NCBI GenBank assembly: GCA_028824125.1
Contig: JAPPES010000158.1
Coordinates: forward strand, 62,001 to 126,000
Length of the DNA: 64,000 nt
Direction of reading: 5' to 3'
DNA from: Candidatus Poribacteria bacterium
GTDB taxonomy: Bacteria > Poribacteria > WGA-4E > WGA-3G
Both the position numbers and the translations under genes were made by a program. The notes beneath the pieces were generated by a model. That model saw nothing but the letters and a program-made list of their open reading frames with translations, was not told the DNA's origin and ran no database searches. Positions 1 through 64,000 of the stretch are shown here, piece after piece. Positions within the stretch are counted from its first letter, which is position 1, and each line of letters opens with the position of its first letter.

Positions 1-252
1 AGATCGGTCTGTTCCATCAACAGTATGCCCAGAAAATATGCCTACCGAATTCCCTACTGCCCATCCGTGCGTTTCAGAGATAAAGTGGACATCATGTAGA
101 TGTGCACTCCAATCTCCTTTCATGACGGTTTTCCACACACCTCTTGTCTGTTTGGGTGTGTTTGAACAACCGAGGAAACATAAAATTGTAATTATATTTA
201 AGAGAAACAGACATGAAAGTGTTCGTTTTCCGCATCTATTTATTATTCTCAA
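1..252 (-). CDS. Lipoprotein with YCF48/BNR-like repeat, 3' end outside window
   Basis: Only the first 84 codons are inside the window; the gene continues past base 1. The frame starts at a TTG (250-252) inside the last codons of dapB. It encodes a positively charged start, a hydrophobic segment and a lipobox ending FLGC, so a lipid-anchored envelope protein is expected. After the cysteine comes a segment with the pattern VHFISETHGWAVG and then HTVDGTDR. This resembles the beta-propeller repeats of YCF48 (photosystem II assembly factor-like) and BNR proteins. No ATG exists in this frame; the ATG just after the dapB stop leads to a frame that closes after 47 codons. Overlap with dapB suggests translational coupling. 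The specific function is unknown. Confidence 0.6.
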   Translation of the reverse strand, partial: MRIINRCGKRTLSCLFLLNIITILCFLGCSNTPKQTRGVWKTVMKGDWSAHLHDVHFISETHGWAVGNSVGIFSGHTVDGTDRS

Positions 253-1045
253 AAAGGACTTCGCTGACATCGTGTAATCCTCGGGAGGCATTTACCACCC
301 ATCTCGCCGCTCGGATAGCACCTTTTGCAAATGCTTCAGGGCTATGTGCCCGGTGTACTACACTTAACGTTTCACCTTCAGTCGCAAACATGACAGTGTG
401 GTCGCCAGCAATATCCCCACCGCGAATCGCGTGAACGCCTATCTGTTTTTTAGGGCGAGGTCCAATGATACCATGACGACCATAGACACCGACTTCATCC
501 AAATCACGTTCAACAGCATTGGCAACCGTCTCTGCCAATCGGAGTGCAGTACCACTGGGTGAATCTGCTTTATGGTTATGATGTGCTTCTATTATTTCAA
601 TATCATAGTCATCGCCAAGTGCTTTCGCAATTAGTTCCAATGCTTGAATCATGACGTTAACGCCAAGGCTCATGTTCGGCGCCATCACACACCGAATCTT
701 AGAGGCAAGTTCGTGAACTTCAGCTAATTCTTCAGTGCTAAATCCAGTCGTTGCGATTATCATTGCTTTATCCGCATCCACAACTTGCCGTAGATGCTGT
801 AATGTGGCATCTGGTTTTGAGAATTCAATGACAACATCCGCGCTTTCGATTATATCGTTGAGTTCACTGCTGATTAGAACACCAATTTCACCTATACCCG
901 CAACTACACCTACATCGCTACCTATTTCTGGATGTGCGGGAAACTCGATTGCCCCGACAAGTTCCATATCATCTTGTTGTGTAACGCCTTGGGTGATCAG
1001 TCTTCCCATACGCCCGCATGCACCATTTACGACTACATGAATCAT
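236..1045 (-). CDS. dapB: 4-hydroxy-tetrahydrodipicolinate reductase
   Basis: DapB performs the NAD(P)H-dependent reduction step of the diaminopimelate/lysine pathway in the cytoplasm. The 269-aa product has the N-terminal dinucleotide-binding glycine motif NGACGRMG, the MAPNMSLGVN segment, and the catalytic/substrate signature EAHHNHKADSPSGTA near residues 155-170. Length is normal for the family. The ATG at 1045 has AAGGA about ten bases upstream. It lies 146 bp downstream of lipA on the same strand and its end overlaps the start of the lipoprotein gene. The homoserine dehydrogenase gene at 59.8 kb belongs to the same aspartate-derived amino-acid family. Confidence 0.96.
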   Translation of the reverse strand: MIHVVVNGACGRMGRLITQGVTQQDDMELVGAIEFPAHPEIGSDVGVVAGIGEIGVLISSELNDIIESADVVIEFSKPDATLQHLRQVVDADKAMIIATTGFSTEELAEVHELASKIRCVMAPNMSLGVNVMIQALELIAKALGDDYDIEIIEAHHNHKADSPSGTALRLAETVANAVERDLDEVGVYGRHGIIGPRPKKQIGVHAIRGGDIAGDHTVMFATEGETLSVVHRAHSPEAFAKGAIRAARWVVNASRGLHDVSEVLFENNK

Positions 1046-1191
1046 TGTTTTATTTTCCTTGCTGTTGTTTTGTTATCTCTCAAAACATTAAAATCTTATT
1101 TTTATTCAGTATATCATATTCATTGAAAAAATCGGAGAAAAAACTATTCTACAGAGCCATTCAACGTTGTAAAAGGTTTTATAAGCCTGAA

Positions 1192-2091
1192 CTACAGTAA
1201 ACCGGATAATTGTGCTTGTTCACCTGCGTGATAGGAACTTCGGACTAATGGCCCCGACTCTACATGCCGAAAGCCCATCTCAATGCCTGCCGCTTTGAGT
1301 TCATCAAATTCCTCTGGTGTATAGTAACGTTGGATTGGCAAGTGGCGAGAGGAGGGAGAAAGATATTGCCCAATCGTAAGAATATCACAACCTGTCTCCT
1401 GAATGTCTTGCATCGTTTCCAAGAGTTCAATTACCGTTTCACCTAATCCTACCATAAGACCGGACTTCGTAAGCATTTCAGGATTCAGTTTTTTGCCGAT
1501 TTTGAGAAGTGAAAGTGTTTGTTGGTAATTTGCATAAGGACGCGCGCGACGGTAAAGGCGTTGGACTGTTTCCGTATTGTGGTTCAACACCTCTGGGCCT
1601 GCTTGCACAATAACTTTAAGCGCATCCCAATTGCCTTCAAGGTCAGGAATCAGAACTTCTATGGTACAATTGGGACGGTGTTTCCGTGCAGCAGCAATAC
1701 AATCTGCAAATACACCCGCGCCGCCATCGGGTAAATCGTCACGGTTGACAGAGGTAATAACAACATGATTAAGCTGCAAGTGGGCGACTGCTTCTCCGAG
1801 TCTTCGTGGCTCATCTGTATCTACAATACCAGGTTTGCCTTTCTTCACTGCACAGAACATGCACCGCCGTGTACAGACATCCCCCAAAATCATAAATGTA
1901 GCAGTGCGACTGTTCCAGCATTCACCAATGTTGGGGCAGCGCGCTTCTTCGCAAACCGTGTGAAGATCAAGATCACGCATTAATTTTTTAAGTTCAACGT
2001 AGTTGCCACCGCCAGGAATACGTGCTTTAATCCATGATGGATGTCTTCGTTGAGGTATATCAGGGTTAAGAATCGGAAGGGGTTTGACCAT
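1192..2091 (-). CDS. lipA: Lipoyl synthase
   Basis: LipA is a radical SAM enzyme that inserts two sulfurs into octanoyl groups on lipoyl-domain proteins. The protein shows the N-terminal auxiliary-cluster cysteines (CEEARCPNIGEC) and the radical SAM motif CTRRCMFC, followed by GLGE and the C-terminal GPLVRSSYHA segment that ligates the auxiliary cluster. I place the start at ATG 2091, giving 299 aa like other LipA proteins; ATG 2103 is an alternative. The open frame continues upstream to 2226, but that extension is the tRNA-Sec gene read in antisense-free frame and is not protein-like. It lies between tRNA-Sec and dapB on the minus strand. Confidence 0.95.
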   Translation of the reverse strand: MVKPLPILNPDIPQRRHPSWIKARIPGGGNYVELKKLMRDLDLHTVCEEARCPNIGECWNSRTATFMILGDVCTRRCMFCAVKKGKPGIVDTDEPRRLGEAVAHLQLNHVVITSVNRDDLPDGGAGVFADCIAAARKHRPNCTIEVLIPDLEGNWDALKVIVQAGPEVLNHNTETVQRLYRRARPYANYQQTLSLLKIGKKLNPEMLTKSGLMVGLGETVIELLETMQDIQETGCDILTIGQYLSPSSRHLPIQRYYTPEEFDELKAAGIEMGFRHVESGPLVRSSYHAGEQAQLSGLL

Positions 2092-2130
2092 TTTGTATTC
2101 CATTAGTGAGGACATAAATCCCATATAAAA

Positions 2131-2224
2131 TGGCGGGAGAGGGTGGGAATCGAACCCACCTATCCACTTGCATGGACAAGCCGGTTTTGAAGACCGGTAG
2201 GGCCACCAGACCCTATCCTCCCCC
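2131..2224 (-). tRNA. selC: tRNA-Sec (UCA anticodon)
   Basis: On the minus strand the 94-nt gene folds as a selenocysteine tRNA. It has an 8-bp acceptor stem (2217-2224 with 2135-2142), discriminator G and an encoded CCA (2131-2133). The anticodon stem CCGGT/ACCGG encloses the loop CTTCAAA, which gives anticodon UCA. A long variable arm (stem TCCA/TGGA) and a T arm with GTGGG TTCGATT CCCAC follow. The extended acceptor and long variable arm separate it from a UGA suppressor or tRNA-Ser. It lies 21 bp downstream of selB on the same strand, consistent with a shared transcript. SelA and SelD genes are not in the window. Confidence 0.95.
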
Positions 2225-2245
2225 ATAAAAATAACTTATGATTTG

Positions 2246-4174
2246 TTACCTCAACGACAATCTACGGACGTTTCCATCTCGGACTGTAACATTTTGACTG
2301 TCACAGTATTCCAGGAGAGGCACAGCATATTTTCGCGAAGTTTGAGCCAGTTCACGGAATTCCCCAACCGTTATTGTCTCATTTTCACGGAGATAATTGG
2401 TTAATAATTCTTTTATCTCTTCAAATACCTCTTTGTGAATAAAGAAATTATCAGCCGCTTTGATAAATTGTCCAAGGTTTAGTAATGCGAAAAAAGTGGA
2501 CTCAATTATTTGTGCCGTATATTCAGGAAGTAGTGTCTTGAGTTCATTTAGCCCGGGTGTGTTAATTCCCGCATCCAAAAATAGTTTTTCAAGTGTTTCT
2601 TTAGCAGTGGACTCCTCTTCAGAAAATTGAATTTCATGTGAGGCTAATCGGAGCAGATTCCCATCCTTAACTAATTGCTTCGTTTTTATCAGTTGATTCG
2701 TAAGTTTTTCAAATCCTACTTCGTCAAGTCCAAGTTCACGGCTTAATTGCGATGCATTCTGCCCGGCGAGGAGAGGCTCTTTTTCGTGAAATTCTGACAA
2801 CACTGTTAGGAGTTTCTCTGTACCTTCTGCAGTACGCGCAGCATCAGATACAAGTGGTGTTCTACCCGATCTATCCCATCGCACAATTTTTTCTTCGGAT
2901 GCTAACGTCTCCAAAATATTTCTGACTTTCGCTTGTGAATACGGCATATAGTAATAGAGAAACGATTCGGTAACACACAGTGTCCGACTATTTTTTAAGA
3001 CGGCATTTACAACCTGTGTGTCGTCCGCTTCTTCCCACTGTGCCAAGGTTGTAATAGTTTCCTGCGTAAACCGTTTATGTTTCGGAGCAAACGGGTTAAT
3101 TACTTCACCACCACCGACAGTGTGTTGTGCAGAAAAATCACGCAAAATGATACGGTCGCCTCTAAATGTTAAAATCGGCTGTTCTAAGCGGAGTTGGACT
3201 TGCACGCTGTCCCCTGGGAGAATTGCTTCGTCAACCAATAAAATCAACCTGCAAAATAGTTCACGTGTGCCGAGATAAGCACGGAAACGCCCCCAATGTT
3301 CAAGCATCCTTGGAAATGAGGATAAAACCTGCAACGATACATCAATGTTATCAGTAACCCGTGAGAATTCAATGGGGCATAGCACATCGCCCCGTTGAAT
3401 ATTATGAGCGGTGGTGCCAGACAGATTAAGCGCAGTTCTTTGCCCCGCCTGAGCAACATCTGCATGTTCGTTATGCACTTGTATGCCTCGCACGCGTACC
3501 ACATCTCCTTGCGGTAGCATGACCATCCGCTGATCTCGATGTACCGAACCACCGATAAGCGTTCCCGTAACAACAACTCCAAACCCTTGAACAGTAAAAA
3601 CACGATCCACATATAGCCGTGGAATTCCGTCATGTTCTTGCGCCTTCGTTGCCAGATTAACCTGTTCAACGATCATCTGCTTTAAGGTGTCAATTCCTTC
3701 ACCCGTGATAGATGAAACACTTACCGAAGGAATTCCCTCAAGCGATGTGCCGACAAGCATTTCCTGTGTCATTTCTGTTGCTTCAGCCAATTCGTCAGGA
3801 GTTGCCAAATCCGATTTCGTCATCACAAGTATACCGTTTGAGATACCGAGCAGATCTAAGATTGCCAAGTGTTCAAGTGTCTGTTCTTGCACACCTTCTT
3901 TTGCATCAACAACAAAAAGGACAATATCCATTCCGTAAGCACCAGATAGCATGTTACGGATAAATTTTTCGTGCCCAGGCACATCAACAATCCCAGCGCG
4001 TGAACCGTCAGGAAGGTCAAAATAAGCAAACCCTAACTCAATGGATAAGCCCCGTTCCCGTTCCTCTTTGAGTCGGTCTGTTTCAATGCCTGTGAGCGTA
4101 CCAACCAGAGCAGTTTTTCCGTGGTCGACATGCCCTGCCGTGCCGATGATAAGGTGTCGTCTATCTTGATGCAT
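2246..4174 (-). CDS. selB: Selenocysteine-specific elongation factor SelB
   Basis: SelB delivers Sec-tRNA to UGA codons that are followed by a SECIS hairpin. The 642-aa protein begins with an EF-Tu-like GTPase domain: GTAGHVDHGKT (P-loop), DVPGHEKF (G3) and MTKSD (G4). Beta-barrel domains follow, and a long C-terminal half of winged-helix character that should bind the mRNA hairpin. The ATG at 4172-4174 shares one base with the lepB stop (TGATG), a typical translational-coupling junction, so I prefer it to the longer open frame reaching 4255. The tRNA-Sec gene lies directly downstream, which supports the SelB call over EF-Tu or IF2. Confidence 0.95.
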   Translation of the reverse strand: MHQDRRHLIIGTAGHVDHGKTALVGTLTGIETDRLKEERERGLSIELGFAYFDLPDGSRAGIVDVPGHEKFIRNMLSGAYGMDIVLFVVDAKEGVQEQTLEHLAILDLLGISNGILVMTKSDLATPDELAEATEMTQEMLVGTSLEGIPSVSVSSITGEGIDTLKQMIVEQVNLATKAQEHDGIPRLYVDRVFTVQGFGVVVTGTLIGGSVHRDQRMVMLPQGDVVRVRGIQVHNEHADVAQAGQRTALNLSGTTAHNIQRGDVLCPIEFSRVTDNIDVSLQVLSSFPRMLEHWGRFRAYLGTRELFCRLILLVDEAILPGDSVQVQLRLEQPILTFRGDRIILRDFSAQHTVGGGEVINPFAPKHKRFTQETITTLAQWEEADDTQVVNAVLKNSRTLCVTESFLYYYMPYSQAKVRNILETLASEEKIVRWDRSGRTPLVSDAARTAEGTEKLLTVLSEFHEKEPLLAGQNASQLSRELGLDEVGFEKLTNQLIKTKQLVKDGNLLRLASHEIQFSEEESTAKETLEKLFLDAGINTPGLNELKTLLPEYTAQIIESTFFALLNLGQFIKAADNFFIHKEVFEEIKELLTNYLRENETITVGEFRELAQTSRKYAVPLLEYCDSQNVTVRDGNVRRLSLR

Positions 4175-4980
4175 CAGTTGAGTCCGTGTTGTGAGTGGAT
4201 TAGTTTCCCGATTCGATTGAACCGAATATTCCCAATTATTTTCCACACCTCCCATATCTTTACATTCTCATGTTTACACGCTACTTCCGGATCCTTATCG
4301 GGACAGAAGGACCAGTATACCATAAAGGCTTGCCCCTTGATCCTATCAATAGGAACAGGTCCCCATGTGCGACTGTCCTGGCTCCTATCACGGTTATCAC
4401 CTACTGCAAAAACATGTCCCTTTGGCACAGTAAACGGTTTGCCTTCAGGGAATCTGCGCTTAAATTCGCTGTCTGTTTTGGTGTAATCATCGTACAATCC
4501 ATTTCCCTTCATATATTCTTGCGTTTGCCGGAAGGGTGGAAAATCACGCCTCAAAAAACGCCCCCCCACGTGCTTGGTGTACCCTCTATCATCAACCGCT
4601 TTACCGTTCACATACAACGTTTTGCCCTCTGTATGAACAGTATCGCCTTCTACAGCAACAATACGCTTAATGAAATTCCTTTTGGACTCATGCGGTGGAA
4701 TAAATACAAATACATCCCCCCGTGCAGGTTTATGAAAATCAAAAACTCTAATATCTGTACCAGGAATCTTAAACCCGTAGATAAACTTACATACCAGAAT
4801 CCGATCTCCTACAAGGAGCGTATCCTCCATTGAACCGGATGGAATTTTAAAGGCTTCTACGACGAACGGACGTATAAACCCAAAAACAAGAATGAGTGCG
4901 ACTACAATAACCTGGGTATATTCCCAGATGACTGTTTTTCTAAATTTCTGCCATTTTGATAATTGAACATCAGTACTCAT
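4174..4980 (-). CDS. lepB: Signal peptidase I
   Basis: This is the membrane-bound leader peptidase that removes signal peptides from exported preproteins. The 268-aa protein has an N-terminal transmembrane segment (about residues 20-40), the nucleophile motif PSGSMEDTL, the general-base lysine region KRNFIKRIVAVEGD and the C-terminal GDNRDRSQDSR box. These are the hallmark S26 family regions. Its stop codon overlaps the selB start by one base, so the two genes are probably cotranslated. Upstream lies a 285-bp gap holding a palindromic repeat. Confidence 0.95.
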   Translation of the reverse strand: MSTDVQLSKWQKFRKTVIWEYTQVIVVALILVFGFIRPFVVEAFKIPSGSMEDTLLVGDRILVCKFIYGFKIPGTDIRVFDFHKPARGDVFVFIPPHESKRNFIKRIVAVEGDTVHTEGKTLYVNGKAVDDRGYTKHVGGRFLRRDFPPFRQTQEYMKGNGLYDDYTKTDSEFKRRFPEGKPFTVPKGHVFAVGDNRDRSQDSRTWGPVPIDRIKGQAFMVYWSFCPDKDPEVACKHENVKIWEVWKIIGNIRFNRIGKLIHSQHGLN

Positions 4981-5044
4981 GATTTTGAAACCGCTATAAT
5001 TACACGGTATCCCCTTTCATACTTAGATAATTTATTTTTTGAAT

Positions 5045-5149
5045 TATAGTAGACTTTAGAATTAATCGGACACGTCGCGCACCAGCGAGGTTAGGAAACC
5101 TCGCCTACCGTGGGAGGAAAGTGTCTAATTATTTTTAGGTTTCACTATA
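5045..5149. repeat. MITE-like palindromic repeat, TATAGT termini
   Basis: The element starts TATAGT and ends ACTATA. Partly matching inverted arms (..GGACAC / GTGTCT..) flank a hairpin core GCGAGGTTAGGAAACCTCGC. It fills most of the 285-bp gap upstream of lepB. The same TATAGT termini and GGTTAGGAAACC core recur near 14.4, 38.5 and 45.2 kb, which suggests a non-autonomous mobile repeat family. Confidence 0.7.
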
Positions 5150-5266
5150 GATTTTGAAATTCTTAACGGATGCGTTTGCCGATACGATTAGAACAAATTT
5201 AAGTTGTCCGAGGGAACTCCGATACCCTCCGATGAATAAGTTCATTTTTAAAGGTTGAAGTAGAAG

Positions 5267-6700
5267 TTATTTGCGTTTTAAATCTGCCCATCTTATCACC
5301 CGTTTTCCGTGTTGTGATACAGAGAGGGGGTCTTCCTCTTTATTTTCTTGCTGATTATTCTGTTCTTGCTCAATTGGTTCCGTTTCGAGTGGTTCCTGAT
5401 CTTCTGGGTCACGGACACCCATTCCTTCGGCCGGACTATTTGGCTGAAGTGTAAAATCACCTGCCTTTGCATTTACAAACAGAGGGTCTTCATCAATGTT
5501 ATCCTCATATCTAAATAATCTCCCATCAGGCTCACGTTCAATTCCATCAAGTCCATCTTTAATATTACACGACTTAATGGTTATAATCCCCCATGCCAAT
5601 ACTTCAGCATGTGTTCCATCAGATGTATTGTCCCATACGATCGAATTGATTAGGTCTAAACTGCCTCTGTCGTTTACATAAACACCCCCACCTCTATTTC
5701 CTGCAGAGTTTTGTGTAATTGTACAATGCTTAACAAATGCCTCTCCAAATCTTGTAAGATCCCAAATCCCTCCACCATCCTTCAAAGCGGTATTGTTTGC
5801 AATTACACAATCCGTGGCATATAATGACGAAGTTGCACTGCAGAATATACCACCACCTTCTTCCGCTGTATTCTTAGCTATGATCGAATTTTTAATTTTT
5901 ATTCTGGAATATTCATAACATTTTAAGCCACCGCCAGAATTCTGGGTAATTCGGCTATCTGATATTTCCGCTGAAGTAAAAGAAATGACACTTATACCTC
6001 GTCCACCGTTTTTCGAAACAGTGCAATTAACTATAGTTGCACCATCGTCCAGGCAGGAAATCCCGATACCAGTATTGTTAGAAACTGTACAACTCTTTAT
6101 AGTCGGTCTCTTAATAAAGGTTTCTTCCATATTAATACCGTCCTGAATAAATCCATCCCGAATATCACTATTAAGGACGTCAATTCCACTAATGGCTACA
6201 CCTATACCAATATTATGTGAGATTATACTGTCTAATATGATTAGATCGGAATTGATACAATTAATCCCAGATGTCAGATTATCCTTAATCACACAATTTT
6301 TAATCGTAGGTGAAGCAGAAATAAGAGCGATTGCTCCACCAGAGTCATGTAATCCGTTGGTAATAGTAAATCCATCTAATACCGATTCGTTTGTCTCCCC
6401 ATTGTAAAAATAAAAACCTCTGGTTTCATGTAGTTTTTCACAGTCTATAACTGTTGCATCTGCGCCATTTTTCGATTTAAGGGTAATCCGTTTTCCCTTA
6501 AAATCAATGTTCACGTTTCCTTCGCCTCTGTAGATACCATTATCTACCAAAACTGTGTCACCATTTTGTGCAATATCAATGCCATCTTGAATTGTGGGTT
6601 GTTCTGCAGGAACGTTAATCGTAGCTGCATAAGTAAGTGGACTTATAAGAAAAATACATACAATGAGCGTTAAATTGAGGGGCATCCTAATTTGTATCAT
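5267..6700 (-). CDS. Secreted right-handed parallel beta-helix protein (copy 1)
   Basis: The 477-aa protein starts with a clear signal peptide ending around TYAA. The mature part opens with TINVPAEQPTIQDGIDIA, a frequent start of pectate-lyase-like beta-helix proteins. It continues with repeats of the type PTIKNCVIKDN or CTVSNNTGIGI that build helix coils. It ends in a charged Q/E-rich linker followed by SQHGKRVIRWADLKRK. No catalytic residues of a known lyase are recognisable, so a role as an envelope or surface protein, or in polysaccharide binding or cleavage, is only inference. It is a tandem paralog of the next gene upstream, and both follow lepA on the minus strand. Confidence 0.8.
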   Translation of the reverse strand: MIQIRMPLNLTLIVCIFLISPLTYAATINVPAEQPTIQDGIDIAQNGDTVLVDNGIYRGEGNVNIDFKGKRITLKSKNGADATVIDCEKLHETRGFYFYNGETNESVLDGFTITNGLHDSGGAIALISASPTIKNCVIKDNLTSGINCINSDLIILDSIISHNIGIGVAISGIDVLNSDIRDGFIQDGINMEETFIKRPTIKSCTVSNNTGIGISCLDDGATIVNCTVSKNGGRGISVISFTSAEISDSRITQNSGGGLKCYEYSRIKIKNSIIAKNTAEEGGGIFCSATSSLYATDCVIANNTALKDGGGIWDLTRFGEAFVKHCTITQNSAGNRGGGVYVNDRGSLDLINSIVWDNTSDGTHAEVLAWGIITIKSCNIKDGLDGIEREPDGRLFRYEDNIDEDPLFVNAKAGDFTLQPNSPAEGMGVRDPEDQEPLETEPIEQEQNNQQENKEEDPLSVSQHGKRVIRWADLKRK

Positions 6701-6863
6701 GTTTGTCCTCCATAAGGGCTGATGAACTCTGCTGTTTTGCTACTAAAACTACGAGATAAACTATGTCCAAGTGTATAAAACACGCTCACAATCACACAAG
6801 TTTCGACTTAAAAGTTTTAGGTATGCTACCACTGTTTTTGATATAAAAGTTTGTAATGGGAAG

Positions 6864-8267
6864 TTATCTGCGTTTTAAATCTGCCCATTTTACCAATTGT
6901 TTCCCATGTTGTGATACTGCGAATGGACCCGTCTGAAAAGCTTGTTCACGGACACCCATTGCTGCAGCCGGACTATTAGCCCTAAGGCGAAAATTACCAG
7001 AGTCAGCATCTACAAACAGAGGATCAGCATCTATGTTGTCCTCATAAATAAACTTGTCCCCATCCGCAACCTGTCCCCCAAACGCAGCTTCAATTCCAGC
7101 AAGTCCTTGACCAATATCACATGATTTGATGACTATACCTGAACCTCGAACGTAAACTTCAGCATGCCGCCCGTTAGCAGAATTTCCCCAAACTATTGAA
7201 TCGGTTAAGTTAAAACGATTTCTTGGCATAAAAGGATCTCTGTGGACAATAGCATAAATCCCACCACCTGCAGTGCCTGCCGTGTTTTCCGTAATTGTAC
7301 AATGCTTGATGTTTACCCCTCCTAATATCGCTGTAGCCAGAATCCCTCCACCAAAATATTTTGCACGATTATGTGCAATTAAACAGTCAGAAACCCAAAT
7401 CTCTGAGTCATAACTACAAGAAATTCCGCCACCACTTCTAGCTGTATTTCGTACTATGATTGAATTCTCAATTTTCAAAACAGAATTCATCCAAGCTTCT
7501 AAGCCGCTACCAGCATTATGTTCGATACGACAATTGGTGATAGGATTGTTTGCGAGTGGGGCATAAGCGTAATAAATACCGCGAGCACTGTTGTGAGAAA
7601 CAACACAATTATCAATAATAGGATTTACATCCGTCATACAGTATATTCCATTACCTGTGTTCTCAGCAATCGTGCAATTTTTAAGGGTAGGTTGTGTTAG
7701 GGGTTCTTTCAAAATAACCCCTTTATGTTCGGAATTTCCTATTATGAAAATACCGCCACCAAAATTGCGTGTAATTCTGCAGTCGGTTATGATTGGATCG
7801 GAATGATTACAATCAATTCCACCGCCACCACCGGGTATAGATTGGTTGCTGTCAATTACACAATTTTTAATTATTGGTGAGGAAGTATTAAGGTAGATTC
7901 CACCACCAAATTTTTGGTTCCCATTTGTGATTGTAAACCCATCTAACACTGATGCGTCAGTTTCTTCATTTTGGAAGATAAATCCTCTGGTTTCAAACTT
8001 TTTCTCACAGTCAATAATCGTTGCCTCAGCACCATTACGAGATTTTACTGTTATCCTTTTCCCCTTAAAATCAAGGTTTACGTTTCCTTCGCCTCTGTAG
8101 ATACCATCATCAACCAAAACAGTATCACCATTTTGTGCTATATCAATACCTGATTGAATTGTCGGTTGTTCTGCAGGAACATGAATCGTAGCTGCAGAAG
8201 TAAGTGGACTAAAAAGAGAGAAACATACAATGAGTGTAAAATTGAAGGACCTTCTTAATTGTTTCAT
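6864..8267 (-). CDS. Secreted right-handed parallel beta-helix protein (copy 2)
   Basis: This 467-aa paralog of the downstream gene has a signal peptide, the same opening (TIHVPAEQPTIQSGIDIA) and similar beta-helix coils such as PIITDCRITRNFGGGIF. It ends SQHGKQLVKWADLKRR, nearly the same tail as copy 1. The ATG at 8267 is preceded by a strong ribosome binding site (GGAGG, spacing about seven). The gene lies 43 bp downstream of lepA and 163 bp upstream of copy 1, so a local duplication is likely. The middle coils have diverged while the ends are conserved, suggesting the termini carry export or sorting functions. Confidence 0.8.
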   Translation of the reverse strand: MKQLRRSFNFTLIVCFSLFSPLTSAATIHVPAEQPTIQSGIDIAQNGDTVLVDDGIYRGEGNVNLDFKGKRITVKSRNGAEATIIDCEKKFETRGFIFQNEETDASVLDGFTITNGNQKFGGGIYLNTSSPIIKNCVIDSNQSIPGGGGGIDCNHSDPIITDCRITRNFGGGIFIIGNSEHKGVILKEPLTQPTLKNCTIAENTGNGIYCMTDVNPIIDNCVVSHNSARGIYYAYAPLANNPITNCRIEHNAGSGLEAWMNSVLKIENSIIVRNTARSGGGISCSYDSEIWVSDCLIAHNRAKYFGGGILATAILGGVNIKHCTITENTAGTAGGGIYAIVHRDPFMPRNRFNLTDSIVWGNSANGRHAEVYVRGSGIVIKSCDIGQGLAGIEAAFGGQVADGDKFIYEDNIDADPLFVDADSGNFRLRANSPAAAMGVREQAFQTGPFAVSQHGKQLVKWADLKRR

Positions 8268-8310
8268 GTTTTTCCTCCTGCAGATAAGTATACTCTACCG
8301 TAATCTCTTA

Positions 8311-10116
8311 TTATTCATCCGTTGCCAGCATTGCTGTAAACGCTTCTTGCGGGACATCAACGCTGCCAATCTGTTTGAGTCGTTTTTTACCTTGCTTTTG
8401 TCTTTCCAACAATTTACGTTTTCGAGTTATATCACCGCCATAACATTTGGCTGTAACATTTTTCCGAAGTGCTCTGACTGTATCACGTGCTACGATCTTG
8501 TTACCTATCGCTGCCTGAACAGGAATCTCAAACATCTGACGGGGAATCAACTCTGTTAATTTACGAACTAAGATTTTCCCCCGTTCCTCAGCCACCTCGC
8601 GTGGTAAAATAGTTGAAAGCGCGTCTACAGGTTTACCGTTGAGTAGCACGTCTAACTTTGCAAGATTCTCTGTTTTATATTCTCCTATATCATATTCCAG
8701 CGAACCGTACCCGCGAGTGATCGATTTAAGCTTCGGATAAAAGTCCACCAACATTTCACTAAGCGGTAACTCATAAAGCAGCTGCGCACGAACAGCATCA
8801 AGTTGATTCATCCGTTTATATATACCCCGCCGCTTCTGACAAAGTTCCATCGCATTTCCGATATACTCTCGTGGCACAATTATATCTATATTGACGTAAG
8901 GTTCCTCTATTCGTTCTATATGCTGAATTTCAGGGAGATGGGCGGGATTGTCTACTAACACATGCTCACCTGATTTTAGAAAAACACGATACATCACGCT
9001 GGGCGCAGTGCGAACAAGCGAAAGTTCAAATTCACGCTCAAGACGTTCATGGATAATTTCCATGTGAAGTAAACCTAAAAATCCGCACCGAAATCCAAAA
9101 CCGAGGGCAACGGAAGTTTCCGGTTCATAAGTGAAAGAAGCATCATTGAGGCGGAGTTTTTCTAACGCCTCTCGTAGTGCATGAAATTGATTGGAATCTT
9201 CTGGATAGAGTCCACTAAATACGAGCGGTTTTATCTCTTGGTATCCGGGGAGCGGTTCCGCTGTAGGGTGCAGATGATGTGTGATTGTATCACCAATCTT
9301 CGCGTGGTCTATTTCGCGAATCCCAGCGATGATATATCCGACTGCACCCGTTAGGAGTTCGGTTGTCGGTTGCATCTGAGGCGTAAAAATGCCGACCTCT
9401 TCGATTTCATAAGAGCGTTTCGTCTGCATCAGTTGTATTTTATCTCCCGGTGCAACACTCCCATCGAAAATACGGGTGTACATAATCACACCGCGATAGT
9501 TATTGTAAACTGAATCAAGCACAAGTGCTTTTAGAGGTGCATCAGATTCGCCGACAGGGGCAGGGATTCGGTTGACAATCGCCTCTAATATAGCGGGAAT
9601 TCCGATACCAGCTTTTGCACTTACAAGGAGCGCATCAGCAGCAGGGATGCCGACTACCTCTTCAATTTGCCGTTTGACTTCATCAGGTTGCGCAGCTGGC
9701 AAATCAATCTTATTAATAACGGGGATAATCTCAAGTTCATTTTCAATTGCGAGATACGCGTTTGCCAAGGTTTGCGCTTCAACGCCTTGCGCGGCATCAA
9801 CAATTAAAATCGCACCTTCACATGCAGCGAGGCTTCGTGATACCTCATAAGTAAAATCAACATGTCCAGGGGTATCAATCAAGTTGAGTTCGTATAGGTT
9901 CTCATCTTCCGCACGATATTTCAGTTTAACTGCGGTGGCTTTGATCGTGATACCCCGTTCCCGTTCGAGGTCCATCAAATCAAGCACCTGTTCCCGCATC
10001 TCTCTTTCGGCAAGCGTGTTCGTCCGCTCTAAGAGTCGGTCACTGAGTGTGCTTTTTCCGTGGTCTATATGTCCTAAAATACAGAAGTTGCGTATGTTTT
10101 GAAGTTCGGTTGACAT
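8311..10116 (-). CDS. lepA: Elongation factor 4 (back-translocating GTPase)
   Basis: LepA/EF4 is a ribosome-associated GTPase. The 601-aa length is typical. Visible motifs are the P-loop GHIDHGKST, the switch region [15 protein letters not shown], and NKIDLP. The C-terminal EF4-specific part is also present, with [19 protein letters not shown] near the end. The absence of an EF-G domain IV and the C-terminal [16 protein letters not shown] segment distinguish it from EF-G. It is the first gene of a probable minus-strand unit with the two beta-helix genes. Confidence 0.97.
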
Positions 10117-10302
10117 GATGTAAATAGTATATCACAATTCTGGTCAATTTACCATAAAAAGATTGTTAGGGACATATCAAAAACTGAAATCAATTGAATT
10201 CTATCTAAATGTGTGCTAAACTCAAAAATGTTCTTTGCGGCTTGTTTTTGTAAGTGAACTTTCACCCTATTCCATTTTTTATGTCCCATGAGGAAACATC
10301 TG

Positions 10303-13300
10303 ATGAAGAAGAGAACCTTAATCATAATAAGTCTGTTGTTAGTTTCTTTTTTAATTTTTCAGAACTGTTTAGCACAAGACTACAGTCAATGGGGTCTGCC
10401 AGAAGGTACCATAGCACGCCTCGGTAAAGGGTGGGTGACGGATATGGCGTTTTCACCTGATGGGAATCAGCTGGCTGTGGCATGTTCTATCGGTGTATGG
10501 CTCTATAATGTCCGCACTGGCACAGAGGAAGCATTCCTAAAAGGAGGTATGGAATTGGTCAATTCGGTTGCCTATTCTCCAGATGGGAAAATCCTCGCAA
10601 GTGGAAGTAATGATTGGACGATTCGAATTTGGGATGTAGAAAACCGAAAGCATATTAAGACACTTGGAAGGCATACGGGTAAGGTTAATTCTGTAGCGTT
10701 TTCGCAAGATGGAGAGACCATTGTAAGTGGAGGTGATGATGGAATTAGAGTTTGGAACGTTGAAAACTGGAGCGATAAAATACTCTATAAAAGTGAGAAT
10801 GTTGGCATAATTAACGTGATGTATTCACCTGATGGAAAAACACTTACGAGTTTAAGTAAAAACGGCGAAATAGAATCATGGGATTTAACAAATGGTGAGA
10901 AGCAATGGAGTATCTTAGGGTATAGAAAATCAAGAAATTTCAAATTACTGCTACCGAATGCTAATAAATTAAGTTCATACTCACTTGATGGTAAGACATT
11001 TGCCAATTGGTCTGGTGTAGATATGCGTTTGTATAACGTAGTCAAAGGCAATTTGGAACTTTTCTCTGAAAGACCTGAAATATATGTTTATTCGTTTGCA
11101 TTTTCACCAGATGGCAGTAAGTTTGTCACTGGTGGTGAGGACGGTTCAATTAGTTTATGGAATAGGGAAACTGCCAATCTCTTAAGCACTCTTTCTGGTC
11201 ATTCAGATGCGGTCGTTTCTTTGGTATATTCTCGGGATGGAAAAATCTTTGCAAGTGCAAGTTTAGATGGGACAATTCGTCTGTGGGGTGCGGTGGGCAA
11301 ATTTCCTAAACGAACTTTTACGGGACATACCTATAACTTTGATTTCCTCGCATATTCGCCAAACGGTAAGACACTTGCAAGCCGAACTAAGAACGGCAAC
11401 ATTTTTGTATGGGATGCTGGGACATTTAAACATAAGTTTACATTTGCTGTGCATACAAATAACAAAGATATTCTACAAGCTGTTGAAAGACGTAATATGA
11501 GGAACAGTACCGAAAGAATCAATGTGCCGTTGGTTTATTCTCCCGATGGAACTACACTTGCCACTGCAGATATGAAGAATACCGTCCGTTTATGGGACAC
11601 AGAAAGTGGCAAGCCCAAATTAACTTTTGATGCAAAAATTAATGAAGAACAACTTTTTGATCACGGTCGACGCTCAAATACTATCACTTCGTTAGCGTAT
11701 TCTCCCGATGGGAAGACACTTGTAGGTGAAAGTAGGGATGGTAAGATCCACTTCTGGGACCTTGAACGTGAAGGGTACCGACAAACGTTTGCAAAGCAGG
11801 AATATCCATCCATTTACTTAGGGTATTCCTCGAATGATAGTCTGATTACAAGTGAGGTGTATTCAAAAATAAATATATGGGATGTTCCAAAACAACAACT
11901 TATCCGAACAATTAACATACAACAAATAAAAAACGGGAGGGATGGCATAAATTCCATTTCATTTTCTCCAGATGGCAAGACGGTCGCAGGGACAAGTAGC
12001 GATGTAATCTATCTTTGGAATACTGAAACTGGAACGCTACGACAAAAATTTTCAACACATTCAGGTAAGGTTACTTCAGTTGCTTATTCACCGGATGGTA
12101 GTATGCTTGCAAGCGCCGGTGATGATAATGTCATTCGTGTGTGGAATGCGGAGGCAGGACAACGTCTGCAAACGCTTTATGGACATTCGAACAGTGTGAC
12201 TTTAGTAGCGTACTCTCCTGATGGCAACAAACTCGCAAGCACAAGTGATGACGGTACAATTTTATTATGGGATATTTCTAATGTTAAGCAGCTTAGAGAA
12301 CTAAAATTCGGAGATAAAAAATCTCAAAATATATCTCAGTGGGATTTACCTAAGGGAGCTTCAGCACGTCTTGGTAAAGGTTTAGTAAAAGATATGGCGT
12401 ACTCACCAGATGGCAAACATTTAGCAGTCGCAAGCACTATAGGCATTTGGATATATGATGTACACACAGGGGACGAACGCGCCTTGTTTACAGGACCTGT
12501 GTCCTCAAGCGAGCAAATTTTATATTCCCCAGATGGTAGAATCCTTGCGGGGAGAAATTCTCGTGAGATTTATTCACTTGATGCAGTAACCGGTAAATAT
12601 TTACATACGATTTCTTTGAATTCTTACCATTCAGGTTCTGGGCGTAGGGTGTTTGTGTATTCACAGGACGGGGACACACTTGCAAGTTGGGGACATGGTG
12701 GTAGTGTACAATTGTGGGATGCTGTGACAGGTGAGAATAAACACACAATTGAAGGCACAAGGGATAGTTATTCTTTCGCATATTCTCCAGATGATACTAC
12801 AATTGCTTATTCTGCAGGTAGATTAGGTGAGAAAAATGATATTCATTTATGGGATGTGACATCCTCAAAACACAAGAAAACTTTAACCGGACACAAGCAT
12901 CAGGTTGAATCAATCATATATGCTCCAGATGGAAAAACCATAGCAAGTATGAGTAAGCCAGATGGTTGGTCGCCCGGTTCAAGTAAAATCGATATCCTAT
13001 TGTGGGATGCAGAAACTGGTAATCTTAAGCACACACTCACTTATGACAAATATGTTCATTTAATTACGTATTCTCCGGATGGTAAGACACTGGCTGTTGA
13101 ATCAGATGAACTGATTGACTTATGGGATGTGTTAAGTGGAAAACTTAAACATAAACTTTTGGGGTATCCACCATTTGTATTTTCACCAGATGGCAAAACA
13201 ATTGCGTGTGATGGTTATATCAACACTATTAGTTTGTGGAATGCAGTATCGGGTAGACCGTTGCGGTCACTCAATGGACCATTGGGGGGAGTCACTTCAC

Positions 13301-14310
13301 TACGATACTCCCCTGACGGTAAGACGCTAACAGGATTAGATGAACACAACATGGTTTGCGTTTGGGATGTAGTAAGTGGAAAACTTAAACATACTTTTGA
13401 GCATTCTGGTGATATCAGAACTTTGGCATATTCCCCTGATGGCAAGACACTGGCTTCTGGTGGGAGTGACAGCATGATCCGTCTTTGGGATGTTGATTCA
13501 GGCACACAAAGATTAAAATTGAATGGACTGGGTTCTATTGTTGAAATAATAGCCTATTCACCAGATGGGAAATCAATAGCCGCTGATAGTGAATATAACA
13601 CAGTTCTATTATGGGATATTTCTAATGGAAAGCAAAAACAGAAATTTAAACTTGATATGCCGCATCATATTGTCCGCTCAATTGCGTATTCCTCTGATGG
13701 AAAGACATTAGCTACCTCAGGACCAGAAAATACGATTGTATTGTGGGATGTAATGACAGGAACACGAAAAAAAATTCTTACTGGACATACTAAATATGTG
13801 TGGTCGGTAGCCTATTCACCTGATGGTAAAACATTAGCCAGTGGAAGCGATACCAATATTTTTTTGTGGGATGCGTCTACAGGCGAGCATAAACGCACGC
13901 TCTCTGATAATACGCGTTCCGCATATAGAGTGGTGTTTTCACCAGATGGAACGACGTTAGCCAGTGCGGGCGATCACGATGATATTAATTTGTGGGATTT
14001 GGAGAGGGGGAAAATCAAATCTGCACTCACGCACAATCAAATTGGATATCAGGCACATACAGTCGCTTATTCACCAGATGGTATGATGTTGGCAAGTGGT
14101 AGTGGTAACGGATTTATTCATTTATGGAATGCACATACTGGTAAATTGAAAAAGGTGTTATACGGACATTATAATTATCACGGTGTCAATTCGTTAGTTT
14201 TTTCACCAGATGGCACAACCCTTGCAAGTGGAAGTTGGGACGGAACAATTTTACTGTGGGATTTAACAGAATTCAAGCCCCCAACGGAAACCGTATCACA
14301 AGGAGATTAG
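10303..14310 (+). CDS. Secreted double-module WD40 repeat protein
   Basis: About 1335 aa with an N-terminal signal peptide ending at LAQ. The whole mature protein consists of WD40-type blades with recurring YSPDGKTLAS and LWD motifs. The block LPEGTIARLGKGWVTDMAFS near the mature N-terminus recurs near residue 680 as LPKGASARLGKGLVKDMAYS, so the protein is two propeller modules in tandem, probably from an internal duplication. I choose ATG 10303 because AGGAAA precedes it at a usable distance; ATG 10288 is an alternative. Expected to be periplasmic or extracellular as a protein-interaction platform. Two single-module relatives are encoded at 51.3 and 53.3 kb. The function is not known. Confidence 0.85.
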   Translation: MKKRTLIIISLLLVSFLIFQNCLAQDYSQWGLPEGTIARLGKGWVTDMAFSPDGNQLAVACSIGVWLYNVRTGTEEAFLKGGMELVNSVAYSPDGKILASGSNDWTIRIWDVENRKHIKTLGRHTGKVNSVAFSQDGETIVSGGDDGIRVWNVENWSDKILYKSENVGIINVMYSPDGKTLTSLSKNGEIESWDLTNGEKQWSILGYRKSRNFKLLLPNANKLSSYSLDGKTFANWSGVDMRLYNVVKGNLELFSERPEIYVYSFAFSPDGSKFVTGGEDGSISLWNRETANLLSTLSGHSDAVVSLVYSRDGKIFASASLDGTIRLWGAVGKFPKRTFTGHTYNFDFLAYSPNGKTLASRTKNGNIFVWDAGTFKHKFTFAVHTNNKDILQAVERRNMRNSTERINVPLVYSPDGTTLATADMKNTVRLWDTESGKPKLTFDAKINEEQLFDHGRRSNTITSLAYSPDGKTLVGESRDGKIHFWDLEREGYRQTFAKQEYPSIYLGYSSNDSLITSEVYSKINIWDVPKQQLIRTINIQQIKNGRDGINSISFSPDGKTVAGTSSDVIYLWNTETGTLRQKFSTHSGKVTSVAYSPDGSMLASAGDDNVIRVWNAEAGQRLQTLYGHSNSVTLVAYSPDGNKLASTSDDGTILLWDISNVKQLRELKFGDKKSQNISQWDLPKGASARLGKGLVKDMAYSPDGKHLAVASTIGIWIYDVHTGDERALFTGPVSSSEQILYSPDGRILAGRNSREIYSLDAVTGKYLHTISLNSYHSGSGRRVFVYSQDGDTLASWGHGGSVQLWDAVTGENKHTIEGTRDSYSFAYSPDDTTIAYSAGRLGEKNDIHLWDVTSSKHKKTLTGHKHQVESIIYAPDGKTIASMSKPDGWSPGSSKIDILLWDAETGNLKHTLTYDKYVHLITYSPDGKTLAVESDELIDLWDVLSGKLKHKLLGYPPFVFSPDGKTIACDGYINTISLWNAVSGRPLRSLNGPLGGVTSLRYSPDGKTLTGLDEHNMVCVWDVVSGKLKHTFEHSGDIRTLAYSPDGKTLASGGSDSMIRLWDVDSGTQRLKLNGLGSIVEIIAYSPDGKSIAADSEYNTVLLWDISNGKQKQKFKLDMPHHIVRSIAYSSDGKTLATSGPENTIVLWDVMTGTRKKILTGHTKYVWSVAYSPDGKTLASGSDTNIFLWDASTGEHKRTLSDNTRSAYRVVFSPDGTTLASAGDHDDINLWDLERGKIKSALTHNQIGYQAHTVAYSPDGMMLASGSGNGFIHLWNAHTGKLKKVLYGHYNYHGVNSLVFSPDGTTLASGSWDGTILLWDLTEFKPPTETVSQGD

Positions 14311-14367
14311 GAGACCCAACCCTTAAAAAGCCGAGTTAACAATAGGCACAGAAATGAGTCTCCTAAA

Positions 14368-14479
14368 TATAGTAAAACCATAATTACCTGGACATTGGCG
14401 AGGTTAAGAAACCTCGCCAGCGAAAGCGTGTGGGATTATTGTTCATAAAAATGTGAACATATTTTCGAATTTTACTATA
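14368..14479 (-). repeat. MITE-like repeat with 10-bp TATAGTAAAA inverted termini
   Basis: The 112-bp element is bounded by TATAGTAAAA and its exact inverse TTTTACTATA, with an internal hairpin GGCGAGG..CCTCGCC. Read on the minus strand it matches the repeat at 45193-45296 (shared TATAGTAAAAT.CGAAAATATGT, AACAAT.C and GAGGTT.. core) and the partial copy at 38463. It lies between convergent genes and could also act as a terminator. Confidence 0.75.
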
Positions 14480-14498
14480 AAGCACTCCTTGAGGGTTT

Positions 14499-15101
14499 TT
14501 ACAAAGACTTGACCTTAATATTCCGGAACCAGAGTTTTCCGCCATGGTCTTGAAGACCGATATGTCCTTTGCGCGGAAAATCCTTGAGCGCAATACCGAA
14601 TTTGTTCCTGCTGCCATCAGGGTTCTTGTGAGGTGTATCCCACAGATCCAAATCGGCACGGACAATCTCTTCACCGTTCATCTCAACTACAATGAGACTA
14701 CCATCACAAGTGATTATCATCTCATTCCATTCGCCCGCAGGTTTACAAACGTTGCGAGTTGGCTCCAAGGCATCGTAAAGTGCACCGCAACAGTGTTTTG
14801 TAGCAGGTTCTTTGCCGTGTGTATCTAAAATCTGGATCTCAAGTCCTGTCTGGACGGGACGTTGCAAATCTTCCCAACGAATAAAAACACCGCTATTTAC
14901 TTTTGGTTCACTCATATACTCTAACGACAAAACAAAATTGTCAAATTGTTCTTCTGAATAGAGCATCTGACCACCTTTAACGGTACATAGAATAGAACCG
15001 TCATCAACAACCCAACCTTCGGCTTTACCGGTGGCTCCCCAACCGGTTAACGTTTCACCATCAAAGAGGGATTTCCAACCATTAGTTTGTTCTTTTGCCA
15101 T
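14499..15101 (-). CDS. DUF1080 (3-keto-disaccharide hydrolase-like) domain protein
   Basis: The 200-aa protein is a single DUF1080 concanavalin-like domain. It shows the opening GWKSLFDGETLTGW, the FVLSLEYMSEPKVNSGVF strand pair, the GLEIQILD motif and the closing GHIGLQDHGGKLWFRNIKVK. Members of this family are often secreted glycan-active proteins of Planctomycetes and related bacteria, and some act on 3-keto-glycosides. No signal peptide is seen here, which is unusual for the family. The ATG at 15101 with GGAAA upstream is preferred over a start at 15140. It is followed upstream on the same strand by a phosphohydrolase gene after a repeat-filled gap of 273 bp. Confidence 0.85.
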   Translation of the reverse strand: MAKEQTNGWKSLFDGETLTGWGATGKAEGWVVDDGSILCTVKGGQMLYSEEQFDNFVLSLEYMSEPKVNSGVFIRWEDLQRPVQTGLEIQILDTHGKEPATKHCCGALYDALEPTRNVCKPAGEWNEMIITCDGSLIVVEMNGEEIVRADLDLWDTPHKNPDGSRNKFGIALKDFPRKGHIGLQDHGGKLWFRNIKVKSL

Positions 15102-15123
15102 CAATATTTCCTTTCTTAAATTA

Positions 15124-15341
15124 TAGGTTGGGCAGAGCATAAGCGAAACCCTTATGCGTCAATTTAGTGCCCGATTTTCTTCTTGTAGGAGCGAGCTTCA
15201 CCCGATGTCGCGAGCGAAGCTCGCTCCTACAGCATGTCCGAAGTGCCAAATTCCAAACGCGCGTTTGGCAATGAATTCGCGACTACGAACGCTTGTCTTC
15301 TTAAATTGACGACTATGGGTAGAGCGTAAGCGAAACCCAAC
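15124..15341. repeat. Composite intergenic repeat with GGAGCGAGCTTC palindrome
   Basis: A 16-bp inverted repeat (TGTAGGAGCGAGCTTC and its inverse, 15184-15231) lies between two direct copies of a GGGcAGAGC.TAAGCGAAACCC motif (about 15128-15150 and 15318-15340). A related palindrome, GAGCGAC..GTCGCTC followed by CTACAG, occurs at 16638-16665. This looks like a small mobile or recombinogenic repeat; no gene is visible. Confidence 0.6.
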
Positions 15342-15375
15342 AAATTCTAATTTACAAGATATACTCTAATTCAAT

Positions 15376-16485
15376 TTATTGTAAACTTTTTAAAAATAGT
15401 TTGCCTATATCAAGATTATATTCAAAATCTGTTGCCGACCATGGACTGTTATATCCAATAATTGGCACATAACTTTCGTGACGCGAACCGTGTGAACGCA
15501 CAGAAACAGACGCAGACGCCACATCTAATTCACCAAAGACGGTGTCTTTATCAGCCAATACAAAAATATCTCCAATCCTATCAGGATGAAGGCGAAATGT
15601 ACGTGCAGCATCTTCAGCAGAATAGACCTCTTCAATACCCGTTGTATTTAGAAGTGTTTGTACTGCTTGTTCAATCTTAATCCTATTTTCAAGGAAAACG
15701 TACGCTGCACCGCCTAAGTTGCCGTGATGCACTACATACCGATCTTTTATTATAGGAATGGAGGTTGCAGGAATACCGTGCTGCGTTAAAACACGCCCAG
15801 GGTCAAGCGCAACTGATTTGTCCATCATCCCGTGATCAGCAGTAATGTATATCTCTCGGTTAGGATCGTCATCTACGATTTCACCGATGATGCGGTCCAA
15901 TTCTGCCATGTGTTGTTGAGACAACTCATCCTGTGGTGCATATTTGTGCTGCACCCAATCCGTTGTGGAACAATAAACGAACTGCGGATCATGTGTCCGT
16001 AAAGTCCAACGCACAGCACGTAGTAGCCACCAGTTTATCTCACACGAATAAATCGGTTCAGCAGGACCCACAGCATCAATATATTCATAAGGCGGTGCTT
16101 CTGCCGCGACTGCTATATCGGCGCCGCTTTCTAAAATTCGTAATAGCTTCTGCTTTGTCACGAACAGTGCGGTTTTATCCGCAAATTTCGTATCTTTAGC
16201 GACCTCAAACAGTGTTGGTGCGAGGAGAAAGCGGTTATCCTCAATAAATTCACCTTTACCGGTTTTTCTGTCAACATAATAATTAGAGGTAATGCCGTGT
16301 GTTTCAGGAAACGCCCCCGTTGCAATACTCACATTGTTGACATTTGTCACAGATGGAATGATGGCGTTTGCATGCTGATAAAATCCTGTATCCGCCAATT
16401 TACGAATATTAGGAATATCGCTCGCTGCCAAGTAATCATGACTTCCCGCATCAATACAGAGTATAAAAATTTTTCGTATTTTCAC
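15376..16485 (-). CDS. Alkaline phosphatase superfamily hydrolase, phosphonoacetate hydrolase-like
   Basis: The 369-aa protein has the metal and nucleophile layout of nucleotide pyrophosphatase/phosphodiesterase-type enzymes. These are an early Asp (CIDAGSHD), a nucleophile-region IPSVTNVNNVSIATG with Thr, the TTDWVQHKY metal site, TADHGMMD, and a late His (RSHGSRHE). The PSVTNVNN..SIATG..PETHGI pattern is close to what I recall of phosphonoacetate hydrolase PhnA, so cleavage of a C-P bond is possible. A phosphodiesterase is the alternative. No signal peptide, hence probably cytoplasmic. An alcohol dehydrogenase of the phosphonate-associated type lies 4 kb away. Confidence 0.75.
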   Translation of the reverse strand: MKIRKIFILCIDAGSHDYLAASDIPNIRKLADTGFYQHANAIIPSVTNVNNVSIATGAFPETHGITSNYYVDRKTGKGEFIEDNRFLLAPTLFEVAKDTKFADKTALFVTKQKLLRILESGADIAVAAEAPPYEYIDAVGPAEPIYSCEINWWLLRAVRWTLRTHDPQFVYCSTTDWVQHKYAPQDELSQQHMAELDRIIGEIVDDDPNREIYITADHGMMDKSVALDPGRVLTQHGIPATSIPIIKDRYVVHHGNLGGAAYVFLENRIKIEQAVQTLLNTTGIEEVYSAEDAARTFRLHPDRIGDIFVLADKDTVFGELDVASASVSVRSHGSRHESYVPIIGYNSPWSATDFEYNLDIGKLFLKSLQ

Positions 16486-16841
16486 ACTGTGTTACACTTC
16501 CCTACCCGTTTTATGTTGATAGCATTGCACCAATGCTAAAAGATTATAGCACATGTCTGTTTAGTTTATCAAAGATATTCCTAACAGGGGTGTGTAAATA
16601 TTTTGTCACTTGTTTGTTCACGATTACGCTAATTCTGTTCGAGCGACTTGGAGGTCGCTCCTACAGAAGAAATCGAAGCGGGACTTACACATTCGTTGCA
16701 TTTGTAAGTGGGAATACGAAGGAAAATTACGCTACATTAAATTTCGTATACCGAACTCACGTTATAGTTACGCATAGACTTATAAATGTTTAATTTAACA
16801 CAAAAATAAATTTGACATAATATAACTGTATGTGTTATTAT

Positions 16842-17122
16842 AACTCAAGTTGCCACTATGTAGCACAATCTGTATGAAGTTTAAATAAATATTTCGGTAA
16901 GGGGACGAGGTTAGGAAACCTCGTCAGCAGCAGGCGTACATCTCTGCTGGCGAGGTTTCCTAACCTCGCCAAATTACCCAATTTATTTTTTAAACTTCAT
17001 ACAGATTGTGCCTGCAAGTGCGCAAACTGACAGTTTGCGCTACAAATATTGGCTAATTATCAGCATGTTTTCATTAAAGACGGTGTTTCCATGTCTAAAA
17101 CTTATAGGTAGCAACTTAGGTT
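16842..17122 (-). repeat. MITE-like element D, copy 1 (interrupted by element C)
   Basis: Terminal inverted repeats AACTCAAGTTGCCAC and the inverse of AACCTAAGTTGCTACC bound this element. Its right part, read on the minus strand, matches 59181-59290 at roughly 90% (shared CCTATAAGTTTT, GACATGGAAACACCGTC, AATTAGCCAATATTTGTAG, and the CAAACTGTCAGTTTG palindrome). A second palindromic element (16873-17001) is inserted in the loop of its internal CACAATCTG/CAGATTGTG hairpin. Confidence 0.75.
16873..17001. repeat. MITE-like element C, copy 1, nested in element D
   Basis: A 129-bp palindromic element beginning TATGAAGTTTAAA and ending TTTAAACTTCATA, with inner arms CGGTAA / TTACCC and a core of two GAGGTTAGG/CCTAACCTC palindromes. 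It occupies the loop of the element D hairpin. If TGAAG..CTTCA is the element, the flanking TA on both sides would be a target duplication. The left 28 bases are identical to copy 2 at 21973. Confidence 0.75.
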
Positions 17123-17312
17123 ATTATAATTCCAGTGCCGTTCATCAGAACGTACTGTCAAATAACGGTGTAAATAAACAATACAAAGTTATAATGCCTA
17201 ATCCAAAACTATTTATTGCGAGAAAAACATTTATACTGAAAGGATAACCTCTTTTCTACTTTTGTCTCTAAAAATCTTAAAACTGTCCAAATTATAGTAT
17301 GGAGTTAAATTT

Positions 17313-20300
17313 ATGAAAAAACAACGGATTTATTTTATTTTTCTATTTTTCGTTTGCTTATTGATGCCATCAGTCGCAATGGCAGAATTCGATATTGACC
17401 TATCGGATAACTATCCCTGGACCATCGTCCCCGGTAGAAGCAAAATATTCACTGTTGAAGTTCAAAAGGATGGGCGTCCAGTGTCAGGTCAGACAGTGAC
17501 ACCGAACGGTGAGCTTACGGCCGATGAGTTTGCGTCGGTAAGTCCCACAAGCGCAACAACCGATAGCAACGGGCAGGCACAAACGACTCTAACGCTTACG
17601 GGTGATACATCAGCCTACCAGTATGTAGTCTGGGCGGAGCTTGACAACGGCCAAAGTGATACTAATTCGGTGTCAGTTGGGGTTGTGTCAGATGGTGCCG
17701 AGCTAAGCCTGGCCATAAATAATCTGCGCACCTACAGGCCTGGTGAATCGGCTGGATTTACTTTCAACCTTTCTAAAGTTGAAGATGGGACGGGCGTATC
17801 AGGTAAAACAGTGACATTTAGCGTAAGTCCGGACGATGGGACAGCATCGGTAAGTCCCACAAGCGCGACTACTGATAGCAATGGAGAGGCTCGGACGAAA
17901 TTGATATTGGGAAGTGGTGCCTCCGGTAAATACAGGGTCACTGCAACATTGGACGATGGTACATCTAAGAGCAAAGGAATTCCGTCAGTTTATAACCCAA
18001 CACCGCTCGATTTTTTCCTCAGCATGAGTATTCCTTCTGGTGCGATTCCCCTCAGGCCAGGCGAGAGCAGAACCTTTATTGCTATTGCGGAGAAAGATCT
18101 GAACTATGTATCAGGTAAAACGTTGACGTTTAGCGTGAGTCCGGACGATGGGACTGTATCGCTGAGTACGACAAGCGCAACAACCGATAGCAACGGACGG
18201 GCAAGTACCACGTTGACTACAGGAAGCGGTTCCTCCGGATCGTACACGGTCACAGCCAGAGGCACATCGTCGGGTGGCCGCCGGCCCTCTATAAGTGGAA
18301 CTGTGACAGTTGACGCATCGCTACCACCAGTTGAAGTATCACCGCCAGAGGTGATAGTAATACCGACAGCTGAAAGAGCTGAAAGTAAGTCAAATCAGAA
18401 TACTCCGCCAGTGTTTTCGGACGGTGCCTCTACAACACGGAGCATTGCAGAAAACACTGCTTCAGGCACCGGTATTGGCAGTCCTATATCTGCTACAGAT
18501 GCAGATATAGGTGATACCCTTACCTACAGTCTCAGTGGAACCGATGCAGCAGCATTCAGTATTGATAGTAGCACAGGACAGTTGCGCACGGCTGCAGCTT
18601 TAGACTATGAAACGAAAAAAGTTTACAGCCTGACAATTACTGCGACTGATTCAAGTGGAGCAAAAACCAATATTGATGTCACTATCAATGTTACAGATGT
18701 CAACGAAACGGTAACACCGCCATCTGTTCAGCAGCCACAGTCTAATCCACAGCCTCAGCCTAATCCACAACCACAGTCTGTTCGGCAGAATACTCCGCCA
18801 GTGTTTTCGGACGGTGCCTCTACAACACGGAGCATTGCGGAAAACACCGCATCAGGCATAGATATTGGGAGTCCTATATCTGCTACTGATGCTGATACCG
18901 GTGATATTCTTACCTATAGTCTCAGTGGAACCGATGCAGCATCATTCAGTATTGATAGTAGCACAGGACAGTTGAAAACCGCTGTAGCTTTAGACTTTGA
19001 AACGAAACGGACTTACACTGTTACAGTCAATGTTTTTGATGGGAAGGGTGGTTCTGATAAGACTACTGTCACTATTAATGTTACAGATATCAATGAAACG
19101 GTAACGCCTGTGCAACCGAAATCACAACCCGATCCACAAGGGCAGCAGTCGCAACCTGACCCGCAAGCTGAACCACAACCTGATCCACAGAATACTCCGC
19201 CAGTGTTTTCTGATGGTGCATCAACGACACGGAGCATCGCCGAAAATACAGGTTCAAATGTCAACATAGGTAGTCCAATAGCCGCTACAGACCCTGATGG
19301 TGATGCCCTGACTTGGACGCTTAGTGGGAGTGATGCTGCAGCATTCAGTATTGTTGCCACCTCTGGACAGTTACGGACTGTTGCATCTTTAGATTTTGAA
19401 ACAAAACGGACTTACACTGTTACAGTCAATGTTTTTGATGGGAAGGGTGGCTCGAATAGCATTAGTGTGACTATTAATGTTACAGATGTCAACGAGACGG
19501 TAACACCGCCGCTTGTTCAGCAGCCACAACCTAATCCGCAGCCTGATCCGCAACCACAACAGTCTCAACCCGACCCGCAAGTTGTGTCACAAGCTGAACC
19601 GCAAGCGCAACAGCCTCAACCTCAGTCTAAACCACAACCTGAGCCGAATTGGACCCTAATTCCTTTTGATTATGAGAAGGAGGGTGTTGGACGAATTGTG
19701 TTTAGTGAGATAATGTTATCTCAAATGAATAAAGCTGTTCAAAGAGATGATTTACCTCAGTGGATAGAACTTTACAATACGACAAATCAAGATATTGATA
19801 TCAAAGGATGGAAAATTGTTGGTAGATATTTAGATGATTCAAACACAATGAACATATTAGAATCTCAAGTGATTTCAAAATCTTTGACAATAAAAGGGAA
19901 AGAAACATTTCTCATAGTAAGTTATGCAACGACAAACTCCAGAGACAGAATTTCAATAGGTTTAGCAGATAAAGCGGACGCTTTAGGATCCAACAGCAAA
20001 AACTTCTGGAATTATGAAGGGCTTGTCCTGGAATTACAAGATGCTGAAGGAAATCCTGTTGACCGTATTGGCAATCTAAACGATCAGAATGAAATTGTTT
20101 GGGAGATACCTTCGATTGTTAGGGATGAAAGAGTTTCTTTGATTAGAAGACTTAAATCTACTCGATCACAAGAATATAATTGGACTTTCGGTATAAAAGA
20201 ATTCGGATGGTTTCCTGCAAATGAGGTTGAACGTTTGGCTAATGGTAGAAGTCAATATTATTACGGCAGGCATACTGATATAGGTTCTCCTGGATATAGA

Positions 20301-20687
20301 ACAGAAGGTGGAGAAATACTACCTGTTACGCTCTCTTCATTTAATCCTCGAATAAATCAAGATGGTTCGGTTGTGATAAATTGGAGGACTGAATCAGAAG
20401 TGGATAATGCAGGGTTTAATATTCTGCGAAGCAACACTAAGAAAGGGCCGTTTGTTAAGGTTAATCCGAAACTTATTCAAGGTGCTGGCACAACTGGTGA
20501 ACGCAATGCGTATAGATGGATAGATACAGCTGCGAAACCAAACATTGAATACTACTATCAGATTGAAGATGTTTCTTTTTCTGGTATCAAACAAACGCTT
20601 GCGACACAACGTCTGAAAGGTATTCACACCGCAAAGAATCGTGCTTTAACAAGTTGGGGTATTATAAAACAGGATCCAAACAAGTAA
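17313..20687 (+). CDS. Large secreted adhesin-like protein with Big_1-like, cadherin and lamin-tail domains
   Basis: The 1124-aa protein has a signal peptide (to about residue 24, ..VAMAEF). Residues 25-335 form three invasin/intimin-type (Big_1-like) repeats marked by SPTSATTDSNG. Three cadherin repeats follow near 362, 491 and 626, each with FSDGASTTRSIAENT and INVTD.NE, separated by proline-glutamine-rich linkers. Residues about 790-910 look like a lamin-tail domain (RIVFSEIML..WIELYNTTNQDIDIKGW). A fibronectin-like segment follows near 1002-1100 (GSVVINWRTESEVDNAGFNI). It ends ALTSWGIIKQDPNK. A calcium-dependent surface or adhesion role is inferred. A 53-bp stretch is identical in the first two cadherin repeats, so copy number could change by recombination. 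Confidence 0.85.
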   Translation: MKKQRIYFIFLFFVCLLMPSVAMAEFDIDLSDNYPWTIVPGRSKIFTVEVQKDGRPVSGQTVTPNGELTADEFASVSPTSATTDSNGQAQTTLTLTGDTSAYQYVVWAELDNGQSDTNSVSVGVVSDGAELSLAINNLRTYRPGESAGFTFNLSKVEDGTGVSGKTVTFSVSPDDGTASVSPTSATTDSNGEARTKLILGSGASGKYRVTATLDDGTSKSKGIPSVYNPTPLDFFLSMSIPSGAIPLRPGESRTFIAIAEKDLNYVSGKTLTFSVSPDDGTVSLSTTSATTDSNGRASTTLTTGSGSSGSYTVTARGTSSGGRRPSISGTVTVDASLPPVEVSPPEVIVIPTAERAESKSNQNTPPVFSDGASTTRSIAENTASGTGIGSPISATDADIGDTLTYSLSGTDAAAFSIDSSTGQLRTAAALDYETKKVYSLTITATDSSGAKTNIDVTINVTDVNETVTPPSVQQPQSNPQPQPNPQPQSVRQNTPPVFSDGASTTRSIAENTASGIDIGSPISATDADTGDILTYSLSGTDAASFSIDSSTGQLKTAVALDFETKRTYTVTVNVFDGKGGSDKTTVTINVTDINETVTPVQPKSQPDPQGQQSQPDPQAEPQPDPQNTPPVFSDGASTTRSIAENTGSNVNIGSPIAATDPDGDALTWTLSGSDAAAFSIVATSGQLRTVASLDFETKRTYTVTVNVFDGKGGSNSISVTINVTDVNETVTPPLVQQPQPNPQPDPQPQQSQPDPQVVSQAEPQAQQPQPQSKPQPEPNWTLIPFDYEKEGVGRIVFSEIMLSQMNKAVQRDDLPQWIELYNTTNQDIDIKGWKIVGRYLDDSNTMNILESQVISKSLTIKGKETFLIVSYATTNSRDRISIGLADKADALGSNSKNFWNYEGLVLELQDAEGNPVDRIGNLNDQNEIVWEIPSIVRDERVSLIRRLKSTRSQEYNWTFGIKEFGWFPANEVERLANGRSQYYYGRHTDIGSPGYRTEGGEILPVTLSSFNPRINQDGSVVINWRTESEVDNAGFNILRSNTKKGPFVKVNPKLIQGAGTTGERNAYRWIDTAAKPNIEYYYQIEDVSFSGIKQTLATQRLKGIHTAKNRALTSWGIIKQDPNK

Positions 20688-20700
20688 TTTTTATATGAAA

Positions 20701-20745
20701 GAGTATGTAAAGTTTTGGCACTGCCACCAAAAACTTTACATACTC
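20701..20745. terminator. Bidirectional terminator-like hairpin
   Basis: A long inverted repeat, GAGTATGTAAAGTTTTGG against CCAAAAACTTTACATACTC with a short loop, sits in the 73-bp space between two convergent genes ending at 20687 and 20761. The position and strong stem suggest transcription termination for both. Confidence 0.75.
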
Positions 20746-20760
20746 TCCTAATATCAATCA

Positions 20761-21867
20761 TTAATTCGCCCGTGGGGCTATGGCAATGCGGATAACATCT
20801 TGACGAAACGCATGTGCAAAAGCATTGCCAATTTCAGATAACGGATAAACTTTTCCGATGAGTTCTGCAAATGGATAACGTGTCCTATTGTTTTCTATAA
20901 AGTTCAAAGCAGTTTTTAGCACGGTAGGATGGTAATTGTGAACACCTTGCAGATTAATACACTTCGTAACCAGTTGGTGAACATTAAAAGGAATGTTTTC
21001 AAGTGGGTAAACATATCCGAGCGTCAAACATCTGCCACCGATTGCTAACCACTTAATCATATCAGGCAGTGCAGACGGTGCCCCACTGACTTCAACTGCA
21101 AGGTCAATCCCACGTCCATCCGTTATCTCTTTCAATATAGTTGTAATATCTTCAGCAGATGTAATGTCTGCGTTAAGGATATGTGTTGCACCGAACTGTT
21201 CAGCCATCTGCAAACGATGGGTATTTTTATCAACGATAGCTACAATGTCATAACCCTGCTCACGCAGATAGCATGCAGCATAGATACCTAACGTGCCCGC
21301 ACCGTGGATAATGGCAGTCTCGCCTGGATATGTCCCAATCGTTTCCAAACCGTTTATGACTGTTGTAAGGGCACAATTAATAGGTGCCGCTTCAGCATCT
21401 TTTATCACATCGGGAATATGGTAGATCGCTGTGCCTGCCTTCAACTCAATATGCGATGCAAAACCGCCGGATAACGCATCCTCGCCTACGCACTGTGCAT
21501 GTCCGTATTTGAACATCGTTTCGCATTTCTGCGGCAGATTTTTAGTTACACAATAATGACATGCACCACAAGAAGTCGTCAGGCTCCAGACAATTCTATC
21601 GCCCTCGCGAAGTGGTTTCCCTTCAGCAGAACGTAATTCTGTCGGAGCAGCGACAGTGCCGACTGCTTCATGCCCAAGCACACATGGCACATCAGCGCCG
21701 CGTCTGCCCGATACAGTGTGGAGATCAGAACCGCAGATGGTCGATAAATTGACGCGCACCAGAACGGTGTTTGTTGAATCCCGCACAGGTACTTCACAAA
21801 CTTCAAACGGGGTGTCTACGCCATGAAACAGCGCAATCTGTGTGACTTTCTGTCCGTTTTTTGACAT
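20761..21867 (-). CDS. Zinc-dependent alcohol dehydrogenase, phosphonate-catabolism-associated type
   Basis: A 368-aa medium-chain dehydrogenase. Visible are the catalytic zinc residues in STICGSDLHT and GHEAVG, the structural zinc cysteines CGACHYCVTKNLPQKC, and the nucleotide-binding IHGAGTLGIYAA. The combination DRIVWSLTTSCG, LPQKC..MFKYGHA and LSGGFASH resembles the group annotated as putative phosphonate catabolism associated alcohol dehydrogenase. With the PhnA-like gene nearby this hints at phosphonate use, but no C-P lyase or phosphonatase gene is visible. The start at 21867 has AGGAAG upstream. Confidence 0.85.
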   Translation of the reverse strand: MSKNGQKVTQIALFHGVDTPFEVCEVPVRDSTNTVLVRVNLSTICGSDLHTVSGRRGADVPCVLGHEAVGTVAAPTELRSAEGKPLREGDRIVWSLTTSCGACHYCVTKNLPQKCETMFKYGHAQCVGEDALSGGFASHIELKAGTAIYHIPDVIKDAEAAPINCALTTVINGLETIGTYPGETAIIHGAGTLGIYAACYLREQGYDIVAIVDKNTHRLQMAEQFGATHILNADITSAEDITTILKEITDGRGIDLAVEVSGAPSALPDMIKWLAIGGRCLTLGYVYPLENIPFNVHQLVTKCINLQGVHNYHPTVLKTALNFIENNRTRYPFAELIGKVYPLSEIGNAFAHAFRQDVIRIAIAPRAN

Positions 21868-21972
21868 TTTTACTTCCTACCCTAAATTTTGATAGATTTT
21901 ACAATTGCATACACTCTGCACCAGCGAGGTTAGGAAACCTCCAAATCAAGAAATCAAAGGTATGAATACCTT

Positions 21973-22055
21973 TATGAAGTTTAAATAAATATTTCGGTAA
22001 TGTGGCAAGGTTAGGAAACCTTGCCACATTACCCAATTTATTTTTTAATCTTCAT
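21973..22055. repeat. MITE-like element C, copy 2
   Basis: An 83-bp element with the same 28-base left arm as copy 1 (TATGAAGTTTAAA..CGGTAA) and right arm TTACCCAATTTATTTTTTAA..CTTCAT. The core is a different hairpin, TGTGGCAAGGTTAGGAAACC and its inverse. It again lies between inverted flanks (GAATACC at 21964 and GGTATTC at 22059), so it may target or extend palindromes. Confidence 0.75.
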
Positions 22056-22196
22056 TTTGGTATTCACCGGGTATGAATGCGCTTGGCTGAATGCGCTTCT
22101 GGCATTCAGCATGATTCACCGCCTACCAGGGGTGAAAGTGTCTATTTTTATAATCCACCATATAAACAAAATATCTTGAATTGTGCAACATTTTAC

Positions 22197-22225
22197 TTGT
22201 CACGTCAAGCATTATTTTGTATAAT
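22197..22225 (+). promoter_or_regulatory. Sigma70-type promoter for argB
   Basis: TTGTCA and a perfect TATAAT are separated by 17 bases. The -10 box ends 40 bases upstream of the argB ATG. Confidence 0.75.
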
Positions 22226-22265
22226 TTATGGACAACAAACATTAGCCAAAGGAACACAAAATTAC

Positions 22266-23144
22266 ATGAATCAAACTGCAAAAGTTTTAATTGAAGCTTT
22301 GCCTTTTATTCAACGCTTTTACAATCGGAGAATTGTGATAAAATATGGTGGGGCTGCGATGGAAGAGGAATCTCTCATCCATTCCGTTATGGAAGACATC
22401 GTTTTGATGAAATATGTTGGCATGCGTCCGATTGTTGTACACGGCGGGGGACCAAAAATTAGTGCATGGATGAACAAGGTAGGAAAAGAATCGGAGTTTG
22501 TGCAAGGACTACGCGTCACTGATGCCGAAACCGTAGAAATCGCTGAAATGGTGCTGGCAGGAACTATTAACAAAGGCATTGTATTACGTATCAACCAACA
22601 TGGTGGGCAAGCGATCGGGCTTTGTGGCAAAGATGCAAATCTAATTGTTGCAGAAAAACATACCCCACAAATAAGGGATGAAGATGGAAATGAAACCACA
22701 GTCGACCTCGGATATGTCGGCAAAATCATCGGCGTTAACACACAACCTATAATCACACTTGATGAGGCAGGATACATCCCTGTAATTGCCCCCAACGGAA
22801 CTGGGGTTGATGGACAAACCTATAACATTAATGCAGATACAATGGCAGGTGAAATTGCTTCTGCACTCCAAGCCGAAAAACTGATCCTATTGACAGATAC
22901 ACGCGGAATCTGTCAAGATACTGAGGACATCTCTACACTTATTTCAACGATCCGTATGAACGAAATTAACGCTCTTATTGACGAAGGGACGATTAAAGGT
23001 GGAATGATACCTAAAATTGAAGCATGTGCTACGGCACTTCTTGGAGGCGTTTCTAAAGCACATATTATTGACGGAAGAATTGAGCATTCTCTTCTACTTG
23101 AGGTGCTAACAGAAGGTGGTATTGGCACAGAAATTATCAGGTAA
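22266..23144 (+). CDS. argB: Acetylglutamate kinase
   Basis: ArgB phosphorylates N-acetylglutamate in arginine biosynthesis. The 292-aa protein starts MNQTAKVLIEALPFIQRF and shows IVIKYGGAAM, VVHGGGPKIS, the NINADTMAGEIA segment, LLTDTRGI and IKGGMIPKIEA, all typical of the amino-acid kinase family ArgB group. The ATG at 22266 fits the family length and the promoter just upstream. An unrecognised gene follows 15 bp after the stop and may be cotranscribed. argH for the last step of the pathway lies at 47.5 kb. Confidence 0.96.
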   Translation: MNQTAKVLIEALPFIQRFYNRRIVIKYGGAAMEEESLIHSVMEDIVLMKYVGMRPIVVHGGGPKISAWMNKVGKESEFVQGLRVTDAETVEIAEMVLAGTINKGIVLRINQHGGQAIGLCGKDANLIVAEKHTPQIRDEDGNETTVDLGYVGKIIGVNTQPIITLDEAGYIPVIAPNGTGVDGQTYNINADTMAGEIASALQAEKLILLTDTRGICQDTEDISTLISTIRMNEINALIDEGTIKGGMIPKIEACATALLGGVSKAHIIDGRIEHSLLLEVLTEGGIGTEIIR

Positions 23145-23159
23145 ACAAGGACAACACTT

Positions 23160-24332
23160 ATGAAAGACCGTAAAAAAATCGCCGCAATTATCACAACCTA
23201 TTTTCAACACTCTCATGCAGATGTGATCGCCACAAAATACATGAAAGGCTTTCCAACTGATGAAGGACATCAGATGCCGCGTGTCGAATTGGTATCCATC
23301 TATCTGGATCAGATAGATTCGCGAGACATCGGAGTAGGTTTAGCTGAAGAACATCAGGTACCGATATATCCCAGTATTCGGCAAGCGTTGACGCTCGGAG
23401 GTGGTGAACTTGCAGTTGACGGCGTGCTTCTTATTGGTGAACATGGGGACTATCCACATAACGAACTTGAACAACACATGTATCCGCGCCGTTATATGTT
23501 TGAACAGATTTGTGGTGTGTTCGCATCAAGCGGAAAATCAATGCCTGTGTTTTGTGACAAACACCTTTCATATAATTGGGATGATGCGAATTGGATGCAC
23601 GAGCGAGCCAAAACACTTGATGTGCCGTTCATGGCAGGTTCTTCGCTGCCTATCTGTTGGCGCCAACCTTTTTTGGAACATGCACTTGACACACCTTTGG
23701 AATCGGCTGTGGGGATAGGTTACGGCGGCGTGGAGTCTTACGGATTTCACGCGCTGGAAACCTTGCAATGTATGACGGAACGGCGAAAAGGAGGAGAGTC
23801 TGGGGTGGTTGCTGTGCAATGCCTTGAAGGTGAGGCAGTATGGGAAGCAGCTGAATCGGATCAATGGTACCTGGAGTTAGCGGCCGCAGCATGCGCGCAG
23901 ATAAAAAATCGTCCAGATAAAACTATTCAGGAAGGATGTCCAAATCCGACTATGTTCCTGATAGAGCATAGTGATGACTTTCGCTCCGCAGTCTTGATGT
24001 TAAACGGATATGTTACAGATTTCGCTTACGCTGGAAAAGATGGCGATAATGTCTATGCCACAGAATTTTACCTACAAAACGGACCGCCGCATGCACATTT
24101 TAGTTATTTGAGTCTTAATATTGAGGAGATGTTCGTGACAGGTGTACCGCAATATCCTGTGGAACGCACCTTACTAACAACCGGTATTCTTGATACTATT
24201 ATGCACTCGCGCGCGCAAGGACACGTCCGACTTGAAACGCCACATTTAGCTGAACTTGCATATCGTTCTTACGAACAAAAACTTATTAGACCAACGGCAC
24301 CACGCCCAGAAGGTGCAACATTACAAACCTAA
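23160..24332 (+). CDS. Conserved protein of unknown function
   Basis: I do not recognise this 390-aa protein with confidence. It begins with IAAIITTYFQHSHADVIATK and contains GVLLIGEHGDYP, PVFCDKHLSYNWDD, and GYGGVESYGFHALETLQCM, so histidine, aspartate and glycine motifs are plentiful. No signal peptide or transmembrane segment is visible, suggesting a soluble cytoplasmic protein. The start ATG has AAGGA nine bases upstream and lies 15 bp after argB, implying cotranscription, although a link to arginine synthesis is not evident. It could be an oxidoreductase-like enzyme of carbohydrate metabolism as found in Poribacteria and Planctomycetes; this is inference. Confidence 0.8.
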   Translation: MKDRKKIAAIITTYFQHSHADVIATKYMKGFPTDEGHQMPRVELVSIYLDQIDSRDIGVGLAEEHQVPIYPSIRQALTLGGGELAVDGVLLIGEHGDYPHNELEQHMYPRRYMFEQICGVFASSGKSMPVFCDKHLSYNWDDANWMHERAKTLDVPFMAGSSLPICWRQPFLEHALDTPLESAVGIGYGGVESYGFHALETLQCMTERRKGGESGVVAVQCLEGEAVWEAAESDQWYLELAAAACAQIKNRPDKTIQEGCPNPTMFLIEHSDDFRSAVLMLNGYVTDFAYAGKDGDNVYATEFYLQNGPPHAHFSYLSLNIEEMFVTGVPQYPVERTLLTTGILDTIMHSRAQGHVRLETPHLAELAYRSYEQKLIRPTAPRPEGATLQT

Positions 24333-24352
24333 ACGACGCGCAGTTTAGGTTT
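24325..24352. terminator. Bidirectional terminator hairpin
   Basis: AAACCTAAAC and GTTTAGGTTT form a perfect 10-bp stem with an 8-base loop. The stem covers the ends of the two convergent genes ending at 24332 and 24345, with A and T tracts on both sides. Confidence 0.75.
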
Positions 24353-24854
24353 CCTGACTATTAACTGAAATCTCTTGAAAAATTTTGTGAAGTTTCTCTT
24401 GTGTAGCATTTGGATCTTCAATAATGATTCTCGCGCCACCGATAACGTCCATAAACCCTAATTCGCGTGGGTAGCGTGGCACAACGTGCAAGTGCAAATG
24501 TGGAATACTTGCGCCTGAGGCTTCACCCATATTATACCCTACATTGAAACCTCGTGGTTGATAAGCGCGCGTTAATACCTCAAAACTAAGACATTGTAGA
24601 TCATGAAGGTGCAGAACCTCCTCAGTACTCAACTCCCGCGTATCAATTATATGCCGATTCGGGAAGATTAAGAGATGCCCAGGACTATACGGATAGAGAT
24701 TAAGTGAAATCGTAAAGAGTTCTGTTCGATGCACTTCAAGTCGTTCAACTTTTTCATCTCCTTTGACAATAGCACACAGAATACACGCTACGTCTGGTCT
24801 ATTTTTTCCTTTAGCATAGGGCATTTTGTTCGGCACAAAAAGGTTCTCGCGCAT
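24345..24854 (-). CDS. HIT family nucleotide hydrolase/phosphorylase
   Basis: The 169-aa protein has the histidine-triad motif HLHLHVVPR near residue 138. Upstream is a CILCAI cysteine pair that may be a remnant zinc site, and the segment LNLYPYSPGHLLIFPNRHI typical of the branch that acts on diadenosine polyphosphates. It should cleave or phosphorolyse Ap4A-like nucleotides in the cytoplasm. The start at 24854 follows AGGAAC. Its 3' end is convergent with the preceding gene and shares a terminator hairpin. Confidence 0.88.
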   Translation of the reverse strand: MRENLFVPNKMPYAKGKNRPDVACILCAIVKGDEKVERLEVHRTELFTISLNLYPYSPGHLLIFPNRHIIDTRELSTEEVLHLHDLQCLSFEVLTRAYQPRGFNVGYNMGEASGASIPHLHLHVVPRYPRELGFMDVIGGARIIIEDPNATQEKLHKIFQEISVNSQET

Positions 24855-24942
24855 AAATAGGTTCCTTACTCAAATTTGGTCTGCTGTAAAATATGTATCA
24901 TAATATCCTATTTTAAAGATAGTTGCAAGGGTTACGTGCTAA

Positions 24943-25008
24943 AAGATTATTAGTTGCGGTGGACATGATGGGACGATCTACCTCTGGGATCTCACACCTT
25001 ATTTGTAG
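24943..25008 (+). pseudogene. 3' fragment of a WD40 repeat gene
   Basis: A 22-codon frame ending in TAG reads KIISCGGHDGTIYLWDLTPYL, which is the last blade of a WD40 propeller of the kind encoded by the large WD40 genes here. No upstream WD40 sequence is in the window before it, so it is a leftover of a deleted or rearranged gene. Confidence 0.7.
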
Positions 25009-25150
25009 AACATCCAAGAAGGCAATATGAGATAAAACGCGTTTGAGTAGAGTCAATAGAAAAGGTGACTTTTTTCTCGTTTCGGTGTATACTATTATCC
25101 TAATTCATAAGACCGAACGCAAAGCGGTTAAAAACATTTTACCGCGCCCG

Positions 25151-26014
25151 ATGAGGATAAATGAAATGCCCATCCAGCATCCACTTTTGGACGTTATGGA
25201 AATTGACACAGATATTGAGACATATCTGAAGCAAATTGGCGAAATGACATATCGGTTTCCGGAACACGACTCAAGGTGTCAGTCATTCCAGACGGTGGTG
25301 GACAACCAACGTTGGTTCGTCAAATATGCCGATACGCCGCAACCTATCACGTAGCTCAAGCAAGCCATGCGCTTTCATGCTGTTGTCCAGCATGAGGCTC
25401 TTCCCCTATTGCTCAACACCTTCACGACTCACGGTGGATTTGCTCTCGTTTACGATTGGGTAGATGGTGAGGAGCTGCGTCCGGAGAGGGAACTTGATGT
25501 TGATAAACTCCATCCGCGCGACAGGTTTTGTGCGTTGCCAGCATCTGAGATTATTGCGGCACTCAACGTCATCTATGATGTCCACATTCTCATTGAAAAA
25601 AGAGGTTTCATCGCAGAAGACTTTTACGATGGCTGTATTATTTATGACTTTGAGAAAAAGCAGATCCATCTGTACGATTTCGACCACTACCATCCGAAGC
25701 CTTTTATAAATGACCGTGGACGGTTGTACGGTTCAAGTCGCTTTATGGCACCGGAGGAATTTCAGAAAGGCGCGCAAATCGACGAAAGAACAAATGTCTT
25801 TATGTTAGGGCGTACAGCATTTGTGCTTCTCGCTAACAACAGCGATTTACGAGATGACTGGAAAGGGAACGCTGCCATGTGGCACGCAGCAAAAAAAGCA
25901 ACAAACGCAGACAAGCAGTTGCGATACCAATCTGTCCAAGAGTTCGTTTCAGCGTGGCACGATGCAATTGCTACAGGCAAAACCCGATTATCTGACTCAA
26001 TTCAGGCAAAATAG
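25151..26014 (+). pseudogene. Protein kinase-like gene interrupted by an in-frame TAG
   Basis: Two open stretches in the same frame are split by TAG at 25352-25354. Together they would give about 287 aa. The first part contains RWFVKYAD, a possible ATP-lysine strand. The second has a catalytic-loop-like GFIAEDFYDGCIIYDF, a DFG-like LYDFDHYHP, and GSSRFMAPEEFQKGA, which resembles the activation segment and APE motif of Ser/Thr kinases. This suggests an atypical cytoplasmic kinase. Sequence similarity on both sides of the stop seems continuous (..TPQPIT, then LKQAMRFHAVVQHEALP). It may be a recent pseudogene, a sequencing error or a readthrough site. The TAG excludes selenocysteine. A PhyH gene follows 10 bp downstream. 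Confidence 0.75.
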
Positions 26015-26024
26015 GAAAAAGATT

Positions 26025-26885
26025 ATGCAAAAAATTACTGACAACGAAATTCAATTCTTCAAAGATAACGGATATCTCATCCTGAAAGGGGTTATCCAAC
26101 CAGATGAACTTGCTGTCATACAAGGCGAAAGCCAACGGTTGATAGATGAGATTTTAGATGGCGGACCAGCAGATGAATGGTGCATGCGTGGTCCCGAAGG
26201 GATACCTTACTATCTCACATATCTCCATTCCCACCCAAACGAATTCTCTCTAAGGTTGCTTGGACATCCATTTATTGGAGACTTACTGCAGCGTATTATC
26301 GGTCCCGATTTTATTCCGTGCTGGGAGTCACTCGTTTTTAAATTACCGAAAAACGGTTCCTCTGTCAGATGGCACCGGGATGGCAATACCATCCGGGAAA
26401 ACCACCCAATTTTCAATGTTGACATATACATCGATCATTCCACTGTTGACAACGGGTGTGTTTGGGTGATACCCGAAAGTCATCTCTGGGGAATTGGTGA
26501 GGCACAGGAACAGATTGAAAAAGGTGATGCGAATTTTGATCGTCCAGATGCTGTGCCAGCAGAGGTGGAACCCGGCGATATTCTACTGCACCATACGAAA
26601 GTTTTGCATGGCAGTAAGATAAACACAAGCGACACACTCCGCAGAGTCATCTATTTTGATCAGCGGACACCGAGATGGAACACACGTTATAAGTGGTGGC
26701 AAACCGAATTCTTGACGCAACGTTGTAAAATGTACCAACGTGCGCTCCATGAACGCCGCACCAATCCATATCTGTCAGATACAGAGCAATTTGCTTATGA
26801 AGTGCCATCGGATATGCCGCCATGGGATCCAAACGACAACTTTGACTTACGAATTCAGCACCGCGCTTATGCCTATAAGGAATAA
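26025..26885 (+). CDS. Phytanoyl-CoA dioxygenase (PhyH) family protein
   Basis: A 286-aa Fe(II)/2-oxoglutarate-dependent oxygenase. It starts with the helix ITDNEIQFFKDNGYLILKG, common to the family. It carries the HxD iron ligands in WHRDGN, the distal histidine in LLHHTKVLHGS and the 2-oxoglutarate arginine in TLRRVIYFDQR. The substrate is unknown; relatives hydroxylate lipids, small metabolites or antibiotics. ATG 26025 has GGAAAA upstream; the longer open frame reaching 25821 overlaps the kinase-like gene and is discarded. It is followed 22 bp later by an SDR gene, so the two may form one operon. Confidence 0.9.
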   Translation: MQKITDNEIQFFKDNGYLILKGVIQPDELAVIQGESQRLIDEILDGGPADEWCMRGPEGIPYYLTYLHSHPNEFSLRLLGHPFIGDLLQRIIGPDFIPCWESLVFKLPKNGSSVRWHRDGNTIRENHPIFNVDIYIDHSTVDNGCVWVIPESHLWGIGEAQEQIEKGDANFDRPDAVPAEVEPGDILLHHTKVLHGSKINTSDTLRRVIYFDQRTPRWNTRYKWWQTEFLTQRCKMYQRALHERRTNPYLSDTEQFAYEVPSDMPPWDPNDNFDLRIQHRAYAYKE

Positions 26886-26907
26886 CTGAAAATAGGAGAA
26901 TTGAGAA

Positions 26908-27648
26908 ATGAACGTTCTACTTGTGGGTGGTTCGGGACACGTCGGCACAATGACACTTCCTTACATGAAGGAGCATCACAATTTTCGTGTGCTTGATCTT
27001 AGTCCACCAAAAGACGAATCTATAGAATATATTCAAGGGTCTGTTACCGATGCAGACATCGTACAGGAAGCGTTGAAAGGGATGGACACGTTTGTCTACA
27101 TGGTAATGTTACGTCCCACAAGTGACCGTTCATCAGTCGCAGATTTCCCAGACATTGAAGCAAATTACGATGTGAACGCCAAGGGACTTCATATCGTGCT
27201 GCATGCCGCGAAAGAAGCAGGAATACGTCACGGTGTCTACACCAGCACTTTCACCGTGCATGAACGCACCCGAAATAGTTATCCCTATGAAGACATCGTT
27301 CCGAGAGATAATCCGGGCGTTTACGGTTTGACAAAAAGTTTTGGTGAACAAGTTTGCGAATACTTCGCCCGCGAACACGACATGTCTCTCATCGCCCTTC
27401 GAATTACAGGTCCGTCTACACGAGAACAGTGGTTAGAACGTCGCAACCAACCAAAAGATTCATCCGTGCATATCTGGTGGACAGATGAGGAGGACTTGGC
27501 GCGGGCATACCTCGCTGCTATCTCCGTTGAGCATGAAGGTTTTAATGCTGTCTTCATTGCTGGAGACTATGAACAGAAAGAAATCAATCTTTCAAAAGCG
27601 AAACGATTGTTAGACTGGGAACCGTTGACACATACGTTAGCGTTGTAA
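26908..27648 (+). CDS. NAD-dependent epimerase/dehydratase (extended SDR)
   Basis: A 246-aa short-chain dehydrogenase with the nucleotide-binding motif GGSGHVG at residues 7-13, the catalytic YGLTK (Tyr-x-x-x-Lys) and a preceding serine/threonine region (YTSTFTV). It is at the short end for extended SDRs, typically about 250-320 aa. Likely substrate is a nucleotide sugar or free sugar; not resolvable here. RBS AGGAG lies upstream of the ATG. It follows the PhyH gene closely, suggesting a joint pathway. Confidence 0.88.
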   Translation: MNVLLVGGSGHVGTMTLPYMKEHHNFRVLDLSPPKDESIEYIQGSVTDADIVQEALKGMDTFVYMVMLRPTSDRSSVADFPDIEANYDVNAKGLHIVLHAAKEAGIRHGVYTSTFTVHERTRNSYPYEDIVPRDNPGVYGLTKSFGEQVCEYFAREHDMSLIALRITGPSTREQWLERRNQPKDSSVHIWWTDEEDLARAYLAAISVEHEGFNAVFIAGDYEQKEINLSKAKRLLDWEPLTHTLAL

Positions 27649-27688
27649 AAAGCATTTAAGTTTCAAGGTTACTTAGTTTTCTGTTAAT

Positions 27689-27717
27689 TTGACATAGATT
27701 TTACTTCATGCTACAAT
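27689..27717 (+). promoter_or_regulatory. Sigma70-type promoter
   Basis: A perfect TTGACA is followed after 17 bases by TACAAT. Transcription would begin around 27724, upstream of the short ORF at 27779, and could read on into sdhC. Confidence 0.75.
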
Positions 27718-27778
27718 ATACTAAAATAAAGCCGAGAGTTTACGCTGCACACCAACAGAATTAATGGAGAAGATTCAA

Positions 27779-27973
27779 GTGAAAGAGAAGACTGATACAT
27801 TCACAGACCCTATCTCGGAAGCATTTTATCGGAACAAAGAAGCATATCCTACGAAATTAATCTCTCTACAGGAACTTTGCGATTATTTGAAATCGTTCCA
27901 AACAGAGTTAAGACACCCTATTGAAAATCTGTGTATCCATCACCTCGATCTAAACGCACGTAAAAGATACTGA
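27779..27973 (+). CDS. Small protein of unknown function upstream of sdhC
   Basis: A 64-aa frame from GTG 27779 (GGAGA eight to nine bases upstream), or 69 aa from ATG 27764. The sequence has no signal peptide or recognisable domain; it contains charged and amphipathic stretches (LISLQELCDYLKSFQTEL). A promoter lies directly upstream and another before sdhC, so it may be its own transcript or a leader cistron of the sdh operon. It may not be a real gene. Confidence 0.4.
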   Translation: MKEKTDTFTDPISEAFYRNKEAYPTKLISLQELCDYLKSFQTELRHPIENLCIHHLDLNARKRY

Positions 27974-28003
27974 AGTTTTGTCTCCACTAAACTTTGTTAT
28001 GAT

Positions 28004-28032
28004 TTGCACAAAATTTACAATTATGGTATCCT
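28004..28032 (+). promoter_or_regulatory. Promoter for the sdhCAB operon
   Basis: TTGCAC, 17-base spacer, TATCCT. The -10 box ends 26 bases before the sdhC ATG. Confidence 0.6.
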
Positions 28033-28058
28033 GTTAGAAATTGAAGGGAAAATTGTCT

Positions 28059-28871
28059 ATGGCACATCCAGAACTAACATTAGTTGAAAACCGCCCTTTT
28101 CAAACCCAGCGTAAAGACACCTGGTGGGTACAACCTTTAGCCGTATTTATCGGGTTGGGAGTATTCGTCCTTTACGGACTCTTTCGCGTTTTTGAAGGGA
28201 ATCATTTCATTCATGGACCCTACCTGTCACCTCTCTACTCACCGGTGCTTTTCGGAACCGAAGGGGTCAAGCATAGCGTTGAGCACAGTTGGTTTGGTAT
28301 GATGCCATCTTGGATGCCAGGTTTCATTACCCCGGCAGTCCTGATTATGTGGATGCCACTCGGATTTCGCTTTACATGCTACTACTATCGCGGTGCATAT
28401 TACAAGGCGTTTTGGGCGGATCCACCGTCTTGTACAGTGTCAGAACCCCGTAACAACTACAGGGGTGAACACTCGTTTCCATTGACTATACAGAATATCC
28501 ATAGATATTTCCTTTATATCGCAATCACTTTTCTCGGTATTCTTGCTTACGATGTATGGAAAGCACTCTGGTTTGACGATGGTAACGGCGGGACAACCTT
28601 CGGTATCGGCATAGGCACTATTATCTTGGCCGGCAATGTTGTCCTTTTAGGCGGTTATACACTTGGGTGTCATTCTTTACGCCACTTGGTGGGAGGGGTT
28701 GTCGATCTGCTCTCCAAAGCACCGATCCGTCGACGGGCATATAACTGTGTCAGCTGTTTAAACCGTCGGCACATGCTCTGGGCGTGGATGAGTCTCTGTT
28801 GGGTCGGGTTTTCCGATGTATACGTCCGTTTTATAGTACCGGCAATAGGTCAAGACTGGATTACATTTTAA
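28059..28871 (+). CDS. sdhC: Succinate dehydrogenase membrane (cytochrome b) subunit
   Basis: A 270-aa polytopic membrane protein with about five hydrophobic segments. It anchors the flavoprotein and iron-sulfur subunits and passes electrons to quinone. Histidines that could ligate heme occur in SVEHSWFG, NIHRYFL, and TLGCHSLRHLVGG. The single long anchor replaces the separate SdhC and SdhD proteins of E. coli and resembles the type found in Actinobacteria and Acidobacteria. I use ATG 28059 (AAGGGA upstream) rather than TTG 28041. It is followed by sdhA after 27 bp. Confidence 0.88.
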   Translation: MAHPELTLVENRPFQTQRKDTWWVQPLAVFIGLGVFVLYGLFRVFEGNHFIHGPYLSPLYSPVLFGTEGVKHSVEHSWFGMMPSWMPGFITPAVLIMWMPLGFRFTCYYYRGAYYKAFWADPPSCTVSEPRNNYRGEHSFPLTIQNIHRYFLYIAITFLGILAYDVWKALWFDDGNGGTTFGIGIGTIILAGNVVLLGGYTLGCHSLRHLVGGVVDLLSKAPIRRRAYNCVSCLNRRHMLWAWMSLCWVGFSDVYVRFIVPAIGQDWITF

Positions 28872-28898
28872 CAATGTCTATAGAGAGGAAATTTTAGG

Positions 28899-30716
28899 TT
28901 GGCATCTTACGAAACTTTTGACTACGACGTCTTAATTATTGGAGCTGGAGGCGCGGGCCTGCGCGCTGCAATTGAAGCAGCTACAGGTGATCTAAAAATC
29001 GGATTAGTTTGCAAGTCTCTGCTTGGAAAAGCACACACTGTGATGGCGGAAGGTGGTGTCGCCGCTGCATTGGCGAATGTTGATGAAAGAGATAGTTGGC
29101 GTGTGCATTTTGCCGACACAATGCGCGGTGGGCAATATCTCTCTGACGCACGGATGGCAGAACTTCACGCCAAAGAATCACCTGACCGCGTCCGTGAACT
29201 TGAAGCATGGGGCGCACTCTTTGATCGCACACAGGACGGAAGTATTCTACAACGAAACTTTGGAGGACATCAATATCCACGACTCGCTCATGTTGGTGAC
29301 CGAACCGGTTTAGAAATGATTCGCGCCTTGCAAGATCACGGTATTCACCAAGGCATTGAAGTCCACATGGAAAATACCGTCGTTTCACTTCTCAAAACAG
29401 GGGATAGGGTATCGGGCGCTTTCGGTTATGAGCGCGAAAAAGGACGGTTCAAAATCTTTTCGGCAAAAGCTGTCGTCTTAGCAACAGGCGGAGTCGGAAA
29501 AGCATATAAAATTACAAGTAATAGTTGGGAATATACTGGTGATGGACATTCTCTGGCATACCATGCTGGTGCTGAGCTGATTGATATGGAATTTGTCCAA
29601 TTTCACCCAACAGGTATGGTTTGGCCCCCAAGTGTGCGCGGGATATTAGTCACAGAAGGCGTTAGAGGTGAAGGAGGTATTCTTACAAATAGTGAGGGAA
29701 ACCGCTTCATGTTTGACGATATTCCCGAACTCTATGTAAACCAAACGGCAGATAATCCCGAAGAAGGATGGCTTTATACACAAGGTGACCGCGAAGCGCG
29801 GAGACCACCAGAATTATTGACTCGTGACCATGTTGCACGCTGCATCGTCCGAGAAGTACAAGAGGGCAGAGGTAGCCCACATGGCGGTGTGTTCTTAGAT
29901 ATTGCTTGGATTAAAGAGAAAATCCCAAACGCACCAGAACATATCCGCAGAAAACTACCAAGCATGTATCATCAATTTAAGGAACTAGCTGACATTGACA
30001 TTACCGAAGAACCGATGGAAGTAGGACCTACGACTCATTATATAATGGGTGGCATTCGTGTGGATGCAGACACGCAGATGACATGTGTTCCCGGTCTGTT
30101 TGCAGCAGGTGAATGTGCAGCGGGTTTACACGGTGCAAATCGGCTCGGTGGGAATTCATTGTCTGATTTACTTGTCTTTGGTAAGCGTGCAGGTGAATAC
30201 GCCGCACAGTTCGCTCTGGAAAATGGAACGGTGCCACTTGAAGAAAGTGAAATAGATACAATAGCTCAGCATGTCCTAAAACCTTTTGATAATCCAGAGG
30301 ATGGTGATAACCCTTACGAAATTCAAGCCCAACTACAGGAGAAGATGCAGGAATTGGTGGGTATCGCGCGTAGTCAAGAAAGTCTTACACAAGCTTTGCA
30401 GGAAATTCAGAGTTTGCGCGAAAAAGCGGATAACGTCCATGCTATTGGCAACCGAGAATATAATGCGGGGTGGCATACTGCACTTGACCTCGACTGTCTG
30501 CTCACCGTTTCAGAAGCGACTGCACTTGCAGCACTTGAACGCAAGGCAAGTATAGGTGCGCACTCTCGAGATGATTTTCCAGAAAAGGAAGAACCAGGTG
30601 CAGGAAAATATAACACTATTGTTCGAAAAGATAATGATGGCGTAATGGCAATTCGGCGTGAACTTGTTCCTGACTTGACTGAAGAGTATCAACAAATTAT
30701 AGAGGAAATGGGATAA
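28899..30716 (+). CDS. sdhA: Succinate dehydrogenase flavoprotein subunit
   Basis: A 605-aa FAD enzyme of the citric acid cycle, catalysing succinate oxidation on the inner face of the cytoplasmic membrane. It begins with the FAD-binding IIGAGGAGLRAAIEA and has AHTVMAEGGVAAAL, where the histidine is the expected covalent flavin ligand. It also has HPTGM, and RLGGNSLSDLLVFG near the active-site arginine. The start is TTG 28899, with GAGAGGA nine bases upstream; there is no ATG in that position. sdhB follows after 21 bp. Confidence 0.95.
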   Translation: MASYETFDYDVLIIGAGGAGLRAAIEAATGDLKIGLVCKSLLGKAHTVMAEGGVAAALANVDERDSWRVHFADTMRGGQYLSDARMAELHAKESPDRVRELEAWGALFDRTQDGSILQRNFGGHQYPRLAHVGDRTGLEMIRALQDHGIHQGIEVHMENTVVSLLKTGDRVSGAFGYEREKGRFKIFSAKAVVLATGGVGKAYKITSNSWEYTGDGHSLAYHAGAELIDMEFVQFHPTGMVWPPSVRGILVTEGVRGEGGILTNSEGNRFMFDDIPELYVNQTADNPEEGWLYTQGDREARRPPELLTRDHVARCIVREVQEGRGSPHGGVFLDIAWIKEKIPNAPEHIRRKLPSMYHQFKELADIDITEEPMEVGPTTHYIMGGIRVDADTQMTCVPGLFAAGECAAGLHGANRLGGNSLSDLLVFGKRAGEYAAQFALENGTVPLEESEIDTIAQHVLKPFDNPEDGDNPYEIQAQLQEKMQELVGIARSQESLTQALQEIQSLREKADNVHAIGNREYNAGWHTALDLDCLLTVSEATALAALERKASIGAHSRDDFPEKEEPGAGKYNTIVRKDNDGVMAIRRELVPDLTEEYQQIIEEMG

Positions 30717-30737
30717 ACAAGACAGGAAGGAAACATA

Positions 30738-31478
30738 ATGGAAAAAGCAACTTTTAGAATCTGGCGCGGTGACGCCAGCGAGGCACAATTCGTTGATTAC
30801 GAAACAGAAGTTTCCGAAGGAATGGTCGTTTTAGATGCTGTTCACCGTATTCAAGCGGAACAAGCAAATGACCTCGCTGTTCGGTGGAACTGCAAGGCTG
30901 GCAAATGCGGATCCTGTTCTGCAGAAGTTAACGGAAACCCTAAATTAATGTGCATGACGCGACTCAACGATTTACCCCTTGACCAACCTGTCACCGTTGA
31001 ACCGATGCGCGCTTTTCCAATTATCAAAGACCTCGTTACAGACGTGTCGTGGAACTTTAAAGTCAAAGAGAAAATGAAACCTTTCACGCCACGACCACCT
31101 GATGCAGAAGATGGCACATGGCGCATGGAACAGGAAGATATTGACCATGTTCAGGAATTCCGAAAATGCATTGAATGCTTTCTCTGTCAAGATGTCTGCC
31201 ACGTCTTGCGTGAGCATGATCTTCATGATGAGTTTATAGGACCCAGGTTCTTCGTCTACGCTGCGTCTTTAGAGATGCATCCGATAGATACTGAAAATCG
31301 GTTAGAAGAATTGAAAAATGAGGACGGTATTGGGTATTGTAACATCACGAAGTGTTGTACGAAAGTATGTCCCGAACACATAACAATTACAGATAATGCA
31401 ATTATTCCGCTGAAAGAACGGGTTGTGGATCAGTTTTATGATCCAATCAAAAAACTCTTCCGCGTTTTTGGTGGTTAG
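30738..31478 (+). CDS. sdhB: Succinate dehydrogenase iron-sulfur subunit
   Basis: A 246-aa protein. The N-terminal [2Fe-2S] domain shows CKAGKCGSC and a later MCMTR cysteine. The C-terminal domain carries CIECFLCQDVC and CNITKCCTKVCPEH for the [4Fe-4S] and [3Fe-4S] clusters. It transfers electrons from SdhA to the membrane subunit. A GGAAGG ribosome binding site precedes the ATG. It ends the sdhCAB operon. The 130-bp gap downstream contains a GTGCGGTTAGGAAACCGCAC hairpin (31572-31591) that may terminate transcription. Confidence 0.95.
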   Translation: MEKATFRIWRGDASEAQFVDYETEVSEGMVVLDAVHRIQAEQANDLAVRWNCKAGKCGSCSAEVNGNPKLMCMTRLNDLPLDQPVTVEPMRAFPIIKDLVTDVSWNFKVKEKMKPFTPRPPDAEDGTWRMEQEDIDHVQEFRKCIECFLCQDVCHVLREHDLHDEFIGPRFFVYAASLEMHPIDTENRLEELKNEDGIGYCNITKCCTKVCPEHITITDNAIIPLKERVVDQFYDPIKKLFRVFGG

Positions 31479-31619
31479 ATATTTTGTTTTGATTTCCTAA
31501 TGGATTACTCATAAATAAATTGACGTACGTCAAAATTTGTGATAGACTTTACTTACCTTGATAAAGAAAAAGTGCGGTTAGGAAACCGCACCTACCAATG
31601 ATAAGCCGCCGTGATAGTT

Positions 31620-31841
31620 ATGACCCGCATTGATGAAGTCCTAATGGATCAAAAGGTTACGTACACGCTTGAAATGGATGGAAAGTTGTTTATAATTGAA
31701 AATGTACCTGCCCGCGTCAACGTTGAAACTGGAGAGCAATTTTTCTCACCAAAAACTGTTGACCGTTTACAACAAATTGTGTGGAATCAGCAGCAACCTA
31801 CCCGAACTGTCACGTTGCCTGTATATGAGTATACAAATTAA
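31620..31841 (+). CDS. YgiT/MqsA-like small protein lacking zinc cysteines
   Basis: A 73-aa protein (ATG 31620; a GTG at 31611 adds three residues). The pattern LEMDGKLFIIENVPA..GEQFFSPKTVDRLQQI followed by TRTVTLPVYEY is that of YgiT-type zinc-finger proteins, often antitoxins next to short toxins. The usual CxxC pairs are missing: the position after VPA reads RVNVETGEQ. No toxin gene lies beside it. It may be a degenerate antitoxin or a solo regulator. Moderately sure of the family. Confidence 0.6.
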   Translation: MTRIDEVLMDQKVTYTLEMDGKLFIIENVPARVNVETGEQFFSPKTVDRLQQIVWNQQQPTRTVTLPVYEYTN

Positions 31842-31882
31842 CATAACTATATTTCTTTTGACTTATCCCGGAGACATAAATA

Positions 31883-33016
31883 ATGGCAAGCAAAAACGAT
31901 TTTTTAAGAGTTGGTGTGATTGGACCTGGTGGTGCAGGACGAGGCAACACAATGGGATTTGCAACCCGTCCCGATTGTCAAGTTGTCGCTGCTGCAGATG
32001 CCCATGAGGGAAGTTTAGATGCTTTAGAAAATGCGCTTAAAGAACGGGTTGAAGATTATAAACCCAATAGTCTCAAACGTTATCTCGGTGAACACGAATA
32101 TATTGAGATGCTCAATCATGAAGACCTTGACATTGTTGGAGTTTTCTCACCCCATTCCTTGCATGATATTCATGTGAAATATGCTCTCCGTGCTGGTTGT
32201 CATGTCATCGTTGAAAAACCGATGGCAAATATCGTTGGTGATGCAATCACAATCACAAAAATCGCTATCGGCAGCGGGTTACACCTCGTTGGTGGTTATC
32301 AGCGTCACTACGAGGATACCTACATTACTGGTAGACGTGCAATTGCCGAAGGGCTTATCGGAAACCTGAAAAAGTTTGAGGTATATATGGCACAACGTTG
32401 GGGGGCAGGCGGATGGCGCGGTGACCCTCGCTTCTCTGGCGGCGGACAACCAAACGACTCAGGAAGTCATCTACAGGATATTTTCCTCTGGATGACTAAC
32501 GGGTTACCCGCTGAGGTTTACGGCACAACCGACATGAAATTTGAAGATAATGATGGAAATCTTGTGCCAAAATTTGTTGAGATTAATTCTTACTCTGATG
32601 TAACACTCGGCAATGGCGCCGAAGGGACAATCACTATTCTTGGAAACACACGGGTCGGATTTGAAGAATGGGTCATTCTTGAAGGGGATGAAGGCACGAT
32701 CGAAATCAAAAATGGTATCCGTTTTACACCTAAAGGCGGCGAAGCTGAACCACTTTCTTACCCCCGACCTGAAGGATACCCACGCAACAAGGTCGACCAA
32801 CTTGTAGGTCTTGTAAAAGGGGACTACGAAGTAAACTATACCTCTGGTGTCAACGGTGTTCGAACCAGTTGGTTAACAAATTCCGTTCTTGAAGCTGGTA
32901 GAGGCCCCGATGAAAAGAATAGAGTTGATTGCGACAATCTTATTGAAAAAGAGGGGTATAGTCGTCAAGATGTTTTAGCCCTAATTGACCAATGCACAGG
33001 GAAACAGATGTATTAA
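31883..33016 (+). CDS. Gfo/Idh/MocA family oxidoreductase
   Basis: A 377-aa NAD(P)-dependent sugar or inositol dehydrogenase-like protein. The N-terminal Rossmann motif is VIGPGGAGRGN, and the family hallmark EKPMANIV carries the EKP motif after HVIV. A C-terminal alpha/beta domain follows. The substrate is not deducible. An RBS (GGAG) precedes the ATG. Such enzymes, together with the sugar isomerase, ThuA-like and DUF1080 proteins in this window, suggest breakdown of unusual sugars. Confidence 0.9.
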   Translation: MASKNDFLRVGVIGPGGAGRGNTMGFATRPDCQVVAAADAHEGSLDALENALKERVEDYKPNSLKRYLGEHEYIEMLNHEDLDIVGVFSPHSLHDIHVKYALRAGCHVIVEKPMANIVGDAITITKIAIGSGLHLVGGYQRHYEDTYITGRRAIAEGLIGNLKKFEVYMAQRWGAGGWRGDPRFSGGGQPNDSGSHLQDIFLWMTNGLPAEVYGTTDMKFEDNDGNLVPKFVEINSYSDVTLGNGAEGTITILGNTRVGFEEWVILEGDEGTIEIKNGIRFTPKGGEAEPLSYPRPEGYPRNKVDQLVGLVKGDYEVNYTSGVNGVRTSWLTNSVLEAGRGPDEKNRVDCDNLIEKEGYSRQDVLALIDQCTGKQMY

Positions 33017-33110
33017 TCCAGCAATAATTTATTTTATTGCAAAGCATATTTATTTCGTTTTTGTAAGTTAGATATTAAATGTCCTATTCATATTAGCAAG
33101 GAGAAAAACC

Positions 33111-35048
33111 ATGAAATTTATCAACTACTGCCTGCTTACCACTTTTATGCTTGTAACAGTAGTGCAAATCGGTTGTTTATCCGGTGGTGCAATGAAGACC
33201 GCAGATAAATTAGTTGAAGCAAAAGATTACCGTGGCGCAATAGAAGTCTACCAAAATGTTGTCAATACTAAACCTGGTACCGTTGATGCGCGTGAAGCAC
33301 AGTTGGCTATTGGTAAACTCTACATTGAGCGCATGAATCGTCCTGCACAAGGTGTTAAGGCTTATGAAGCAATCATCGCTGAAGCCCCTGAAAGTGAAGA
33401 AGCGGCAGAGGCACATTATCGTCTTGGCATGCACCACTATCGGCAAAAAGATTTCGAAACAGCACAAACCCAATTTGATACGATTATTAACCAATTTCCG
33501 CATCTGGAGTTGAGCCACGGCGCACACCTGATGTTAGCAAAAAGTTATGAAGAAGGGCAAAAATATGAAAAAGCTGTAGAAGCATTTGATAGCTTTGCCA
33601 ACCGTAACCCGCAAAGTGAACGAGCTGCGCAAGCCCTCATTAATAAAGCTCGTATACAGCGTGACTTAATTAAAGATGATGATGAGGCAAAACGGACCCT
33701 TCAATTTACAGTTAAGAAGTATGGCAGTCTTGATGCTGCAAAATCGCACATTGACAAGGCAAAAGAAGAACTAACTGAACTCAATGCTTCCATTCCTGAA
33801 CCGGAAGACCCTGAAGATACACAGATCGGGCGGGCGCTGAAAAGGCAACAAGAACGTCGTGAAATGGATCGTCCCCGGGGAGGTGTTGAAAAAAGCCGTG
33901 CTATGGGAGCCAAAGTTGCCGCAGAGGATTCCGGTTTTGGAATTTCCGCGGAGGAAGTTATGAAAAACTTTGGCGGAGAAACCGCTATCGCGGGAGATGA
34001 ACAGGGCAGTTATCACGACGCGGAACTGATGATCGCAGGGTTCTTTTACGGTGATGAAAACTATCGTGATGCAGGGGCGTTATACTTTGATGCTATCGCA
34101 CGAGCAGAAGCAGAGAAGGTAAAAATTGATCCCCATAATTATCTACGTCTCTCAATTTGCTATCGAAAACTTGGAATGCATCAAAGGGCAGCAAAGGTAC
34201 TGAAAAAAGCCTCAAGCAAAGATAGCAAAGTAATTGATGCGGTAATCAGTACTGGACAGAATCAGCATACGAATGAGGAATATGAAAAAGCACTTGAAAC
34301 ATTCAATTCTGTTGTCGGTTTAAATCGCAATAAAGATGCAGAGATATATTGGTTTATCGGTAAGACGTACGAAAAACTTGGAGATTCCGAAAAAGAGAGA
34401 GAGGCTTTTGAACAAGCTGTAGCAAAAAATCCTGAAGATACAGATGCATTGCAAAGCCTCGCAGAAGTTTTACATTATCGTTTGAAAGATAGAAAAACTG
34501 CCGGTATTTTCCAAGATATTATCGAACAAAAAGGGAATTCTTTTATTACAATGAAAACCCTCGGAGATGTGTGTTATAAATACAAGGAATATAGTAAAGC
34601 ACAAATCAAGTACAAAGCTGCTGCCAGAATCGCAAAACGTCTGTTAGGAAAATCCGAAAATCCAGCGGAAAAACAGATATTGACACATCAATACGGTTAT
34701 GGAACTATTCTGGCTGTACTTTCAATCTTCAAACAGGGGAGTGAAGCAGATGCGCAAACCCTGCTTGACACTTTAGCTGGTGAATATCCTGAGCATCCAT
34801 TACTCCCTTATGCAAAAGGCGAGATTGCCTTGCTCAAAGGTGACGAGAAAGTCGCTATTGATGCTTTCAAAGAAGCCATGGAGAAAGACCCCAGATCAGA
34901 CATTCCTGTGATAGCACTTGGGGATTACTATGTTTCTAAGGGGTACAATGATGACGCCATCACACTTTGGGAAAACTACTTGGAAAAGGATAAGTACAAT
35001 GCTAAAGTGCTACGTAGGCTAAAACCTTTAAAAGCAAATGGCGAATAG
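33111..35048 (+). CDS. TPR-repeat lipoprotein
   Basis: A 645-aa protein with a lipoprotein signal (lipobox VQIGC near residue 23) and many tetratricopeptide repeats, e.g. YRGAIEVYQNVVNTKPG, HYRLGMHHYRQKDFETAQTQF and EYEKALETFNSVV. A charged linker near residues 215-280 divides two TPR arrays. The N-terminal part resembles BamD/YbgF-type outer-membrane assembly proteins, so an envelope-scaffold role is likely. RBS AAGGAG lies upstream and a strong terminator hairpin follows the stop. Confidence 0.85.
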   Translation: MKFINYCLLTTFMLVTVVQIGCLSGGAMKTADKLVEAKDYRGAIEVYQNVVNTKPGTVDAREAQLAIGKLYIERMNRPAQGVKAYEAIIAEAPESEEAAEAHYRLGMHHYRQKDFETAQTQFDTIINQFPHLELSHGAHLMLAKSYEEGQKYEKAVEAFDSFANRNPQSERAAQALINKARIQRDLIKDDDEAKRTLQFTVKKYGSLDAAKSHIDKAKEELTELNASIPEPEDPEDTQIGRALKRQQERREMDRPRGGVEKSRAMGAKVAAEDSGFGISAEEVMKNFGGETAIAGDEQGSYHDAELMIAGFFYGDENYRDAGALYFDAIARAEAEKVKIDPHNYLRLSICYRKLGMHQRAAKVLKKASSKDSKVIDAVISTGQNQHTNEEYEKALETFNSVVGLNRNKDAEIYWFIGKTYEKLGDSEKEREAFEQAVAKNPEDTDALQSLAEVLHYRLKDRKTAGIFQDIIEQKGNSFITMKTLGDVCYKYKEYSKAQIKYKAAARIAKRLLGKSENPAEKQILTHQYGYGTILAVLSIFKQGSEADAQTLLDTLAGEYPEHPLLPYAKGEIALLKGDEKVAIDAFKEAMEKDPRSDIPVIALGDYYVSKGYNDDAITLWENYLEKDKYNAKVLRRLKPLKANGE

Positions 35049-35061
35049 AGAAATCGATTCG

Positions 35062-35102
35062 GTTTTCGTTACAGATTACAAACGATAATCTGTAACGAAA
35101 AC
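35062..35102 (+). terminator. Intrinsic-terminator-like hairpin
   Basis: GTTTTCGTTACAGATTA and its exact inverse form a 17-bp perfect stem with a 7-base loop, 13 bp after the TPR gene stop. Only a short T run (TTTT) follows, so it could also be a transcript stabiliser. Confidence 0.75.
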
Positions 35103-35216
35103 AGTTTTACCTCTGTTAAGTTACGTCTAAGGTTTATATAACATTAGATTTGCATAATATGCTACACATAGTACTGCCGAAAATGCTCCACTTAATATAA
35201 TTTTTTCCAGAAAAAC

Positions 35217-35245
35217 TTGACGTTTAACAGTAAATTATGTATAAT
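35217..35245 (+). promoter_or_regulatory. Sigma70-type promoter for rho
   Basis: TTGACG, 17-base spacer, perfect TATAAT. The predicted start near 35252 gives a 420-base untranslated leader before rho. Confidence 0.8.
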
Positions 35246-35251
35246 ATACAA

Positions 35252-35671
35252 TGATATGATTCACAATCAATGGATCAAGTATTCGGTCCCAACGTAAAGA
35301 GGATATTAAATTCCTGCCAACACTTTCATACGGACCCCAAAAATAATCTAAGTTCTACATTTTGTCAGACAGGACCCTCCAGAACATATCGGTTGTGACT
35401 GCTGGCTTTATTGCCCGCGGGGCACGATGAAATTTACCCTACGATGTACAATACGTTCTAAAATACATTTATTATTCTATTTTATATTCACTCCGGCATC
35501 ACAGGCCGGTATATATTTAGCACAGCAGAGACAGGGCTGCGGGACCCCGCGGATTCTGTCAGATTCACAAGTATTTACCTGATCCCGTTTTAACGATTTC
35601 ACGCTGACTTAGCAAGGCCCGCGTTTCTAATAAGTTAATTGAGAGAGGTATTACTGAGGAGTATGAAAATT
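35252..35671 (+). other. Long untranslated leader of rho
   Basis: About 420 bases between the promoter and the rho start hold no convincing ORF. Several GC-rich hairpins stand out against an AT-rich background: CCGGCATCACAGGCCGG (35493-35509), GCGGGACCCCGC (35539-35550) with flanking GACAG/CTGTC pairing, and a GCCCGCGGGGC palindrome near 35413-35423. Rho genes are often autoregulated through their leaders; a role here is inferred from position only. I do not recognise a known riboswitch class. Confidence 0.45.
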
Positions 35672-37006
35672 ATGGAGAGCTTGGAAATAAGCAAGCTCCA
35701 GGATATGGAGATTTCAGCTTTAAATACCATGGCAGAATCGTATGGTATTGCAGACAGCAATGGATTTCGGAAGGATGAACTCATAACTCGGATTCTACAA
35801 GAGGCCTCTGAGCAAAATATCCCTCTTCACGGAAAAGGGGTGTTACAAATCTTAGATGACCAAAATCAGAATTACGGATTCCTCCGATCCCCGCGTTCTA
35901 ATTATTTGCAGAGCGATGAAGATATTTATGTTTCTTCTTCACAAATCCGTTTGTTCGGGTTGCAGACCGGGCATGTTGTTGAAGGATTAATTCGTCCGCC
36001 TAAAAAATCAGAAAACAAAACAGAACGCTATTTTGCTTTGTTACAGATCGAGAAAGTCAACGGTGAACCGCCTGAATTGGTTAAGACGAGAACCCCCTTT
36101 GACAACCCCATGCCGGTTTTTCCCTATGAACAGTTGAAAATAGAACACAACCCCTCCGAATTCGGAACACGTATCATTGACCTTATGGCACCTATCGGTA
36201 AAGGGCAGCGAGGCTTAATTGTTGCCCCTCCTTTTAGCGGAAAAACAACACTTCTCAAAAACATCGCTTGTGGTATTGAAGCGAATCACCCAGAAGTTTC
36301 ACTAATCTTTTTGCTAATTGATGAACGGCCCGAAGAGGTCACCGATGTCATCCGAACGGTTAAAGGTGAAGTCATTAGTTCTACCTTTGATGAACATCCA
36401 GAACGACACATCCAAGTCGCAGAAATGGCGATCGAAAAAGCAAAACGGATGGTTGAATGTGGACAAGATGTTGTAATTCTACTTGACAGCATGACGCGTC
36501 TCGCAAGGGCACATAATATGACAGCACCCCACAGTGGGAGAACCCTTTCGGGCGGATTAGATGCTATGGCGATTGTGCAGCCTCGAAAATTTTGTGGTGC
36601 TGCACGCAAATTTGAGGAGGGCGGCAGTTTAACAATTATCGCTTCTGTTCTCGTTGATACTGAAAGCCGTTCCGACACGCACATCTATGAAGAATTCAAA
36701 GGCACTGCTAATATGGAAATCCACATGGATCGTACACTGTTAGAACTGCGGATTTTCCCGACAATCAACATTGAAAAATCAAAAACACGCCGTGAAGAGC
36801 TATTGTTAGGGCCTGATGTTCTTAACAAAGTTTGGATTTTACGGAAATTGACTGGCCAAATGAGCATCGCTGATTCAATGCAATTTTTGATTAAGCATCT
36901 TAGTCAGACGAAATCGAATGAAGAATTTCTTGAAAAGATGGTTGAAGATGCTGCCCAAACAGGAAAACAGCGCTCTCAATCCACCAGAACCGGAAATAAG
37001 AATTAA
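35672..37006 (+). CDS. rho: Transcription termination factor Rho
   Basis: The 444-aa hexameric RNA helicase releases RNA polymerase from transcripts. It has an N-terminal helical part, a cold-shock-like RNA-binding domain (GVLQILDDQNQNYGFLRS), and the ATPase core with Walker A APPFSGKTT. It also has LIDERPEEVTDV, Walker B VVILLDSMTRLARAHN and the secondary-site segment SGGLDAMAIVQPRKFCGAARK. The ATG at 35672 has GAGGAG ten bases upstream and is preferred to a TTG at 35639. The order rho-rpmE-prfA-prmC downstream is common in bacteria. Confidence 0.97.
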   Translation: MESLEISKLQDMEISALNTMAESYGIADSNGFRKDELITRILQEASEQNIPLHGKGVLQILDDQNQNYGFLRSPRSNYLQSDEDIYVSSSQIRLFGLQTGHVVEGLIRPPKKSENKTERYFALLQIEKVNGEPPELVKTRTPFDNPMPVFPYEQLKIEHNPSEFGTRIIDLMAPIGKGQRGLIVAPPFSGKTTLLKNIACGIEANHPEVSLIFLLIDERPEEVTDVIRTVKGEVISSTFDEHPERHIQVAEMAIEKAKRMVECGQDVVILLDSMTRLARAHNMTAPHSGRTLSGGLDAMAIVQPRKFCGAARKFEEGGSLTIIASVLVDTESRSDTHIYEEFKGTANMEIHMDRTLLELRIFPTINIEKSKTRREELLLGPDVLNKVWILRKLTGQMSIADSMQFLIKHLSQTKSNEEFLEKMVEDAAQTGKQRSQSTRTGNKN

Positions 37007-37078
37007 ATCTAATGTACCATAAGTTAGTGTATCACCACTACTAACTACCTAAATGCACTAATAAAAAGGAGTGATTTT

Positions 37079-37291
37079 ATGAAACCTGAAATCCACCCAG
37101 AAACAACTGAATGCACTATCAATTGCGTATGCGGTGCTACATATCAAACGGTTACAATCCAATCAGAAATGCGCGTGGACGTTTGTGCAAAATGTCACCC
37201 ATTTTATACTGGACAACAGGCACGCTTTATTGATACTGCTGGACGTGTTGAAAGTTTCCGCCGTCGTTATGGATTAACTGAGAAATCATAA
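37079..37291 (+). CDS. rpmE: Ribosomal protein L31 (zinc-binding type)
   Basis: A 70-aa protein with the L31 signature: CVCGA near the N-terminus, [12 protein letters not shown] and [11 protein letters not shown]. Cysteines of the CxC and CxxC type indicate the zinc-containing form. It is part of the 50S subunit. AAGGAG precedes the ATG. It lies between rho and prfA, a conserved arrangement. Confidence 0.95.
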
Positions 37292-37381
37292 TATTATGAT
37301 GCCTATTGACGCATATTTATAGGGCATCCAATACTGCGTTCTCGCGCGGATATGGAGATTGTTTCTCTAAAGAGAATTGAA

Positions 37382-38455
37382 ATGCTCGATAAACTCAAAG
37401 ACATTCAGAAAAAGTTCATTGATGTCGAAAAATCATTAAGTGATCCTGCGCAAATTTCTAATCCCCAACGCTTGCAGGAACTCTCGAAAATGCATGCAGA
37501 GTTTTCGCCAATTGTGTCTGCGTATAAAGATTATCAGCAGCTGGAAACTGCTATTGAAGAAACCCAGACACTGCTGGCAGAAGAGAGTGATGCAGACATG
37601 TTAGAGTTAGCACAAGAGGAAGTGGATGATCTTGAGAAGCAAAAAGACGAGTTGACAGAAACACTTAAGATGCTTCTTATTCCAAAAGACCCTAATGATG
37701 AAAAAAATGTCATCATTGAAATTCGCGCAGGGACAGGTGGAGAGGAAGCGAGCCTATTTGCCGCAGAGATTTTCCGCATGTATACCCGATACGCAGAAAG
37801 AAAGAATTGGAAAGTGGAAATGCTTAGCGCAAATGCAACCGGGCTAAAAGGATTCAAAGAGGTTATCTTTTCAATTGAAGGGAAATCCGCATATAGTCTC
37901 CTCAAATATGAAGGCGGAATTCATCGCGTCCAACGAATTCCTACGACTGAAACGAGTGGACGAATTCATACCTCTGCTGTGACGGTCGCTGTGCTTCCTG
38001 AAGCAGAAGAAATTGATTTGCAAATAGATGAAGCAACTGAATTACGGATTGATACTTACCGATCTTCTGGACCGGGTGGTCAGAGTGTCAATACAACAGA
38101 TTCTGCTATCCGTATTACACACCTGCCAACAGGGATAATTGTAACCCAACAAGACGAAAAATCACAGCATAAAAATCGCTCAAAGGCAATGAAGATACTT
38201 CGAGCCCGTCTTCAAGAAAGAAAACAAGCGGAACTGAACAAGGAACGCGCGGAAACCCGCCGGTCCATGGTAGGTAGTGGAGACAGGAGCGAAAAAATTC
38301 GCACCTACAACTTCCCTCAATCACGCGTTACTGATCATCGAATCCAATTTAGTGTTCACCAATTAGAGACTATTTTAGATGGTGAATTAGCCCCGTTTAT
38401 CGAAAAGTTAACAACTGCTGACCAAGATGAAATGTTAAAGAACGAAGGAAACTAA
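37382..38455 (+). CDS. prfA: Peptide chain release factor 1
   Basis: RF1 recognises UAA and UAG and triggers peptide release. The 357-aa product has the codon-recognition PxT region (RIPTTETSGRIHTSA) and the GGQ motif (SSGPGGQSVNTTDSA). The frame is open from ATG 37352, but ATG 37382 (MLDKLKDIQKKF) matches the usual RF1 start. prmC, whose product methylates the GGQ glutamine, follows after a repeat-filled 180-bp gap. RF1 reading UAG is relevant to the amber codon noted at 25.35 kb. Confidence 0.96.
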   Translation: MLDKLKDIQKKFIDVEKSLSDPAQISNPQRLQELSKMHAEFSPIVSAYKDYQQLETAIEETQTLLAEESDADMLELAQEEVDDLEKQKDELTETLKMLLIPKDPNDEKNVIIEIRAGTGGEEASLFAAEIFRMYTRYAERKNWKVEMLSANATGLKGFKEVIFSIEGKSAYSLLKYEGGIHRVQRIPTTETSGRIHTSAVTVAVLPEAEEIDLQIDEATELRIDTYRSSGPGGQSVNTTDSAIRITHLPTGIIVTQQDEKSQHKNRSKAMKILRARLQERKQAELNKERAETRRSMVGSGDRSEKIRTYNFPQSRVTDHRIQFSVHQLETILDGELAPFIEKLTTADQDEMLKNEGN

Positions 38456-38462
38456 GTGCATT

Positions 38463-38600
38463 TATAGTAAAATCCAAAAATATGTTCACATTTTCGATGA
38501 ATAACAATCCCGACAAGCTCTCGCTGGTGAGGTGGGGAATCATGGTGAATACCTTATGCGTATTCGTCCTTCCAAGTTTCCACCTCCCTATTTCCTATCT
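38463..38600 (+). repeat. Truncated TATAGT repeat fused to a GAATAC hairpin repeat
   Basis: The left 70 bases (TATAGTAAAATCC..AATATGTTCACATTTT) match the repeats at 14.4 and 45.2 kb. The right end is missing and runs into a second motif, GGGGAATCATGGTGAATACC and GCGTATTCG, which recurs at 59475-59506. Located between prfA and prmC. Confidence 0.65.
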
Positions 38601-38635
38601 CACACTATGGAGTTCTCTGAAATCAGATAGAATTT

Positions 38636-39505
38636 ATGGCTACCAAAATCTGGCACGTGCTTGAACTCCTTGAGTGGACAACAGGTTATTTTGAAAAGCA
38701 TAACATTCCAACCCCCCGATTAGATGCTGAAGTGTTACTCGGGTACTTGCTCAAAAAAAGCCGTTTGCAACTCTATCTCCACTTTGATATGCCAGTCTTT
38801 CAAGACGATCTTTCGGTGTTCCGAGAGCTTATTAAAAAGCGAATTGCGCGCACCCCGATCAGCTATCTCACCAACCACAAGGAGTTTATGTCGCTGGATT
38901 TCTACGTTGATGAAAGGGTGCTAATCCCACGTCCAGAGACAGAATTTATTGTTGAAACAATTCTCAAGACGAAAGAAGACACACCGCAACGTTTATTGGA
39001 AATTGGCACGGGAAGCGGTGTGATTGCAACTGCCCTCGCGGTCAATATGTCAGAATGGGAAATCATCGCAACCGACATTTCTAAAGACGCATTGGCAGTT
39101 GCAGAAAAAAATAGGGATGTGCATGATTGTGCTGAACATATCACACTTCTGCACGGAGATCTTTTTGAACCGATTAAAATTTTGGAGGCCTCACGATTTA
39201 ATTGGATAGTTTCCAACCCTCCCTACGTTATGACCAGTGAGCGTGATGCCTTAAGTCCGGATATCAGAGACTATGAACCGCACATTGCCCTTTTCGCCGG
39301 CGAAGATGGTTTATCTGTCATCCGCCGCTTAGTTGCCGAAGCACCAAACTACCTTCAGCCTAAAGGCAAACTCATCTTTGAAATTGGGGACAAACAAGCG
39401 GAACAAGTAAAAGTATTGCTTAAGGAACAATCTACGTATCAGAATTATCGGTTTATTAAGGATTACGCCGGCATAGAACGGGTTGTCCTTGCGATTGCGG
39501 AATGA
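38636..39505 (+). CDS. prmC: Peptide chain release factor N5-glutamine methyltransferase
   Basis: The 289-aa SAM-dependent enzyme modifies the glutamine of the release factor GGQ motif. Visible motifs are IPRPETEFIVE, the SAM-binding LEIGTGSGVIA and the catalytic NPPYV (residues about 196-200). Its position after prfA is the usual one. The ATG at 38636 is the first in frame; no strong ribosome binding site is visible, perhaps because of the repeat insertion upstream. Confidence 0.95.
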   Translation: MATKIWHVLELLEWTTGYFEKHNIPTPRLDAEVLLGYLLKKSRLQLYLHFDMPVFQDDLSVFRELIKKRIARTPISYLTNHKEFMSLDFYVDERVLIPRPETEFIVETILKTKEDTPQRLLEIGTGSGVIATALAVNMSEWEIIATDISKDALAVAEKNRDVHDCAEHITLLHGDLFEPIKILEASRFNWIVSNPPYVMTSERDALSPDIRDYEPHIALFAGEDGLSVIRRLVAEAPNYLQPKGKLIFEIGDKQAEQVKVLLKEQSTYQNYRFIKDYAGIERVVLAIAE

Positions 39506-39555
39506 GATAGGCACATATTTGGGTATATTGCTGTGGTTATATACTCTTTTGGTCA

Positions 39556-39757
39556 CTAAGACGCGTTCAACACCAATTCGGTGCGTGCATAAATATCCTG
39601 CAAGCACAATTCGTAATCAATTGAACGCAGCAGCACCACATCACTGAGTCCTTGATATTCGGTCCTTACCCATTCAGTCTTTTGACGAATATAGTGTTCA
39701 ACGCTAACCTGGCCCTGTGAAACAAGGAGGTATTCTTGTAACGAATCAAGCTGCTTT
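39556..39757 (-). pseudogene. Uma2 endonuclease gene, 3' fragment
   Basis: Read on the minus strand, the bases following the IS right end encode KQLDSLQEYLLVSQGQVSVE and then HYIRQKTEWV to a TAG at 39556-39558. SLQEYLLVSQ followed by VEHYIRQ is the typical C-terminal half of Uma2 (DUF820) restriction-like proteins. The N-terminal half is at 41329-41745. Joining the two flanks restores one frame of about 199 codons. Confidence 0.8.
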
Positions 39758-39920
39758 TGACATACTCCCCCGCTAAAGTGAGGGGATTCTTAGCTCTTAT
39801 AGTGGCAGCAATTGTTGCTGCCAAACGGCTTTTCTTGCTTCCGTCTCTCGTGCCTCCGACTGAGGTCTTACTTGGACTCCACAAGCGCTTTGTGTCTCGG
39901 TATGCCCTACCGCGACATTT
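39757..39920 (-). ncRNA. Candidate omega RNA (TnpB guide RNA scaffold)
   Basis: In IS200/IS605 elements the guide RNA scaffold overlaps the end of tnpB and the right end, and the guide is the flanking DNA. The right-end hairpin (39768-39785) and GAGTATGTCAA junction are intact here, so an RNA with a guide drawn from Uma2 sequence below 39757 is plausible. The 5' boundary is arbitrary. Confidence 0.45.
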
Positions 39921-40984
39921 CTTAGGTTTATTGCAGCGTTTATATCTCTGTCTATTGATATACCACATTGACTGCAATGATACGTTCTTTCTGAAAGTGT
40001 CAAGTCGTCTTTTTTATGCCCGCAGCTACTACAAGTCTTGCTACTTGCATAGAATTGCGATACTTCTGTGACAGGGATTCCAAGCGTTTCTGCTTTGGTC
40101 TTGAGTTTAGAGAGAAACCCACCGAACGCACTATCTGATAACGCTTTCGCCAATTTCTTATTCTTTAGCATATTAGTAACTTTTAGTGTCTCAATACCGA
40201 TAGCAGATACCTTATTGACAATATCTGTAGTTGCTTTATGGTGTGCATCGTTTCGAATACAAGCGATGCGATAGTGGATACGTGCTATTTTCCATTTCTG
40301 CTTAACCCAGTTTTTCGATCCTTGAGTGCGTTTACTGAGTCTGCGATGAGCACGTTTCAGTTTATTCTCAAAATGTTTCAGAGGACATGGATTATCATAC
40401 TTTGTGCCATCAGAACAGGTTGCTAATGTGTTTATACCCACATCAATACCAACAACAGGATACGTTGAATTATCAACGGAAACTTCGGTGTTCTCTGTGT
40501 CTATGGTGATAGATACAAACCAACGATGTGCTGTTCTACTAACAGTAACTTTCATGATCTTTCCTGACCATCGTAACTCTTGAAACATCTTGACCCATCC
40601 GATTTTTGGAAGCTTAATACGCTTCCCATCTACTTGCACAGATTGATTATTGGTTGTGAAAGAATCTTTTTTCCCACGCTTTTTAAACTTCGGAAACTTT
40701 GTACGCTTACCAACCCAATTCGCAATCGCAGCTGACAAATTCACAAAGATGCTTTTGTTTGCTACAACTTGATCTTGTCCTTCTGTCCATCCATGTTCCT
40801 TCTTAGCCACGTTAAATCTCTCATTTAATGCGGATGCAGATAGAAACTCGTTATTATCTAAATGTGCCTTGAAATCTGCTAAGGCATGATTATATGCAAA
40901 ACGGGCATAACCGCACTGCTGAGCAAACCATCCCCGTTCTTTGTTATTTGGATTCAATGCAATCTTATGGGTTCTTAAGGGCAT
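39797..40984 (-). CDS. tnpB: RNA-guided nuclease TnpB (IS200/IS605 accessory protein)
   Basis: A 395-aa TnpB starting MPLRTHKIALNPNNKERGWF; an upstream ATG at 41053 would add 23 unusual residues. The RuvC-like catalytic residues all appear intact: D181 in GIDVGIN, E265 in GIETLKVTNM and D347 in DRDINAA. A zinc finger CSSCG..CSQCG lies between the last two. TnpB cleaves DNA next to a short adjacent motif under guidance of an RNA from the element end, helping the element persist. The host uma2 gene is disrupted. An apparently intact protein without tnpA suggests a recent loss or mobilisation in trans. Confidence 0.93.
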   Translation of the reverse strand: MPLRTHKIALNPNNKERGWFAQQCGYARFAYNHALADFKAHLDNNEFLSASALNERFNVAKKEHGWTEGQDQVVANKSIFVNLSAAIANWVGKRTKFPKFKKRGKKDSFTTNNQSVQVDGKRIKLPKIGWVKMFQELRWSGKIMKVTVSRTAHRWFVSITIDTENTEVSVDNSTYPVVGIDVGINTLATCSDGTKYDNPCPLKHFENKLKRAHRRLSKRTQGSKNWVKQKWKIARIHYRIACIRNDAHHKATTDIVNKVSAIGIETLKVTNMLKNKKLAKALSDSAFGGFLSKLKTKAETLGIPVTEVSQFYASSKTCSSCGHKKDDLTLSERTYHCSQCGISIDRDINAAINLRNVAVGHTETQSACGVQVRPQSEARETEARKAVWQQQLLPL

Positions 40985-41053
40985 ATAACTGTTTCCTTGA
41001 AAGGTTTCTGTTTCCCATTGTAGTGGTGTGGTAGCTGCTACAACAACTACCAC

Positions 41054-41321
41054 AGAAACAGCCCTATGAGTATACTATATTTCAACTCAAAAGTCAAATC
41101 TTTTTGCTAAATTAACGACTTGTGCCAGTTAACTAATTGTATTTGTTATTTTCACAGATATTAGTGTTATCATATAAACATATCGTCCCTACGGGACTGA
41201 AGAGCATATCAACCAATAGGAAACACGGACAAAACGTTTCGCTTATGTGAAATAATATTTTGCATAAGGTATAAGGTTATTTAGCACAACTCGTTAAATT
41301 AACATCTGTGTCGTTCTGTAT
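41054..41321. repeat. Left part of the IS: hairpin plus 17-bp imperfect inverted repeat
   Basis: This stretch occupies the place where tnpA is expected. It has a hairpin overlapping the longer tnpB frame (TGTGGTAG..CTACCACA, about 41022-41054). An inverted repeat, 15 of 17 matching, lies at 41109-41125 and 41284-41300, enclosing AT-rich sequence with a CGTCCCTACGGGACTGAAG palindrome. No ORF is visible. It may be a decayed tnpA region or a second small element. Confidence 0.55.
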
Positions 41322-41328
41322 CCCCGAG

Positions 41329-41745
41329 CTAAAGCAACGGGGTTTTAGAACGGAACGTCTGATAAAATTCAAATTTCTCACCTCTGTCATAGACTTCCGT
41401 TGAAGGTGAAAGAACTTCTATCACAACCCTTGGATTTAGTAGTGTATCAAAGACGTTATCCTCAAACCGAGGTTCTTCACAAGCAACGACAACATCTGGA
41501 TAAAAGTATGAGTTTGTTGAATGAATGCTTACGCGCATATCACTGGAATGGACTTCACACTTATGTCCCTTCAATTGGTCACGGAGTTCTCCAAAAATAT
41601 CACCCGTGATAAAACTATGTGCACGACTTGCACCGGACATTGCAATTATTTGTCCTTTTAGGTATTCGTGTTTTGTGGTCGCTTTGCGTTCAAAAGAGAT
41701 ATATTCTTGAGGCGTAAGATAAGTCCGCGCTGCAGCAGATGACAT
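41329..41745 (-). pseudogene. Uma2 endonuclease gene, 5' fragment
   Basis: The N-terminal 133 codons of a Uma2 (DUF820) family protein, starting MSSAAARTYLTPQEYISFER. It contains the nuclease-fold motifs FYPDVVVACE and RVVIEVLSPSTEVYDRG of the PD-(D/E)xK type. It runs through KFEFYQT and then enters IS left-end sequence, ending at an IS-derived stop. The rest of the gene lies beyond the element at 39556-39757. The function of Uma2 proteins is unclear. As it stands the product lacks its C-terminal third. Confidence 0.82.
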
Positions 41746-41871
41746 AAGTCCCTCCCAATCATTTCCTTTAAATTTGACAACAAAGTGGAATTACTATTCA
41801 GGATACGAAATCTTAAGTCTTAACTTTAATTATATCATAATTCCATTTTTCATTATAGCCAAAATAATTGT

Positions 41872-41900
41872 TTGAAAATATGTTGAAAATATGTTATAAT
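41872..41900 (+). promoter_or_regulatory. Sigma70-type promoter for xylA
   Basis: TTGAAA, 17-base spacer, perfect TATAAT, with the -10 box ending 34 bases upstream of the xylA start. The spacer itself contains a second TTGAAAATATGT copy, a 12-base tandem repeat. Confidence 0.78.
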
Positions 41901-41934
41901 CCAACGCAAAACGACAAACGATAGGAGTTAATGC

Positions 41935-43104
41935 ATGGCAGATCAGTATCAGCCCAAACCTGAACACAAGTTTACTTTTGGGTTGTGGACCGTGGGAAAC
42001 CCAGGACGTGATCCATTCGGAGACGTTGTTAGACCTCCTTTAAAACCGACCTATAGCGTCCAGAAGTTAAGCGAATTAGGCGCGTACGGAGTCAACTTAC
42101 ACGATAACGACCTGGTTCCATTTGACGCTTCAGCCGCGGAGCGCGATAAAATTGTTAGCGATTTTAAGAAGGCACTTGCCGACCACGGCATGAAAGTACC
42201 GATGGCAACGACCAACCTTTTTTATCATCCAATTTTCAAAGATGGTGCGTTTACCTCTAATGATCCAAAGGTCAGAGCGTTTGCAATTCAGAAAACGTTG
42301 AACGCTATTGATCTCGGTGTAGAACTTGGCGCAACAATATACGTATTTTGGGGTGGACGTGAAGGTGCAGAAGTGGACGCCGCTAAAAACGGTCCAGACA
42401 CCGTAAAGTGGAACCGTGAGGCGATGAACTATTTCACGCACTATGTTAAAGACCAAGGCTATGACCTCAAATTTGCTTTAGAAGCGAAACCGAATGAACC
42501 TCGTGGCGACATCTATCTCCCTACAACAGGACACATGCTGCATTTTATTGAGACGCTTGATCATCCTGAAATGGTTGGTGTGAATCCCGAATTCGCTCAT
42601 GAAACGATGGCAGGTTTGAGCTTTATCCACGGAGTCGCACAGGCTTATGAGGCTGGTAAACTTTTCCACATTGACCTCAACGACCAAAAAATGAGTCGAT
42701 TTGATCAGGATTTACGTTTCGGGTCAGAAAACATAAAAAGCGCGTTCTTCCTTGTGAAATTCCTTGAAGATGTTAACTGGGGTGGCAACAGGCATTTTGA
42801 TGCGCACGCATACCGAACTGAAGATGAACAGGGTGTTTGGGACTTCGCTGCAGGGTGTATGCGCAGCTACCTGATACTAAAAGAGAAAGCCCGTCGATTC
42901 AATGAAGACGCTGAGATTCAAGGCATTCTTGCCGAATTGCAGGCACGTGATCCTGAACTTGAAGCACTTATGGCAAATTACAGTGCTGAGAACACAGAAA
43001 AACTGCGAGAGATTGATTTCCAACCTGATAAGATTGCTCAGAAAGGACTCGGATACGAAAAATTAGATCAACTTACTTTTGAAATTTTAACCGGAATTAG
43101 ATAA
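41935..43104 (+). CDS. xylA: Xylose isomerase
   Basis: A 389-aa class I (actinobacterial-type) xylose isomerase converting xylose to xylulose, and also glucose to fructose. The catalytic histidine is in [11 protein letters not shown], the lysine in [13 protein letters not shown], and metal ligands are in [11 protein letters not shown] and HIDLNDQ. RBS AGGAG precedes the ATG. No xylulokinase is adjacent. A carbon starvation protein gene follows 46 bp downstream. Confidence 0.95.
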
Positions 43105-43150
43105 ATCTAACTTCTCGCTACGACTACATTGAAAAGTCGGAGTTTCGCTT

Positions 43151-45058
43151 ATGAGTACACTAATTATTGCTGTTTTAAGTTTTGTCGGCTTTATTGTTGC
43201 ATACAATACGTATGGCAAGTGGTTAGCGAGAAAAATTTTCGGCTTAGACCCTGAAGCGACGGTCCCGAGTCAAGAGCTCAAAGATGATGTCGACTATGTG
43301 CCAACAAAAAAAGAGGTCATCTTCGGGCATCACTTTACAAGCATCGCAGGCACTGGTCCAATCGTCGGGCCAGCCATTGCTGTCTTTTGGGGTTGGCTGC
43401 CAGCGTTGCTCTGGGTCGTTATCGGATCGGTATTTATCGGTGCTGTTCATGATTTTGGCGCGTTAGTCGTCTCACTCCGCAATCGAGGACAAAGTGTCGG
43501 TGAAGTCGCTGGTAGAATGATCGGCCCGCGTGCTAAATTTTTGTTCCTATTCGTCCTCTTTATGGGCTTGACCATTGTCCTTGCTATCTTCGGTTTGGTC
43601 ATTGCCCTGATTTTTTCTTACTATCCTGAGTCAGTCTTATCGGTCTGGGTGGAAATCCCGCTCGCTATAGCTATCGGTGTCTGGATTTATCGCCGTGGTG
43701 GCAATATCCTTGTTCCATCTATCATTGCACTCGGTATCATGTATATTGCAATGGCTGTCGGTGCGTATGTTTTGCCGATAGACTTAGAAAAATGGTTCGG
43801 CATCGATTTGCTTGGACAAACTTACTTAAACGTTGTCGTAATTTGGACTTTAGTGCTTTTTGTCTACTGCTTCATTGCCTCTGTGTTGCCTGTATGGACA
43901 CTCTTGCAACCCCGCGATTTCATCAACAGTCATGAGTTGGTGTTAGCGTTGGTGCTTTTAGTGCTTGGGCTTGCAGTTGCAGGATTTACAGGTAAGGCAG
44001 ACCTTTTTGCCGCCGCGCCTGCAGTCGCAAAAGACATTCCTCCCGATGCTCCCCCGATTTGGCCCTTCCTTTTCATTACAATCGCGTGCGGTGCAGTCAG
44101 TGGGTTCCACTGCATGGTGAGTTCCGGCACTTCAAGCAAACAGGTTGCCTCCGAGGGGGATGCGCAATATGTTGGATACGGTGCGATGCTACTTGAAGGT
44201 GGTCTTGCTGTTGTCGTGATTATTGCGTGCTGTGCTGGCATCGGTATGGGCATTTTCGATCGTCCCGATGATTCCACAAGTCCGGGCGGTTACACGTTCC
44301 AACCTATTCTGAAGGAAGGAACCGCACAACCCGTTGTTAATCGAGATGCATGGAGAACTCGATATGCAACTGGTGAAAAAATAACAAATGCAGATGGCAC
44401 AACAACAATTGTTGGTGGTGGTTGGGCAAGCCACAAACTCAGAGAAAAAGTCAGTGCGTTTGTTGACGGTGGTGGCAATTTCCTTGCAGCTCTCGGCATT
44501 CCGCTCAAAATGGGCATTGCGATAATGGCTGTACTTGTTGCCAGTTTTGCTGCCACAACCCTGGATACTGCAACACGATTACAACGTTATGTCATTCATG
44601 AACTCGCGCAGACTGTTAACTTCAAGCCATTGACAAATCGATATATTGCAACTGCATTCGCGTTGGTGCTTGCGGCGGCTGTTGCGTTGTTGCAGGGATC
44701 AGGTGGACCCGGTAGTGGTGGTATGACGCTATGGCCCCTCTTCGGTGCAACAAATCAACTCTTAGCGGGATTAGCCTTTATGGTCATCGTTTTCTATCTT
44801 GTGCGCCGTAACAAACCGATCTGGTTCGCTTTCCTTCCGATGATAGTGATGCTCCTCATGCCCGCTTGGGCGATGCTACACCAAATGTTTGTTCCAGAAA
44901 CAGGATGGTTGGCTAAAGGCAACTACCTGCTCTTCGGATTCGGTGTTGTCGTAGAAGCATTACAAGTTTGGATGATTGCTGAAGGTGTCATTGCATGGCA
45001 AAATGCACGTGGCAACTACCCTGAACTTCCACCATTAGAAACTATTGCTGCTGATTAA
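43151..45058 (+). CDS. cstA: Carbon starvation protein CstA family transporter
   Basis: A 635-aa polytopic membrane protein with more than 14 hydrophobic segments. CstA motifs are visible: GHHFTSIAGTGPIVGPAIA near residue 58, HDFGALVVSLRNRGQSVGE and the central GAVSGFHCMVSSGTSSKQ. Members take up peptides or pyruvate. The length is near the usual 500-700 aa. GGAG lies nine bases before the ATG. Located behind xylA and probably in the same transcript. Confidence 0.93.
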   Translation: MSTLIIAVLSFVGFIVAYNTYGKWLARKIFGLDPEATVPSQELKDDVDYVPTKKEVIFGHHFTSIAGTGPIVGPAIAVFWGWLPALLWVVIGSVFIGAVHDFGALVVSLRNRGQSVGEVAGRMIGPRAKFLFLFVLFMGLTIVLAIFGLVIALIFSYYPESVLSVWVEIPLAIAIGVWIYRRGGNILVPSIIALGIMYIAMAVGAYVLPIDLEKWFGIDLLGQTYLNVVVIWTLVLFVYCFIASVLPVWTLLQPRDFINSHELVLALVLLVLGLAVAGFTGKADLFAAAPAVAKDIPPDAPPIWPFLFITIACGAVSGFHCMVSSGTSSKQVASEGDAQYVGYGAMLLEGGLAVVVIIACCAGIGMGIFDRPDDSTSPGGYTFQPILKEGTAQPVVNRDAWRTRYATGEKITNADGTTTIVGGGWASHKLREKVSAFVDGGGNFLAALGIPLKMGIAIMAVLVASFAATTLDTATRLQRYVIHELAQTVNFKPLTNRYIATAFALVLAAAVALLQGSGGPGSGGMTLWPLFGATNQLLAGLAFMVIVFYLVRRNKPIWFAFLPMIVMLLMPAWAMLHQMFVPETGWLAKGNYLLFGFGVVVEALQVWMIAEGVIAWQNARGNYPELPPLETIAAD

Positions 45059-45429
45059 ATGGGTAGGCTCATGTCAAGACTAAGGGCAAACTGCACGTAG
45101 GAGCGGGGTCTCCTATCCGATTACTCCTCTTATCATATCCTTCCATCCGCTGTTGACATATAGAATAGGTTCTTCATACCATTTCTATATGATATAGTAA
45201 AATCCGAAAATATGTGAACATTTCAATCAACAACAATCCGGACACACGCTCTCGTTGACGAGGTTAGGAAACCTCGTCAACGTAAAGGTAATTAATGATT
45301 GACAAAGGCAACCATAATATGTAAAATTATATTCAAAAGTGATCATAATTAAAAACGTTTGTTGTCAAGAGTTTATGCCTCTGATTATAGGCGTGTTATA
45401 CCCATGTTTTCAATTAGTAAGGAGTGTAT
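45059..45429. other. Intergenic region with a repeat
   Basis: A 371-bp gap. It holds the start of a TGTAGGAGCGG-like repeat near 45100, the TATAGT repeat (45193-45296), and a weak promoter-like TTGTCA..TATAGG near 45362-45391 upstream of the ThuA-like gene. No gene is visible. Confidence 0.6.
45193..45296 (+). repeat. TATAGT MITE-like repeat, copy with degenerate right end
   Basis: It begins TATAGTAAAATCCGAAAATA and holds the core TTGACGAGGTTAGGAAACCT and its inverse. It follows the same order as the inverse of 14368-14479. The right terminus ends in GGTAATTAATGA instead of the expected TTTTACTATA. Confidence 0.75.
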
Positions 45430-46233
45430 ATGTCAACAAAGACAAGAATTGTTTTCGTAGCGGGAAGTGCCAGCCATGGCAGTGGATCACATGAGCATCC
45501 GGGTGGATGTGCTTTCTTAGCAGACCAGTTGAACGAAGTTGTGGAAGGTATGGAGGCAGTCGTTCATCAGGGATGGCCTGCAGATGCAACAGCTTTCGCT
45601 GATACAGATGCGATTATAGTTTATTCAGATGGTGGAGGAGGGCATCTTAGCATTCCTCACCTTGACCAGATTTCTGAATTAACCGCACAGGGAATGGGAC
45701 TTGCAATGCTACACTATGCAGTTGAAGTGCCGAAAGGTGAACCAGGAAATTGTTTCTTAGATTGGATAGGCGGCTACTTTGAAACGCATCTCTCTGTCAA
45801 TCCGCATTGGACAGCAACATTTACTTCGTTCCCGGATCATCCGATAACACGCGGACTGACCCCGTTCTCATTAGATGACGAGTGGTATTATCACATGCGG
45901 TTTCGTGATAATATGCAAGGTGTTACACCCGTGTTGAGCGCAATCGCGCCAGAGTCAACACTGCAAAGACCCGATGGACCTCACAGTGGTAATCCACATG
46001 TTCGTGCATCTGTTGCAAAGGGAGAACCGCAACATCTTGGGTGGTGCGTTGAGCGCCCTGACAGCGGACGCGGATTCGGATTTACCGGTGGACATTATCA
46101 TAAGAACTGGGGAGACGATAATCTCCGCAAGTTTATCCTCAACGCTATTGCTTGGACAGCAAAGGTAGAGATTCCCGAAGATGGAATATCTACACCAACA
46201 CCGACAGAAACAGAGTTGAATTCGTATTTGTAA
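45430..46233 (+). CDS. ThuA-like (glutamine amidotransferase-fold) protein
   Basis: A 267-aa ThuA domain protein. Visible are the opening RIVFVAGSASHGSGSHEH, DAIIVYSDGGGGH, the GLAMLHYAVEVP strand, HPITRGLTPFSLDDEWYYHM and the closing GRGFGFTGGHYHKNWGDDN. The family adopts a class I glutamine amidotransferase fold without the usual catalytic cysteine and is linked with sugar utilisation. AAGGAG precedes the ATG at 45430. A PhyH gene follows after 65 bp. Confidence 0.88.
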   Translation: MSTKTRIVFVAGSASHGSGSHEHPGGCAFLADQLNEVVEGMEAVVHQGWPADATAFADTDAIIVYSDGGGGHLSIPHLDQISELTAQGMGLAMLHYAVEVPKGEPGNCFLDWIGGYFETHLSVNPHWTATFTSFPDHPITRGLTPFSLDDEWYYHMRFRDNMQGVTPVLSAIAPESTLQRPDGPHSGNPHVRASVAKGEPQHLGWCVERPDSGRGFGFTGGHYHKNWGDDNLRKFILNAIAWTAKVEIPEDGISTPTPTETELNSYL

Positions 46234-46298
46234 TAATGAATTAGTGAATTCATAGATGATGTGAACAGAAAAACGCGGACAGCCTCAGGAGAGAGAAC

Positions 46299-47153
46299 AT
46301 GGATCAGGAACAACTTGATTATCTTTTCGATCTACAGGGATATTTAATTTTGGAGAATGCAATCTCTGAAGAGGATCTTGCTAAGATAAACGAATGGATT
46401 GATACGCATTGGGAATATGTCAAGGATCCGTGGGAACCCAATTCCGGAGATAGACGGATTCCACGCTGGATCGGTAATATTGAGACGCATACCTACAATA
46501 TAGAAAACGGTGTCAATTTTCAAAATATCATTGAAGGTGGAGAGATATTTGAAAAGTTAATTGACCATCCTGCATGGATAAATCTTGTTCGGAAATACGT
46601 TCATGAAGTAAATGGACTATCTATCCATGAGAATTTTCTCAACGTTCGCGGTCCAGGTGGTTTTATCCATATTCACTGCGGCGGACATGTGCCGCTGAGT
46701 TACCTGACGTTCCGTCAGATCAATACAGGCGAATGGTTAGTGGGACAGATCAACGTTTTGATGGCACTCAACGATATTGGCCCGGGAGATGGCGCACCAG
46801 TACTAATTCCCGGCAGCCATAAATGTTCTGAGATTCACCCGCGTTTGAAACATGATGGAAAAGGGATAGTTTACGATGGCTACAGCGGTAAACCCGCAGG
46901 GACAGCCTTTGCAACGCAGGAGGTGCATCTGAAGGCGGGAGATGTAGTGATGTTCACTGATGCAATTACGCACGGTTCAGCAGAGCGGACGAATCCCGGT
47001 TATCGCCGGTCAATTGTCTACCGTTATTCTCCCAAATATGTCCGTGAACGTTTTGACTATCCGCATTCAAATGAATTGTTAGCACGATTGACTCCTGATC
47101 AACGCAAGATTATCCAACCGAATGCACCGCGGCGACCTCCGAATATTGTATGA
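46299..47153 (+). CDS. Phytanoyl-CoA dioxygenase (PhyH) family protein
   Basis: A 284-aa Fe(II)/2-oxoglutarate oxygenase. The fold is recognised from LFDLQGYLILENAISEEDLA, the metal-site region FIHIHCGGH, LIPGSHK, and the distal AITHGSAERTNPGYRRS containing histidine and the co-substrate arginine. In place of the usual HxD it reads HIH or HCG, so the first two iron ligands may be unconventional. The substrate is unknown. GGAGAGA lies upstream of the ATG. Confidence 0.85.
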   Translation: MDQEQLDYLFDLQGYLILENAISEEDLAKINEWIDTHWEYVKDPWEPNSGDRRIPRWIGNIETHTYNIENGVNFQNIIEGGEIFEKLIDHPAWINLVRKYVHEVNGLSIHENFLNVRGPGGFIHIHCGGHVPLSYLTFRQINTGEWLVGQINVLMALNDIGPGDGAPVLIPGSHKCSEIHPRLKHDGKGIVYDGYSGKPAGTAFATQEVHLKAGDVVMFTDAITHGSAERTNPGYRRSIVYRYSPKYVRERFDYPHSNELLARLTPDQRKIIQPNAPRRPPNIV

Positions 47154-47326
47154 TCTACGGATTGGGAAGAGCTGCTGGTTGCCTTGACTTTTGTAGAAAT
47201 AGTTTAGAATAAAGAGTGTTAAAGGAATTTTTTGAGTGAAGAAACAGAGGTTTCCGTTTTTATCAACGCGACAAGATTGGATAAGTGTTGAGATTTTCAC
47301 GTTGTTTGTCGCGAGGAATCGTCATA

Positions 47327-47530
47327 ATGTCAACAATTCAAGAAATTACGGCAGCATTGCCGAACCTGAGCACCGAGGAACTACTACGTATTGAACAAGC
47401 TATTCATAATTTATATCGGACTCGTGATATTCACATTATCTATGATGATGACTACGGTATCTGGACAGAACAGGATCAGATTTCAGTGGCAGCGGAGGTT
47501 TTTGAACTGTTTAATAGATCAGATAATTAA
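47327..47530 (+). CDS. Small antitoxin-like protein
   Basis: A 67-aa protein starting MSTIQEITAALPNLSTEELL. The rest reads RIEQAIHNLYRTRDIHIIYD and ends with WTEQDQISVAAEVFELF. The helical LSTEELLRIEQAI pattern and the DDDYGIWTEQDQ tail are like small proteins seen beside toxin genes in cyanobacteria and related genomes, but I cannot name the family. No toxin gene is adjacent; argH starts six bases after its stop. Confidence 0.55.
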   Translation: MSTIQEITAALPNLSTEELLRIEQAIHNLYRTRDIHIIYDDDYGIWTEQDQISVAAEVFELFNRSDN

Positions 47531-47536
47531 AGGAAT

Positions 47537-49051
47537 ATGAAAACCCCGCAAAAAACGCTTTGGGGCGGACGTTTTAGCACCAGCCTTACCTCAGAAACAG
47601 TAGCATTCACGCACTCCATTGAAGCAGATACCCGCCTCATCGGATACGATATCTGGGGGAGTCAAGCACATGCGATTATGCTTGCACGGCAAGGAATTAT
47701 TTCCGATACTGATTTACGAGAAATTTTGCGCTGGCTCCGTAAAGCAGAAAAGGATTATCAAAACGGAGACTTCACACTTGATCCGAACAAAGAAGATGTG
47801 CACATGAACGTTGAGTCATATCTGATTGAGAACGCTGGACGTGAATTCGGAGGCAAACTCCATACAGCACGATCTCGCAACGATCAGGTACTTGTAGATG
47901 CGCACCTTTATATTCGAGAAGAGATTCTCAATATCCAGCGCGGTATCTCAACATTGTGTGATACGTTCTTAAGTATTGCAAAAGAGCATGTTGACACTGT
48001 CATGCCCGGTTATACACATACACAGCATGCCCAACCAATCAGTCTCGGATTTTGGGCAACTGCATACATTAGCATGTTTTTACGAGACCAGAAACGGCTG
48101 CAAGCTGCTTACGAACTTGCCAATATGAACCCACTTGGTGCGTGCGCCTTAGCTGGCACAACCTTCCCAATTGACCGACATCTAACAACGAAACTGCTCG
48201 GTTTTGACACCCCACATGAACATGCACTTGATGTGATTAGCAGTAGAGATTTTATAGCAGAAACCCTTTTTGCGCTGTCGCTTGTGATGGCAAATCTATC
48301 GCGGATTAGCGAAGAATTGGTTTATTGGACAACTTACGAATTTGGGATAGCAGTACTTGATGATGTTTATAGTTCAGGAAGTTCCATCATGCCGCAGAAG
48401 AAGAACCCGGACATTGCGGAACTTACACGGGGCCGCACAGGCCGCGTCTACGGCGCACTGTTGGACCTATTGACAAATCTCAAAGGATTACCGATGGGAT
48501 ATAACCGCGATTTTCAGGAGGACAAACCTCCCTTATGGGAAGCGTTTGATATTGTAAAAGCATGCCTCGGTGTCTTACCGCAGCTCCTCAGCACGGCAGA
48601 ATTCAAAACTGAACGAATGGCGGAATTGACAAATGCTAACTTCGCGACAGCAACAGAGTTAGCAAATTATCTGGTTAAGGAATATCAAGTTAGTTTTCGT
48701 GAATCTCACGAGATTGTCGGTTGGCTTGTGGGACAACTGGTTCAGCAGGAAAAAACGTTCACTGATTGGGAATTAACGCAAGCACTTTTGAAACAAAAAG
48801 ATATTGACATACCAATTTCACAACTGAAACAGATTCTGGATGCAGAATTGGCGCTTCAGAATAATCAAAGTCTCGGTGGCACATCACCTGCTGAGGTGAG
48901 TAGAATGATAGAGCGTTTTGAAGAACAGCTGAGCGAAATTGCGATGTATATTTATACTTGTCAGACGCAAATTGAAGATGCACATAAAGAGACACTACGT
49001 ATCATTGATGAAGTTTTGGGCAATTCAACTGTTCCTACAGAAGGAGAGTGA
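47537..49051 (+). CDS. argH: Argininosuccinate lyase
   Basis: ArgH performs the final step of arginine synthesis, releasing fumarate. The 504-aa protein opens LWGGRFSTSLT and carries EDVHMNVESYL, TARSRNDQV, GYTHTQHAQPISLGFW and the fumarase/lyase signature GSSIMPQKKNP. It is about 45 residues longer than E. coli ArgH, mainly at the C-terminus. The stop overlaps or abuts the pyrF start, indicating cotranscription. Confidence 0.96.
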   Translation: MKTPQKTLWGGRFSTSLTSETVAFTHSIEADTRLIGYDIWGSQAHAIMLARQGIISDTDLREILRWLRKAEKDYQNGDFTLDPNKEDVHMNVESYLIENAGREFGGKLHTARSRNDQVLVDAHLYIREEILNIQRGISTLCDTFLSIAKEHVDTVMPGYTHTQHAQPISLGFWATAYISMFLRDQKRLQAAYELANMNPLGACALAGTTFPIDRHLTTKLLGFDTPHEHALDVISSRDFIAETLFALSLVMANLSRISEELVYWTTYEFGIAVLDDVYSSGSSIMPQKKNPDIAELTRGRTGRVYGALLDLLTNLKGLPMGYNRDFQEDKPPLWEAFDIVKACLGVLPQLLSTAEFKTERMAELTNANFATATELANYLVKEYQVSFRESHEIVGWLVGQLVQQEKTFTDWELTQALLKQKDIDIPISQLKQILDAELALQNNQSLGGTSPAEVSRMIERFEEQLSEIAMYIYTCQTQIEDAHKETLRIIDEVLGNSTVPTEGE

Positions 49052-49053
49052 AA

Positions 49054-49767
49054 TTGAAAGACAAATTAATTGTCGCATTGGATACGGATGATGGTGAAGA
49101 AATTAACTGGCTATCTGGAACGCTTATGGATATAGTCGGTTGGTTTAAGATGGGCTTTCAGGCGTTCAGTGAGCTTGGAATAGAAGCTTTTCCATGGTTC
49201 GATCAGAACGGATATAAAGTCTTTGTTGACCTGAAATTTCACGACATCCCGAACACAGTAGCGCGCGATGTCGGCACAATGACAAAACAGGGCGCACACA
49301 TGATCAACATGCATGCATCGGGTGGATTTGAGATGATGCAAGCTGCAAGATTCAGTGCTGATGAAGCTTCGGACGATTCAGGAATTCCGAAGCCAATCCT
49401 TCTCGGTGTGACTATTCTGACGAGCATTGATGAAACCGGATTTCAGCAAAATTTCGGTTCAGAACGGCAACTTACAGACCAAGTAGTCTATCTCGCACAA
49501 TTAGCACAGGCAGCCGGATTGGACGGTGTTGTCGCATCGCCATTGGAAATTGAACCGATACGGAAAGCATGTGGTAATAACTTTTTGGTTGTCACACCAG
49601 GTATCCGACCAAAATGGGCAGACCCAGGAGATCAGAGGCGTATTACAACACCAGCAGAGGCAATTAATCGTGGGGCAGATTTTATCGTTGTCGGCAGACC
49701 TATTATTGAAGCGGAGGATCCGTTAGAGGCTGCAAGAAAAATTTTGGACGAAATGAGAGGAATGTAA
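49054..49767 (+). CDS. pyrF: Orotidine 5'-phosphate decarboxylase
   Basis: PyrF makes UMP in the last step of pyrimidine synthesis. The 237-aa protein has KLIVALDTDD, the active-site DLKFHDIPNTV, GVTILTS and TPGIRPKWADPGDQRRI near the phosphate-binding loop. The start appears to be TTG 49054, with GGAG seven bases upstream; a GTG at 49048 is too close to it. It follows argH directly and is followed four bases later by a sulfatase-like gene. Confidence 0.93.
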   Translation: MKDKLIVALDTDDGEEINWLSGTLMDIVGWFKMGFQAFSELGIEAFPWFDQNGYKVFVDLKFHDIPNTVARDVGTMTKQGAHMINMHASGGFEMMQAARFSADEASDDSGIPKPILLGVTILTSIDETGFQQNFGSERQLTDQVVYLAQLAQAAGLDGVVASPLEIEPIRKACGNNFLVVTPGIRPKWADPGDQRRITTPAEAINRGADFIVVGRPIIEAEDPLEAARKILDEMRGM

Positions 49768-49771
49768 CATT

Positions 49772-51208
49772 ATGAATATTGTTTGTATCTGTTTAGACAC
49801 TTTTCGAGCGGACATCATTGGCGAAGGCAAAAAATTTAGTCACGTGCAAACACCAAATCTTGACGCGTTTGCATCAGAAAGTGTCCGTTTCACACGCGCA
49901 TTTGGTGAAGGACAACCGACGCTGCAAATACGCCGTGGCAACTTTACGGGAATGCGGAGTTTTCCGTGGAAATATAACTTTGATCGACGTGGACATTGGC
50001 ATCACGCCCCCGGTTGGCACAAGATTCCACCGGAACAGGACACAATTGCTGAGGTGCTGTTAGAACGGGGTTATCTGACTGCTCTCATAGCAGATACGTA
50101 CCACATGTTCAAACCGACAATGAATTTCTCACGCGGGTTTGCACATTTTGATTTCATTCGTGGACAAGAATCGGATAACTGGCACAGTGGCGATCCAAGA
50201 CTGATTGAGGACCTACTCCGCAACCATGTTCGTGAACCAATCAATTGGAAACGACATGCAGGCCTTGTGAATTACCTATTGTCGCAACGACATCGCCAAT
50301 CGGAAGATGATTACAGTTGTGCGCGTGTGTTCCGTGCTGCAGCCGATTGGCTTCAAGATAATCACACCGTGGGGCCGTTCTTTTTATGGGTGGATAGTTT
50401 CGATCCGCATGAACCTTGGGACCCGCCGAAATCTTACGCAGATATTTATTTTCCAGACTATTCTGGCAAGGATTTTATCACACCCGGCAGTGCGGGTGAA
50501 GGCGGTGGACCTACCGAAGAGGAGCGCGATCGAATTGAAGCACTCTACCTTGGTGAAGTGACATTCGTTGATAAGTGGGTCGGTGTATTATTGGATAAAA
50601 TTGAGCAGTTAAATATCCGTGATGAGACGCTTATTGTGGTGATGTCTGACCACGGCACGCAGCTTCGCGATCACGGGAGTTTTGGAAAGGGTGCAAACAA
50701 GTTACATCCATTCAATACACAACTAAATCTGATGATTCGACATCCAGAGGGACCGCACGACAAGGACATTTCTGCGTTTGTGCAAAACCATGATTTGATG
50801 CCGACGCTGTTAAATCTTGTTGGTATTCCTTGCGGTTGGACTGACGGTGAAAATATGTGGCAACTTGTTACACAGGAAAAAGCGTCCCTCCGCGAACGGA
50901 TTATCAATGGGTGGGCAGGTTTTACAACGGGCAATGCTGTGGGACGCGTGAGCGTGCGTGACAACCGCTGGAATTTCTGTACTTCGGTAGGCTATAAAGA
51001 CGAAAAAGGCGATCAACTCTTTGATGTTAGGAATGATCCTGAAGAAAAAACGAATGTTGCGAGCGATCATCCGGAAGTTGTCGCTGATCGACGGCGCGAT
51101 GTTGAGGCATTGATCGGACAACCGTTGCCAGGACATTTCATTGAAGTGTGTGATCCTGGGCATGCACCGATGCGGGTATGGCTGCAGAAGAAGTTGGCGG
51201 AGATGTAA
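49772..51208 (+). CDS. Sulfatase-like hydrolase without a formylglycine cysteine
   Basis: A 478-aa protein of the alkaline phosphatase superfamily. It has metal residues in CICLDTFRADIIG, HEPWDPP, MSDHGTQLRDHGSFGKG, and KLHPFNTQLNLMIRHP. The sulfatase active-site box C/S-x-P-x-R is replaced by EGQPTLQIRRGNFTGM, so there is no cysteine or serine to convert to formylglycine. It may be a phosphoesterase-type enzyme using threonine, a non-canonical sulfatase or inactive. No signal peptide, so cytoplasmic. Immediately follows pyrF and is probably cotranscribed. Confidence 0.85.
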   Translation: MNIVCICLDTFRADIIGEGKKFSHVQTPNLDAFASESVRFTRAFGEGQPTLQIRRGNFTGMRSFPWKYNFDRRGHWHHAPGWHKIPPEQDTIAEVLLERGYLTALIADTYHMFKPTMNFSRGFAHFDFIRGQESDNWHSGDPRLIEDLLRNHVREPINWKRHAGLVNYLLSQRHRQSEDDYSCARVFRAAADWLQDNHTVGPFFLWVDSFDPHEPWDPPKSYADIYFPDYSGKDFITPGSAGEGGGPTEEERDRIEALYLGEVTFVDKWVGVLLDKIEQLNIRDETLIVVMSDHGTQLRDHGSFGKGANKLHPFNTQLNLMIRHPEGPHDKDISAFVQNHDLMPTLLNLVGIPCGWTDGENMWQLVTQEKASLRERIINGWAGFTTGNAVGRVSVRDNRWNFCTSVGYKDEKGDQLFDVRNDPEEKTNVASDHPEVVADRRRDVEALIGQPLPGHFIEVCDPGHAPMRVWLQKKLAEM

Positions 51209-51249
51209 AATAGAAGGCGAAGACATCTATCCTTGCACTAAGGTTTGTT

Positions 51250-53238
51250 CTAATCGTTTATTATCCGTTTTTTAACCTTCTCCCAATCCCAGATTAAGAT
51301 TTCACCAGATTCACTTCCGCTTATAAGCATGTTGTTTTCCGTAGACAACTTGAGTAAACTTGTGTAGTCCTCGTTGATTGTTATAAGTCGATCCGTATGC
51401 AGGTCATACAATTTTAAACCGTCACTAGCAGCGATAATAAGTATGTTGTTGTCAGGTGTAAAAGTCAATGCCTGTATAATTGCATTTTGATGTTGTTTAA
51501 TGTGTTTAAGTTGCGTACCAGACTGGACATGCCATAGAAAAAGTTCATAACTTCCACTTGCTAATACTTGATTATTCGGAGAAAACGCAAAACAGTTCAC
51601 TCGCCAACTATGTCCTGTAAGTGTATGCATCGTTTTACCATCTGCCACATTCCAAATACGAAACATTTGGTCTCTACCCCCAGTGGCAAGCCTTGTGCTA
51701 TCAGGTGAAAATGCCAATGCCCAGACATTTTCCGTATGTTCTTTAGCAGTGAACTGATGCTGAAGTGATCTTGAATTATCACTTAAACTCCAGACGTGAA
51801 CTGCATGATCCTCACCACCAGCAGCCAACATAGCTCCATCTAAGGAAAACGCGAATCTAACGTTCAAACCTGCTCTCGGATATCCTTCTAAGGTAAACGA
51901 AGAAACCCTCTGTGGAGGATCAGTTTCAATATTCCATAAAGAACAGTTACCAGAAACATTGTGTGTAGCAAGCGTTTTACCATCTGGTGAGATTACCATG
52001 TGCCCTCCATGTAACCCTCTTGAAAAGACGGTAGACAGCAGTTTACCTGTGTTGACATCCCATTGGCGCTGCTGAAATACTCCAGGAGGATTGTATGGCT
52101 GATTCAAAGTTGTAAGTGTACCCCCAGTTTCAGAGAGCTCAATAGCTCTGACACCTTCAAGGTGACCACTAATTGTATACACTTCGTTTCCGGTAGCGGT
52201 ATCCCACGCAGTAATAGTTCCATCTTTGCTACCTGAAAGCATCATTGTTTCGTCAGGGGAAAAGGCAAATCGGTAAATATAATCTTTATGTTTTTTTAAA
52301 TCTATAATGTTTTGATACTTACCGATGGAATAGTTCCGCTGTTGCCCTTCACCAGTCGTATAATGCCACAAGCGAATACCATCACGATGTCCACTTGCAA
52401 GAAATTTTCCCTTCGGTGAAAATACCATCGAATAGGTTGAAGTGCCACGCCTCCACTTCAATGTTGACTTTAGCAAACCTGTTTCAGGATCCCACATACG
52501 AATTGATTCATATTCATCACCGCTCACTATTGTCTTACTATCCGAAGTAAAAGCGAGGGATTTGATCCATCGTGTATGTCCAGTTAGCGTATGTAGTTGT
52601 TTCCCATTGGCTGCATCGTATATTTCTATTTGAAAATTTCTATTTTGCCAATCCTCGGATGAGACTGCCAGAAAACGTCTATCTGGAGACAATTCTACCA
52701 ACCTGGTTGTATCCCAACTTCTTTCATTTAATTTTGTATCTGTAACAAGCATGTGTGTATTGTTAGCTCCCAATTCCCACACATGAACACGTCCAAAATA
52801 TCCAGCACAAGCAAGTATTGTCCCATCTTTTGAAAAGAACAGTGAAGATATTCCAACAGGTGAGGGTAAAGTTGTAATAACTTTTCCTTCTGTGATGTCC
52901 CATAGTTGCACCTTGCCCTGTCCTGACATGCCGGTGGCACATGCAAGTGTGTTCCCATCTGGTGAAATTGCAACTTTACCAAAACCCTGTCCAGGTTGTT
53001 TAAGAAAGGCAACTTCTATACCTGATTCTGCATCATAAATCCAGATGCCGATATTGGTAGTGACAACAAATTGGGTGCCGTCTGGTGTAAAAGTGATGTC
53101 ATTTGCCCTTCCTTTGCCGATACGCATTTTCGCGCCTTCAGGTAAATGCAATTGTGTGTTATCTTGGGCTAATCCGTTTGATGCAAACTGGCTTGCAATT
53201 AGGAAAAAGAAAATGGAAAATAGTAACGCCTTTTTCAT
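51250..53238 (-). CDS. Secreted WD40 repeat protein
   Basis: A 662-aa protein with a signal peptide ending GLAQ. It has a single module like those in the 10.3-kb gene: LPEGAKMRIGKGRANDITFT at the mature N-terminus, then about 12 WD40 blades (FSPDETMMLSGSKDGTITAWD, in part). It ends ILIWDWEKVKKRIIND. No enzyme domain is visible. GGAGGC precedes the ATG on the minus strand. A paralog lies 66 bp upstream in the same direction. Confidence 0.85.
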   Translation of the reverse strand: MKKALLFSIFFFLIASQFASNGLAQDNTQLHLPEGAKMRIGKGRANDITFTPDGTQFVVTTNIGIWIYDAESGIEVAFLKQPGQGFGKVAISPDGNTLACATGMSGQGKVQLWDITEGKVITTLPSPVGISSLFFSKDGTILACAGYFGRVHVWELGANNTHMLVTDTKLNERSWDTTRLVELSPDRRFLAVSSEDWQNRNFQIEIYDAANGKQLHTLTGHTRWIKSLAFTSDSKTIVSGDEYESIRMWDPETGLLKSTLKWRRGTSTYSMVFSPKGKFLASGHRDGIRLWHYTTGEGQQRNYSIGKYQNIIDLKKHKDYIYRFAFSPDETMMLSGSKDGTITAWDTATGNEVYTISGHLEGVRAIELSETGGTLTTLNQPYNPPGVFQQRQWDVNTGKLLSTVFSRGLHGGHMVISPDGKTLATHNVSGNCSLWNIETDPPQRVSSFTLEGYPRAGLNVRFAFSLDGAMLAAGGEDHAVHVWSLSDNSRSLQHQFTAKEHTENVWALAFSPDSTRLATGGRDQMFRIWNVADGKTMHTLTGHSWRVNCFAFSPNNQVLASGSYELFLWHVQSGTQLKHIKQHQNAIIQALTFTPDNNILIIAASDGLKLYDLHTDRLITINEDYTSLLKLSTENNMLISGSESGEILIWDWEKVKKRIIND

Positions 53239-53304
53239 TTACAGCCTCCTTTTATAGTATTGATTTAACGAAATACTCTTTGAGAAGATTGATAGGACTT
53301 TTTG

Positions 53305-55356
53305 TTACCGAACAGATGAGATTTTTTCCCAATCCCACAGTAAAACTGTACCATCCCTGCTTCCACTGGCAAGAATTTTGCCGTTAGACGAGAATTCCAA
53401 TGCCGACACTCCCCATGTATGGCCCTTAAAAAATGGAATAGGGTTTTCTCCCTTCGTGATGGAATTCTTCAATCCGCTAAGCATTGACGATAACGAATTT
53501 ACAAGTGGCAAATTGTGATTAATGTCTATGTTCCATAGATGAATCGTCCCATCCCATTTGCCAATTAGTAACGTTTTGCCATCCGGAGCAAATTGTAAAG
53601 TTTCTACTCCATTTTGGTTTCTGAGAATAGTAACCTGAGTAGCCTCAGCTGTGTTCCATAGACGAATTGTAGAGTCATTACTTGCAGATACGAGAATTTT
53701 TCCGTCAGGTGAAAATGCTAACGCCCTAACTCTATTTCTATGTTTTGTTATGGTGTGTAATGGTGTCCCGTCAATCATGTTCCACACACGAATTGTAGTC
53801 TTCCGGCTTGTAGCGTTCCAACTGGCGGAAGCCAGAGTTTTTCCATCAAGTGAAAACGCTAATCTGCTAATTGGTGCAGTATGCCCTTTAAGTGTGAATT
53901 GAGGCATGTTCATATCGGAATTGGTGGTATCCCAAACTCGAACAAGGGCATCCTTACCACCACTTGCAACGATCTTACCATCTGATGAAATTGTCAATTG
54001 GTTATATGGATCCCTTGTCGGTTGTCCTTTTAAAATAGTGATCGGCTGTTTGGTTTTAACATCCCATACATCTAAAGAACCATCCCAATTATTGTTAACG
54101 ACAGTTTTACCGTCAAGTGAAATTGTACCACTGCTCCTGATATCTAAGTATTCAGTAAACAGTTGTTCCGCCAGATTAATATCCCATTGTTGTATTCGGA
54201 TGTTTCCCGAACCTGAATAGCTGGTGAGTACATTGGTAAGCGCACCATCTACCTTGGAAAACTTAAGCCTCTTTATGGAACTCGGATGTTTTGTCAAACT
54301 GAACCCTTGGTCCCAGGTAATAGTGTTCCACACCCTGATTGTACCATTACTACTGACAGCAAGCAGCGCGGTTTCGTCTGGTGAAAACGCCAACTTATGA
54401 ATATCACTTTTACCTTTATTGAGTATTAGCTGGCGATTATCTTTGTCAAAGGCCAAAGTCCATGGTGGCTTTCGTTCAATTGCTTTATTCCACAACCGCA
54501 CACCATCCTGATGTGCGGTCGCGAAGAACTTACCTTTTGGTGAAAAAGCTGATGTAATAAATCCACTATTAGTATATCGAATAGAAGTTTCCGGACGTTC
54601 ACTAAATTCCAAATTTGCAAATCGAATAGCTCCGATGTCACCGCTGCTTGCAAGGATTTTACTATCAGGTGAAAACACAAGTCCTGTCCTATGTCTATCG
54701 TTACTGGTTACAGATATTAGGTACTTCCCAGTTTTAATGTTCCACACTCGAAATTTATATGCTCCCTGGGCAAAAAATACTGCAGCCAATAACTGTCCAT
54801 CTGGAGAGACCGCAACCGACTTGAACTCTGAATCTTTTAGATACTCCGAACCAAACTTCATATCCTCAAATTCCATTTGTGTTTTTTCGACATCAAAATT
54901 CCATACGCGAATCTGTCCCTTGTTTCCAACACAAGTGAGTTTTGTTCCATCCGTCGAGAAAAATAAGATTTCGATTCTGGCGGGGGCGGCTAAAGTCATA
55001 AAAGGTTTTTCTGCATCTATATCCCACAGTTGCACCTCATCCCATGATGCGCCGGCGATCGTGTTACCATCAGGTGAGAATGTAAGCATGTTGATTGGCT
55101 TGCTTGGTGTTCTTAGTAACTTGATATCTTTACCTGAGAGTGCATCATATATCCAAATTCCTATAGGTGTAGCGACAGCAAACTGAGATCCATCTGGAAA
55201 ATATTTGATGTCGTAAACTAATCCTCTGCCGAGACGCGCGATCGCTCCTTCGGGTAAATGCCACCGGGTTGTGTAATCTTGTGCAAGGCTTGCATCTAAT
55301 GTAAACAAGTTTACAATCAACAAAAGTACGGTATAGAAAAGTAACATCTTTTTCAT
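53305..55356 (-). CDS. Secreted WD40 repeat protein (paralog)
   Basis: A 683-aa protein with a signal peptide ending SLAQ. The shared module start reads LPEGAIARLGRGLVYDIKYF, followed by WD40 blades such as FSPDGKILVSASNDSTIRLW and a final TVLLWDWEKISSVR. It belongs to the same family as its 51.3-kb neighbour and each half of the 10.3-kb protein. The pair is probably a tandem duplication. Likely periplasmic or surface-exposed scaffold; function unknown. Confidence 0.85.
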   Translation of the reverse strand: MKKMLLFYTVLLLIVNLFTLDASLAQDYTTRWHLPEGAIARLGRGLVYDIKYFPDGSQFAVATPIGIWIYDALSGKDIKLLRTPSKPINMLTFSPDGNTIAGASWDEVQLWDIDAEKPFMTLAAPARIEILFFSTDGTKLTCVGNKGQIRVWNFDVEKTQMEFEDMKFGSEYLKDSEFKSVAVSPDGQLLAAVFFAQGAYKFRVWNIKTGKYLISVTSNDRHRTGLVFSPDSKILASSGDIGAIRFANLEFSERPETSIRYTNSGFITSAFSPKGKFFATAHQDGVRLWNKAIERKPPWTLAFDKDNRQLILNKGKSDIHKLAFSPDETALLAVSSNGTIRVWNTITWDQGFSLTKHPSSIKRLKFSKVDGALTNVLTSYSGSGNIRIQQWDINLAEQLFTEYLDIRSSGTISLDGKTVVNNNWDGSLDVWDVKTKQPITILKGQPTRDPYNQLTISSDGKIVASGGKDALVRVWDTTNSDMNMPQFTLKGHTAPISRLAFSLDGKTLASASWNATSRKTTIRVWNMIDGTPLHTITKHRNRVRALAFSPDGKILVSASNDSTIRLWNTAEATQVTILRNQNGVETLQFAPDGKTLLIGKWDGTIHLWNIDINHNLPLVNSLSSMLSGLKNSITKGENPIPFFKGHTWGVSALEFSSNGKILASGSRDGTVLLWDWEKISSVR

Positions 55357-55536
55357 TTACAGACTCCTTTTCACAAGATTCATCTCTGAGATGTCTTACT
55401 CATTTTTGTGATTAGTTTAGCACGTGAACCCTCTAAAAACAAGCGGTATTTGATCTGATTTACCCAGTTTTTCAGGGTCCATATCTGTTTTTCTTACCAT
55501 AACAGCAACTGCCGGTAAATCAGGGATCAATTTATC

Positions 55537-55565
55537 TTGACATCTATCCCTCTACTTATTATACT
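55537..55565 (+). promoter_or_regulatory. Sigma70-type promoter for the sugar isomerase gene
   Basis: A perfect TTGACA, 17-base spacer, TATACT; the -10 box ends 34 bases upstream of the ATG at 55600. Confidence 0.78.
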
Positions 55566-55599
55566 ATCACAAAAAACATCGTCCACAGAAGGAGAGATT

Positions 55600-56364
55600 A
55601 TGGCAACACAACTTGCAGCACAACTTTATACTTTACGCGAATTCACCAAAACCGAAGCCGATATTGCAGAAACCATGAAAAAGGTCAAACAACTCGGCTA
55701 CGACGCTGTCCAATGTTCAGCACTCGGTCCGATTGAACCTGAAGCACTGAAAAAGATAATTGACAACGAAGGTATCACGATCTGCGCTACACATACCAGT
55801 TATGCTCGGATGCGTGATGAGCCGCAAGCGGTTATTGATGAGCATAATTTGTGGGGATGCAAACATGCAGCAATAGGCGGTCTCCCCGGTGAATATCGTA
55901 GCACAGAAGGTTATGCAAAATTTGCACAAGAAGCTTCCGAAGTTGCAGCACGGCTTGCTGAAGGTGGCTTAACCTTTTCTTATCACAACCACAGTTTTGA
56001 GTTGGAACGTTATAATGGACGCACCGGTCTGCAAATCTTATATGAAGAGAGCGATCCAAAATATTTTAATAGCGAAATTGATACCTATTGGATTCAGCAC
56101 GGTGGGGGTGATCCTGCCGAATGGATTCGCAAACTGAAAGGACGGGCGCATATTGTCCATCTTAAAGATATGGCAGTCGTAGGAAACTCACAACGGTATG
56201 CTGAAGTCGGTGAAGGCAACCTCAATTGGCCAGCTATCTTGAATGCGTGTGAATACGCTGAAGTTGAATGGTATATTGTTGAGCAAGATTCTTGCTATGA
56301 ACGCGACCCATTTGAAAGTTTAGGAATCAGCCTTAAGAACTTGCAAGCGATGGGACTTTCTTAA
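55600..56364 (+). CDS. Sugar phosphate isomerase/epimerase family TIM-barrel protein
   Basis: A 254-aa AP-endonuclease-2-type TIM barrel. It starts AAQLYTLREFTKTEADIAET and has QCSALGPIEPEALK, LTFSYHNHSFEL, ILYEESDPKYFNSEIDTYWI, VHLKDM and YIVEQDSCYE, positions that supply metal-binding Glu, His and Asp. Probable role in inositol or sugar metabolism; the exact substrate is unknown. The ATG at 55600 with GGAGAGA upstream is preferred to the TTG at 55537, which lies within the promoter. A terminator follows. Confidence 0.88.
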   Translation: MATQLAAQLYTLREFTKTEADIAETMKKVKQLGYDAVQCSALGPIEPEALKKIIDNEGITICATHTSYARMRDEPQAVIDEHNLWGCKHAAIGGLPGEYRSTEGYAKFAQEASEVAARLAEGGLTFSYHNHSFELERYNGRTGLQILYEESDPKYFNSEIDTYWIQHGGGDPAEWIRKLKGRAHIVHLKDMAVVGNSQRYAEVGEGNLNWPAILNACEYAEVEWYIVEQDSCYERDPFESLGISLKNLQAMGLS

Positions 56365-56379
56365 CGCTAAAACCATACA

Positions 56380-56425
56380 AACTTGGCAGAGCATTGAACG
56401 ATTTTGATGTTCTGCCAAGTTTTTT
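56380..56425 (+). terminator. Intrinsic terminator
   Basis: AACTTGGCAGA pairs with TCTGCCAAGTT around a 20-base loop and is followed by six T. It starts 16 bases after the isomerase stop. Confidence 0.85.
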
Positions 56426-56524
56426 GCAATCACTTTCAAATGACTTGATAGCGAGATATATTCACCTTGACAACTTCCCTGTTTCATGGCAAAATCCAAT
56501 CTAAAAAACACAACGGAGAACATA

Positions 56525-57116
56525 ATGTCACAACCCGACATCCTTCAAACCATCCTCAAAGACAGCAATTACCACCTTGACCTATTCAAAGAGACCGAAA
56601 TACAGGATTTACGCCAAAAGGTGGAAGGCAGCGAGAAACCTGGTATTTACTGAAGAACTGTACGCAGAGATTGCGGAACACCAACCGAAACAGGGAGAAA
56701 TCCTTCTCAGTAAGGATGCAACCCCTGGCATAGCCCACTATTTGCGCGAAGCACCCGACAAGATGATTCCTGCTGGCGGCATACTCCGATTGAAAAGCAA
56801 ATCCGATAGAATCAATAACGAATACTTAACGCTGGTGCTTAATTCTATTTTGACACAAGAACAGGTAAATCGTGATGTGGGAGACTCTGTAATTCTGCAT
56901 TGGCGACCAGATCAAGTTGCAAGTACAGTTATTCCCATTCTACCTCAAGAGAAACAGACAGAAATTCATGAAAAAGTGCTTGAATCTTTTAACTTACGTA
57001 AGCGCGCAAAAGACCTTTTGGAACATGCCAAACGCGCCGTTGAAATTGCTATTGAGCAGGACGAACAGGCTGCTATTGAGTGGTTGGAGTCTGTTTCGGA
57101 AAAGGGTGATATTTAG
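56525..57116 (+). pseudogene. Collapsed type I restriction locus: 5' HsdR/M-like start joined to hsdS 3' end
   Basis: From ATG 56525 a 42-codon frame reads MSQPDILQTILKDSNYH..LFKETEIQDLRQKV, like the start of proteins with a type I restriction R N-terminal domain, and then stops. In another frame, from about 56625 to 57116, the sequence encodes the C-terminal half of an HsdS specificity subunit: GEILLSKDATPGIAH, GGILRLKSKS, VILHWRPDQVASTVIPILPQ, FNLRKRAKDLLEHAKRAVEI. The middle of the operon is missing, so a deletion probably fused the two ends. If translated alone the hsdS part would lack its first recognition domain. Confidence 0.75.
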
Positions 57117-57131
57117 CGTTTATGAATGCGA

Positions 57132-57160
57132 TTGACATATACAACACATCAATGTATAAT
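57132..57160 (+). promoter_or_regulatory. Consensus sigma70 promoter of the ATPase/TOPRIM-like pair
   Basis: Perfect TTGACA and TATAAT hexamers separated by exactly 17 bases, ending 31 bases before the ATPase ATG. The strongest promoter match in the window. Confidence 0.88.
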
Positions 57161-57190
57161 TATTAGGAAGAAAATAGGAGGTGAATAACG

Positions 57191-58372
57191 ATGTCTGGAA
57201 GAAAAGCATTTTTAGAAAAAATACACATAAAAAACTATCTGAGTTTACGGGATGTTACACTTCCTTTCAAACCGTTGACCGTGCTTGTCGGACCGAATGC
57301 AAGCGGAAAAACAAATGCGTTGGCCGCATTGTTACACCTTAGGATGACAATAGTTCATGAAGAATTCGCCTCAGGTGAATTCAAACGGGCTTCCCTATGG
57401 GCAGGTGAAGCACAAAAAACCTCTTTTCATTTACAGACAAAAATAGAAGAAAACCGAACCCGATACCACTTAGAGATAAAACCGAAACCCGATTTTTCTT
57501 ATTTTTCAGAACAATTATTGGTTAATGATGTAAAAGTTATTTCAATTCAAGATGGGTATGGAGTAATCCGAGATGAACATGGCGAGAATGAGACACCATA
57601 TAACTCCAATAAACCCGCCTTAGGATCAGCTGGAAATTACGGGAACAAACCGATTACACGCTCATTAGCTGAGTTTATGAGAGGATGGAAATTTTACGAT
57701 TTTTCAACAGACATTATACGCAATAGCCTTATGGCATTCTCACATGAAGAAAAAGAAATTCGAGAATCTTCTAAACTTGAGATTCTTGGTAAGGAGTTAC
57801 CAGAAGTTCTTTGGAACTTGCATAAGAATTCGCCTGAGAATTTTCGAAATGTCAGTGATTCCCTCGCCACAAGCACAAATCGCAAAATAGGCTACTGTCC
57901 AATTGATGGACAAAACCAACTTTGTCTATTGGAAGGATACAAAAATCCTATTCCGTTGCATAGTGCATCTGATGGCATTTTGCGTTTGATTACATATAAC
58001 ACCCTGCTCAACGAACCTGAATTGCCGCCATTTATTGCTATTGAAGAACCGGAGCGAAACCTACATCCTGGTGCCCTATCTGACATCGCACATGTGCTTG
58101 AGCAAATTGCTAAATATTCTCAGGTCATTATTACAACCCACAGTTCACAACTGCTTGGTGCATTTAATTCAGCAAGTTTGTCGGATTCACTTGGTGTTTT
58201 ACTGTTACGCAACCGTCCGGGTTTCGGTACAGAGGCACTCAATCTTGAGGATTACCGCGCCAAAAAGAAGGCACTTGATGGTTGGATTGCAGATTTCGGG
58301 ATTGGTAGTGCTGTCTTTGATAGCGGACTCCTGCCTGACGAAATGGAGGGGACATCCGAATGCCAAGCATAA
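57191..58372 (+). CDS. AAA/ABC-type ATPase (AAA_21, RecF/OLD-like), putative defence protein
   Basis: A 393-aa ATPase. It has KIHIKNYLSLRDVTLPFKP, Walker A GPNASGKT at residues 34-41, a signature-like SASDGILRL near 260, Walker B FIAIEEPERNLHP near 281 and the switch motif TTHSSQLL near 315. This is the RecF/SMC-like layout of solo ATPases found in defence loci. The nuclease domain of OLD proteins is not fused; instead a TOPRIM-like protein is encoded by the next gene, whose start overlaps this one by 13 bases. An ideal AGGAGGT site and a consensus promoter precede it. Flanking hsdS remnants support a defence setting. Confidence 0.88.
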   Translation: MSGRKAFLEKIHIKNYLSLRDVTLPFKPLTVLVGPNASGKTNALAALLHLRMTIVHEEFASGEFKRASLWAGEAQKTSFHLQTKIEENRTRYHLEIKPKPDFSYFSEQLLVNDVKVISIQDGYGVIRDEHGENETPYNSNKPALGSAGNYGNKPITRSLAEFMRGWKFYDFSTDIIRNSLMAFSHEEKEIRESSKLEILGKELPEVLWNLHKNSPENFRNVSDSLATSTNRKIGYCPIDGQNQLCLLEGYKNPIPLHSASDGILRLITYNTLLNEPELPPFIAIEEPERNLHPGALSDIAHVLEQIAKYSQVIITTHSSQLLGAFNSASLSDSLGVLLLRNRPGFGTEALNLEDYRAKKKALDGWIADFGIGSAVFDSGLLPDEMEGTSECQA

Positions 58373-59070
58373 GAATCTGGACTTTGGAGTCAGACAACGA
58401 TGCGAAGGCAGTCAAGTGTTTGGCACATAAGTTGGTCGCATTTTTGCAACTTGGACCGATGTCAATTGACACCACTGGCAGACTTAAACCCCCAACACGA
58501 CTCAGGGATGCTATTCGAATTTTGCTTGAAGATGAGGACTGTGTTATTTTAATCATTGACCGAGACGGACCGATAGCACACCATGAAAGATTACAACAAC
58601 CGAATTCTCTAATAAATCAAATTAAACAGATAGTCAATGACCGTGATTTTGTTGATAGAGTTTTTCTCGTAGAAGCAGTACAAGAACTTGAGGCGTGGTT
58701 GCTCATCGATTGTCTCGGTATCTTTTGTTATTACGCAACCAAACGCGCCCAGTTCAGGGAAAACTGTCGCAGTAAAGTCTCAGCAAACCAACCTCTCAAA
58801 CGATTAGCTGACCGTTATCAGAAAGGGAATACAGAGAACATCGTTGAAGCAGAACAAGGCGGGCGCGGAGCGAAAGAATACCTAACCGAGTTTTCTGAAA
58901 GAGTCCTCCGAGTACTGAATCCTAACCTCACACAAAGGAACATTGACCGTGAAAAATACCAGGAAACGCGATCTCCTGAAGTAGCCGAACATATTGAGAT
59001 CAACAAAGAAACTTTGCAGCGCAATAATTCTCTCAAAAAACTCGGTGATGTGATAGCGCAATTCCAGTGA
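58360..59070 (+). CDS. DUF4276-like TOPRIM-type protein, partner of the ATPase
   Basis: A 236-aa protein. E10 in IWTLESDNDAKAVKC, a VILIIDRDGP motif near residue 65 and VEAVQELEAWLLID near residue 105 resemble the acidic residues of DUF4276/TOPRIM-like families. The DxD-type site would bind metal, suggesting a nuclease. Its ATG lies inside the last codons of the ATPase, so the two are translationally coupled, as in other ATPase-plus-nuclease defence pairs. The exact family assignment is moderately sure; the activity is inferred. Confidence 0.72.
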   Translation: MPSIRIWTLESDNDAKAVKCLAHKLVAFLQLGPMSIDTTGRLKPPTRLRDAIRILLEDEDCVILIIDRDGPIAHHERLQQPNSLINQIKQIVNDRDFVDRVFLVEAVQELEAWLLIDCLGIFCYYATKRAQFRENCRSKVSANQPLKRLADRYQKGNTENIVEAEQGGRGAKEYLTEFSERVLRVLNPNLTQRNIDREKYQETRSPEVAEHIEINKETLQRNNSLKKLGDVIAQFQ

Positions 59071-59180
59071 AGCGTAACATAATGCTGAGTAAATGGTCAC
59101 CAACGCCGAATACGTTATAATGTATGAACTTTAATAGCGTGGTATGGATATTCCATTATACTTTTCCTGTAACCTATATT

Positions 59181-59336
59181 AACCCAAGTTGCTACCTATA
59201 AGTTTTTAGACATGGAAACACCGTCTTTAATGAACAATATGCGGATAATTAGCCAATATTTGTAGAGCAAACTGTCAGTTTGCGGACTCATAAGCACAAT
59301 CTAACAGATTGTGCTACAAAGGTGGCAACTTAGGTT
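59181..59336 (+). repeat. MITE-like element D, copy 2 (uninterrupted)
   Basis: A 156-bp element bounded by AACCCAAGTTGCTACC and the inverse of AACCTAAGTTGCCACC. It holds the palindromes CAAACTGTCAGTTTG and GCACAATCTAACAGATTGTGC. It is the opposite-strand counterpart of 16842-17122 without the nested element C, so it shows the empty-site sequence. Confidence 0.78.
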
Positions 59337-59344
59337 ATATTATC

Positions 59345-59386
59345 ATATCAAAAACCTTCTGGAATGCGCCAAACGCGCTGTGGGAA
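59345..59386 (+). pseudogene. hsdS 3' tail remnant
   Basis: The bases encode KNLLECAKRAVGIN, matching KDLLEHAKRAVEIA in the hsdS fragment at 57012-57053, with similar DNA (shared GCCAAACGCGC). This second short copy lies on the far side of the ATPase/TOPRIM-like pair. Confidence 0.6.
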
Positions 59387-59481
59387 TTAACTGGGATAAA
59401 AGCATACCTTTCCGCGCTCTCCGAAATTCTGACAAAATGAAATCGGGGTTGGAACCCGCTGAATACCACACGGGGAATCAT

Positions 59482-59506
59482 GGCGAATACCGGACGCGTA
59501 TTCGCC
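59482..59506. repeat. GGCGAATAC hairpin repeat
   Basis: A perfect 9-bp stem GGCGAATAC/GTATTCGCC with a 7-base loop, preceded by GGGGAATCAT. The same arrangement occurs near 38537-38568 after the TATAGT repeat. Confidence 0.6.
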
Positions 59507-59664
59507 CAATGGCATTCATACCGTTGATTTGGCGTATTCAGCGTTGATTCCCTCCAACAAAGATGGAAAAGTTAATGCCAAAAACTTTACACACTCCTAA
59601 AAGCATATTTTCTTGACTTTTCCACCAATTTGTGATATTATTAAACGGATAATTAAATTGAAAA

Positions 59665-59738
59665 CGGGGCGTGGCGCAGTCCGGAAGCGCGCTTGAATGG
59701 GGTTCAAGAGGTCGCTGGTTCGAATCCAGTCGCCCCGA
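59665..59738 (+). tRNA. tRNA-Pro (GGG anticodon)
   Basis: A 74-nt cloverleaf. Acceptor stem CGGGGCG/CGCCCCG (59665-59671 with 59731-59737), discriminator A, no encoded CCA. The anticodon stem CTTGA/TCAAG encloses ATGGGGT, giving anticodon GGG. The T arm contains GGTTCGAATCC. It lies 62 bp upstream of hom on the same strand. Confidence 0.95.
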
Positions 59739-59799
59739 TTTGATGGGCGTTGCAGCGAGTCGATAGACTGTTCGCTGCCCAGTTTCAGTTAATGAACTC

Positions 59800-61146
59800 A
59801 TGAGAAGAGAGGCAGTTGTAGTCGTGGATAAATCGTGTATTAATATAGGCATTTTAGGATGGGGAACAGTCGGCACCGGTGTTTCCAAGATTCTAATAAA
59901 TCAGAATACGCTCATATCTAAAAACAGTGGCATCCAATTATGCCTAAAAAAAGTTGTGAAACGGACACTTCCGGCTTCACGCGAAGGCATAGAACTCCCC
60001 ACTGACTGTCTAACGACTGATCCCGTTGAAGTTGTTGACAACCCCGAAATTGATATTGTCGTGGAACTCATCGGTGGTGTTTCCGAGGCACATTCACTCA
60101 TCACCCGTGCAATCCAAAATGGTAAGCACGTTGTGACAGCAAACAAAGCTCTCTTGGCAGAACACGGAGGTGAATTGTTCCAATTAGCGCAGAAACATCA
60201 GGTAAGCCTTAACTTTGAGGCAAGCACCGCAGGGGGCATCCCAATTATTAAAACCCTCCAAGAAAGTTTCACCGCTAACCAAATTCAATCCATTTACGGC
60301 ATTGTTAACGGCACTTGCAACTACATGCTGACTGAAATGAATGAACGTGGTGTTGATTTTGCCGATGTGCTTGCAGATGCTCAAGAGAAAGGTTACGCTG
60401 AGGCAGACCCAACACTTGATATTGAAGGAATTGATGCTGCCCAGAAACTAACACTTCTTATCGCGCTCGCCTACGGCGTGAATCTCTCAGTTGACCAATT
60501 CCATGTTGAAGGTATCACAGACATTTCTCAGAAAGAGATTCAGTATGCACATGAACTCGGTTATGTAATCAAACTGCTCGCCATTGCGAAGTTAACCGAT
60601 GACAACCGTGTGGAAGCGCGCGTACATCCGACACTCCTGCCAGAGCGAAGTTTATTAGCGAACGTCGGTGGCGCATTTAATGCTGTGTGCGTTATCGGAT
60701 CGGCTGTTGGTCCAACACTCTTTTATGGACAGGGGGCTGGCGAAATGCCTACTGCAAGTGCTGTCGTAGCAGATATTATTGATGCCGCAAAATCTATCCA
60801 GGGGGGCGTGAGTTCACCAATCTCTCAAGCATGGCTTGCAGATTCGCAGCCTGAAATTACTCTCTGTTCTATTGACGATATTGAGACACGCTACTACCTC
60901 CGTTTTGTTGTGATTGATCGCCCGGGAGTTTTAGCAAGCATTGGAAGCATATTAGGAAACCATAACATCAGTATTGCCTCAGTTATTCAAAAAGAACCCC
61001 ACGGCACCGATACCGTTTCACTCATGATGTTAACACATCAGGCGCGAGAGAAAAATATGAAAGCCGCGCTTAAACAGATTTACACGCTTGAAGTTGTCAA
61101 AGGGAACGCGAAACTTATCAGAATTGAAGAAGAAGTAGCTTTTTAA
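59800..61146 (+). CDS. hom: Homoserine dehydrogenase
   Basis: Reduces aspartate semialdehyde to homoserine for threonine and methionine synthesis. The 448-aa protein has the NAD(P)-binding GILGWGTVGTGV, ELIGG, NKALLA, and the substrate-binding GIVNGTCNYMLTEM and EADPTLDIEGIDAAQK. A C-terminal ACT domain (RFVVIDRPGVLASIGSIL) can bind an amino-acid effector for feedback control. The ATG at 59800 lacks a good ribosome site; GTG 59824, with GAGAGG upstream, is an alternative. yceD follows 17 bp later. Confidence 0.95.
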   Translation: MRREAVVVVDKSCINIGILGWGTVGTGVSKILINQNTLISKNSGIQLCLKKVVKRTLPASREGIELPTDCLTTDPVEVVDNPEIDIVVELIGGVSEAHSLITRAIQNGKHVVTANKALLAEHGGELFQLAQKHQVSLNFEASTAGGIPIIKTLQESFTANQIQSIYGIVNGTCNYMLTEMNERGVDFADVLADAQEKGYAEADPTLDIEGIDAAQKLTLLIALAYGVNLSVDQFHVEGITDISQKEIQYAHELGYVIKLLAIAKLTDDNRVEARVHPTLLPERSLLANVGGAFNAVCVIGSAVGPTLFYGQGAGEMPTASAVVADIIDAAKSIQGGVSSPISQAWLADSQPEITLCSIDDIETRYYLRFVVIDRPGVLASIGSILGNHNISIASVIQKEPHGTDTVSLMMLTHQAREKNMKAALKQIYTLEVVKGNAKLIRIEEEVAF

Positions 61147-61163
61147 GTCCAACAGACAAAACA

Positions 61164-61784
61164 ATGAAAGACACGTTGGTTTTTGACGCAAGAAACATTC
61201 AAGACGGGGTCTTCAATAATCATGAAGTAGAAATCCCGACTTCGCAGCTTGAATTGGATCTTGAGGATGTCCGATTTATCAGTCCAGTGCGGGGCACCGT
61301 TCAACTACTCCGGCACAACGAGGATGATGTTTATGTCAAAGCTGATATATTCACGGATGTTGAAATGCAATGCGGTAGGTGTCTTGAACCTTTTGAAGAG
61401 GACATCACAGCAACTTTTGAATTGCAATTCATGCCAACTAACAATCCCGAAGAGATTGAATCGGGAGGGATTGCAGATGGAGAACGTTACTATGATGGTG
61501 AAACTTTTGACATCTCTGAAGATGCCCGACAAGCATTAATAATTCAGATACCAGTTTGGCCTCTCTGCTCACAGGCCTGTGAAGGTTTATGCTATGGATG
61601 CGGTATAAATCTAAATGAGGAACATTGTATTTGTCAAAATACAGATGATATTGAATCTGAAGAAACGCTCGATGTAAACTCACCTTTTGCAGTGCTACCA
61701 CAGTTGTTAGAGACAGCAAAGTCGGAAAGTAAATCGAAAAACCGTAAGGAGATAATTTCTAAAAATGGCACATCCAAAACGTAA
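61164..61784 (+). CDS. yceD: DUF177 (YceD) family protein
   Basis: A 206-aa YceD protein with paired cysteines MQCGRCLEPFEEDI and PLCSQACEGLCYGCG, which may bind metal. Family members are coded beside rpmF and are linked with 23S rRNA accumulation. The last 20 bases overlap the rpmF start, a coupling typical of this family. Slightly longer than average owing to the lysine/serine-rich C-terminus. Confidence 0.9.
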   Translation: MKDTLVFDARNIQDGVFNNHEVEIPTSQLELDLEDVRFISPVRGTVQLLRHNEDDVYVKADIFTDVEMQCGRCLEPFEEDITATFELQFMPTNNPEEIESGGIADGERYYDGETFDISEDARQALIIQIPVWPLCSQACEGLCYGCGINLNEEHCICQNTDDIESEETLDVNSPFAVLPQLLETAKSESKSKNRKEIISKNGTSKT

Positions 61785-61953
61785 AACATCAAAATCTAAA
61801 AAAAGAATGCGGAGAAGTCATCATGCACTCCGGAACCAAGTTATCACAGATTGCTTATATTGTGGAGAAATGATGGTTTCACACCGCGTCTGCACACATT
61901 GTGGGCACTATAAAGGGAGATCAGTTCTAAAGTCTACAGAAGAACAACTGTAG
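61765..61953 (+). CDS. rpmF: Ribosomal protein L32
   Basis: A 62-aa basic protein starting MAHPKRKTSKSKKRMRRSHH, with CLYCGE and CTHCGHYKGR cysteine pairs indicating the zinc form. A component of the 50S subunit. It overlaps the end of yceD by 20 bases. AAGGAG lies about ten bases upstream of the ATG. fabH follows after 84 bp. Confidence 0.96.
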   Translation: MAHPKRKTSKSKKRMRRSHHALRNQVITDCLYCGEMMVSHRVCTHCGHYKGRSVLKSTEEQL

Positions 61954-62037
61954 ATAAGAAGCCAGCGTCTCAATTCTCGCCGATGACCTCACACGTTTGT
62001 GTTGATTCTTCTAAATCGGCTAAAAGGATTCTTCAGC

Positions 62038-63030
62038 ATGGACCGATATGCATCAATTATAGGGACAGGTTCTTATCTACCTGAAACCGTTTTAACCAAT
62101 TTTGATCTCGAAAAAATGGTGGATACCAGCGACGAATGGATTCGCCAACGCACAGGGATTGTTGAGAGACGAATCGCAGAAGACGACATCGCTACTTCGG
62201 ACCTCAGTGTGCAAGCGGCACGATTAGCTATAAAAAAAGCACAAATTGACCCACTTGAAATAGAGATGATTCTCGTCGCTACTGTTACACCCGACACATT
62301 TTTTCCATCAACCGCTTGTTATGTGCAGAAAGGTATTGGCGCAAAAAACGCTTCTGCGATGGATATATCCGCAGCATGTGCTGGATTTTTATATGGGCTT
62401 GATTTAGCAAATGGCTTGATTATATCTGGGCAATATGATACTATACTTGTTGTCGGTGGTGAGGTTTTTAACAATATCGTTGATTGGAACGATAGAAACA
62501 CGTGTGTTCTTTTTGGAGATGGTGCAGGTGCTGCTGTTGTCCAAGCAACCGAAGAACCGAAAGGAATTCTCGCTTCTTATATCGGGTCTGATGGTGACTA
62601 TGCAGCAGACATTAGCCTACTCGGCATACCTGCTGGCGGATCAAGAATGCCAGTAACATCAGAAGCAATTGACCAGAATCTGAATAAAATTCAGATGAAT
62701 GGTCGAGAAGTTTTCAAACTTGGGGTTCGGCTCATGCCTGAAGCAGCAGAACGCGCACTGCAAAAGGCAAATGTCAGCGTTGATGACGTTGATCTATTAA
62801 TACCACACCAAGCGAATTTACGCATTATTGAAGCAGTAGGGCAGCGGCTCGGTGTGCCACGAGAAAAAGTATATGTAAACGTTGACAAATATGGTAACAC
62901 TTCCGCAGCAACGGTAATCATCGCATTAGACGAAGCGATTCAAGATGGACGCGCAAAACCGGGTGACCTGATATTGCTCGTAACTTTCGGTGCTGGCTTG
63001 ACGTGGGGAAGCACGCTCTTACGGTTGTAA
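62038..63030 (+). CDS. fabH: Beta-ketoacyl-ACP synthase III
   Basis: FabH condenses acetyl-CoA with malonyl-ACP to start fatty-acid synthesis. The 330-aa enzyme has the catalytic cysteine in DISAACAGFLYGL, the histidine in LIPHQANLRI and the asparagine in VDKYGNTSAAT. It starts at ATG 62038 with AAGGA nine bases upstream; the longer open frame from 61999 adds only 13 residues. fabD begins directly after the stop. The plsX gene that usually sits between rpmF and fabH is missing here. Confidence 0.96.
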   Translation: MDRYASIIGTGSYLPETVLTNFDLEKMVDTSDEWIRQRTGIVERRIAEDDIATSDLSVQAARLAIKKAQIDPLEIEMILVATVTPDTFFPSTACYVQKGIGAKNASAMDISAACAGFLYGLDLANGLIISGQYDTILVVGGEVFNNIVDWNDRNTCVLFGDGAGAAVVQATEEPKGILASYIGSDGDYAADISLLGIPAGGSRMPVTSEAIDQNLNKIQMNGREVFKLGVRLMPEAAERALQKANVSVDDVDLLIPHQANLRIIEAVGQRLGVPREKVYVNVDKYGNTSAATVIIALDEAIQDGRAKPGDLILLVTFGAGLTWGSTLLRL

Positions 63031-63969
63031 ATGACGCAAATCGCCTTTATTTTTCCAGGACAGGGTTCACAGAAAGTTGGCATGGGAGCTGAATTGGCAG
63101 AGACCTATCCAGTTGCCAAAAATGTTTTTGATGAAGCAAATAATTTCTTACAGAGACCATTAAGCCAACTCTGTTTTGAGGGACCGGAAGCAGAATTAAA
63201 GCAGACAGAAAACACACAACTTGCTATTTTGACGTGTAGTATCGCGACACTGAGAGTACTTACACAATTAGGGATTGTGCCACAGGTTGTGGCAGGACAC
63301 AGTTTAGGGGAATATTCCGCGCTTGTAGCATCTGGTGTTCTTGAGTTCGCAGATGCATTACGATTGGTGGGTGCCCGCGCACAGTTTATGGCAGAAGCAG
63401 GTGAAGAACAGAACGGCACAATGGCTGCTATCCTCGGAATGGAAGTAAAGCAGCTTGAACACTTTTGTGGGGAAGCTGATGGTGTAGTGAAGATCGCCAA
63501 TTACAACTGCCCTGGACAATTGGTTATTTCGGGAGAAGTTGATGCTGTCAACAAGGTCGTTGCTCTCGCTTCGGACGAAATTGGTGCAAGACGGTGTCGT
63601 CTTTTACCAGTAAGTGGTGCTTTTCATTCACCACTGATGGAATCAGCGCAACAGAAGTTTCAATCTGTTCTCGACTCGGTAAAGCTAAATCCACCGCAAA
63701 TTGATATAGCGATGAACGTAACAGGCGAGTTTGCAACGGATTTGGATAACATTAAATATCTACTTTTTCAACAGATAACCGAACCCGTTCAATGGGAAAA
63801 AACGTTACGCGCTATTGATAAAACAGGAATCACAAATTTTGTTGAGGTAGGACCGGGAAAGGTTTTATCTGGTTTAGTGAAACGGACACTGCCCGAAAGT
63901 GCCACCTTGAACGTTGAAGATGTTGAGACACTTTTACTCGTAACAGATGAATATGGGAATGGTGGATAA
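63031..63969 (+). CDS. fabD: Malonyl-CoA:ACP transacylase
   Basis: FabD loads malonyl groups on acyl carrier protein. The 312-aa protein opens with FIFPGQGSQKVGMG and has the nucleophile motif GHSLGEYSA, the RAQFM arginine and the catalytic histidine in VSGAFHSPLM. The ATG abuts the fabH stop with no gap, so translation is coupled. It ends the recognised fab cluster in the window. Confidence 0.96.
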   Translation: MTQIAFIFPGQGSQKVGMGAELAETYPVAKNVFDEANNFLQRPLSQLCFEGPEAELKQTENTQLAILTCSIATLRVLTQLGIVPQVVAGHSLGEYSALVASGVLEFADALRLVGARAQFMAEAGEEQNGTMAAILGMEVKQLEHFCGEADGVVKIANYNCPGQLVISGEVDAVNKVVALASDEIGARRCRLLPVSGAFHSPLMESAQQKFQSVLDSVKLNPPQIDIAMNVTGEFATDLDNIKYLLFQQITEPVQWEKTLRAIDKTGITNFVEVGPGKVLSGLVKRTLPESATLNVEDVETLLLVTDEYGNGG

Positions 63970-63970
63970 A

Positions 63971-64000
63971 ATGGATGCGACAACAAATCAGTCTGTCTTC
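63971..64000 (+). CDS. Start of a further gene, cut by the window end
   Basis: Ten codons (MDATTNQSVF) follow one base after the fabD stop. From the usual gene order it could be fabG (3-oxoacyl-ACP reductase) but nothing in the ten residues proves it. Confidence 0.4.
   Translation, partial: MDATTNQSVF

What the first reader, a model, noticed from the sequence alone, without database searches (positions are those of the whole stretch)
39556..41745. Uma2 nuclease gene split by an IS608-like TnpB element
Both halves of one Uma2 gene flank the element, and joining the flanks keeps one reading frame, giving near-exact element borders. TnpB keeps its three RuvC-type acidic residues and zinc finger, but tnpA is absent. 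The guide next to the right end is Uma2 sequence (bases from 39756 downwards), so the nuclease would recognise the empty allele. A nuclease gene interrupted by a guide-RNA nuclease gene is a neat case for studying element persistence.
Basis: partly seen in the sequence, partly recalled or inferred. Interest (0 to 1): 0.65.

Follow-up and report, generated by a model that had tools for sequence, protein, structure and literature searches.

The report
TnpB-only insertion element splitting Uma2 gene
A known type of small bacterial transposon, carrying an RNA-guided DNA-cutting enzyme but no transposase of its own, has landed cleanly inside a nuclease-family gene of a Poribacteria genome; a related genome still has the uninterrupted gene with a perfect target site, so this is a well-documented but ordinary case.

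Summary
The element is window 39757-41361, minus strand (1605 bp). Joining 41362 to 39756 restores a 194-codon Uma2 gene with no base gained or lost. An intact ortholog in the same genus (G004, 96% aa) matches this join without gaps and is identical for 55/55 bases around it.

The element is an IS200/IS605-family, tnpB-only member. Its ends follow the IS608 logic: insertion 3' of TTAT, right cleavage after TCAA, and guide tetranucleotides that co-vary with the cleavage sites (21/21 right ends). TnpB has its catalytic motifs and is under purifying selection (dN/dS about 0.1). Suppressed synonymous change over its last ~40 codons indicates the embedded guide RNA. No copy examined carries tnpA, and none of the TnpA genes found has matching ends.

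The homing reading is the published TnpB model (Karvelis 2021). The guide would match the empty allele perfectly; no other target with up to 2-3 mismatches exists in the genome. New member of a known kind; low interest.

The parts
39757..41361 (-). tnpB-only IS200/IS605-type element (1605 bp including the nested MITE; about 1418 bp without it)
   Evidence: Empty-site alignment to intact Uma2 of G004; same ends in other copies
41362..41745 (-). 5' part of the interrupted Uma2 gene (128 codons)
   Evidence: PF05685 E 1.9e-25; junction
39556..39756 (-). 3' part of the interrupted Uma2 gene, with stop codon
41362..41365 (-). TTAT target tetranucleotide = left cleavage site / presumed TAM
   Evidence: TTAT precedes the left end in nearly all sampled copies
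41322..41342 (-). left-end hairpin (IPL) CCCCGTTGCTTTAGCTCGGGG, foot 19 nt from the left cleavage site; guide tetranucleotide AAAA at 41343-41346
39767..39785 (-). right-end hairpin (IPR) CCCCTCACTTTAGCGGGGG, foot 10 nt from right cleavage site; guide tetranucleotide GAAT at 39786-39789
39757..39760 (-). right cleavage site TCAA
   Evidence: co-varies with the guide tetranucleotide in 21/21 ends
39797..40984 (-). tnpB, start ATG at 40984 by homology (open frame extends to GTG 41053)
   Evidence: PF01385 E 3e-28, PF07282 E 6e-22; ISDra2 TnpB E about 5e-59; sibling start codons
39757..39920 (-). presumed guide-RNA (omega/reRNA) scaffold overlapping the tnpB 3' end; 5' limit approximate
   Evidence: suppressed synonymous divergence; consensus fold with compensatory changes; fold z -2.4
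39737..39756 (-). presumed guide segment AAGCAGCTTGATTCGTTACA (Uma2 sequence)
   Evidence: immediately 3' of the right end; identical in the intact G004 allele
41116..41294 (.). nested MITE (179 bp) with terminal inverted repeats and a REP-like hairpin unit at 41173-41198
   Evidence: 36 copies of its 5' end in the genome; absent from sibling C24; inverted arms
41108..41115 (.). target duplication of the nested MITE, first copy (TTAATTTA on the minus strand)
41295..41302 (.). target duplication of the nested MITE, second copy (TTAATTTA on the minus strand)

Best explanation
A tnpB-only member of the IS200/IS605 family (IS608-like ends; IS1341-type gene content) inserted 3' of a TTAT tetranucleotide in a Uma2 gene of a Candidatus Poribacteria genome, without target duplication or loss. 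Insertion presumably used an IS608-type TnpA supplied in trans, by base pairing of the end guide tetranucleotides with TTAT and TCAA. TnpB and the guide RNA from its 3' end would now carry a guide copied from Uma2. They would cut an empty Uma2 allele (TTAT + guide match), so that repair from an occupied copy restores the element. The occupied locus is not cut because TCAA instead of TTAT precedes the guide-matching DNA. A MITE also inserted, at an unknown time, between the left end and tnpB. Shown: borders, empty allele, end logic, TnpB motifs and selection, guide-RNA signature, MITE. Inferred: transcription, cleavage, trans-mobilisation.
For: Exact empty site in G004, 55/55 bases identical across the junction. 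Other copies in own and related genomes have the same ends at different flanks. Right-end covariation GAAT/TCAA or GAAC/TCAG in 21/21 ends; left TTAT with guide mostly ending in A, one TTAC with guide ending in G; IS608 has TTAC/AAAG and TCAA/GAAT (PMC5934647). TnpB homology to solved ISDra2 TnpB with RuvC and zinc-finger motifs aligned. Core dN/dS about 0.1; dS falls from about 0.8-1.5 in the core to 0.07-0.30 in the last 39 codons against the closest copies. No second target with up to 2-3 mismatches in the genome.
Against: No tnpA in the element, and no TnpA found with matching ends in the 18 genomes of the genus, so how it moved is unknown. No RNA or activity data. The RE hairpin of this copy alone folds no better than shuffles (z -0.19).
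Confidence: 0.9

Rival explanations
1. The element is inert: TnpB and its guide RNA are no longer expressed or active at this locus (for example because of the MITE upstream of tnpB), and the locus is simply a disrupted gene carrying a relic.
For: The MITE sits between left end and tnpB and is absent from the sibling C24; no tnpA; several other copies in the genus are truncated or deleted.
Against: tnpB is intact with motifs conserved, closely related copies show purifying selection, and the flanks have not decayed (joined Uma2 ORF has no stop), so any inactivation would be recent.
Confidence: 0.25
2. Domestication: the TnpB and guide RNA act as an RNA-guided regulator or defence factor for the host instead of serving the transposon.
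For: Such reuse (TldR) is known for other TnpB relatives; tnpA is absent.
Against: Catalytic residues intact, mobile-type ends intact, guide matches only its own insertion site, scattered copies with different flanks.
Confidence: 0.03
3. Assembly artefact: the interruption is a chimeric join of two contigs.
For: The genome is a draft of 162 contigs.
Against: Both borders fall exactly at predicted cleavage positions and rejoin to the ortholog's sequence to the base; an artefact would not do that.
Confidence: 0.01

Closest known systems
IS608 (Helicobacter pylori, IS200/IS605 family)
   Same: Subterminal hairpins with guide tetranucleotides 5' of each foot; right cleavage site TCAA with guide GAAT identical; insertion 3' of a tetranucleotide, no duplication (PMC5934647)
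   Different: No tnpA; target TTAT with left guide AAAA instead of TTAC with AAAG; nested MITE
ISDra2 TnpB (Deinococcus radiodurans)
   Same: TnpB homolog over residues 31-401 (E about 6e-59), RuvC D-E-D and CCCC zinc finger motifs, guide RNA from the right end; proposed homing role (PMC8612924)
   Different: TAM would be TTAT, not TTGAT; ISDra2 carries tnpA; activity here untested
tnpB-only IS200/IS605 elements (IS1341 group; name from general knowledge)
   Same: tnpB with IS200/IS605-type ends and no tnpA
   Different: No relevant difference found apart from the nested MITE

Membership tests
IS200/IS605 family (IS608 type ends) | Subterminal hairpins at both ends with cleavage about 19 nt 5' (left) and 10 nt 3' (right) of the hairpin feet | tested here: met
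   19 and 10 nt in the window copy; left distance 18-20 nt in siblings; IS608 distances from general knowledge
IS200/IS605 family (IS608 type ends) | Insertion 3' of a fixed tetranucleotide, no target duplication | tested here: met
   Exact empty site; TTAT left of most copies
IS200/IS605 family (IS608 type ends) | Guide tetranucleotides pair with the cleavage sites | tested here: met
   21/21 covariation at the right end; TTAT/A versus TTAC/G at the left (one TTAC copy)
IS200/IS605 family (IS608 type ends) | Y1 HUH transposase TnpA in the element (IS608 group proper) | tested here: not met
   No Y1 ORF in the element or within about 1.5 kb of related copies; so filed as tnpB-only, not as the IS608 group proper
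TnpB / OMEGA RNA-guided nuclease | OrfB_IS605 and TNB domains, RuvC D-E-D, CCCC zinc finger | tested here: met
   residues per PMC10097598
TnpB / OMEGA RNA-guided nuclease | Guide RNA from the right end, guide taken from the flank | tested here: inconclusive
   Sequence signature only: suppressed synonymous change and conserved fold; no RNA data; no Rfam match
TnpB / OMEGA RNA-guided nuclease | TAM-dependent cleavage of the empty site | not testable with these tools
   Needs a cleavage assay
MITE (nested, 41116-41294) | Short, terminal inverted repeats, fixed-length target duplication, many copies, no gene | tested here: met

The most novel reading that the evidence does not exclude
This tnpB-only lineage persists in Poribacteria mainly by guide-RNA homing into empty alleles through recombination between strains, with rare or no help from a transposase. 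The single-contig genome G009 has 15 left ends of this type but no IS608-type TnpA was found in it, and tnpB is still under purifying selection.
Probability: 0.12. Interest if true: 0.5.

Novelty: new member of a known kind. Interest (0 to 1): 0.2.

Why it matters
It is a clean natural pair of occupied and empty alleles for a TnpB element, with exact borders, a predicted TAM (TTAT) and a guide that matches the empty allele perfectly. It also documents a Poribacteria family of tnpB-only elements whose end guides co-vary as the IS608 model predicts. It adds an example, not a new principle.

Tried and rejected
Recurrent insertion into Uma2: a Uma2 profile found no other sampled element with Uma2 flanks. 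Off-target sites in Uma2 paralogs: none with up to 2 or 3 mismatches. A cognate TnpA in the genome: of three Y1 genes, only C60 is IS608-type and the end-motif scans found no such end beside it; the other two are 96% alike, and the C153 gene lies among REP-like units. tnpA-tnpB elements in G008 and (decayed) G004 have different TnpB and ends. Rfam gave nothing useful. A literature search for Uma2 in Poribacteria found nothing.

Full report
Observation. The window lies in a 5.59-Mb, 162-contig genome whose named relatives are all Candidatus Poribacteria. On the minus strand a Uma2 gene starts at 41745 and breaks off inside the domain; its missing end lies at 39556-39756. Many left borders would keep the frame when joined to 39756, so the frame alone does not fix the border. 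Relatives do. The intact Uma2 of G004 (96% amino acid identity) aligns gap-free to the join 41362|39756 and is identical over all 55 compared bases around it: GAATTTTAT|AAGCAGCTTGATTCGTTACAAG. G017 and G003 carry intact, prmC-syntenic alleles too. The insertion neither duplicated nor removed bases.

Ends. The left cleavage point is 19 nt 5' of the hairpin CCCCGTTGCTTTAGCTCGGGG, the right one 10 nt 3' of CCCCTCACTTTAGCGGGGG. These are the IS608 distances (general knowledge). A sibling at C24 (81% TnpB identity) has the same ends in other flanking DNA. Across the genus, left ends of this type are preceded by TTAT in nearly all copies. At the right end the guide tetranucleotide co-varies with the cleavage site: a guide ending in AAT with TCAA in nine ends, GAAC with TCAG in twelve. 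At the left end one copy with TTAC has a guide ending in G, whereas TTAT copies mostly have one ending in A. IS608 itself has TTAC/AAAG and TCAA/GAAT (PMC5934647).

TnpB. Pfam finds OrfB_IS605, TNB and HTH domains. The protein aligns with the solved ISDra2 TnpB (E about 6e-59), including GIDVGIN, IGIETL and DRDINAA at the RuvC positions and the CXXC...CXXC finger; the reference residues are in PMC10097598. Against the closest sibling copies the core has dN/dS of about 0.1. In the last 39 codons dS drops to 0.07-0.30, against about 0.8-1.5 in the core, and codon change among identical residues falls from about 0.4 to 0.1-0.2 from about codon 357. That is what an overlapping conserved RNA would cause. 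The region folds better than shuffles (z -2.4) and its consensus structure has 13 pairs with compensatory change. The RNA was not observed.

Target. The predicted guide AAGCAGCTTGATTCGTTACA matches the G004 empty allele 20/20 behind TTTTAT. G017 differs at positions 15 and 18 only, and G003 at 6 and 18. In ISDra2 about 12 TAM-proximal positions matter. In the own genome nothing else matches TTAT plus guide within 3 mismatches over 24 bases or 2 over 18. At the occupied site TCAA, not TTAT, precedes the guide match, so self-cutting is not expected. Re-cutting of the empty allele and restoration by repair is the published model (PMC8612924); gene-drive behaviour was reported for plasmids (PMC11870625).

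tnpA. No Y1 gene lies in or near any related tnpB copy examined. The genome has three Y1 genes; only C60 is IS608-type, and no end of this type was found beside it. G009, a single-contig assembly with 15 left ends, has no IS608-type TnpA among its two Y1 matches. Short derivatives with both ends and no intact tnpB occur (L115, L131, L132). Trans-mobilisation is therefore inferred, and its source is unknown.

Nested MITE. Positions 41116-41294 are a 179-bp repeat with inverted ends, flanked by an exact 8-bp duplication TTAATTTA. Its 5' end occurs 36 times in the genome with at most one mismatch (0 in the reversed control); every copy in which both ends were recognised has an 8-bp duplication with at most one mismatch (some loci are counted twice there). 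Sibling C24 lacks it. The leader between left end and tnpB is thus largely a separate insertion; its effect on tnpB expression, and whether it came before or after the element entered Uma2, are unknown.

Verdict. The observation and main interpretation are right, the borders are now exact, and the case is an ordinary tnpB-only IS200/IS605 insertion: a new member of a known kind.

Noticed in passing
window 41108-41302: A 179-bp MITE with 8-bp target duplication nested in the TnpB element; dozens of copies genome-wide; no autonomous partner identified.
   Followed up: partly
L072 1520-2330 (G000:C153): A Y1 transposase gene (resembling the REP-associated type) bracketed by the same GTCCCGTAGGGAC hairpin units found inside the MITEs, suggesting a Poribacteria REP system carried within MITEs.
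   Followed up: partly
L115, L131, L132: Short elements with the same left and right ends but no intact tnpB, i.e. non-autonomous derivatives of the family.
   Followed up: no
L103, L105, L109, L125, L114: Left ends of the same type precede quite different TnpB lineages, suggesting exchange of tnpB between end sets.
   Followed up: no
L073 710-2245 (G004:C7): Two tandem Uma2 genes at the orthologous site in G004, one in the window genome; the window genome holds 28 Uma2 matches.
   Followed up: no
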